A DNA stretch of 35,502 bases, from assembly GCA_002693775.1 (NCBI GenBank), contig NZRP01000032.1, positions 1 through 35,502 on the forward strand, in the 5' to 3' direction. How positions within the stretch are numbered: the first letter of the stretch is position 1; every line of letters starts with the position of its first letter. Position numbers and translations under genes: made by a program. The stretch is from Crocinitomicaceae bacterium. Its GTDB lineage: Bacteria; Bacteroidota; Bacteroidia; Flavobacteriales_D; Sanyastnellaceae. Under the pieces are notes generated by a model. It did no database searches, was not told the DNA's origin, and saw nothing but the letters and a program-made list of their open reading frames with translations. Shown piece after piece: positions 1 through 35,502 of the stretch.

Positions 1-755
1 CTAGCTGGGCAATAAGTTGGGACAAGTCGATTCGTAGTGACCGACGCTTTTTTGGTTTTACAACTACAGCATATACTAGAGCTCCAAGTAATTACGCTCT
101 AGCTGCAAATGGAATACATCATGGGACTTTCAGGTTTGAGCAGGGAAATCCTAATCTCAAACCTGAAACTGGTTTCGAAATTCGATCTTCAATAAAACTT
201 TCAAATTTTACTGAAAATTTGAATTTCGAGATTAATTCATTTGCTTCTCTACACAAAGGATTCATTCATTTAAAACCAACTGCATCGTTTGCTCCTATCG
301 CTCATGGTGGACAGATTTATGCATTTCAAGCAACTGATGCGTTTCGAACTGGTTTTGAGATGGACGTGAATCTGCAAAGAGGAAAGAGCTTGTTTAAAAC
401 AACATCTTCTATCCTAGGTCAATGGGCCTTGGAAACTGGTCTTGGTTTACCCTTTACTCCTCCTCTTGATTTATTTAATTCATACTCATATTCAATAAGA
501 GATCACCTCACAATAACATTGAGTCAACGAGCAATCGCTCCAACGTATATCCTTGCGAGAAATGAGGACTTCACAGAAGGGGTATCGCTTTTTGGTTGTG
601 AGTTGAAATTAATTAGTGACCAAGAAGGCACCTTCCATTTTAAGGTTGACAATATCTTAAATAGAAGTTGGCTTGATCATATAAGTGCCTATCGCGCATT
701 GGGTATAGTTACTCAAGGGAGATGGTGGTTATTATCATGGTCAAAAAACATTTAA
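1..755 (+). CDS. TonB-dependent receptor, C-terminal part (5' end outside window)
   Basis: The reading frame is already open at base 3, so this is the 3' end of a longer gene. The visible part is outer-membrane beta-barrel: alternating polar and aromatic strands, and the hallmark GNPNLKPET segment (around bases 147-173) that many TonB-dependent receptors carry in a late barrel strand. It ends with aromatic-rich strands (GRWWLLSW) close to the C-terminus, as is usual for a barrel closing strand. Such receptors import bound ligands across the outer membrane using TonB/ExbBD energy. The substrate cannot be read from this part. The next gene, a His-rich lipoprotein 17 bases downstream, is probably co-transcribed and suggests a metal or metal complex, which is inference only. 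The TTG at 219 is an internal codon, not the start. Confidence 0.85.
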   Translation, partial: SWAISWDKSIRSDRRFFGFTTTAYTRAPSNYALAANGIHHGTFRFEQGNPNLKPETGFEIRSSIKLSNFTENLNFEINSFASLHKGFIHLKPTASFAPIAHGGQIYAFQATDAFRTGFEMDVNLQRGKSLFKTTSSILGQWALETGLGLPFTPPLDLFNSYSYSIRDHLTITLSQRAIAPTYILARNEDFTEGVSLFGCELKLISDQEGTFHFKVDNILNRSWLDHISAYRALGIVTQGRWWLLSWSKNI

Positions 756-772
756 ACATTTAAACATTTAAA
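748..772 (+). repeat. Three tandem 8-base repeats between receptor and lipoprotein
   Basis: The 8-base unit ACATTTAA occurs three times in a row, covering the stop codon of the receptor (753-755) and the whole spacer up to the ATG at 773. It is AT-only apart from one C per unit, so it may leave the lipoprotein start unstructured. It is also a plausible slippage site. No function is demonstrated. Confidence 0.6.
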
Positions 773-1546
773 ATGAAAAATTCAAATTTATTTATTGCGC
801 TAGCTACGTGCTTTTTTATGTATTCATGTGGAACAACTGATTCTGATGCACCTACATTTTGTTCAGTGGCAGATGATGTTGCAAACGTCGATGAAGTGGA
901 AGCAATGGCAGGTACAACATTAACATTAAATCAGACTGTATGTGATAATGAAGCATTAGGAACAGCAAACTGGGATATTCACTCAGCTGAAGGACATGCT
1001 CATGAAGGCGAAGAGGAAGAGGGTTTTGTGCTTTTTTCTGGATCTTGGGATTATGACTTTTCTGATGAATTGACTGGAACAACTGAAACATCTGGGATTT
1101 CCACCGATATTCCAAACAATGTTAGAGGTGTATGGGATATTGTAATTTCATTAGTAGATAATGAAGGTAATATTGCTACTGATGTAGTAACTCCACTACA
1201 TATCGAAAATGATTATATACCTGAATATCAACTTACGACTGTAACTGGTTTAGACCTAGCGGTAGGTGGAGAACCAGTTTGGGAGCCTGGTGCGACAATA
1301 ACCATTGAAGGAACATTAACTGATTCTGATGGGATTGAACATTGGGGATATCATTTAGAAAATGAAGATACTGAAGTTGAAATAGCAGAAGATGAGGGAG
1401 ATGGAGCAGGTAATACAGAGGTGGCATTCACTTGGACGATTGAGATTCCATCAGATGCTACGCCAGGAGAATATCATTTCCATATGCACGCTGATGATAT
1501 GCTTGAGAATTCAATGGAAACTGGATTTCATGTTGAAATAGAGTAG
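773..1546 (+). CDS. Lipoprotein with two Ig-like domains, DUF4625-like, His/Glu-rich
   Basis: The N-terminus is a lipoprotein signal ending in a lipobox (MYSC, Cys19), so the protein should be anchored in an outer membrane leaflet. About 240 residues follow, seemingly two related beta-sandwich domains. The first ends near GVWDIVISLVDNEGN and the second contains TLTDSDGIEHWGYHLENE. This resembles the DUF4625 family of Bacteroidota lipoproteins; the assignment is from memory of the pattern and is not certain. A His/Glu-rich stretch (HSAEGHAHEGEEEE, about residues 70-83) and further histidines near the end (YHFHMHADD) look like metal ligands. The gene starts 17 bases after a TonB receptor and is followed by a strong terminator, so the pair is probably one unit. 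A metal-related role is inferred from histidine content and position. Confidence 0.6.
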   Translation: MKNSNLFIALATCFFMYSCGTTDSDAPTFCSVADDVANVDEVEAMAGTTLTLNQTVCDNEALGTANWDIHSAEGHAHEGEEEEGFVLFSGSWDYDFSDELTGTTETSGISTDIPNNVRGVWDIVISLVDNEGNIATDVVTPLHIENDYIPEYQLTTVTGLDLAVGGEPVWEPGATITIEGTLTDSDGIEHWGYHLENEDTEVEIAEDEGDGAGNTEVAFTWTIEIPSDATPGEYHFHMHADDMLENSMETGFHVEIE

Positions 1547-1585
1547 AGTCTATAAGACTAACAAAAGGTTACTTTCTGATTTCAA

Positions 1586-1627
1586 AAAACCTCGCTATCT
1601 TATATAGATGGCGAGGTTTTATTTTTT
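1586..1627 (+). terminator. Rho-independent terminator after the receptor-lipoprotein unit
   Basis: There is a perfect 10-base stem, AAAACCTCGC (1586-1595) against GCGAGGTTTT (1611-1620), with a short inner ATCT/AGAT pairing in the loop, followed by a T-rich run to 1627. It lies 40 bases after the stop at 1546. The A-run on the left arm makes it potentially bidirectional, so it could also serve the minus-strand gene that ends at 1775. Confidence 0.85.
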
Positions 1628-1656
1628 ATGCTTAGTTCTTGTCTTTAATAAGCTGA

Positions 1657-1728
1657 TTAATACCATTTAGTTGAATAAGCAAAAAGGATTATTAATGATA
1701 CAACAAAGATTGAAATTACACTAATAGT
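1657..1728 (-). other. Short open hydrophobic segment without a start codon (possible remnant)
   Basis: In the gap between the terminator and the gene ending at 1775, the minus strand is open for 23 codons. It encodes a membrane-helix-like peptide (VISIFVVSLIILFAYSTKWY, then stop) with no ATG, GTG or TTG in frame after the upstream stop. It may be a leftover of a decayed membrane protein, or chance in AT-rich DNA. The rest of the gap shows nothing recognisable. Confidence 0.2.
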
Positions 1729-1774
1729 TTAAGTTGCCAGCCAAAATATTGTTACTTCTTATTCATATAGAGGT

Positions 1775-2461
1775 CTAGTTTATTGATCTATGTAGACTAA
1801 GTTGAAGTTGGTTTTTTGGGATAGAACTAACATACTGTCTCATAATTCCAAGTTGTATTTTACTCCCTTGAGAAAACTCATATCCTAAAGCTGAATATAA
1901 ACGCACTCTTTCTACTTCAATATCCCAAGAGAAAAGGAAAATCTCGCTATACAGAGCTAAATAATAGGTGCCCTTCTCAAAAGCCTCTTGATTTAAAGCA
2001 ATATTCACAAATAAGTTATAACGATGTCTAGTTTTCATTTTATTATCTTCTATCCATCTTTGCTCAAATCTGTATCTGTGAGTAGTAGAGATTCGATCAC
2101 TAATCTTCCAAGGTATTAAAGCTTCCTGATACAATCTGTGCTCTTGTGTCGTTATTGAATCAGCGCCAAACTCTCCAGACTTAATATTCCCATATCCAAG
2201 AGTCAATAATAAGTTTGACTCCTTTGGCTTAAATGTCAGACCATTTCGAATTAATAGCTGCTCAAAATCACCATCTAAATCCCAGTTACGGTCTTGAAAA
2301 TCTCCTTGAATTCCAAATTGACTATCTCTGAATTGCTTGGTATAAAATAGCATAGACCAAACTCCAGTTGTGCTTTCAAAGTCTTCATTATTTGTGGATT
2401 GACTCATTGCATCAACTGTAAATAAAAATAATATGGCAAAAAGTATTACTCGTGTTTTCAT
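1775..2461 (-). CDS. DUF2490-type outer-membrane protein
   Basis: This 228-residue protein has a Sec signal peptide (FAILFLFTVDAMSQ, cleavage near residue 20) and then beta-strand-rich sequence. The features GVWSMLFYTKQF, HRYRFEQRW and RHRYNLFVNI match the DUF2490 family, which are small predicted outer-membrane barrels common in Bacteroidota. Length and order fit the family. The function of DUF2490 proteins is not established and nothing here adds to it. The gene is transcribed away from the lipoprotein gene at 2503, sharing a gap of about 40 bases. The ATG at 2459-2461 gives a good signal peptide directly. Confidence 0.75.
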   Translation of the reverse strand: MKTRVILFAILFLFTVDAMSQSTNNEDFESTTGVWSMLFYTKQFRDSQFGIQGDFQDRNWDLDGDFEQLLIRNGLTFKPKESNLLLTLGYGNIKSGEFGADSITTQEHRLYQEALIPWKISDRISTTHRYRFEQRWIEDNKMKTRHRYNLFVNIALNQEAFEKGTYYLALYSEIFLFSWDIEVERVRLYSALGYEFSQGSKIQLGIMRQYVSSIPKNQLQLSLHRSIN

Positions 2462-2502
2462 TTATACAAGATAAGTTTAAACAGTTTTTTATATTTGAGT
2501 TA

Positions 2503-3057
2503 ATGCTAAATAAATTTTCACTTCTATTATTAACATCTATTGCGCTTTTGTCATGTGAACGTCAGCCCATGTGTGATGATCCAAATGCTTATAATTTTGG
2601 TTCAGATACTGATTTTTGTTATTATGTTCCTGATGTTCTTTTATATTATAATGAAACAACATTAGAGGCCTTAAAATCAGATTTTGGACTAGATGTTTTT
2701 GAATTAAATATTTACGATTCATATGACGGTGGGGCGAATATTTATGGTTATGGTGGCATGTGGATTTATGAATCCACAACTTTTGACTCAGAAGACTACG
2801 GAGTGCCTGATGATTGTGATGATCTTTATTTGGGAAATGTTGAAAGATTGCACATTCAAGAAATGGATATTTATGATAAGGGGATATATGATATCTATGA
2901 TGGGATATATAATCCAAATGGATTACTTGTAGATGTATATGTGACTATAAAGTATGGTACACCAGAAACTGGAAACATTGAAGAAATTATCTGGCAAGGT
3001 GAACTTCATTTCAATCCGGAAGTGCCATGTAATATTATTGAAATAGAATACAAATAG
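2503..3057 (+). CDS. Small lipoprotein with one GC-D-P-A-N-Y type Cys motif
   Basis: The start at ATG 2503 was chosen because it gives a standard lipoprotein signal (MLNKFSLLLLTSIALLSC, lipobox LLSC). The longer frame back to 2452 would put charged and aromatic residues before the signal and overlap the divergent gene's start. The mature part is about 165 residues, acidic and rich in Tyr, Asp and Gly. Directly after the lipid anchor is CDDPNAYNFGSDTDFCYY, which matches one unit of the ACNY...GSC repeat that builds the giant protein at 15567-19676. The rest is unrecognised. A two-codon-scale gap separates it from the sulfotransferase-like gene downstream, so the two may be co-transcribed. Confidence 0.65.
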   Translation: MLNKFSLLLLTSIALLSCERQPMCDDPNAYNFGSDTDFCYYVPDVLLYYNETTLEALKSDFGLDVFELNIYDSYDGGANIYGYGGMWIYESTTFDSEDYGVPDDCDDLYLGNVERLHIQEMDIYDKGIYDIYDGIYNPNGLLVDVYVTIKYGTPETGNIEEIIWQGELHFNPEVPCNIIEIEYK

Positions 3058-3073
3058 ACTATTAAATAATAAG

Positions 3074-3772
3074 ATGAGGAGAAAATTCCTGCATTATGGG
3101 TTACAAAGGAGTGGCACCAACTTTACTGAATCTTTACTAAAAAAAAACTTTAGAGTAAAAATCATAAATAGGAAATCCAGAAACCTTCCCAGAAACAATC
3201 CCCTCCAAAAACACTTTAGATTATATGATGATAAATCAATAATCCCTGAGCCCAAATATTTAAACAACCATCTCTACCAATCATTTAAAGATTTTGAATC
3301 TTCATTAGGATTAAACGCTCCAGTAGATGGGATATTAATCATTTCAAAAGATCCGTATAGTTGGCTTTTAAGCTATAAAAATTGGGCCGACAAGTGCCAG
3401 TGGCCCCAACCTTATTACAACTACGTAGAAGAATATGTGGCGTTCTTAAATAAGTGGAAACAATTTAGTGAAGAGTCTGATAAAATCCATTTCATCAAGT
3501 ACCTTGATCTTTTAACTGCCCCTGAAAAAGTGCTTAATGAGATTCAGTTTAAGTATAAAGCCTCAAAGAAATTCAGGCTATTCAATAAGACCATAACTGA
3601 AATTAAAAAAGTCAAAGTTTCCGACACCTTTACCTCTCAAAAAAAGAAATACTACTTAGAAAAGGAGTACTTAAATCAATACAGTCCTTCTAAACTTCAT
3701 AGTGTAAACTCTGTTTTAGATCCCGAATTAATTAAGTTTCTCGGGTACGAAATTGTTGATGTAAAATCATAA
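3074..3772 (+). CDS. Sulfotransferase-like protein
   Basis: This is a 232-residue soluble protein without a signal peptide. Near the N-terminus it has HYGLQRSGTNFTESLL (residues 7-22), the form of the 5'-phosphosulfate loop that binds PAPS in sulfotransferases, with R12, S13, G14 and T15 in the expected places. ISKDPYSWLLSY (about 90-101) fits the 3'-phosphate binding element of the same fold (usually RDP.....S). The length is short for the family but reasonable. The predicted role is transfer of sulfate from PAPS to a sugar or other acceptor in the cytoplasm. The acceptor is unknown and no other polysaccharide-modifying gene is nearby. A looser P-loop kinase relative is the alternative. Confidence 0.7.
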   Translation: MRRKFLHYGLQRSGTNFTESLLKKNFRVKIINRKSRNLPRNNPLQKHFRLYDDKSIIPEPKYLNNHLYQSFKDFESSLGLNAPVDGILIISKDPYSWLLSYKNWADKCQWPQPYYNYVEEYVAFLNKWKQFSEESDKIHFIKYLDLLTAPEKVLNEIQFKYKASKKFRLFNKTITEIKKVKVSDTFTSQKKKYYLEKEYLNQYSPSKLHSVNSVLDPELIKFLGYEIVDVKS

Positions 3773-3788
3773 ATTCACTTTACCACAC

Positions 3789-4122
3789 TTATACTGTGTC
3801 ATTTTTTATGTCTGACGGTGGTGTTCCATTTTTAAATATAAGATACCAATGTGGAATTGTCATTATTGCTAAGATTGGGAGCATAGCTTCAGGGCTTTCA
3901 AACCCTATCAAAAATGATATTGGAACACTTATTATGTCATAAGCAACAAAGCACCACGCCCCAATGCTTGAATGTCCTAGAGATCTAGCTCTTTTGTATG
4001 TTGTAACACAAAGTAAATAAATCCCAATTCCAAAAAAGTAGATTAGGTATGATTGTAAAAATGATCTTAGCCAATATTTTCCTCCTGATATATACTCATT
4101 ATTATATAAAATATTTTTTCAT
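3789..4122 (-). pseudogene. DUF805-like small membrane protein, frameshifted near its start
   Basis: This fills the gap between 3772 and 4188. From ATG (4120-4122) the frame stops after six codons. The frame shifted by one base is open from about 4118 to the stop at 3789-3791 and encodes a membrane protein of about 110 residues. Removing one A from the A6 run (4114-4119) would join them as MKNILYNNEYISGGKYW followed by a long helix (SYLIYFFGIGIYLLCVTTYK), then RARSLGHSS, then two more helices and a polar tail. The YKRARSLGHS segment after helix 1 resembles the conserved Arg/His region of DUF805 proteins; that assignment is tentative. The span of 334 bases is 3n+1, as expected for one extra base. 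A real frameshift, a sequence error in the A-run, or an alternative start cannot be told apart here. Confidence 0.6.
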
Positions 4123-4187
4123 GATTATTTAGTTTTATTAATTAATAGTGTTCTTTACAACTCAGTTTTATTTTTATGTTCGTTCAA

Positions 4188-6404
4188 TCACTGCTCCTTC
4201 AGAAATTTAAATTCCTTAGACGATTTCGTGCTTCTCACTTGGATTATGTAAATGCCAGGTTCGAGGCCCCTCACATCAATAAAACTATTGTGAAGCTCAC
4301 TTCCTGTTTGACACACTCTTCCGTGGATGTCATAAATCTCCCAAGTAGATTCTCCAGAAGGCAGTCCTGAGAACCATAGCTGCGCCCTAACAGGGTTAGG
4401 ATAAACTACTTGCTTAGTAAAATCAATATCTGCAATTTCTAAAGTTGAGTCCCAAGTTAAAGAAGCAACTACAGCTTGAGAAGCCGTAACTTTTCCGTGT
4501 CCCCAAACATGATCGCCCTCAGCTGGTAATTCTCCCGTGTTATCATCCTCTCTTGCTGTAGATTCTAAAATAGAGCGTACATCAGCAGGAGTGAGCTCAG
4601 GGTTTGCTTCAAGCATTAACGCAACAACGCCTGCTGTAGCTGGGCTACTCATACTAGTTCCAGAAAGCCTTGCAAACTCATACTCGCCTCCGTCGAAATC
4701 AACTGAGTTTGTAATACTATATCCTCCGTCGCGAAATGAGCTCAAAGAAGATTCTACGTTTACGCCAGGAGCTGAAACGTTTGGCTTAAGGCGCTCATCA
4801 AGGGTAGGTCCGTAAGTAGAGAAGTTAGCTAACGTTCCGCCAACTATAGTTCCAACTGGATTGAGAAATTCTGACGAATAAGCTCCCACAGCTATGACGC
4901 TATGTCCACACGCTGGCTGTTGTGCTCCGTAAAACGGGTCGCCTCCCAGCCATCCAGGTTGAGCTGCTTGGAAGTCTTGCCCCCAGTTGCCAACATTATT
5001 GCTCAAGTGAGTGTAATTCCAAGCATGAACTCGTCCGCTCTCACTTGTTAATTGCATAACTACCGATACGTTTGCTCCACCTTTATGTATTCTCATCTGC
5101 ATAAATGGTCTTCCATTAGCAGGGTGCGACTGTTCTAGTACTACATCATAAATAATGGTGTCGTTATTTACAACCTCTATAGTATCAAGCATAAATGGAC
5201 CGTCATTAGTGTTGAAGAGCGGACTCTCAGCAACAACATTAGAAACTCCAGTAATCACCTGAAATCCCATTTCAAACGCCTCGCCAACTTCACCCCATAG
5301 AGTGAGGTTTTGACCCCAAGCACTGGGATTAGCATTTAACGGGTAGAACTTTATCCTAGAACGAATGGTATCACTAGGCCCTGAAAAAGTGTGGTCGATG
5401 TGGTAGTCTACATCTCCGTTATTTCCGTTGGAGCTAACAAACACAACTCCCTCATCAGAAAGAGCATCTATAAACTGATTGCTGAGCGAAGAACCGTCAG
5501 GAGTTCCCCACTGAGGAAGTCCCCAACTATTGTTTATTACTAGTCTCTTTCCATCCTCCTCTGCCACGCTTTGCATCCATTCAAATGCATCGAGCGCCGA
5601 TGCCTCGTCTACCATAAGTGTTGCAAATAAGAACTCTGCTGCTGGAGCCATTCCTTTTAAGCCTAGACCAGCTCCACTACCACCTGCTATTCCCGCCACA
5701 TGTGTCCCATGAGTAGAATACCCATACACATTCGAGGTGTCGCTTCCCATCAGTTGGTAATCTAGAGGCGATTCTGCAACAGTCCCGTATCCGTAATTGC
5801 CTGGTGAAGGACCTGCTTGTCTGTACTGATCCCAAACAGCTCTAATTCTTGTTGTAGAAAGCGTTGTGTCGAAGAACATAGGGTGAGTGTAATCGAATCC
5901 CCAATCAAGAACCCCAATCAATACTCCCTCTCCATGATATGGTTGAGGAAGGTTGAATCCAGCATGCACGCTATCTACTCGAGTGCCATATCGTACCTTA
6001 TTTACATATGGAACTGCTCTTGAAGCAATCTCAACTAGTTCCATAGGCACTTCCCAAAGCTTTTCAAGCTCGTAAGCATCTACTCTAAAAGAAGCTATCC
6101 CCTCTCTACACGCTCCTGCCGTTACAGCATCTTCACCTGCAGCCCAAGTTCGCCAATCAGATTCAGTAACACCATCTTCTAACTTTCCTAAAAAACCCAC
6201 AGACACCTTTCCGTGCACTTCAGCTACAGGATATGCATTAGTTACTTCGAGTAAGCTCTTAGGTTCGTCATACTCAACTGCAAGCACCTCTAATTCTGAA
6301 ATAGCCTGAAGGTCAACTTGAGCAATGCTGATTGCTTTGTCTTGAGCCAAAGCCCAACAAGAAAGAAGCGCGAAAAAACATAGACAAGAAAGTCGAATAT
6401 TCAT
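4188..6404 (-). CDS. Secreted subtilisin-like serine protease (S8) with T9SS sorting domain
   Basis: The start at 6404 was chosen because it gives a clean signal peptide (MNIRLSCLCFFALLSCWALA, cleavage before QDKA); an ATG eight codons upstream adds only a poor leader. From 6404 the protein has 738 residues. The S8 triad is complete: Asp167 (LIGVLDWGFDYTH), His232 (STHGTHVAGIAGG) and Ser584 (SGTSMSSPATAG). A large insert of about 200 residues between the His and Ser regions fits the jelly-roll type insert seen in Bacteroidota S8 enzymes. A C-terminal domain of about 75 residues (VVYPNPVRAQ ... GLEPGIYIIQV) is a type A T9SS sorting signal, so the enzyme should be exported and attached to the surface or released. 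The N-terminal 130 residues may be a propeptide. The likely role is extracellular protein degradation. Confidence 0.92.
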   Translation of the reverse strand: MNIRLSCLCFFALLSCWALAQDKAISIAQVDLQAISELEVLAVEYDEPKSLLEVTNAYPVAEVHGKVSVGFLGKLEDGVTESDWRTWAAGEDAVTAGACREGIASFRVDAYELEKLWEVPMELVEIASRAVPYVNKVRYGTRVDSVHAGFNLPQPYHGEGVLIGVLDWGFDYTHPMFFDTTLSTTRIRAVWDQYRQAGPSPGNYGYGTVAESPLDYQLMGSDTSNVYGYSTHGTHVAGIAGGSGAGLGLKGMAPAAEFLFATLMVDEASALDAFEWMQSVAEEDGKRLVINNSWGLPQWGTPDGSSLSNQFIDALSDEGVVFVSSNGNNGDVDYHIDHTFSGPSDTIRSRIKFYPLNANPSAWGQNLTLWGEVGEAFEMGFQVITGVSNVVAESPLFNTNDGPFMLDTIEVVNNDTIIYDVVLEQSHPANGRPFMQMRIHKGGANVSVVMQLTSESGRVHAWNYTHLSNNVGNWGQDFQAAQPGWLGGDPFYGAQQPACGHSVIAVGAYSSEFLNPVGTIVGGTLANFSTYGPTLDERLKPNVSAPGVNVESSLSSFRDGGYSITNSVDFDGGEYEFARLSGTSMSSPATAGVVALMLEANPELTPADVRSILESTAREDDNTGELPAEGDHVWGHGKVTASQAVVASLTWDSTLEIADIDFTKQVVYPNPVRAQLWFSGLPSGESTWEIYDIHGRVCQTGSELHNSFIDVRGLEPGIYIIQVRSTKSSKEFKFLKEQ

Positions 6405-6411
6405 GTAGCTA

Positions 6412-6423
6412 AAGTAGCTACTT
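6412..6423. other. 12-bp perfect palindrome upstream of the S8 protease
   Basis: AAGTAGCTACTT is self-complementary over 12 bases and sits 8 bases upstream of the protease start codon (minus strand). A partial copy (GTAGCT) lies between it and the ATG. It could be a small operator, or chance in a low-complexity leader. Confidence 0.3.
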
Positions 6424-6564
6424 AACACCTATACCTCAACCCTGACCAGAAGTTCATTGCACACCTATCTACCTTAAGAGCGTTTTAGTCCCAGCGATTA
6501 AAGACCATGTTTTAATATAAATCCTCAACTGTCTAAACCTCTGGTACTTGCTGTAATGCTATTT

Positions 6565-6604
6565 CATGTCAATCTATATCTTTGTCAAAATATAGATTGA
6601 CATG
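6565..6604. promoter_or_regulatory. Perfect 15-bp inverted repeat covering the TonB receptor start
   Basis: The left arm CATGTCAATCTATAT (6565-6579) and right arm ATATAGATTGACATG (6590-6604) are exact reverse complements separated by 10 bases (CTTTGTCAAA). The last three bases of the right arm are the ATG start codon of the receptor. As DNA this could be an operator for a dimeric regulator. As RNA, if transcription starts upstream, it would be a hairpin hiding the start codon. It is not a terminator, as no T-run follows. A TAnnTTTG-type element overlaps the left arm and spacer. Confidence 0.75.
6577..6584 (+). promoter_or_regulatory. Candidate -7 promoter element TATCTTTG
   Basis: TATCTTTG matches the Bacteroidota -7 consensus TAnnTTTG. 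It lies between the arms of the inverted repeat, about 18 bases before the receptor ATG, so the transcript would have a very short leader. No convincing TTG -33 element is present at the usual 19-21 base spacing, which lowers confidence. Confidence 0.35.
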
Positions 6605-8890
6605 ATTCGCTCATTACGTATTATATTTTTATTAGCTTGTATTGTGTTGGGGTTCACTTTATCCTCAGTAAAAGCTCAATCAACTTTAGTTGGTTTAGTT
6701 AGTTGTGAAGGTGAACCTGTATCATATGCAACTATAACCATTCCAAACTCACGAATTGGTATAGCTGCAGACGATGAAGGAAAATTTAAGTTTGAAAATC
6801 TACCGGCTGGTCAGTACAAAGTTGTTGCATCTTCTATAGGTTTTATTAGTATTACTAAAGAAGTTACTATGCCTAGTTCGGGTAAACTAGTTTTGAATTT
6901 CTCGTTAGAAAAAAATGTAGCTCATATCCATGAGGTAGTTGTTTCAGGGACAATGAAGGAGGTGTCTAAACTAGAAAGTGCAGTCCCAGTAGAGGTTTAC
7001 TCGCCTAAGTTTTTCAATGCTAACCCAACACCATCTGTTTGTGAAGCTATTCAGCTTGTAAATGGTGTTAGACCCCAAATCAACTGTTCAGTTTGTAATA
7101 CTGGAGACATCCATATTAACGGTCTTGAAGGTCCTTACACTATGGTGCTTATCGATGGTATGCCCATTGTAAGTGGACTTTCAACTGTATATGGATTAAA
7201 TGGTATCCCTACTTCTCTTATCGAAAGAATCGAAGTGGTAAAAGGTCCGGCAAGTACTCTCTATGGATCAGAAGCTGTCGGAGGTCTGATCAATATCATC
7301 ACTAAGAAGACTACAAATGCTCCAATATTTTCTGCCGATATATTTGGTACAGGTTGGGGAGAAGTTAACATCGATTTGGCAACGAAGTTTTCAGTAAACA
7401 AAAACATTGAATCATTTATCGGAGTTAATCAATTCACATTCGATCAGAGAATAGATAACGATGGAGATAATTTCACGGATATGGCTTTACAAGACAGGAT
7501 TTCTGTTTTCAATAAGTGGAATTTTATAAGAAAGTACAACCGTTTTTTTACTCTTGCTGCTAGATACGTGAATGAAAACCGATTTGGAGGTGATATGGAT
7601 TGGGATGAAGATCTACATAGGGGTGGTGATGAAGTGTATGGAGAGAGTATTTACACTGATAGGTGGGAAGTTTTTGGTACATATCAGTTGCCATTTAAAG
7701 AGTTAGTCATGTTCCAGTTTAGTGCAAATGGTCATCACCAGAATTCAGTATACGGCGACACTGAATTTATAGCGAATCAGCGAGTAGGGTTTGGTCAACT
7801 TGTTTGGGATAAACAACTTCTTGATAAGCACAGTTTGCTTGCTGGCCTGACTATGAGGTACAATTATTACGATGACAATACGCCTGCTACTGCATCGACG
7901 GACACAATTAACCCTAGTAATTTACCAACTCACACATATTTGCCTGGAATCTTCGTTCAGGATGAAATTACTTTGAATGATAACAGTAAGATTCTTTTAG
8001 GGATTCGCTATGATCACAACTCTCTTCACGGGGACATCTTTACTCCAAGAGTTAATTATAAGTGGAGTTCTATGAATAACTTAAATACAATTCGTGTATC
8101 GTTAGGCACAGGTTATAGAGTTGCAAATATCTTTACTGAGGACCATGCTGCTTTAAATGGAACGCGAGAAGTGATTATTGCTTCTGAGCTGAACCCAGAG
8201 CGTTCTATTAATGGTAATCTTAACTACGTTAGGAATATCTACACAAGAAATAATGCTCTTTTAAACATTGATGCATCTGTGTTCTACACTCACTTTGACA
8301 ATAAGATTATTCCTGATTACGACACTAACCCAAACCAAATTATCTATGATAATATCGATGGGAAAGGCATATCTCAAGGTATCTCAATCAACCTAGATGT
8401 AATTAATGGCGCATTTAAATTACGTACAGGAGCAACTCTTATGAGTGTCTTTACGGTTGAAGACTATTTAAGGGAACGCCAAGAATTAACTGAGAAGTTC
8501 TCAGGAACTTGGTCTATTGGATACAGATATGAAAAAGCAAAATTGGAGGTGAACTATACGGGTAACATCTACAGTCCCATGGAACTTCCTACTATGAGTG
8601 ACGGCGACTTCATCGATCCTAGACCAGCACAATCTCCATGGTACAGTATTCAAAACGTTCAAGTTACTAAAAATCTTAGTAATAGTCTAGAGTGTTTTGG
8701 CGGGGTGAAGAACATTCTCGATTGGACACCTTGGAAAAATATGCCTGACGGAGTCTTCTATCTAGGAAACACTCTTGATCCTTTTGAGCAAAACACGTTA
8801 GATGGACAGTTAGTATTTGACCCAACTTATGTTTATGCACCCAACCAGGGTATCCGTGGATTTTTAGGTATTCGATATAACATGAGATAA
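6602..8890 (+). CDS. TonB-dependent receptor with CxxC in the plug domain
   Basis: This is a complete 762-residue outer-membrane receptor. After a signal peptide (cleavage after VKA, residue 25) comes a carboxypeptidase-regulatory-like domain (about 27-105: TLVGLVSCEGEPVSYATITI ... FSLEK). Next is the plug domain (about 120-235), with INGLEGPYTMVLIDGMPIV and RIEVVKGPASTLYGSEAVGG, and then the beta-barrel to the C-terminus. The plug has a Cys pair, NCSVCNTGDIHI (Cys162 and Cys165), which I recall as conserved in one subgroup of Bacteroidota receptors. The ligand is not evident; heme, metal or siderophore import are possibilities for the class. The next gene, 12 bases downstream, is a broken thioredoxin-like protein, so the two probably formed an operon. 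Regulation may go through the inverted repeat that includes the start codon. Confidence 0.9.
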   Translation: MIRSLRIIFLLACIVLGFTLSSVKAQSTLVGLVSCEGEPVSYATITIPNSRIGIAADDEGKFKFENLPAGQYKVVASSIGFISITKEVTMPSSGKLVLNFSLEKNVAHIHEVVVSGTMKEVSKLESAVPVEVYSPKFFNANPTPSVCEAIQLVNGVRPQINCSVCNTGDIHINGLEGPYTMVLIDGMPIVSGLSTVYGLNGIPTSLIERIEVVKGPASTLYGSEAVGGLINIITKKTTNAPIFSADIFGTGWGEVNIDLATKFSVNKNIESFIGVNQFTFDQRIDNDGDNFTDMALQDRISVFNKWNFIRKYNRFFTLAARYVNENRFGGDMDWDEDLHRGGDEVYGESIYTDRWEVFGTYQLPFKELVMFQFSANGHHQNSVYGDTEFIANQRVGFGQLVWDKQLLDKHSLLAGLTMRYNYYDDNTPATASTDTINPSNLPTHTYLPGIFVQDEITLNDNSKILLGIRYDHNSLHGDIFTPRVNYKWSSMNNLNTIRVSLGTGYRVANIFTEDHAALNGTREVIIASELNPERSINGNLNYVRNIYTRNNALLNIDASVFYTHFDNKIIPDYDTNPNQIIYDNIDGKGISQGISINLDVINGAFKLRTGATLMSVFTVEDYLRERQELTEKFSGTWSIGYRYEKAKLEVNYTGNIYSPMELPTMSDGDFIDPRPAQSPWYSIQNVQVTKNLSNSLECFGGVKNILDWTPWKNMPDGVFYLGNTLDPFEQNTLDGQLVFDPTYVYAPNQGIRGFLGIRYNMR

Positions 8891-8902
8891 TATCTATCGA
8901 GT

Positions 8903-9390
8903 ATGAACTTAAGCTTTGCCTTTTTCCTTATAGCTATAAGCTTAATTATGGGTAAGGGACATGAAGTTATTGCTCAGTCAATAGAAATAGCATTCGAACA
9001 CGTCGATAGTTTAACTGCTCAAGAGGAACGCCTTCTTGTGGTTTTATTTACGGTGATTGGTGCAAATTTTGTCACCAAATGCAGCAAACCACACTTGTAT
9101 ACTCAACAATTGTAAATACTCTCAATAGTGATTTTTATTACATCTCCTTTGATATTGATTCTCCTGATGATGTCAATTATAAAGGTAGAACTTTCTCATA
9201 CAAACCCACTGGCCCCACCACGGGAATCCACGAGCTAGCCCTTGAGCTCAGTTCTTACAGTGGTGTATTAGAGCCGCCATTTTTGTTAGTCTTCAATTCC
9301 CAAAACGATGTTGTATTCCATCACAGTGGTTTGTTGAGAAACGAAGAGTTAATAGAAGTCCTTAGCAGGCTTAAAAGATCTTTGAATTAA
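8903..9390 (+). pseudogene. Secreted thioredoxin-like protein, broken by a one-base deletion
   Basis: The frame from ATG 8903 encodes a signal peptide (MNLSFAFFLIAISLIMG ... VIAQ) and then VDSLTAQEERLLVVLFT, after which it becomes meaningless and stops at 9115. In the next frame, from about 9051, the sequence reads GDWCKFCHQMQQTTLVYSTI and continues to a stop at 9388-9390. Joined, they give VLFTGDWCKFCHQM, the thioredoxin active site with its CxxC, in a protein of about 162 residues with a typical cis-Pro region (LEPPFLLVFNSQND). One missing base near 9050-9053 (ACGGT where ACGGGT would restore the frame) explains it; the 488-base span is 3n+2. The gene follows the CxxC-bearing receptor by 12 bases. 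An ATG at 9079 could still yield the C-terminal part, without the CxxC. Confidence 0.8.
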
Positions 9391-9446
9391 GTACAAAAAA
9401 ATAATTGAGTTAAATTTGTTACATCGACTTAAATCAATGATGAAAG

Positions 9447-9623
9447 ATGGTAGAATACAAATTTCAAAAAGCAGTTTCTTTAATTGGTCTTGCAATAACT
9501 ATTGTAGGTATAGCTTTTAAGATAAACGAGTTAATGTTTGCTCATGAAATTGTTAATGTTGGCATAGTTGTTTTAGTTGTGGGCCTTTTGTGGTGGGGGG
9601 GTAAATTGATTAAGAGTTCTTGA
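9447..9623 (+). CDS. 58-residue membrane protein with two helices
   Basis: A short frame starting at ATG 9447 (upstream bases ATGAAAG) encodes MVEYKFQKAVSLIGLAITIV... and ends LLWWGGKLIKSS. It has two hydrophobic segments (about residues 8-24 and 36-50) joined by the polar loop FKINELMFAHE, so it should form a hairpin in the inner membrane. The pattern of a helix, FKI, a short loop and a second helix recalls the transmembrane part of GldL-like proteins, but the protein is far too short for GldL and I would not assign it. The stop lies 5 bases from the end of the convergent TM2 gene. A seven-G run (9595-9601) near the end could be a slippage site. Confidence 0.5.
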   Translation: MVEYKFQKAVSLIGLAITIVGIAFKINELMFAHEIVNVGIVVLVVGLLWWGGKLIKSS

Positions 9624-9628
9624 TGTTC

Positions 9629-10006
9629 TTAAATCATTTGGACTCCGTTTGAGTCTTTATTCACAGTGATTATTTCTACAATAATCCAAATAGTTACTAA
9701 TAGATTTGGAATAAATATTAGAAGCCAACCAAAGAAAAAAATCATTAGTTGCGCTATTCCTCTTCCAGTATAACCTGCGTAAAAGTTATGTACTCCAAAG
9801 CCACCTAAGAAAAATCCTAGTAGAATAAAGGTTATTCTGCTTTTAGGAGGTTGATGCATATTAACATGGACATTTGTATAATGTTGTCCTACATTTCCCC
9901 CTGTAGGTGTATAATGTTGTCCTACATTTCCCCCTGTAGGAACTCCACATTTTAGACAAATTGGCCCGCTTTTAGTGATTTGCTTTCCACATTCTTGACA
10001 AAACAT
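9629..10006 (-). CDS. Zinc-ribbon plus TM2 domain membrane protein
   Basis: This 125-residue protein begins with a zinc ribbon (Cys3, Cys6, Cys17, Cys20: FCQECGKQ ... ICLKCG). Next comes a linker containing the 11-residue unit PTGGNVGQHYT twice, then a TM2 domain (about 58-115): KSRITFILLGFFLGGFGVHN, FYAGYTGRGIAQ, and a second helix (FFFGWLLIFIPNLLVTIWII). The G-x-G-x-H-x-F-Y-x-G signature of TM2 is present. TM2 proteins are small inner-membrane proteins of unknown role. The linker repeat is exact at the DNA level, so it is a recent duplication. The downstream boundary is only 5 bases from the convergent 58-residue gene. Confidence 0.85.
   Translation of the reverse strand: MFCQECGKQITKSGPICLKCGVPTGGNVGQHYTPTGGNVGQHYTNVHVNMHQPPKSRITFILLGFFLGGFGVHNFYAGYTGRGIAQLMIFFFGWLLIFIPNLLVTIWIIVEIITVNKDSNGVQMI
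9876..9940. repeat. 33-base tandem duplication inside the TM2 gene
   Basis: Two copies (9876-9907 and 9909-9940) of a 33-base unit are identical over at least 32 bases. They encode the in-frame doubled linker PTGGNVGQHYT. Copy number may vary between strains because the period is a multiple of three. Confidence 0.85.
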
Positions 10007-10047
10007 TCGAATGAGTATTTAGATTAGAAATTCTAATATACTAAATC

Positions 10048-10533
10048 TTAACCATTTATATAGTTAAAAATCTTACGCTGAATTATAGTTCGATTGATTC
10101 CTAATGCTGATATATGCGATGGAACCCAAATTACAACTGCTAGAAATGTTACTTCATAATCTTGCAAGTCAAATAATTTTTCGCCACTAATCAACATGCC
10201 AGTTCCAGCAATTGCATGGGAGCTTGAAATAATTAATTGTGCGAGTTTATTGTTTTCATATATAGTATCCAAATATGGTGACTTGTTTAAATAGTAGTAC
10301 TGACGAATTGTAATAAACCCACCTATGTCGTTTCTTCTATAATAGATGTAATCACCATTGTTGAGTTTAGATAAACACCTTATTGGATTTCCAAACACGG
10401 TAGTTACTTCAGAAGGAATTTCTTGTTTTTGAATTTCCTTGCCAATAACTACTCCATTTTTTATAATCGTTTGGCATGTGCTTGAATAAGAAATAATGAA
10501 AAAAAGCAGGAACAGAATATGAATTCTATACAT
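10048..10533 (-). CDS. Secreted protein of unknown function
   Basis: This 161-residue protein has an N-terminal signal peptide (IHILFLLFFIISYSSTCQ; cleavage probably after the SYSSTC region). The Cys at about residue 20 is not in a good lipobox, so secretion is more likely than lipidation. The rest is mixed alpha/beta with a hydrophobic stretch near the end (VTFLAVVIWVPSHI) that could be a buried strand or a weak membrane segment. No family is recognised. It lies between two other small exported proteins on the same strand, 16 bases downstream of the barrel-like gene at 10550. Confidence 0.55.
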   Translation of the reverse strand: MYRIHILFLLFFIISYSSTCQTIIKNGVVIGKEIQKQEIPSEVTTVFGNPIRCLSKLNNGDYIYYRRNDIGGFITIRQYYYLNKSPYLDTIYENNKLAQLIISSSHAIAGTGMLISGEKLFDLQDYEVTFLAVVIWVPSHISALGINRTIIQRKIFNYING

Positions 10534-10549
10534 GTTATTTCAGTTAAGG

Positions 10550-11026
10550 TTACTGTCCTAAAGCATACCTAAGAGTGATAGCTCCCTGGTTCCAATTAAA
10601 ACCAACATCACTCCCAAATAGATCTAGCGCAGGTTTAATGTCTATGCTTACGAGTAAGGGTAAACTATGCATGTCGTATTCAACGCCTGCTATTGCATCA
10701 GCTCCTATCAAGGGAACTGCATTGCTTTGTATACCTGCGTGGACTCCAAGCCCGTAGAAGTAGCTGATGCCATCTATTGAACCCTCCATGTTTTCTTGAA
10801 TAGCAAGTAGTCCTGTTAGAGTAATTCTATCTGTCTCTGGAGTTAAAATAACTTCTCCACTTAAATCATCAGTATTGAGTCTTAAAGAAAACCCAAACCA
10901 TGTAGAATAATTAGACCCCATTCTAAGCCCAGGGGTGAGTCCGTTATTTTCGAAATCACTTTGGCTAATTGCTGACAATGAGCAAAATCCTGCTAAGAGA
11001 ACTATTAGAAGTCTTGTGTAAACCAT
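10550..11026 (-). CDS. Small outer-membrane-barrel-like exported protein, unknown function
   Basis: The start at 11026 was chosen because it gives a standard signal peptide (MVYTRLLIVLLAGFCSLSAI, then SQ) in a 158-residue protein. The longer frame to 11107 would begin with a hydrophilic leader and cross the hairpin at 11058-11085, which looks like the terminator of the previous gene. The mature part has alternating Gly/aromatic beta-strand patterns (GLRMGSNYSTWFGFSLRL, ISYFYGLGVHAGI, GAITLRYALG) like small barrels of the OmpW/porin-like type in Bacteroidota. No specific family can be named. Confidence 0.6.
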   Translation of the reverse strand: MVYTRLLIVLLAGFCSLSAISQSDFENNGLTPGLRMGSNYSTWFGFSLRLNTDDLSGEVILTPETDRITLTGLLAIQENMEGSIDGISYFYGLGVHAGIQSNAVPLIGADAIAGVEYDMHSLPLLVSIDIKPALDLFGSDVGFNWNQGAITLRYALGQ

Positions 11027-11057
11027 TATGTAAAAATAATGGTTAACACCTAAACAG

Positions 11058-11085
11058 AAACGGCGCCCTCTATGGACGCCGTTTT
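11058..11085 (-). terminator. Hairpin terminator after the lipoprotein gene
   Basis: AAACGGCG (11058-11065) pairs with CGCCGTTT (11077-11084), with inner CC/GG pairing and a five-base loop. Read on the minus strand the stem is followed by a T-rich stretch (TTTCTGTTTA). It lies 28 bases past the stop of the gene ending at 11113 and 32 bases before the preferred start of the next gene, supporting that shorter start. Confidence 0.6.
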
Positions 11086-11112
11086 CATTTAACTTAAAAC
11101 CTGTCATTTTTT

Positions 11113-11421
11113 TTACTCAATACTTTGACAATCCGTTAGGTGAATTGTGTATCCAACCATACAAATAGACGCTGATTCTACTAATTCATAATCAAAGCAA
11201 ACTTTAGTGTTGTCTTTTGGGATAAAGTTCAATTCATTCCAGTTTAGCACTTCATAAGTAACTGTTTCAGATTCAATTAAAAACCCACAACCATCTACTC
11301 CTGTCCAATCGATAATCCTACCTTGGTGTGATAAGTTGCATTCTAAATCACTTTCATCGATTCCACAACTAGTTAGGGCAATGTAGATTAGTAACCCAAG
11401 GATATAAAATAATTTTCTCAT
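11113..11421 (-). CDS. Small lipoprotein of unknown function
   Basis: This 102-residue protein has a lipoprotein signal (ILGLLIYIALTSC, lipobox LTSC, Cys19). The mature part is about 83 residues with several cysteines and a GRIIDWTGVDGCGFLIE segment. I recall similar short Bacteroidota lipoproteins with a W-TG-DGCG-x-I pattern, but no function is known. It is the first gene of a run of minus-strand genes and is followed by a hairpin. It diverges from the CotH gene, sharing a 75-base AT-rich gap. Confidence 0.6.
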   Translation of the reverse strand: MRKLFYILGLLIYIALTSCGIDESDLECNLSHQGRIIDWTGVDGCGFLIESETVTYEVLNWNELNFIPKDNTKVCFDYELVESASICMVGYTIHLTDCQSIE

Positions 11422-11496
11422 GACAGTGTTAAATCTATCAAATGCTGTGCCATAACCTCTTGATAAGATTAACTTTAATATTTAAATTTAACAGCT

Positions 11497-13869
11497 ATGA
11501 CTAAACCGTTTCTACTACTCACAGCTTTAACTATCATTGCTCCAGTAGCGATTTCTCAGTCTCTTCCATTTCAATGGACCTTGGACGAGTCGACGCACAT
11601 GTTAACTATAGGAGGAGTAGAGCACACAGGCTTATATAATGAAAACCAAATCAAGGAAGTTCACCTCCAATTTGATCAGGCTAACTTCCAACAACAGCTA
11701 GAGAACAATTATGATGATGCAATAGCTATTCCAGCGACGATAATTGTAGACGGAGTTGAATACTCCAATGTAGGAGTAAGGTATAAAGGCCAAACCTCTT
11801 ACTTTATGAATGAAACAGATAAGAAGTCATTCAACATAACAATGGATGAGTACGATGCATCTATGGATCTTTCAGGTTATGAGTCCCTAAACTTTACCTG
11901 CGGATTCTTCGATGCAACTTGGCTAAGAGAATTCATTTTTCAAAAGCATATCAGAAAGCACATCCCCGCAGCATTATCATGCTTCATCCACTTATATATA
12001 AATGGTGAAGATTTTGGACTTTACACAAACGTCCAACAGACTAATGCTGAATTCTTAGATGAATGGTTTGTTGATAATTCCGGCGCACGCTGGAGAGCAG
12101 ATTCACCAGAAGTATCAGGTGGTCCTGGCGGTGGTGGCGGTCCTGGCGGTGGTGGCGGTCCTGGTGGTGGTCCTGGCGGTGGTCCTGGCGGTGGTCCTAA
12201 TTGGGGTGATGGTACTGCAGCATTAAATTACTTAGGTTCAGACACAACTGAGTACCAGGAGTACTACACATTGAAATCTTATGACATAGACAACCCATGG
12301 GACCAATTAGTTAACACATGTGAAGTTCTTGAAAATACGCCTCTTGAGAATCTATACTCTGAGCTAAATCAAATCATGGATGTCGACAGAGCTCTATGGT
12401 TTGTAGCGGCAGAAAACGTGTTTGCAGATGACGATGGATATATCCACAAGGGTAAAATGGACTACCATATATTCTATGAGGAGGAGACAGGTAGAATGGT
12501 GCCATTAGAATATGACGGGAACACAGTGCTGATGGGCAATCATCAGGGTTGGGGGCCTTTCTACAATGCAAACGATGAGAATTACCCACTCCTTTACAGA
12601 GTTCTTCAAGTTCCAGAACTTAGGCAGAGATATCTAGCTCACTATAGAGTGATGTTAGACGAGATTAAGCCAAGTAACATAGTTCCTGATATTAATTACT
12701 GGTCAGACTTTATCAGTGATGAAGTTGAAAACGACCCTGAAGCTATTTACCCTTTTTCTCAGTTTAATTTCGATACAAATGCCCTGATTGATATAATCGA
12801 ATTCAGATATAATCACCTTTCAAATGCACCAGAGGTAAATGTTGAATCTCCAGAGATTAGTTCGGTGGTGATGCAGTCGTCAAATGGGGTTTGGCAAAGC
12901 CCAGGTGAGAATTTGTCTGCAACTATTACTGCAACTTCCGAGGATGATTTGAGTGAGATGAATCTTTATTATAGCATGGAGCTTAACGGGCAGTTTACTA
13001 AGCTTACAATGTCGAGTGTAGGCGATGAGTATAGCACTTTGATTCCTTCTGCTCCAGTGGGAACTTTGGTTAGATTTTACGTTGAGGCCGTGTCGAGTAA
13101 CGAGGCTGGTACAAGAGTTTATTCGCCGTCAGGTGCTGAGCATCAGACGTACTACTACACTGTGAATGCGCCTACGGTTAGTTTTCCTCAGATAGCTATA
13201 AATGAAATAATGTCTGTGAATGATGATGCTGTTCAGGACGACTTGGGAGAATATGATGACTGGGTTGAGCTGTTCAATTTGACTGATGAAGCGGTTGATT
13301 TAAGCGGGTGGCATCTAAGCGATAATGCATGGAACTTAGACAAGTGGGAAATTCCTGCTGGAACAGTGATTGAGGCGGGTGGCTACTTGATAGTTTGGGC
13401 TGATGACGATGGTTCGCAGGGTGATCTCCACGCTAACTTCAAGCTCTCTGGCTCAGGAGAATCTCTGACTCTTGCTACTCCAGAGGAGTGGATTGTAGAC
13501 CAAATCAATTTCCCAGTTTCTTCCGCAGACCTCGGTTATGCAAGGGTACCTAACGGAACAGGGGACTTTGTTTTCCAAACCCATACTTTCTCAGCTAATA
13601 ACGAGGTTCACGATGCGGTGAATGAACTAGGCGAGTTAAGCTTGCTTGTTTATCCTAACCCTGCATCATCTGATCTTAATTTGGCCTTAAGTCATCGAGC
13701 AGGTGATGCCTCTCTAAGCATTTTCTCAGCTTCTGGTCAGCTTATGATTTTTGAGAACCTTACTTCTTCGAGAACTGTGGTGTCCGTGGAAAAACTAATC
13801 CCCGGACTCTACCATCTTGTGGTAAACACCGGCGGTCAAATCTCGACTAAGCGAGTAGTAGTTCAGTAG
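11497..13869 (+). CDS. CotH-kinase-like protein with lamin-tail and T9SS sorting domains
   Basis: This is a 790-residue exported protein. A signal peptide (residues 1-20, ending VAISQ) precedes a CotH kinase-like domain of about 450 residues, with the Gly-rich early strand VGVRYKGQTSY, SFNITMDEY, LNFTCGFFDATWLREFI, and VPLEYDGN with Asp340 as a likely metal ligand. A Gly/Pro-rich stretch (about 208-235, GGPGGG repeats) is inserted in the middle. A beta-sandwich region (about 450-560) leads to a lamin-tail domain (about 565-690: IAINEIMSVNDDAV ... YDDWVELFNLTDEAVDLSGW) and a T9SS type A domain (about 715-790: LLVYPNPASSDLNLAL). CotH in Bacillus spores is a protein kinase; exported bacterial relatives are mostly uncharacterised. 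The gene is directly upstream of umuD, with five bases between. Confidence 0.88.
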   Translation: MTKPFLLLTALTIIAPVAISQSLPFQWTLDESTHMLTIGGVEHTGLYNENQIKEVHLQFDQANFQQQLENNYDDAIAIPATIIVDGVEYSNVGVRYKGQTSYFMNETDKKSFNITMDEYDASMDLSGYESLNFTCGFFDATWLREFIFQKHIRKHIPAALSCFIHLYINGEDFGLYTNVQQTNAEFLDEWFVDNSGARWRADSPEVSGGPGGGGGPGGGGGPGGGPGGGPGGGPNWGDGTAALNYLGSDTTEYQEYYTLKSYDIDNPWDQLVNTCEVLENTPLENLYSELNQIMDVDRALWFVAAENVFADDDGYIHKGKMDYHIFYEEETGRMVPLEYDGNTVLMGNHQGWGPFYNANDENYPLLYRVLQVPELRQRYLAHYRVMLDEIKPSNIVPDINYWSDFISDEVENDPEAIYPFSQFNFDTNALIDIIEFRYNHLSNAPEVNVESPEISSVVMQSSNGVWQSPGENLSATITATSEDDLSEMNLYYSMELNGQFTKLTMSSVGDEYSTLIPSAPVGTLVRFYVEAVSSNEAGTRVYSPSGAEHQTYYYTVNAPTVSFPQIAINEIMSVNDDAVQDDLGEYDDWVELFNLTDEAVDLSGWHLSDNAWNLDKWEIPAGTVIEAGGYLIVWADDDGSQGDLHANFKLSGSGESLTLATPEEWIVDQINFPVSSADLGYARVPNGTGDFVFQTHTFSANNEVHDAVNELGELSLLVYPNPASSDLNLALSHRAGDASLSIFSASGQLMIFENLTSSRTVVSVEKLIPGLYHLVVNTGGQISTKRVVVQ
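12112..12200 (+). repeat. Gly/Pro-coding low-complexity repeat inside the CotH gene
   Basis: Nine-base units of the type GGTCCTGGC/GGTGGT recur through this stretch and encode GGPGGG repeats. They lie in the kinase-like domain between a predicted loop and the strand after NWGDGT. The GC content is far above the surroundings, and the unit count is likely to vary. Confidence 0.8.
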
Positions 13870-13874
13870 TATTC

Positions 13875-14303
13875 ATGGAGAATAAGATTAAAATATGCCC
13901 CGTTGAGGGAGTTCCTTTTGGATCCGTCCAATTTTTCGATGGTGCTGTTCAGGCTGGATTTCCTTCGCCTGCAGAGGATCATATGGATATGGATTTGGAC
14001 CTTAGTTCCTATCTGATTCAGCATCCGTCAGCTACGTTCTGCGTGCGTGTTGAAGGTGACTCCATGGAGGGAGCAGGTATACAAAGTGGCGACGTGATTC
14101 TCATAGATAGATCGCTTACTCCAGATAGAGGAAACGTGGTACTAGCCGTGATAGATGGCGAGTTCACAGTAAAGAGAGTGGATGTGATAAATGACAAGCT
14201 ATTTCTCATTCCTGAGAATCATCGCCTCAAGCCTATGGAGGTGGCGGAGGGCTCGAACTTTCAGGTGTGGGGTGTCGTAACCTTCGTAATTCACAAGGTT
14301 TGA
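13875..14303 (+). CDS. umuD: UmuD-type translesion polymerase regulatory subunit (S24 family)
   Basis: This 142-residue protein is close to the length of E. coli UmuD (139). The family's cleavage region is VQAGFPSPAED, with Ala27-Gly28 where E. coli has Cys24-Gly25. IQHPSATFCVRVEGDSMEGAG carries the catalytic Ser63, and GEFTVKR carries the catalytic Lys100; the 37-residue spacing equals that of E. coli Ser60/Lys97. RecA-stimulated self-cleavage would give the active UmuD' that partners UmuC in polymerase V. The gene overlaps umuC by TTGA. It follows the CotH gene by five bases, so its promoter may lie within or before that gene. I see no recognisable LexA box in the short spacer. Confidence 0.93.
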   Translation: MENKIKICPVEGVPFGSVQFFDGAVQAGFPSPAEDHMDMDLDLSSYLIQHPSATFCVRVEGDSMEGAGIQSGDVILIDRSLTPDRGNVVLAVIDGEFTVKRVDVINDKLFLIPENHRLKPMEVAEGSNFQVWGVVTFVIHKV

Positions 14304-15553
14304 TAGCTATCGTCGACTGCAATAATTTTTACGCTTCTTGCGAACGAGTTTTCAGGCCAAACCTCACCGGCAAACCAATCGTTGTACTCTCAAATAACGA
14401 CGGATGCGTCATAGCTCGTAGTAACGAAGCGAAGGCACTTGGTATTAAAATGGGAACCCCAGCTTTTAAAAACGACAAGCTATTTTCTCGCAATGGCGTC
14501 CACGTGTTCTCCTGTAACTTCGAGCTCTACGGCGATATGTCCAGGAGAGTAATGGACATCATCAAGCCTGAAACTGATGAAATGGAGTTCTACTCAATTG
14601 ACGAGGCGTTCCTAACCTTCAAAGGTCCGGCTTCTGAAGAACGCGCCCGCGCCCTTAGATTCCAGATACTCAAATGGACAGGTATACCCGTATCCATAGG
14701 TCTCGCCCCCACTAAAACCCTGGCTAAAGTAGCCGTCCACATAGCGAAGAAAAACCCTTCGACCCGTGGCGTCTATTCTCTCAGCTCGCCCACCTCAATA
14801 GAACGCGCGCTTTACAGCTTCCCTGTCGATGACCTCTGGGGCATAGGTTACCGCTCGGCTACGAAGCTCAAATCATTTGGTATATCTAGCGCGCTCCAGC
14901 TCCGACGTGCCCACCACGGCTGGGTCCGCCGCAACCTCAGCGTTACTGGCGTGAAACTTCAGAAAGAACTTTGCGGAACGGTATGCTCCCCGGTAAACGA
15001 GGTAATTCCCAGAAAGCAAAACATAAGGACGGCAAGGTCGTTTGGCAAGGAAGTGGAAACTTATTCAGCTCTAAAGGAAGCAATAGGAACCTTTGCAGTC
15101 AACTGCGCTACCAAGCTCAGGAAGGAGGGAAGTTGTTGCTCGACTGTAACAGTCTTCATCCACACTAACCCCTTCAAGCCCCACGCCTTGGAGTACAACA
15201 ACTCGCGCACCCTCAAGCTCGATGTGCCCACTAACGACAACATGGAAATTGTCGCGGCTGCAATAAAGCTACTCAAAGAGATCTACAGGCCAATTTTCGC
15301 GTACAAAAAGGCAGGCGTAATGATCGGAGGGATAGTCCCAGACTCGCAAGTCCAGCTAGGCCTTTTCGACGCTGTCGACAGGTCTAGGCGTTCATACCTT
15401 ATGCAAAGCATAGACGAAATCAACTCTAAACTCGGCCGCGACAAGGTTCGCCTCGCCGTCCAAGGCTTTGATAGAAAATGGCGCCTACGCCAAGAGCGTT
15501 TATCTCCCTGCTACACCACGCGATTCTCAGATTTACTCACGGTAAAAATCTAG
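14300..15553 (+). CDS. umuC: UmuC, Y-family DNA polymerase V catalytic subunit
   Basis: A TTG start at 14300, overlapping the umuD stop (TTGA), gives MIAIVDCNNFYASCERVF, the standard UmuC N-terminus. The GTG at 14267 would add 11 unrelated residues. The protein has 417 residues (E. coli 422). The Y-family catalytic acids are in place: Asp6 and Asp101-Glu102 in FYSIDEAF. Other landmarks are SNNDGCVIARSNEAKALGIK and the GIPVSIGLAPTKTLAK palm motif. The C-terminal little-finger and UmuC-specific domains extend to residue 417. It replicates past DNA lesions with UmuD'. Third-position G and C are visibly more frequent than in the flanking genes, which may indicate transfer of the umuDC pair. Its end is 13 bases from the convergent giant gene. 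Confidence 0.95.
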   Translation: MIAIVDCNNFYASCERVFRPNLTGKPIVVLSNNDGCVIARSNEAKALGIKMGTPAFKNDKLFSRNGVHVFSCNFELYGDMSRRVMDIIKPETDEMEFYSIDEAFLTFKGPASEERARALRFQILKWTGIPVSIGLAPTKTLAKVAVHIAKKNPSTRGVYSLSSPTSIERALYSFPVDDLWGIGYRSATKLKSFGISSALQLRRAHHGWVRRNLSVTGVKLQKELCGTVCSPVNEVIPRKQNIRTARSFGKEVETYSALKEAIGTFAVNCATKLRKEGSCCSTVTVFIHTNPFKPHALEYNNSRTLKLDVPTNDNMEIVAAAIKLLKEIYRPIFAYKKAGVMIGGIVPDSQVQLGLFDAVDRSRRSYLMQSIDEINSKLGRDKVRLAVQGFDRKWRLRQERLSPCYTTRFSDLLTVKI

Positions 15554-15566
15554 CTCGTAATTTTCT

Positions 15567-18500
15567 CTAGTTCACTACGAAGGTTGACGTAATCGTACCT
15601 CTTTCAGTAACTGCCTTTATTAGGTAGGTTCCAGGGCTAAGGTTAGAGATGTCAATTGTGGTTTGGTTGACAACAAGAACCCTCTCAACTTCTCTGCCAG
15701 CAAGGTCATATATCCTCATCTCATTACTCCCCTCCAGCGCCAAATTTAGGATATTTCTTGTAGGATTTGGATATAAAATCATGCTAGCACCTTCTTGCTC
15801 ATCAACCGAATTGATAATACTGACAATTATGCAAGCTGTGTCACCACTACACCCATACTCGTTAGTCTCAACAACGCACAATTGACCTTGAGCATCACCC
15901 CACCAAACTACATCCACCTCAGATGTCCCTTCCCCATGAGTCACATCGCCAAACGTCACAATCCACTCATAAGTGCTTCCATTAGTGTTTGGATAGCTAT
16001 ACACAACAAGCATGTCATTAAACGAACTCAGTGCACCCGTAATGCTGTATGTAACCACATAATTACACAAGCTATTATCAGGAATCGCCCCATCTACAAA
16101 GTTGCACGCCTCAGGATCTACACACCCATAACCATTACACGAACAATCTCCTTGTAAAAAGTCTCCTTCTGTAAAGGATAAACCGTCATTACAAGGATCC
16201 CCAGGCATTATACAAACATCCCCATCGATTGTTGCTTCAGGGTCAAAGTTGCATGCATCTGGATCCATGCATCCATAACAGTCATAACTACAAGTTCCGT
16301 TTTCCTCCGTTGCAATTGGGTTATAGTTACAAGCTAGCGCATCAGTACAACCAAAAATCTCCTCAGTATCACAAATACCATCCTCATCAAAATCATACTC
16401 GCAATTCCCTCCGCACACTCCTATCACATCCAGTATATTTCCGTCACAATCACAGTCCCCTTCAGGTATATCAGCACATCCACACTCGTAGATAGCGCCA
16501 GGGCCGTTACATACTCCACACTCGTCATAATCTCCAACACAGTCGTCTACGTCGTCACAGATTCCGTCCGCATCCTCGTCCGCAGAACAATCTCCACCAC
16601 ATACTCCAAGAGCATCTAGCTGATTTCCGTCACAATCACAATCGTCATTATCTATATACGTACATGAGTTGTCTTCGTAATCGGCGTTAGCATCATAGTT
16701 ACATGCAACAGGGTCAGTACAGCCTAGATCTAAACAGGAGTAGTCACATGAACCATCATCTATAGTAGCATCTGAGTTGAAGTTACAAGCAGAAGGGTCA
16801 AAACAACCTAGACATGAAATGAAGTCACAAGAACCATTGTCATTAGTTGCACCTTCTGAGTAGTTACATGCAGTTGAATCTGTACATCCAAAGATTTCGA
16901 AAGCATCACAAATGCCGTCGCCGTCATCGTCATCTACACATTCGCCTTCACAGTTGTATGGGAAGTTAGCATACTCACAAGTTCCGTCGTCGAAGTTTGC
17001 AGAGTTGTTGTAGTTACAAGCAAGTGGGTCTGTGCATCCAAAGTTTAAACAAGAGATAAAGTCACATGAACCATCGTCTATTGTTGCAGAAGGATTGTAG
17101 TTACATGCAAGAATAGATGTACAACCTAAACAAGATGTGTAATCACATGATCCGTCATTGTCAGTAGCTGATGCTGAGTAGTTACAAGCTTCTGAGTCAG
17201 TACATCCAGGGATTTCAAATTCGTTACAGATTCCGTCTGCGTCGACATCGTTAACACAATCGCCATTACAGTCGTATGGGAAGTTTGCGTATGTACAAGA
17301 TCCGTCGTCAAGGTTAGCGTCAGCATCGAAGTTACATGCGTTAGAGTCTGTACATCCAAATGTTAGACATGACACAAAGTCACATGAGCCGTCGTCAATT
17401 GTAGCTGAAGAATCGTAGTTACATGCAAATTCTGAAGTACATCCTGCACATGAAGTGTACTCACATGAGTCGTCGTCATAAACTGCTGAAGAGCTGAAGT
17501 TACATGCAGTGTCGTCTGTACAACCACAGATTGAGCCACCTGAACCGGCAGTTGTTGGGCCGTTGAAGTCGAATGAAACACGACTTACATCGTTTTGGTC
17601 TCCATGATTAAAGAACTGAGCGTGTATAGTTCCTGAAAGATCACCTTCAGTAGTAAGTTGAGCTATTAGGATTCTTCCGTCAGCGTCAGGATATGCGTTA
17701 GCGCTTGATGCTGGGTCTGGGTTAAGCGAGAACCAAGATCCTCCAACTGCATCAGAGATGTCGATGTTGCCTCCAGCTTCGAATTGAGAAACCCAAGAGA
17801 AGTTTGTTGACTCGATTAATTGAGGAGCTGATTCGTCTGACTCTGGTCCTTCGTCAAGGCCTATCGTTACCCAGCTATCGTATTGAAGTTCTGGGAAAGT
17901 AGGGTAGATAAATGGGATCATCTCTGAGCCCAGCACTGAACCAAACATGTGTTGGTAGAAGCTTGTCGAAGAACTAATGCTCAGTGGAGATTCGTCATCG
18001 CCAAACACTGCCGAAAGGTAGTCGTCTGTATGTGGTGTGGCGATATACATACGGTATGTAGTCATACCTGCAAGTTCTCCGTTAGTGTGTTGAGTAACAA
18101 CTTCTACATTTAGACTGTATCCCTCGTCTGTAGGAATGTAGCTTTCATTTGATTCTTCAATACATGAGCAGTAATCACATGATCCGTCATTGTCTGTTGC
18201 AGTGCTGTCGTAGTTACATGCTGAGGCATCATTACATCCTGTAATTTCGTACTCGTCACATATGCCGTCAGTATCAGCGTCGTTAATACAGTTTCCGTTA
18301 CAATCAAGTGGGAAGTCAGGCAGTTCGCAAGTACCGTTATCTACAGTTGCAAAATCATCGTAGTTACAGGCAGAAGGGTTAGTACATCCAAGGCAAGTAG
18401 TGAACTCACAAGACATGTCGTCGTATGAAGAGTTCTCGTCGTAGTTACAAGCAGAAGGGTCTGTACACCCAACGATTGTACATGAAGCGTACTCACAGGA

Positions 18501-19676
18501 TCCGTTGTCTATAATTGCATATGAATCAAAGTTACAGGCCGCTGGATCAGTACATCCATCACAATCGTAGTAGCAAGAGTCGTTAGAGTCTGTAGCACCA
18601 CTTTCAAAGTTACATGCTTCAGGGTCTGTACATCCAAAAAATTCGAAAGCGTCACAAATTCCGTCACCGTCATTATCGTTAATACATCCTCCATTACAAT
18701 CGTAAGGGAAGTTTGCGTACTCACATGTGCCGTCATCGTAATCCGCGACGGAGTCGAAGTTACAAGCTAGAGCGTCAGTACAGCCAAAGTTGAAACAAGA
18801 TATGAAGTCACATGACCCGTCGTCTTCTGTTGCGTTAGGATCGTAGTTGCAGGCGAGTTCTTGAGTACATCCGGCTGCCTCTTCGAAGTCACAAACGCCA
18901 TTATTGTTCTCATCAAGAATACAGTTGCCGTCACAGTCGTATCCTTCTTCAGCGAATACACAGTCTTCAGAAGATCCTAATCCACAGACATCAGCGAGGT
19001 TTACTAGGGTTCTTACCTCGTTTTCACTGTCGCCATTTACGAAGACTTGCATGTAGATTTGGCCTGTGAGATCACCAGAGGTGGTGAACTGGCCTATTAA
19101 AATTTCAAGATCGTCTCCAGCTACAGCGTTTGAGTAGTTAGAGAAAGTGTACCATCCTCCACCTACAACTCCAGTTAAATCAATGTCGTTTCCAGCTTCA
19201 AATGGATTTACCCATGGTTCGCTTCCTTCTTCAAGAATGCTTATAGATCCTTCTCCTGGTCCAGGGGCGTGCTCGATGCCTATCGTTACCCAGCTGTCAT
19301 ATGCTAGTGAAGGGAAGGGAGCTAAAAAGGCGGGGTTGATGCCGCTAGGAGTAACTCCTCCAATGTTGTGCTGGAAGAAATCTGTTGTTGATGAGAAATA
19401 TCCAGGGTGATCAGCGTCACCAATTAATGCACTTAGTACGTCGTCGCTATTAGCGAGTTGAGCGTAAACTCGGTATGTGGTCATACCGGTTAAGTCGTTC
19501 ATTCCCAATACTCCAGAGTGTATTGCAACTGTTTCAACTCTTATGCAATACGAGGGTGAAGGGGCGTAGTTACACGCATTTTCATCACTGCACGTCTGAG
19601 CATTTGCTGAAGATCCCAAAGAACCCATGGTTAACAGACAGACTGCAAGTAGATTAGATATGTAAGAGTGAGTCAT
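15567..19676 (-). CDS. Giant Cys-rich repeat protein exported by T9SS
   Basis: The start at 19676 was chosen because it gives a good signal peptide (MTHSYISNLLAVCLLTMG ... SANAQ); the frame extends to 19841 without one. From 19676 the protein has 1369 residues. It contains 19 copies of a roughly 22-residue unit, GCTDxxACNY followed by ATxDDGSC, plus one partial copy after the signal peptide. Several Asp-rich inserts of the type CNGDCVNDVDADGICNEFE resemble thrombospondin type-3 or EF-hand-like calcium loops. Two related beta-rich domains of about 190 residues (roughly 46-240 and 515-715) both carry GMTTYR, YDSWVTIG and FEAGxxIDxxxxVGGxW. Near the C-terminus are an Ig/PKD-like region (about 1205-1285) and a T9SS type A domain (about 1295-1369, MILYPNPTRNILNLAL). 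It is likely a rigid, calcium- or disulfide-stabilised surface or adhesion protein. That role is inference; the repeat is common in marine Bacteroidota but uncharacterised. Confidence 0.85.
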   Translation of the reverse strand: MTHSYISNLLAVCLLTMGSLGSSANAQTCSDENACNYAPSPSYCIRVETVAIHSGVLGMNDLTGMTTYRVYAQLANSDDVLSALIGDADHPGYFSSTTDFFQHNIGGVTPSGINPAFLAPFPSLAYDSWVTIGIEHAPGPGEGSISILEEGSEPWVNPFEAGNDIDLTGVVGGGWYTFSNYSNAVAGDDLEILIGQFTTSGDLTGQIYMQVFVNGDSENEVRTLVNLADVCGLGSSEDCVFAEEGYDCDGNCILDENNNGVCDFEEAAGCTQELACNYDPNATEDDGSCDFISCFNFGCTDALACNFDSVADYDDGTCEYANFPYDCNGGCINDNDGDGICDAFEFFGCTDPEACNFESGATDSNDSCYYDCDGCTDPAACNFDSYAIIDNGSCEYASCTIVGCTDPSACNYDENSSYDDMSCEFTTCLGCTNPSACNYDDFATVDNGTCELPDFPLDCNGNCINDADTDGICDEYEITGCNDASACNYDSTATDNDGSCDYCSCIEESNESYIPTDEGYSLNVEVVTQHTNGELAGMTTYRMYIATPHTDDYLSAVFGDDESPLSISSSTSFYQHMFGSVLGSEMIPFIYPTFPELQYDSWVTIGLDEGPESDESAPQLIESTNFSWVSQFEAGGNIDISDAVGGSWFSLNPDPASSANAYPDADGRILIAQLTTEGDLSGTIHAQFFNHGDQNDVSRVSFDFNGPTTAGSGGSICGCTDDTACNFSSSAVYDDDSCEYTSCAGCTSEFACNYDSSATIDDGSCDFVSCLTFGCTDSNACNFDADANLDDGSCTYANFPYDCNGDCVNDVDADGICNEFEIPGCTDSEACNYSASATDNDGSCDYTSCLGCTSILACNYNPSATIDDGSCDFISCLNFGCTDPLACNYNNSANFDDGTCEYANFPYNCEGECVDDDDGDGICDAFEIFGCTDSTACNYSEGATNDNGSCDFISCLGCFDPSACNFNSDATIDDGSCDYSCLDLGCTDPVACNYDANADYEDNSCTYIDNDDCDCDGNQLDALGVCGGDCSADEDADGICDDVDDCVGDYDECGVCNGPGAIYECGCADIPEGDCDCDGNILDVIGVCGGNCEYDFDEDGICDTEEIFGCTDALACNYNPIATEENGTCSYDCYGCMDPDACNFDPEATIDGDVCIMPGDPCNDGLSFTEGDFLQGDCSCNGYGCVDPEACNFVDGAIPDNSLCNYVVTYSITGALSSFNDMLVVYSYPNTNGSTYEWIVTFGDVTHGEGTSEVDVVWWGDAQGQLCVVETNEYGCSGDTACIIVSIINSVDEQEGASMILYPNPTRNILNLALEGSNEMRIYDLAGREVERVLVVNQTTIDISNLSPGTYLIKAVTERGTITSTFVVN

Positions 19677-19846
19677 TGTGAACACAATAGGATTAGGCAT
19701 CATATTAAGTTGGTTAATATCCGAAAAAAGCTCGATAAAACCCAATTTCTTAAAGATAAAACCTTGAAAGTTCTCCATAAAGTATAGATTGTAATTTAAT
19801 GATTTACGGTAAAAATTGGTGAATTGAAAATTGTAATCCAATTGCT

Positions 19847-20236
19847 ATGAAAATCTTAAACACTCATGTCGCACAGTTTACCACTGCTTCAGCATGGGGG
19901 CAGCTTTGGGTTGAGCCTTTTGTAGATTTGGACAATGTAGACTTTGGAGGGTGTGATTTGGCGATGGGAATTGGAGTAGTAGGAGAGGAGTCTGTTAACA
20001 TCTGTGGATGTGGGTGGGAAGTTGATGGAATTGAATATTCGCCGGAGTTTCAAATGAGTTTTGTTGCTTGTGAATCTATTTGTCTGGGGGATGTTGAGGA
20101 ATGCACATATGGAGTTGCCTTGAATTATTCTACAATTGTTACAATAGATGGTGGATCGTGTTTGTTTTCTGAATGTTTAGTTGATGTTGATAAAGATGGA
20201 GGCGTGAAAGTTGAAGATGTATTTATTTTATTGTAA
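19847..20236 (+). pseudogene. Fragment of a repeat protein with dockerin-like end, probably decayed
   Basis: A 129-codon frame has no signal peptide, although its Cys-rich content fits exported proteins. Its second half contains ECTYGVALNYSTIVTIDGGSC, one unit of the repeat in the divergent giant gene, followed by DVDKDGGVKVEDVFILL, a dockerin-like calcium loop and helix seen at the end of many Bacteroidota repeat proteins. After the TAA stop the same frame continues TFGAICNFKR before a TGA at 20264-20266, and the usual form ends in LL-x-x-FG. The stop therefore looks like a nonsense mutation within the last helix. With no signal peptide and a truncated end, this is most likely the tail of a former larger gene. 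It could instead be a small intact gene; expression data would be needed to tell. Confidence 0.55.
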
Positions 20237-20265
20237 ACTTTTGGTGCGATTTGTAATTTTAAAAG

Positions 20266-23200
20266 ATGAAGAATTTACTTGCTATAATTGGAGTGTTTAT
20301 TGCGTTTAATGCAATGGGAGCAGATTCTACAGGTTATGATCCCAACGAGATTAGATTGAATTTCAATAAGTCGGAGTATTCAGAATACCAGCAGGTATTG
20401 CTTAGGAATAATTCTGCTTGGGAAGATTGGAATTCTTATGGTTGGATGGCTATGATGAGCCCTAAAACAGGATTGCCCCATAGGGCTTGGGGAAATGGTT
20501 TGGAAATTGAAGGAGCTGATCTCGAGGCGAAGCATGAAAATTTCTTGGAGGAGTTGCAGATTTTCGGGATTGATTTAATCTCAATTTCTTCAGAGATTCA
20601 TCAAAATCGTTCTTCTAAACACCATAGGTTTTTTCAAAGCCAAACCTTCAATGGCTACCCAGTTTTATTCTCTCAACTTCAGACTAAATGGAGGGATGGC
20701 AAGTTAGTTTTATGGAGCCTTGATTGGTACAATGATTTAGCAATTTCTGAGGCTGAAATATTAAGCGAAAATGAACTTCTGAATTCGGCAATTGAGGGCG
20801 TAGAATTTTCAAATATGGAGGTTGAAAATGAGGGGCTTATGGTGCTTCCAGGTGCTTATGCAGAAGGTGAAGACAGGCTTGTCAATGTGTTGAATATCAA
20901 AGGAAAAGTAGACGGACTAATTAAAAACTACAGAACGTTGGTGGATGCTCATTCTGGAAGGGTTTGGTCTAGGGAAAACAGAATAGTTCACCACGTTGGA
21001 AAAAAGGTTGTTCAACCTATGGGTTTCGTTAAAAAAGCAGAAAATAAGGGGCAGGAGTCTACGCTAGAATTAAATGAAGATTTTGCTCTAACTCCGCCTG
21101 TTGTTTCAGGGCAAACTAATGCGCTTGCCCACCCTATGTACCCATATGATGAGGCAGAAGTTTTAGCTATGCCGCACCTTAGGTTAGCGCTCAATGGAGA
21201 TGTGTATTATTCAGATGAAAATGGTGGCTTTGTTACAACAATAAATCAGTCACTTAATAATGTCCCGGTTAGCCTTGAAGGGCGTTGGTGTACAATCTAT
21301 ACTAATGGTATAACGCCTAATGGGAATTTGAATTTTAATAATGGATACAATGTTTTAACTGTTCCAGGAAACACTAAGGAGGCGAGTGCATATAGAAGCA
21401 CAAGTCTTATTCATGATCATATGAGAGACTGGCTTCCAGATTTCACTGACCTTGATTTTTCTCTAACTACAAATATTGATGTAGAGGGTGAATGCAATGC
21501 TTTTTTTGATGGAACTAGTATAAATTTTTACGACACAGGTGGTGGTTGTAATCCCACATCGTTAATTGCTGATGTTGTATACCACGAGTACGGTCACGGT
21601 ATTAACTCGTACTATTACAATAGCTTAGGTGCATGGTTTCAGAATGGAGCAATGAATGAGGGCTATGCGGATTTTTGGGCTATGAGTATGGGTGATATTG
21701 CTGAAATAGGGAAAGGGTTTTACACGGATAATAATGACGGAATCCGTAGATATGATATAGATCCCAAGGTGTACCCTGATGATATAGTAGGAGAGGTGCA
21801 TGCTGATGGCGAAATCATTGCAGGCGCATGGTACGACACGCATCTACTTATGGGAGGTGATTGGGATAATACACTTGAGCTTTTTGTTGATGCATATCCT
21901 GGACTTCAGGCAACAGCTGTTAATGGTGATGAAGGTCAAGCGTATACTGACGTGCTACTTGATGCACTTCAAGCCGACGATGATGATGGAGATTTGATGA
22001 ATGGAACTCCTAATGCAGCGGCTATTATTGAAGGATTTGATATACACGGAATTTCGCTCTTTAGTTATGCTGAAGTAGAACATTATCCAATGGAGTTTAG
22101 CGAAGCTGAAACTACTATTGAGATTAATGCTGAAGTGGAAATTGTATTTCCATATAATGTCTACTTTGACGGAGTTTACCTGTCGTACAGAACTAATCCG
22201 TCTGACTCCTATGAGACTGTTGTGATGGACCAAAACGATGATGAATTCACCTACCTTCTTTCAGGACTACCTGCAGGAACTGTAGTAGAATACTTTATTC
22301 ATATAGAGGATGTATTTGGGGGAGTAAGTGGTGTTACACCTATGGCAGCTAATTATCAATCAAATGCTAACCTACCATACCACGTAGTAGTTGGTTCATT
22401 CCCGTATCTGATAAATGATAGTGATGATTACGCTGATTTTGGAAACTGGCAACTTGGTACACCTCAGGATAACAATACAACTGGAGATTGGGAAGAGACA
22501 ATTCCAGTAGGTTCATATGTAGAAGCTGGAAATCCTGAAAGCGCGGTAGCTGCACCAGCAGATCACACTGTAGGATTTGCTGGTTACTGCTTCCTAACTG
22601 GAGTTAGCCCTGGAGCTGATGCAGGAATAGGAGAGAACGATGTGGATGGAGGGCACACAACTCTTGTAAGCCCATTAATAGATTTGACTGAGTACGAAAA
22701 CCCTGTTATGACTTACTGGAGGTGGTACGTAAATGCTCCTCCAACAGGTGCTAACCCTGCTAGTGATTGGTGGCAAGTAGAAATTTCTAGCGATGGAGGC
22801 TCTTCGTGGCAGTATATAGAAAACACGAGTCAGCAGGACGTTAAGTGGAGACGTAAAGCATTCAGGGTTGCTGATCACGTTGATCTAACTTCTGAATTTA
22901 TGATGCGATTCATCGCTTCAGATAGTACTACCGTAGGCGAATACCTCGATGGAGGCTCACTTGTTGAAGGCGCACTCGACGATATTATTCTTTACGATGT
23001 GGTTGACCCTAACAGCTCGACTTCAGATCTTGATGATGCTACTGATATTGTTTTAATGCCAAACCCGTCTTTTGATGTGGTAAGACTGCAAAACACTCTT
23101 AGCCTAACACCTTATCGAGTGTTTGACACGACAGGAAATCTAGTTCTTAAGGGATATTCTTCTGCTGCTGGTACAGCTTCTTTCTCAGTTACAAACCTAT

Positions 23201-23274
23201 CAAGCGGTATTTACACAGTTGAGGTAAGAGACTCAAATGCTAGGCGTACAGTTCTGAGATTCGAAGTACTCTAA
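20266..23274 (+). CDS. Secreted zinc metallopeptidase (M36-like, HExxH) with T9SS domain
   Basis: This 1002-residue protein starts with a signal peptide (MKNLLAIIGVFIAFNAMG, cleavage near residue 19). An N-terminal region of about 230 residues looks like an FTP/PepSY-type propeptide (LVDAHSGRVWSRENRI near 230). The catalytic domain has VVYHEYGHGIN (His440, Glu441, His444) and NEGYADFWAMS with Glu465 as the third zinc ligand, 25 residues on, as in gluzincins such as fungalysin (M36). VHADGEIIAGAWYDTHLLMG fits the later conserved His/Asp region. A beta-rich region (about 600-900) precedes a T9SS type A domain (about 929-1002, IVLMPNPSFDVVRLQN ... LSSGIYTVEV). It probably degrades extracellular protein, alongside the S8 protease at 4188. 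The ATG overlaps the last base of the decayed frame before it. Confidence 0.88.
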   Translation: MKNLLAIIGVFIAFNAMGADSTGYDPNEIRLNFNKSEYSEYQQVLLRNNSAWEDWNSYGWMAMMSPKTGLPHRAWGNGLEIEGADLEAKHENFLEELQIFGIDLISISSEIHQNRSSKHHRFFQSQTFNGYPVLFSQLQTKWRDGKLVLWSLDWYNDLAISEAEILSENELLNSAIEGVEFSNMEVENEGLMVLPGAYAEGEDRLVNVLNIKGKVDGLIKNYRTLVDAHSGRVWSRENRIVHHVGKKVVQPMGFVKKAENKGQESTLELNEDFALTPPVVSGQTNALAHPMYPYDEAEVLAMPHLRLALNGDVYYSDENGGFVTTINQSLNNVPVSLEGRWCTIYTNGITPNGNLNFNNGYNVLTVPGNTKEASAYRSTSLIHDHMRDWLPDFTDLDFSLTTNIDVEGECNAFFDGTSINFYDTGGGCNPTSLIADVVYHEYGHGINSYYYNSLGAWFQNGAMNEGYADFWAMSMGDIAEIGKGFYTDNNDGIRRYDIDPKVYPDDIVGEVHADGEIIAGAWYDTHLLMGGDWDNTLELFVDAYPGLQATAVNGDEGQAYTDVLLDALQADDDDGDLMNGTPNAAAIIEGFDIHGISLFSYAEVEHYPMEFSEAETTIEINAEVEIVFPYNVYFDGVYLSYRTNPSDSYETVVMDQNDDEFTYLLSGLPAGTVVEYFIHIEDVFGGVSGVTPMAANYQSNANLPYHVVVGSFPYLINDSDDYADFGNWQLGTPQDNNTTGDWEETIPVGSYVEAGNPESAVAAPADHTVGFAGYCFLTGVSPGADAGIGENDVDGGHTTLVSPLIDLTEYENPVMTYWRWYVNAPPTGANPASDWWQVEISSDGGSSWQYIENTSQQDVKWRRKAFRVADHVDLTSEFMMRFIASDSTTVGEYLDGGSLVEGALDDIILYDVVDPNSSTSDLDDATDIVLMPNPSFDVVRLQNTLSLTPYRVFDTTGNLVLKGYSSAAGTASFSVTNLSSGIYTVEVRDSNARRTVLRFEVL

Positions 23275-23285
23275 CATTTAGTTCT

Positions 23286-25748
23286 CTAAATACGCTTTAG
23301 GGAATCAGTTGGCAGCCATCCTACATTTCCATTCTCAAGCCTTATCTCTGTCCACCCGCCATCTTCACTTATGATGCATCCCTTTGCGCCTTCATGTAGG
23401 TGGAAAAGCTTAACGCCATTATTCCCTGGAGTGCTCATGACGTCAATTTTCTCCTCCATAACGATACCGCATGCAGAGCTCAACACCCTGTTGTGAGTGT
23501 AGTAAAAGAATACTGAGAATATTATAGAAAGGACAAGAAGGGCTGCTGCTGAAGGTTTGGCGAATGCACTAACCACGCTATCCTTCCACTTAAGCCGGAT
23601 AGCAATTAGACTAAACCCTAATGTCCAAGTTACAAGGCTAAGTAAGCACCAAACTCCATAAAGCTTACCTGCAAAAAGTACAGCCAACATCTTGTCAATT
23701 CCTACACCAGGCAGAGGTTCTATTTTATCAATAGCTCTCAAATCAGCAAGCAGCATATTAGCTCTTAAATCGTCGTTCAAGGGATCTATTAATGAAGCTC
23801 TTTCATAATGCAGAATCGCCTTACCTACATTTTCCAATTTGTAATGAGCATTGCCCAGATTGTACTCTAGCTCAAAGCATCTATACTCCTTCTCAATTTC
23901 AGAGTAAAGCTCCACAGCTCCTTCATAGTCGCCATTCATATATGCCGCGTTTGCACTAGTGAAAATCTGATCGTAATCTGCATGAGTTCCACTAGCTAAG
24001 GTTAAACCAGGTATACTCATCAGAATAACAACAATAACAAAGCTCCAATTAGCAACCTTGAGCCTGCTGTCACTTCCCTTCGAAAGTTCCCTTGCTTTAC
24101 TGATGCTCAAGTCTAAATCCTCAACGGTACCAGGTGCATACCTCGCCATCTCACAATTCTTCATCAGCCCATCCCATGCACTCGCTTCGTCTATGCTCAG
24201 ATTCTCACTCAGTTTATGAGCAGCCGAAGCTCGTGTAAATGAACTTCTGCCGCACCCCAACTTCGAGCACAAGTAAACCTCAATGGCTTCACCCAATTGA
24301 GTATAATTAGAACAGCTGTTAAGCGATTTGTTAAACACCTTCAGGGCCCTTTTATGTCGTGTCCCCAAAGAGTCCTTCTCCTCGGCAGTTTTGCGTCTTC
24401 TAGCTACAAAAGCTACCCCAGCTAACAACGGCCCAAATAAATACAGCAACAACACACTAGTAGTACCAGACCCATTTTCTTTATATGGAGCAAAATGTCC
24501 GTGCTCAGTAGCAATATGTCTTATATCATGGTTGATGACCTGTACCCCAGACTTGGGGCTATACATTGTAGTGCCTTCCTCGTTTTCTCCACGGTGAATA
24601 CTTATGTCCCCGCCTGCAACAACATCGCTTAAGTACTTGTCAGTATTGTAATCGAAGTAGCTGTATTTGATGTTGGGCAGTTCATAATCGCCGGGAGCTC
24701 TAGGGATTACCGCGTATTTATAAGTCCTTCTACCAGATTCTCCACTTGGTGATATATTAATTTGATCTAAAATCTCTGGGTCAAAAACTTCAAACTCAGA
24801 AGCCCATTCAATCGCCGGCTCCCTCAACAATTTTAGATTCCCCTTTCCCGAATAGACCACCTCAAAATTGAAGGCCTGATTAACGTCAACACTATCAACA
24901 TTCACCTTCACTTCGACCTGCAAATTCTCGAAAGTCCCAAGGAAATCATTAGGTTTTCCAGCTGGTAGAGGCTCAACAATAATGCTTGCAGGATTAGAAA
25001 AACCCTCAACTTCTTTCTGGTTGAATCTACTATATCCAACAACACCTAAATACTGGAAACCATCCAACTTAAACTCACCTGTTTGCTGAGGGAAAGCAAC
25101 TACTTCATTTATGATCTTCTCATTGTAATCAATCCCATTGATGTTTCTTATGCGTGGCTTTTCGTTTGGATCTCTCGGGTCAAGAGTTTCTTTCCAAAAT
25201 CCCTCTAGTTCAGGAATGTCTGATTGGTATTCCTGTTTAGGATATTGGCAATACATCTTATATTGGACTAAAACGGGCTCTCCCAAATGAACGCGCCTTT
25301 TGCTAATCGACATCTCTGCCCCAACATCTGTAAAGCCCAATTTCGAGGCGTCATTTTCTTCTCCTACAGAGATCTTAAATGGTTTAGAGCTGAGAATCCC
25401 CTCACTAGTGTTTAGCTTAATAGCAGGGACCTCAATGTCCTTATTTGCTATTACTTGGTAAGTGTAGGTGTAGAGTAAAAGGGAAGTGCTTTTGAAATTT
25501 ACACTTTGGTATTGCTTAGATACAGCTGGGCCTCTCAAGTACCTAAGGCCGTCAATGCTTGGCATAGGAATGTTGCCGCCAGAAGGAGAGCAATTTGTTA
25601 GCTTCAATGTTAAGTTAACTCTTGCCTTTTGTTGAACAGGATTCTTGTCAATGGTGCAACTAACGCTAGCGTCCTGTGCTAAGGCGAAGTTAAAAGGGAG
25701 TAACACTACTGCTAAAGCTCCAATATATTTCAGTGCTCTTATCATCAC
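23286..25748 (-). CDS. batD: BatD-BatE fusion protein of the aerotolerance operon
   Basis: This is one frame of 820 residues. Residues 1-560 are BatD-like: a signal peptide (VVLLPFNFALAQ), repeated beta-sandwich domains (for example VSKQYQSVNFKSTSLLLYTY, ISKRRVHLGEPVLVQYKMY), one membrane helix (about 428-450, LLLYLFGPLLAGVAFVARRR) and a cytoplasmic helical tail. Residues 563-585 are a second hydrophobic stretch (SFVIVVILMSIPGLTLA) that looks like the former signal peptide of BatE. TPR repeats follow (ANAAYMNGDYEGAVELYSEI, LEYNLGNAHYKLENVGKAIL), then two membrane helices and an SH3-like end (MSTPGNNGVKLFHLHEGAKG ... GNVGWLP). In most Bacteroidota batD and batE are separate genes, so a fusion is inferred. 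It overlaps batC by four bases (ATGA), the last gene of the operon. Confidence 0.85.
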   Translation of the reverse strand: MMIRALKYIGALAVVLLPFNFALAQDASVSCTIDKNPVQQKARVNLTLKLTNCSPSGGNIPMPSIDGLRYLRGPAVSKQYQSVNFKSTSLLLYTYTYQVIANKDIEVPAIKLNTSEGILSSKPFKISVGEENDASKLGFTDVGAEMSISKRRVHLGEPVLVQYKMYCQYPKQEYQSDIPELEGFWKETLDPRDPNEKPRIRNINGIDYNEKIINEVVAFPQQTGEFKLDGFQYLGVVGYSRFNQKEVEGFSNPASIIVEPLPAGKPNDFLGTFENLQVEVKVNVDSVDVNQAFNFEVVYSGKGNLKLLREPAIEWASEFEVFDPEILDQINISPSGESGRRTYKYAVIPRAPGDYELPNIKYSYFDYNTDKYLSDVVAGGDISIHRGENEEGTTMYSPKSGVQVINHDIRHIATEHGHFAPYKENGSGTTSVLLLYLFGPLLAGVAFVARRRKTAEEKDSLGTRHKRALKVFNKSLNSCSNYTQLGEAIEVYLCSKLGCGRSSFTRASAAHKLSENLSIDEASAWDGLMKNCEMARYAPGTVEDLDLSISKARELSKGSDSRLKVANWSFVIVVILMSIPGLTLASGTHADYDQIFTSANAAYMNGDYEGAVELYSEIEKEYRCFELEYNLGNAHYKLENVGKAILHYERASLIDPLNDDLRANMLLADLRAIDKIEPLPGVGIDKMLAVLFAGKLYGVWCLLSLVTWTLGFSLIAIRLKWKDSVVSAFAKPSAAALLVLSIIFSVFFYYTHNRVLSSACGIVMEEKIDVMSTPGNNGVKLFHLHEGAKGCIISEDGGWTEIRLENGNVGWLPTDSLKRI

Positions 25749-26575
25749 CAGTCCTTTTCAATTTTCTTTTTCTTTCCATTGCCTCGAGCTCTCATAACTT
25801 TTTCCTGGATTTTTCCCTCCTCGTTTTCTAAATTTTCTAAGATACGCTCCATCTCTTCCATAGAAAGTTGCTTTTCCTGAGGTTTAGATTCCTGCTGATT
25901 TTTCTCGCTCTCGTCCTCTTGTTCACTGTCATCTTCCTGTTCGCTGTCATCTTCCTGTTCGCCATCGTCTTCCTGCTCGCCGTCATCTTCCTGCTCGCCG
26001 TCATCTTCCTGTTCGCCGTCATCTTCCTGCTCGCCATTATCCTCATTCTCGCTGTCTTCACTATCCTCACCCTGCTCACCGTCATCCTGCTTCTCTTGCT
26101 GCTGTTCTTGCTGCTGTTCTTGTTGCTGTTCTTGTTGCTGCTGCATTTTGTATGCGTTTGCAAGATTGTGACGAGCTTCTGGGAAGTTGGGGTTGTTTCT
26201 TAGAGCCGACTTGTATGCATCGATTGCTGATGAAGGGTCGGAGTTCATAAGAGATATGTTGCCCTTATTGTACCAAGAATTTGCAATGATGTCAGAGTTT
26301 TCACTCATCTCAATCGCTTCAGAAAACACGTTGGAAGCGTCTTCAAATTGCTCTGCTTCGAGTAGGGATCTTCCTCTGTTATATGTGGCGATGTCTTCAT
26401 AACCCTCCAAGTTTGAGCCCGATGCAAACGACATGGTTGCTTTTTCCAATTCACTGCCCCTGAACTGTTCAACTCCATCGATGAGCTTTTTCTTTAGTTC
26501 CATATTGGTTTGGGATAAAGAAAGAGTAGGGGCAAAACCCCAAATCATAACAACTATGTAAACCCAATTTTTCAT
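25745..26575 (-). CDS. batC: BatC, TPR protein with acidic/Gln low-complexity tail
   Basis: This 276-residue protein has a signal peptide (IVVMIWGFAPTLSLSQ) followed by TPR-type helices to about residue 130 (NSWYNKGNISLMNSDPSSAI, YKSALRNNPNFPEARHNLAN). Next are a Gln-rich block with EQQQ units and a run of seven GEQEDD/SEQEDD units. The conserved BatC-type end is MEEMERILENLENEEGKIQE ... GNGKKKKIEKDW. TPRs bind partner proteins; in the Bat system BatC is thought to contact the other periplasmic parts. The gene overlaps batB and batD by four bases each, so translation is probably coupled. The low-complexity run is coded by near-identical 18-base units and is probably length-variable. Confidence 0.88.
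   Translation of the reverse strand: MKNWVYIVVMIWGFAPTLSLSQTNMELKKKLIDGVEQFRGSELEKATMSFASGSNLEGYEDIATYNRGRSLLEAEQFEDASNVFSEAIEMSENSDIIANSWYNKGNISLMNSDPSSAIDAYKSALRNNPNFPEARHNLANAYKMQQQQEQQQEQQQEQQQEKQDDGEQGEDSEDSENEDNGEQEDDGEQEDDGEQEDDGEQEDDGEQEDDSEQEDDSEQEDESEKNQQESKPQEKQLSMEEMERILENLENEEGKIQEKVMRARGNGKKKKIEKDW
25910..26040. repeat. 18-base tandem repeat in batC coding for GEQEDD
   Basis: The unit is an 18-base sequence ending CATCTTCCTGCTCGC on the plus strand, with minor variants such as TGTTCGC. It occurs seven times, coding for GEQEDD or SEQEDD. The adjacent stretch (about 26090-26150) has 12-base units coding for EQQQ. Both periods are multiples of three, so copy-number change would preserve the frame. 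Confidence 0.8.
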
Positions 26576-27681
26576 GCCTTTATTCTCGGTTTAGGTATTA
26601 CAGATTCAATTATTAGTAGAGCTATGCATAAGATTGCCAAGTACTGGAATTTATGATCGTAGTCAGTAAATCTTAGGTCAGTTGACTTGCTCTTTTCAAG
26701 CTTGTTGATTGCGTTAATTGTTGGAGTAATGTCTAAGTATGAATTACTTGCCTTAGTGAAAACGCCTCCGCCTGCTTGAGCAGTAGAAAGGAGTGTTGAT
26801 TCGTCTAGTTTAGAGACAACTGGTTGGCCAGAACTGTCTTCTTTGAATCCTATTTTCTTTCCGTTCCTGTTGAACCTAGGAATGGGGCCACCTTCAGTGG
26901 ATGCAAGTCCCATTACGTGTACAGTTGTTCCCGCATCAAGTGCCGCCGCCGCAGCAGCTACGGGATCGTCTTCGTGGTTTTCGCCATCGGTGATAACCAC
27001 AATTGCTCTGCCGTTTGCTGGGGCGTTCTCAAACGCCTTCATGCCCACATCAATGGCATTGCCAATTGCTGTGCCTTGGCTTGAGATCAATGATGTAGAT
27101 ACGGTGTTTAAGAAAATCTTAAGCGAAGTGTAATCTGAAGTGAGTGGACATTGCACAAAGGCGTCGCCTGCAAAAACAACAATTCCCACTCTGTCTGAGC
27201 CAAGCTTTGAGAGGATGCGGTTTACAGTTTGGTGTGCTATCTCTAATCTAGGCGGACCCAAATCCTCTGCCATCATGCTGTTGCTGACGTCTATTGCTAT
27301 AATGATATCTGATCCTTTAGATTCGATTTCTACGAGTTTGCTACCCACTTTGGGCCCCAGAAGTGCTAATACTCCAAATGCAAAGGCTACACGCCAAATA
27401 AAAAATCTCCAACTCTGCCTTCCCACTGAAAACCCTCTAATTACTCCATTAAGAAGATGATGGTCAGCAAGCCTTTCTACAGCTTTAACCTTCCACCTTA
27501 AGTGTATTAGATATGCAACCGTTATTACAGGAATCACCGTAAGACCCCACCACCAATAGCCTCTATGCCATTCAAGGTGAGGAGCAAATTCTTCTAAAAC
27601 TAAAGCGCAAGCCACAATTGTCACTGCGAAAACGATCTCAGCTAAAACCAAACCTATGACGCTGTACTTGTACCTCATCAT
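26572..27681 (-). CDS. batB: BatB, von Willebrand factor A membrane protein
   Basis: This 369-residue protein has two N-terminal membrane helices (about 9-30 and 44-60), a further one near residues 95-110, a VWA domain in the middle and a C-terminal helix (YLAILCIALLIIESVI). The metal-ion adhesion site is intact: IIAIDVSNSM (Asp131, Ser133, Ser135), a Thr in LTSDYTSLKIF and VVITDGENH. Together with BatA it makes the paired VWA proteins of the Bat system, inserted in the inner membrane with the VWA domain outside the bilayer. It overlaps batA and batC by four bases each. Its role in oxidative or envelope stress tolerance is based on Bacteroides bat mutants. Confidence 0.92.
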   Translation of the reverse strand: MMRYKYSVIGLVLAEIVFAVTIVACALVLEEFAPHLEWHRGYWWWGLTVIPVITVAYLIHLRWKVKAVERLADHHLLNGVIRGFSVGRQSWRFFIWRVAFAFGVLALLGPKVGSKLVEIESKGSDIIIAIDVSNSMMAEDLGPPRLEIAHQTVNRILSKLGSDRVGIVVFAGDAFVQCPLTSDYTSLKIFLNTVSTSLISSQGTAIGNAIDVGMKAFENAPANGRAIVVITDGENHEDDPVAAAAAALDAGTTVHVMGLASTEGGPIPRFNRNGKKIGFKEDSSGQPVVSKLDESTLLSTAQAGGGVFTKASNSYLDITPTINAINKLEKSKSTDLRFTDYDHKFQYLAILCIALLIIESVIPKPRIKA

Positions 27682-28736
27682 GAAATGCTTTTGATTAAAG
27701 TAAAACTTAGCACCTTCTCAAGCAGTAAAGCTCCTAGAGCAATCAACATGAAGCCTATGTAGGCCTCAGTCTTACGTTGATATCTTAAAACATTAAATCT
27801 CGTCTTTTCAAGAACATCAATCTCTTCGTAGATATCTCCTAATTTTTCAGCATTTGTAGCTCTGAAATATTTACCTCCAGTTCTATCGGCAATATTCATC
27901 AGTATATCCTCGTCGATTTTAACGTCAACCCAATCAAAGATTATCTCATCACCCCTTAAATAAGCAGGGCTATAAGCTCTTCCAATCGATCCCACTCCTA
28001 TGGTGTAGATTCTGATGTTATTCAACTCTGCTAGTTGAGCTGCATTAAGAGGGTCGATATTTCCAGCATTATTCATTCCATCAGTAAGTAGAATGATAAC
28101 CCTGCTTTTTGCTTCAGAATTTCTCAGCCTGTTTACCGAAGTTGCCAGCCCCATTCCTATTGCTGTCCCGCCTTCGAGCAGTCCGGTTTGTAGGGAATTA
28201 ATACCATTCTTTACAACTACATGGTCAGTTGTAACTGGCACCTGAGTGTATGCCTCAGCTTCATAAGCAACAATTCCAATTCTGTCGTGAGGCCTGCTAT
28301 CGATGAATTCAATAGCTACAGCTTTCGATTCCTCTAATCTGTTTGGAGAAAAATCTTGGCTTAGCATGGACACACTAACATCCATTGCAATAACCATATC
28401 TATACCCTCACTAGTTAGGTCTTCTACGCTATCAGAAGTTTGGGGTCTAGCAATAGCAATTATCAGAACCCCAAGAGTGAAAGTCCTTAAAGCAAAGGGA
28501 ATCTCAACAATTACATTATTCAAAACTGACCCAACGGTTCTCACATTGAGCCTCGCCCTAGTTTCTGTCAATCTTCCTCTTGAAATAACCCTAAACACTA
28601 CATAGAGCAGTGGAAGTGCCATTAAATAAAAGACCCACAAGCTTTCCCATTCATATCTAGAGTTTGCTCTTAGAGCAATTCCTAAAACTGCAAGTGCAGA
28701 AATTATATGTGGAGTAAGCACTCTAACCCACCTCAT
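27678..28736 (-). CDS. batA: BatA, von Willebrand factor A membrane protein
   Basis: This 352-residue protein has N-terminal helices (VLTPHIISALAVLGIAL, VFYLMALPLLYVVFRV), a third helix about 84-97, a VWA domain (about 110-300) and a C-terminal helix (FMLIALGALLLEKVL). The MIDAS motif is AMDVSVSM (Asp119, Ser121, Ser123) with GGTAIGMGLA and ILLTDGMNN. The layout matches BatB, its paralogue next door. It overlaps the upstream DUF4381-like gene by 14 bases and the downstream batB by four bases, which indicates coupled translation. It probably forms a complex with BatB and is acted on by the MoxR ATPase at the head of the operon. Confidence 0.92.
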   Translation of the reverse strand: MRWVRVLTPHIISALAVLGIALRANSRYEWESLWVFYLMALPLLYVVFRVISRGRLTETRARLNVRTVGSVLNNVIVEIPFALRTFTLGVLIIAIARPQTSDSVEDLTSEGIDMVIAMDVSVSMLSQDFSPNRLEESKAVAIEFIDSRPHDRIGIVAYEAEAYTQVPVTTDHVVVKNGINSLQTGLLEGGTAIGMGLATSVNRLRNSEAKSRVIILLTDGMNNAGNIDPLNAAQLAELNNIRIYTIGVGSIGRAYSPAYLRGDEIIFDWVDVKIDEDILMNIADRTGGKYFRATNAEKLGDIYEEIDVLEKTRFNVLRYQRKTEAYIGFMLIALGALLLEKVLSFTLIKSIS

Positions 28737-29643
28737 CTCTCTTCATTGTGTTTTTCACAAACTCTATGCTTGTGTTTAGCGCCTTTACATGCAGATCATC
28801 CGGAGCCTTACTCTTAGCAAACTTGATAGAGTCGCCCATAAGAAGCACTTGAATAACTGCTTGCTTATCTCCTTCGCTTGCATCAATATTTCCAATCAAT
28901 GCGACAGCCTCACTAGATGTTTTGTCTAATGATTTGATGAAGAATCTTGAATCTATATACTCCCTCAAAGTCATACTTAACTCTACTTGAAAGTCTTTCT
29001 CGCCGCCAATAAGCCAAGCCTTACTATCCCTCATTGCTTCTAACTTCTCTAATGCTATAACATGAGGAGGTATAACGATTTCAGGTTTTTCTAAAACTCC
29101 TTTAGCCCTTCCTCTCACAAGTTTTCTAATAGCCCAAACCATCCCCAACACAAATACTAACCCCAACAACACGTAAACCAAATACGGCAACAACTGTCTT
29201 ACTCGTTCCTCTAAAGTCCAGTCCACCTCAATTATATCCCTGTGCTGTGCAATAGCGTTGGGGTCCTCAGTTCTCGTTGGTACCTTTTGAATTTGCAGTC
29301 CAGGAAGCTGCGCAAACCCTGAATCCCAAGCAGTTACCACCCAGCTCTTTTCAATTACAAAATCCCATTCATCAGGATCGTTTTCGCTAGTAGTAACAGT
29401 GTCAGGCCCTAAAATCTCAAGCACTTCTAACCCTCCAGGAATAGAATCAATCCAAGTTGGAAAGCTGTCTAAACTCAAAGTATTTTCTTCAGCACTTACT
29501 CCAAGCCTTGCAGTTATAGTGACTCTTTCACCCCAGCCAATTCTTCCCGTATCAGCGGAGAATTTCACTTGAGCATGAGTAAAGCTTGAAGACATGAAAA
29601 ACCATACGGATATGGCTAAATATTTAATTATTTTGTTATCCAC
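28723..29643 (-). CDS. DUF4381-like Bat-operon membrane protein
   Basis: A start at GTG 29643 gives MDNKIIKYLAISVWFFMSSS followed by FTHAQ, a good signal peptide, and overlaps the DUF58 stop by 8 bases. An ATG at 29676 is possible but adds 11 unlikely residues. The periplasmic part (about 25-150) is beta-rich (FSADTGRIGWGERVTITARL), then comes one membrane helix (about 155-178, LVYVLLGLVFVLGMVWAI), then a cytoplasmic helical domain of about 120 residues (VIALEKLEAMRDSKAW ... LREYIDSRFFIKSLDKTSSE). This layout fits the DUF4381 or BatD-like protein usually found between DUF58 and batA in these operons. The exact role is unknown. Confidence 0.7.
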   Translation of the reverse strand: MDNKIIKYLAISVWFFMSSSFTHAQVKFSADTGRIGWGERVTITARLGVSAEENTLSLDSFPTWIDSIPGGLEVLEILGPDTVTTSENDPDEWDFVIEKSWVVTAWDSGFAQLPGLQIQKVPTRTEDPNAIAQHRDIIEVDWTLEERVRQLLPYLVYVLLGLVFVLGMVWAIRKLVRGRAKGVLEKPEIVIPPHVIALEKLEAMRDSKAWLIGGEKDFQVELSMTLREYIDSRFFIKSLDKTSSEAVALIGNIDASEGDKQAVIQVLLMGDSIKFAKSKAPDDLHVKALNTSIEFVKNTMKRDEVG

Positions 29644-30502
29644 GTCTATCAAATAACTGCATAAGTGGTTTAACAATATCCCTGTCAGTTCTGATAACAG
29701 TATGGTCTACTCCGGATTTAGAGAACATCTTTTCTAGAGCGTCTTTTCTTCTCAATTCTTCAGCCTTGTATATTGCTCTTTTCTTTTTCGATTGAGTGAA
29801 TAGAAATTCTTCTTCAGAAGTTTCAGGGTCTATGATGGGTAGGAATCCAACATTTGGCAGGTCTGTATCTATAGGATCTTCTATTTGTAATGCAACAAAG
29901 TCGTGTTTCTTGCCAGCTCTTCTCAGTAGGTTTTCATAGTCATCTCCCATGAAGTCGCTAAGCATAAAGGCTACTGTTCTTTTCTTCATTGCAGATAGAA
30001 ACTGTTCTAGTGCCCCGCTGATATCTGTGCCTCGTCCTATAGGTTGTATTTCTAATAGCTCTCGGATGATTCTCAGAACATGAGATCTTCCTTTTTTAGG
30101 AGGAATGAATTGTTCTATTCTATCTGAAAACAGAATTGCTCCCACCTTGTCGTTGTTTCCAAGTGCGCTGAATCCTATAATAGCAGACAGCTCAGTTATT
30201 CTGTCGCGCTTTGTTGCTCCTTTTGTTCCTACGTCAATAGATCCACTAACGTCAGCGATAATGAAAACCGTGAGCTCTCTTTCCTCTTCAAAAACCTTCA
30301 AGTAAGGAGTGCCCATTCTTGCGGTAACGTTCCAATTGATAGCTCTTATTTCATCGCCAGGAGCGTATTCTCTGTTTTCGCTAAAAGCCATGCCACGACC
30401 CTTAAAGGCACTGTGGTATTGACCGGAAAATATCCGGTCGCTTAGGCCGCGAGATTTGATCTCAACCCTTCTAACTCTTTTTAGTAATTCAGCAGTATCC
30501 AT
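29636..30502 (-). CDS. DUF58 domain protein of the MoxR-Bat operon
   Basis: This 288-residue cytoplasmic protein without helices is a DUF58 protein. The conserved block FKGRGMAFSENREYAPGDEI followed by RAINWNVTAR lies at about 34-62. Then comes a VWA-like fold with FIIADVSGSID (Asp84, Ser86, Ser88) and the DFMGDDYENL region (about 182-191). In other bacteria DUF58 proteins pair with MoxR ATPases and VWA proteins; that is the context here, as it follows moxR by nine bases. It possibly links the ATPase to BatA and BatB. No enzymatic activity is established for the family. Confidence 0.9.
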   Translation of the reverse strand: MDTAELLKRVRRVEIKSRGLSDRIFSGQYHSAFKGRGMAFSENREYAPGDEIRAINWNVTARMGTPYLKVFEEERELTVFIIADVSGSIDVGTKGATKRDRITELSAIIGFSALGNNDKVGAILFSDRIEQFIPPKKGRSHVLRIIRELLEIQPIGRGTDISGALEQFLSAMKKRTVAFMLSDFMGDDYENLLRRAGKKHDFVALQIEDPIDTDLPNVGFLPIIDPETSEEEFLFTQSKKKRAIYKAEELRRKDALEKMFSKSGVDHTVIRTDRDIVKPLMQLFDRRG

Positions 30503-30511
30503 TTAGGCTTT

Positions 30512-31513
30512 TTAAGGCACTACTACCATGTCCATAATCTCAGTCACAATTTGTTCCTGAGTGATATTCTCTGCTTCAGCTTCGAAAGTCAAACCAACTC
30601 TGTGACGTAGAACGTCCATTGCTACAGCTCTTACATCCTCAGGAGTTACATAGCCTCTGTGGTTTAAGAAAGCATGAGCTTTTGCAGCTATACCAAGGCC
30701 TATGCTAGCTCTAGGTGATGCACCGAATGAGATTAGCTCCGTCAAATGGCCTAGCCCGATATTTTCAGGGGCACGAGTAGCAAATACTAAATCGATTATG
30801 TACTTCTCAACCTTTTCATCCATATATATGCTCTTTACAAGTTCCCTTGCTTCAAGAATCTGCTTTTTAGTGACTACAGCTTTAGGTGTGTGAAGACCTC
30901 CGACTTGAAGGTTTGCTCGTAAGATTGCTTGCTCTTCTTCTTTTGTAGGGTATCCAATTACAACTTTAAGAAGGAATCTATCTACTTGAGCTTCTGGAAG
31001 GGGATATGTGCCTTCTTGTTCTACTGGGTTTTGGGTAGCTAGTACTAGGAAGGGTTTGGGCATTTTGTGAGTTTCACTGCCTATAGTTACCTGTCTTTCT
31101 TGCATGGCTTCGAGGAGAGCTGATTGCACTTTAGCTGGAGCTCTATTTATCTCATCTGCAAGTACGAAGTTTGCAAATACAGGTCCTTTTTTCACCTTGA
31201 ATGATTCCTCCTTAGGGTTGTAAATCAGGGTGCCGACAACGTCTGCCGGAAGAAGGTCTGGAGTGAATTGTATCCTGCTGAAATCAGCTTTAATGGTCTT
31301 GCTTAAGCTGTTTATTGCTAGTGTTTTTGCTAGGCCGGGAACGCCCTCGAGAAGGATGTGCCCGTTAGCTAATAGGCCTATTAGCAGCTTGTCTACCATT
31401 TGGGTTTGACCTATGATAGTCTTTCCTATCTCTGATCTAATAAGGTCAGTTGTTGCGCTTGCCTTTTCTACCTGCTCATTAAGCAATTGAATATCTGGTG
31501 CTGTATCAATCAT
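30512..31513 (-). CDS. moxR: MoxR-family AAA+ ATPase
   Basis: This 333-residue protein contains the MoxR-type AAA+ module: Walker A EGVPGLAKT (57-64, Lys63), Walker B ANFVLADEINRAP (Asp120, Glu121), sensor-like LATQNPVEQEGTYPLPEAQV, and the C-terminal lid (YVTPEDVRAVAMDVLRHRVG). MoxR ATPases act as chaperone-like partners for VWA proteins. Here it heads the seven-gene operon that ends in batD/E, the expected arrangement in Bacteroidota. Its length is normal for the family. Confidence 0.95.
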   Translation of the reverse strand: MIDTAPDIQLLNEQVEKASATTDLIRSEIGKTIIGQTQMVDKLLIGLLANGHILLEGVPGLAKTLAINSLSKTIKADFSRIQFTPDLLPADVVGTLIYNPKEESFKVKKGPVFANFVLADEINRAPAKVQSALLEAMQERQVTIGSETHKMPKPFLVLATQNPVEQEGTYPLPEAQVDRFLLKVVIGYPTKEEEQAILRANLQVGGLHTPKAVVTKKQILEARELVKSIYMDEKVEKYIIDLVFATRAPENIGLGHLTELISFGASPRASIGLGIAAKAHAFLNHRGYVTPEDVRAVAMDVLRHRVGLTFEAEAENITQEQIVTEIMDMVVVP

Positions 31514-31533
31514 TTTTTTTCAAATTCGAAACC

Positions 31534-31541
31534 CAAAAATA
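31534..31541 (-). promoter_or_regulatory. Candidate promoter element for the moxR-bat operon
   Basis: On the minus strand TATTTTTG matches the Bacteroidota -7 consensus TAnnTTTG and lies about 21 bases upstream of the moxR start codon. The AT-rich sequence upstream has no clear TTG at the -33 position, so confidence is limited. Confidence 0.4.
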
Positions 31542-31653
31542 TGTTTTCGCTTTTACTTGCTTACTTTAATAATTTAAAATCTTGTTAATGCATCGTGGGA
31601 AACATGTGGAAGTGAAGTTTTGTGGCGGAAATATGTATTCTGACTTTAGTTCC

Positions 31654-32058
31654 ATGGAAAAAAAATTATCGCTACAAAACGTGATTAACGCTGTGAGAGA
31701 GTTTCACGACGCATTTAAGATTCCTAATTCAGATAAGCCTAACGCTAGTTTAACGGAAGAAGAGGTGATGCTTAGATACAGGCTTATGGCTGAGGAAAAC
31801 GATGAGTATCTAGAGGCAGCTAAAGCGGGTGATATGGTAGAAATTGCTGATGCTTTAGGTGATCAGTTGTATATACTTTGTGGAACAATTTTAAGGCATG
31901 GAATGCACGATATTATTGAAGATGTGTTCACAGAAATCCAGGCTTCAAATATGTCTAAACTTGGCGCTGATGGTAAGCCTATCTACAGGGAGGATGGTAA
32001 GGTGTTAAAGGGGCCTAACTATTTCAAACCTAACATCTCTAAAGTGATAGAAGGATAA
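31654..32058 (+). CDS. MazG-like nucleoside triphosphate pyrophosphohydrolase
   Basis: The start at ATG 31654 (MEKKLSLQNVINAVREFHDAF) matches the N-termini of related proteins; earlier ATGs at 31588 and 31633 remain possible. From there the protein has 134 residues. The all-alpha NTP-PPase motif is visible: an E-x-x-E-x-x-E-x type helix (YRLMAEENDEYLEAA) then EIADALGDQLYILCGTIL (ExxD) for Mg binding. The tail MSKLGADGKPIYREDGKVL, then KGPNYFKPN, is typical of the stand-alone subfamily of Bacteroidota and phages. The predicted reaction is NTP to NMP plus pyrophosphate, acting in nucleotide-pool cleansing. The gene is followed directly by the DUF4442 gene (TAA then ATG). Confidence 0.85.
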   Translation: MEKKLSLQNVINAVREFHDAFKIPNSDKPNASLTEEEVMLRYRLMAEENDEYLEAAKAGDMVEIADALGDQLYILCGTILRHGMHDIIEDVFTEIQASNMSKLGADGKPIYREDGKVLKGPNYFKPNISKVIEG

Positions 32059-32565
32059 ATGGGAGGAATGTTTCTCAAATACGCTATTTCAAAGGCTCAG
32101 AGTGGAAAGCCTTGGCTCTTCGGCAGAATCATGCAGGAGGTCATTCCATTCAATAGGCCTCATAGAATTTCTGTAGTTGAACTATCTGCCAAAGGTTGCA
32201 AGGTGTTCCTGCCAGATAGAAGAAGAAACAGAAATCACTTGGGGACTATGCACGCTTGTGCTATTGCTACTGCATCTGAATATGTAAGCGGATTGAATAT
32301 AGTAGAGGCTTTTGATATGAGTAAGTTCAGGCTAATCATGAGTAAAATGGAGGTGGATTACCTAAGAAGGCCTAATGGTTCATGCATTGCTGAGAGTAGT
32401 TTGAGTAAGTCTAATTTGAACCTGATAAATAAATGGTTAGATGCTGAAGGTGTAGCCAAATTTGCTATGGTGTCTACTGTTACTGACTCTAAAAAAAATG
32501 AAATTGTTGCTAAGGCGACAATTCACTGGCAAGTGAAGTCTTGGAAAAAAGTCCTTGTCAAGTAG
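32059..32565 (+). CDS. DUF4442 hotdog-fold protein (thioesterase-like)
   Basis: This 168-residue soluble protein begins with the ATG directly after the stop of the pyrophosphohydrolase gene. The pattern [20 protein letters not shown] (about 55-75) is the DUF4442/PaaI-type hotdog region (HxGTMxxxA), followed by beta strands ([37 protein letters not shown]). Relatives are thought to act on acyl-CoA or other thioesters; no activity has been shown for DUF4442. It probably shares a transcript with its upstream neighbour. The thrS start lies 39 bases after its stop. Confidence 0.8.
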
Positions 32566-32603
32566 GCCTTGACTGGGCTGAAGAGGAGTTATCTTTGCCA
32601 GTC

Positions 32604-34544
32604 ATGATTGAAATTACATTACCAGATGGGTCGATAAAAAAAGTTGCGCAGGGAACAACTGCTCTCGATATCGCAACTGGCATTAGCGAAGGTTTAGCAC
32701 GAAATGTGCTCGCTGCCGAAGTGGCTGGGGAGGTTGTAGATCCTCAGCGCCCGATTAATGAATCATCTACTTTAAAACTCCTTACGTGGAATGACGAAGA
32801 GGGGAAAAGCACCATGTGGCACAGTTCTGCCCATCTTATGGCAGAGGCTCTGGAATCAATATTCGCTGGAATTAAATTCTGGGTGGGGCCTCCGGTGGAG
32901 TCTGGCTTTTACTATGATGTAGATTTTGGAGAGCACACCTTTACGGATGCGCATATCCCAGAATTGGAGAAAAAGATGCTGGAGCTTGCTAAGCAGAAGA
33001 ATCCATATGTAAGAGAGGAAATTAGTAAGGCAGAAGCAATTAAGTTGTTTCAGGAAAAGGGTGATGAGTATAAGCTTGATCTTCTTGAGAGATTAGATGA
33101 CGGTAATATTTCGCTATACACTCAAGGCGAATTCACTGATTTGTGTAGAGGTCCTCATATTCCTCATACTGGATTTGTGAAAGCTGTGAAGGTGACAGCT
33201 ATTGCTGGAGCTTACTGGAAGGGTGATGAAAACAATAAGCAGCTTACACGGGTGTATGGGATCACTTTCCCTAAAAAGAAGGAGCTTACAGCATACCTTG
33301 AACTTGTTGAGCAGGCGAAGGCGCGTGATCACAGAAAATTGGGTAAAGAGCTAGATCTGTTTCACTTTAGTGAGAGAGTAGGTCAGGGTCTTCCACTTTG
33401 GCTTCCAAAGGGAGCTGATTTAAGGATGCGTCTTGAGAATTTCCTTAAAGAAGCCCAAAGAAAAGCAGGCTATCAGCCAGTTATTACTCCTCATATTGGG
33501 TCTAAGGACCTTTATGTGACGTCTGGTCACTATGCTAAGTATGGAGAGGATAGCTTCCAGCCTATACAAACACCGTCAGAAGGAGAGGAGTTCTTGCTTA
33601 AGCCTATGAATTGCCCTCACCACTGTGAGGTGTTTAAGTCAAGGCCTAGAACTTATAAGGATCTGCCTATAAGGTTTGCGGAGTTTGGTAGTGTATACAG
33701 ATATGAGCAAAGTGGTGAATTACACGGTCTTACTCGTGTTAGAGGATTTACTCAAGATGATGCTCATATTTTCTGTACTAATGAACAGATGAAGGAGGAG
33801 GTAGGAAATGTGATAGACCTTGTTCTTTACATTTTCAAGACACTTGACTTTAAAGATTACATCGCTCAAGTGAGTTTGAGAGATCCGGAAAAGCCTGAGA
33901 AATACATTGGTTCAGACGAGAACTGGGATAAGGCGGAGAAGTCAATTAAAGAGGTTGCTGAAGAGAAGGGTCTTGAGACTGTAGTTGAATACGGTGAAGC
34001 TGCATTCTATGGTCCTAAACTTGACTTTATGGTTAAGGATGCAATAGGTAGAACGTGGCAACTTGGAACAGTTCAAATCGACTACAATTTACCTGAGAGA
34101 TTTGAGCTGGAATACGTTGGTTCTGATAACGCTAAACATCGTCCTGTGATGATTCACAGAGCGCCTTTTGGCTCGATGGAGCGTTTTGTTGCTATTCTTA
34201 TTGAGCATTGTGCGGGTAAATTCCCACTTTGGTTAACGCCAGAACAGGCGAGAATACTGCCATTATCGGACAAACACAACGACTATGCAGAAAATGTTTC
34301 AAAAGTCCTAGAAAATTACGATATTCGCGCACTCGTAGATTCACGCTCTGAAAAGGTGGGAAGAAAGATTCGCGACGCCGAATTAGTAAAGATTCCCTAC
34401 ATGCTCATTGTGGGAGAAAACGAAAAATCCGAAGGAACTGTATCCGTGCGAAAGCAAGGCGAAGGAGATGTCGGTACGATGAGTATTGAAGCTTTTGCTG
34501 AGCGAGTTCGTTCAGAGATTGCTCAAATGCTTGCCGTTAAATAG
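32604..34544 (+). CDS. thrS: Threonyl-tRNA synthetase
   Basis: The start at ATG 32604 gives [20 protein letters not shown], the standard TGS domain; an in-frame ATG at 32541 would add 21 residues overlapping the previous gene. The protein has 646 residues, normal for the family. In order: TGS (1-61), the editing domain (about 62-225, with [11 protein letters not shown] and [14 protein letters not shown]), the class II catalytic core with motif 2 [17 protein letters not shown] and motif 3 [10 protein letters not shown], and the anticodon domain from about 545. The zinc ligands are Cys337 (KPMNCPHH), His388 (DDAHIFC) and His518 (MIHRAPF), as in E. coli (334, 385, 511). It attaches threonine to tRNA-Thr and heads the conserved thrS-infC-rpmI-rplT cluster. 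Confidence 0.97.
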
Positions 34545-34572
34545 TTTATTTGAACACTAAAAAGATAGAGTT

Positions 34573-35127
34573 ATAGCAATACGCAGGAAACGTACTCCTT
34601 ACCGTGGTAGGGTTAGAAAAGAAAACGAGCACAAGATTAACCAGTATATTACTGCTGGTAGAGTGAGAGTTGTAGGTGATAATGTTGAGACAGCGGTTAT
34701 GGTAACACATAAGGCCTTAGCATTAGCAAATGAGATGGAGTTAGATCTAGTAGAGATTTCTCCAAATGCAGACCCGCCAGTTTGTAAAATCATTGACTAC
34801 AAGAAGTTCCTGTATGCGCAAAAGAAGAAGCAAAAGGAGATTAAAGCAAAGCAAGCGAAAGTTGTCGTTAAAGAAATCCGCTTTGGTCCTAACACAGATG
34901 ATCACGACTTCCAATTCAAACTAAAGCACGCGCGAAAGTTTTTAGAGGATGGAGCTAAGGTAAAAGCTTACGTTTTCTTCAGAGGTAGAACCATTGTATT
35001 CAAGGAACGCGGCGAAATTCTATTGTTACGTTTTGCTACTGAGTTAGAAGATATAGGCTCTGTAGAGCAGATGCCTAAGTTGGAAGGCAAGCGTATGACT
35101 ATCATGTTCAATCCAAAGAAGAAGTAA
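34573..35127 (+). CDS. infC: Translation initiation factor IF-3, AUA start inferred
   Basis: The conserved N-terminus [20 protein letters not shown] lies in frame upstream of the first ordinary start (GTG at 34663, which would cut off about 30 residues). Between the in-frame TAA (34558-34560) and this block there is no ATG, GTG or TTG. ATA at 34573 aligns with the usual Met of MAIRR-type starts. With it the protein has 184 residues, typical of the family. Both halves are present: the N-terminal domain to [20 protein letters not shown] and the C-terminal domain with [21 protein letters not shown]. coli infC starts with AUU, and rare start codons let IF-3 repress its own mRNA; the same autoregulation is inferred here. 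The gene lies 28 bases after thrS. Confidence 0.93.
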
Positions 35128-35160
35128 AAAATAATTAATAACCCATAAAAATCTGAGGCC

Positions 35161-35355
35161 ATGCCAAAGATGAAAACTAAATCAAGCGCAAAGAAGCGCT
35201 TCAAGCTAACAGCATCGGGTAAGATTAAGCGAAAGCACGCTTTTAAGAGCCACATTCTTACAAAGAAGGGCACTAAGCAAAAGCGTAACTTAACTCACAG
35301 CACGACGGTATGTAAGGCTGATACGCCTAACATCAAGCGTCAGCTTTGTATCTAA
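35161..35355 (+). CDS. rpmI: Ribosomal protein bL35
   Basis: This 64-residue basic protein, [20 protein letters not shown] then [16 protein letters not shown], is a clear bL35 in length and sequence. It is a 50S subunit component encoded between infC and rplT, as in most bacteria. It lies 33 bases after infC. Confidence 0.97.
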
Positions 35356-35447
35356 TCTTATTCAATACTGGTATTATTAACCCGGTCTTTGGTTCTAAAA
35401 GTAAGCTTCTAACGAAACTTCACCATATACCAAAATAATTATAAATC

Positions 35448-35502
35448 ATGCCTCGTTCAACGAATGCAGTGGCGTCAAGAGCTCGCCGTAAAAAAGTTCT
35501 AA
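35448..35502 (+). CDS. rplT: Ribosomal protein bL20, N-terminal part (runs off the window)
   Basis: The first 18 codons, MPRSTNAVASRARRKKVL, match the start of bL20. The gene continues beyond the window. bL20 is an early 50S assembly protein and in many bacteria represses this operon by binding its mRNA. The 92-base gap before it (35356-35447) is AT-rich with only a small inverted repeat (AATAC/GTATT near 35367). I cannot identify a bL20 binding structure in it. Confidence 0.95.
   Translation, partial: MPRSTNAVASRARRKKVL

Follow-up and report, generated by a model that had tools for sequence, protein, structure and literature searches.

We found that the last gene of the Bat operon in the window, the whole stretch of 35,502 nucleotides of Crocinitomicaceae DNA that was analysed, encodes BatD and BatE in one protein, as the initial annotation had proposed from the intact reading frame. 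That this fusion gene is real is certain. In the window's own genus (g1), comparison of sequences suggests that the former signal peptide of BatE serves as a permanent membrane anchor within an uncut single chain, a reading to which we give a probability of about 0.57.

The gene is a single uninterrupted frame of 820 codons in the ORF list and its translation (Table 1), with two candidate starts: a GTG within a GTGA that overlaps the batC stop by four bases, and an ATG that overlaps it by one. The Pfam BatD model (PF13584) matched the protein with 93 bits against a curated cut-off of 24.1, and two stretches in the genome scored above this cut-off. A Pfam TPR match covered residues 629-657, and among 21 fused homologues scanned SH3_3 was found in 15 (best E = 1.9 × 10−8) and SH3_16 in 18. 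Sequence and AlphaFold together predict the traits of BatD, namely a signal peptide, a beta ectodomain, one membrane helix and a cytoplasmic tail. The C-terminal half had been expected to match BatE, and it does: it carries TPRs, two membrane helices and an SH3 end, and is homologous to the separate BatE that adjoins batD in relatives, while no model under the name BatE came back from Pfam or NCBIfam for the fusion protein. The AlphaFold model (pLDDT 76, pTM 0.35) has a beta ectodomain that the BatD helix connects to a helical cytoplasmic domain, followed by TPR helices, a hairpin of two helices and a beta-stranded end. For the ectodomain Foldseek gave only general Ig-like matches, and a profile search against solved structures returned TPR proteins, weakly one SH3 chain, and no match for the BatD part.

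Table 1 Features of the batD-batE fusion gene and of the operon that it closes, in window coordinates. A slash marks the predicted cleavage site.
Feature	Position	Strand	Details and basis
batD-batE fusion gene	23286..25748	(-)	start GTG 25748 (820 aa) or ATG 25745 (819 aa)
BatD signal peptide	25677..25748	(-)	sequence; ends FALA/QD, obeys the Bacteroidetes Q rule (available text of PMC5837995)
BatD periplasmic part, Ig-like beta domains	24465..25676	(-)	Pfam BatD; AlphaFold strands; Foldseek Ig-like matches
BatD transmembrane helix, then RRRK	24402..24455	(-)	sequence; AlphaFold helix 426-457 (819-aa numbering)
BatD cytoplasmic helical domain, conserved RYAPG motif, variable linker at its end	24057..24401	(-)	relatives' junctions; AlphaFold
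Junction, former BatE signal peptide (VANWSFVIVVILMSIPGLTLA/SG), now internal hydrophobic segment	23988..24056	(-)	comparison with separate BatE
BatE TPR region	23733..23957	(-)	Pfam; structure-profile search; AlphaFold
BatE first membrane helix	23598..23660	(-)	sequence; AlphaFold helix 683-719
BatE second membrane helix	23499..23552	(-)	sequence; AlphaFold helix 725-756
C-terminal SH3-like domain	23295..23459	(-)	SH3 family matches in homologues; AlphaFold
batC: signal peptide, TPR, acidic repeat tail	25745..26575	(-)	Pfam/NCBIfam; repeat scan
batB (VWA)	26572..27681	(-)	Pfam/NCBIfam
batA (VWA)	27678..28736	(-)	Pfam/NCBIfam
Operon protein of no named family; by eye, a signal peptide and a membrane helix	28723..29676	(-)	ORF list
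DUF58 protein	29636..30502	(-)	Pfam
MoxR-type AAA+ ATPase	30512..31513	(-)	Pfam

The operon runs MoxR, DUF58, an unnamed protein, BatA, BatB, BatC and the fusion, all on one strand, with four-base overlaps between batA and batB and between batB and batC, and this order was unchanged in the three genus loci scanned with their flanks (L052, L057, L059). The unnamed protein matched no Pfam or NCBIfam family, yet was present in 11 of 11 operons scanned; by eye, its signal ends in THA/Q. In batC, an 18-base tandem repeat of 6.4 copies (25920-26056) accounts for part of the acidic tail of Glu, Asp and Gln. A gene for an M36-like metallopeptidase with a T9SS sorting domain runs towards the fusion gene and ends 11 bases from it (20266-23274, forward strand; the Pfam match is just at the cut-off), and a long ORF on the reverse strand (15567-19841) carries many GCTDxxACNYDxxA-type repeats and a secretion-type tail (by eye).

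We searched 114 genomes of the family for the fusion. Eleven of the 14 genomes of g1, the window included, gave a match and all 11 crossed the junction without a stop; in genome G110 of this genus the junction reads through and the match ends with the contig, and the three genomes without a match (G101, G105, G106) are 61-85% complete. Identity to the window's fusion was 46-48% in nine genus members compared. In the second fused genus, g21, all 13 matching genomes crossed the junction (the BatD start lies on another contig in G090 and G100), and the proposed search of relatives thus recovered the fusion in every matching genome of both genera. A stop and restart in close relatives, which had been named as grounds for doubting the fusion, was seen only outside the genus: in many other genera of the family (g5, g7, g10, g14-g20) batD and batE are two or more neighbouring matches. 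Among named database records, 23 of 33 loci were fused in one frame, all of them labelled as Flavobacteriales or Bacteroidetes MAGs and two as Crocinitomicaceae. None of 60 genomes that we picked from other families of the order, among the matches listed, and then searched again showed a stop-free fusion; in two of them (G114, G141) batD and batE share a frame that a single TAA interrupts within the match. In several genomes of the order-level family f9 (e.g. G131, G137, G164, G182) BatD was matched but BatE was not, which may reflect loss or strong divergence of BatE. Three further families of the phylum hold stop-free fusions among the matches listed, with counts that are lower bounds and one family searched by sample: f22 (at least four genomes of g120, two of g257, one of g251 and one of g248, the last cut by a contig end), f37 (one of two genomes) and f63 (six of six, one ended by a contig end). 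The other g251 genome has batD and batE as a separate pair.

Comparison with the ends of separate BatD and the starts of separate BatE placed the junction, previously put near residue 560, at about residues 548-590. Of the eight segments compared within the genus from residue 455 onwards, it showed the lowest conservation, with a mean majority fraction of 0.52, compared to 0.61 for the linker before it and 0.70-0.85 for the remaining segments. A hydrophobic, signal-like stretch is kept at the beginning of BatE in every fused junction inspected, and we regard it, in agreement with the initial annotation, as the former BatE signal peptide because it is located where separate BatE proteins begin.

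In an uncut chain, the BatD part would be exported by its own signal peptide via the Sec route and would cross the inner membrane once. The cytoplasmic helical domain would follow the BatD helix, and the chain would then cross back from inside to outside through the former BatE signal peptide, beyond which would lie periplasmic TPRs, the two-helix hairpin and a periplasmic SH3 domain. The product would have four membrane segments and would hold BatD and BatE at 1:1 within the MoxR-Bat membrane system, of which it is probably a member. Positive residues flank the predicted cytoplasmic sides of the membrane segments (by eye), and this charge pattern and the fusion are consistent with a topology in which the BatD tail is inside and the TPR and SH3 domains are outside. 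The fusion had also been offered as direct evidence for the arrangement of BatD and BatE, which overstates a result that is consistent with one topology.

The strongest alternative, which we consider possible but appreciably short of even odds, is a processed precursor: the fusion would be translated once and cut by signal peptidase I at the retained BatE site, giving an ordinary BatE and a BatD extended at its C-terminus by one more membrane segment. Such cut precursors have a bacterial precedent in the cytochrome b/c1 precursor FbcH of Bradyrhizobium. We compared junctions using one sequence per identical C-terminal sequence (38 fused and 53 separate; 30 and 46 in an earlier set), with incomplete ends or unreadable helices dropped from single groups (e.g. 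L081, L044 and L082 in the matrix test). Small residues at −3/−1, the signal peptidase I rule, were present under a permissive setting in 11 of 11 genus junctions (TLA/SG in the window) and in 37 of 38 distinct junctions from eight lineages, compared to 26 of 37 second BatE helices of the same proteins, so signal peptidase could still release BatE; if it did, the fusion would fix stoichiometry at the level of synthesis alone. The simple rule was nevertheless given up as proof of cleavage because the second BatE helix often passes it (67 of 88 cases). An earlier, differently set rule was passed by 27 of 30 junctions versus 17 BatD helices, 13 first BatE helices and 5 second BatE helices, each of 30.

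A cleavage matrix trained on positions −4 to −1 of 70 BatD signal peptides gave median scores of 4.28 for junctions (n = 30), 4.06 for separate BatE starts (n = 45), 3.09 for second BatE helices (n = 74) and 2.08 for both first BatE (n = 74) and BatD helices (n = 75). Junctions scored above the second helix (P = 8 × 10−4) and like separate BatE (P = 0.57), as expected of a precursor, though P values for junctions here and below are optimistic because the sequences share ancestry. When +1 was included, junctions (2.38) fell below separate BatE (6.08; P = 0.01), which speaks against the precursor, and stayed above the second helix (0.83).

Glutamine at +1, the Bacteroidetes Q rule, characterizes a mean of 71% of predicted signal-peptidase substrates according to the available text of PMC5837995, and is hence typical rather than obligatory. 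It was found in 1 of 11 g1 junctions, the window's not among them, although BatD signal peptides of these genomes retain it (10 of 10 readable), and in 0 of 13 g21 junctions; own BatD signal peptides had it in 20 of 20 readable cases across both genera. Separate BatE proteins had Q in 11 of 11 cases in g18 and 5 of 8 in g19 (16 of 19 in these two nearest genera), and in 1 of 7 in other genera of the family. The lack of Q in g21 says little, since deeper unfused genera mostly lack it. Junctions of the other fusions retained Q-rule sites in f63 (5/5), f37 (1/1) and f22 (2/8), in line with processing, and in g257 of the last family Q was missing on BatD too in both genomes.

We assessed hydrophobicity with Kyte-Doolittle 19-mers and a Hessa-type scale on the 11 distinct g1 junctions. 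These had a higher Kyte-Doolittle median than 19 separate BatE signal peptides from the two nearest genera (2.00 vs. 1.42, P = 2.5 × 10−4) and did not differ from their own second BatE helix (P = 0.74), while Hessa-type values were 0.60 vs. 4.09 (P = 5 × 10−5), again like the second helix (P = 0.69). Compared to their own BatD signal peptides, P was 0.15 on the Kyte-Doolittle and 0.001 on the Hessa-type scale. The window's own segment resembled a helix less than the genus median does (Hessa-type 1.62), and its site is preceded by P-G, a feature of signal peptides. Junctions of g21 were signal-peptide-like (Kyte-Doolittle 1.59; P = 1.6 × 10−5 vs. their own second helix), those of f63 and f37 were signal-like on both scales, and those of f22 were mostly helix-like. 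AlphaFold was rejected as a judge of the junction, where both models had low confidence: the first showed a short helix only, with no full-length helix (pLDDT about 42), and a second, built from genus-only rows, was poorer and no clearer (pLDDT 33-45).

The higher hydrophobicity and the missing Q at +1 in g1 favor an uncleaved anchor over a precursor in this genus, and in f37 and f63 the precursor appears the better reading. The earlier proposal that the signal peptide had become an internal anchor fixing stoichiometry is supported in part: in g1 the segment has shifted towards a membrane helix, and its uncut state is likely rather than certain, as small residues at −3/−1 are kept.

BatB and BatC are also joined in one frame in g21 (L061, L062, L064, L065, L066, L067, L069, L076) and g19 (L022, L023, L029, L030). 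The internal BatC signal peptide had a small residue followed by Q in all 12 distinct loci with the junction in the DNA examined (eight from g21, four from g19), whereas none of the 13 g21 BatD-BatE junctions has this Q. Bat fusions can therefore keep cleavable internal signals, a point in favor of the precursor. In two loci from outside the phylum (L080, L082) BatB and BatC are joined without such a Q. Downstream of the signal, BatC has no membrane helix and BatE has two (by eye), which fits a cut that would be needed for BatC and unnecessary for BatE. We tentatively propose, at somewhat less than even odds, that Bat fusions form a natural series. If the released protein has to be free (soluble BatC) or stayed free (BatE of f37 and f63), the Q site would be kept and the reading frame would act as a precursor that splits itself. 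If the downstream protein has an anchor in any case (BatE in g1), the site would decay, turning signal into anchor and yielding an obligate 1:1 BatD-BatE chain.

Additional translation of a separate BatE from an internal start at the junction is improbable. In 9 of 11 genus sequences (by eye; L002-L004, L006-L011) the hydrophobic stretch is closely preceded by a methionine that may be the former BatE start, but the window and L005 lack one, and the window's TTG at codon 547 with GAGG upstream is set against the lack of any ATG or GTG between codons 535 and 576. An ATG 3-16 codons before the core occurred in 4 of 11 genus junctions, 10 of all 38 and 0 of 6 from f37 and f63, and promoter- or terminator-like signals showed no excess over shuffled sequences. 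A sequencing or assembly error joining two genes, which the stop and restart in other genera of the family might suggest, is excluded, since every matching genus genome, from separate assemblies, reads through and 23 of the 33 loci in named records are fused as well.

Unfused relatives indicate how the fused frame may have arisen. In 25 of 26 unfused family loci read at base level the batE ATG overlaps the batD stop (ATGA, −4; the exception is L035), and the frame offset between the genes was 2 in all 26, such that changing one base in the overlap would be enough to fuse the two. In the ancestor, batD and batE probably shared these four bases, and one small frame change would have removed stop and restart together. 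Elsewhere (L090-L099, L112-L116) batD and batE share a frame and are separated by a stop and a few codons, so that losing this stop would fuse them. The BatD + BatE tree placed g21 outside the group of g1, g18, g19 and g14. A single fused clade in the family was rejected, the fused label needing two changes (p-AU = 0.0041, on a tree that has a long g21 branch and odd letter make-up in some rows, the window's included, and that does not distinguish gain from loss of the fusion). Across the phylum at least four fusion events would have occurred, with tree support covering g1 and g21 only.

Fusions of this kind are already known from Borrelia: the available text of PMC5700661 describes B. burgdorferi BB0170 and B. 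hermsii BH0170 as one protein homologous to BF2416 and BF2415 of B. fragilis. As judged from that published description, these proteins likewise join BatD, TPR and SH3 and cluster with MoxR, VWA and DUF58 proteins, but belong to spirochaetes, a different lineage. The separate BatD and BatE of the Bacteroides aerotolerance operon share domains, order and operon with the fusion, whose junction corresponds to BatD end and BatE start, and differ in being two genes (overlapping, abutting or a short way apart in the loci read) with an N-terminal signal peptide on BatE. In Leptospira biflexa, BatB and BatC are joined and further bat fusions are reported (available text of PMC3557215); like those of g21 and g19, where the second signal peptide is left inside, this joins adjacent Bat genes, but a different pair, and the g21 and g19 junctions keep a small residue and Q. 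Within the open-access literature searched, we found no report of a BatD-BatE fusion from Bacteroidota. The present analysis adds the fate of the signal peptide to a known kind of fusion, of which this is another case that evolved independently.

How the Bat system works is described as unknown in the available text of a 2025 paper (PMC12718326), and any role of this operon in oxygen or stress tolerance would follow by analogy from the literature on other species. Since the same two neighbors have been joined repeatedly, BatD and BatE may well act next to each other, and the joining also indicates an orientation for the BatE TPR and SH3 domains. The fate of the signal hints at which Bat parts still need cutting apart. 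Fused forms provide structural studies with a ready-made tethered BatD-BatE pair, and whether junctions that look cut and those that look uncut truly differ can be tested directly.
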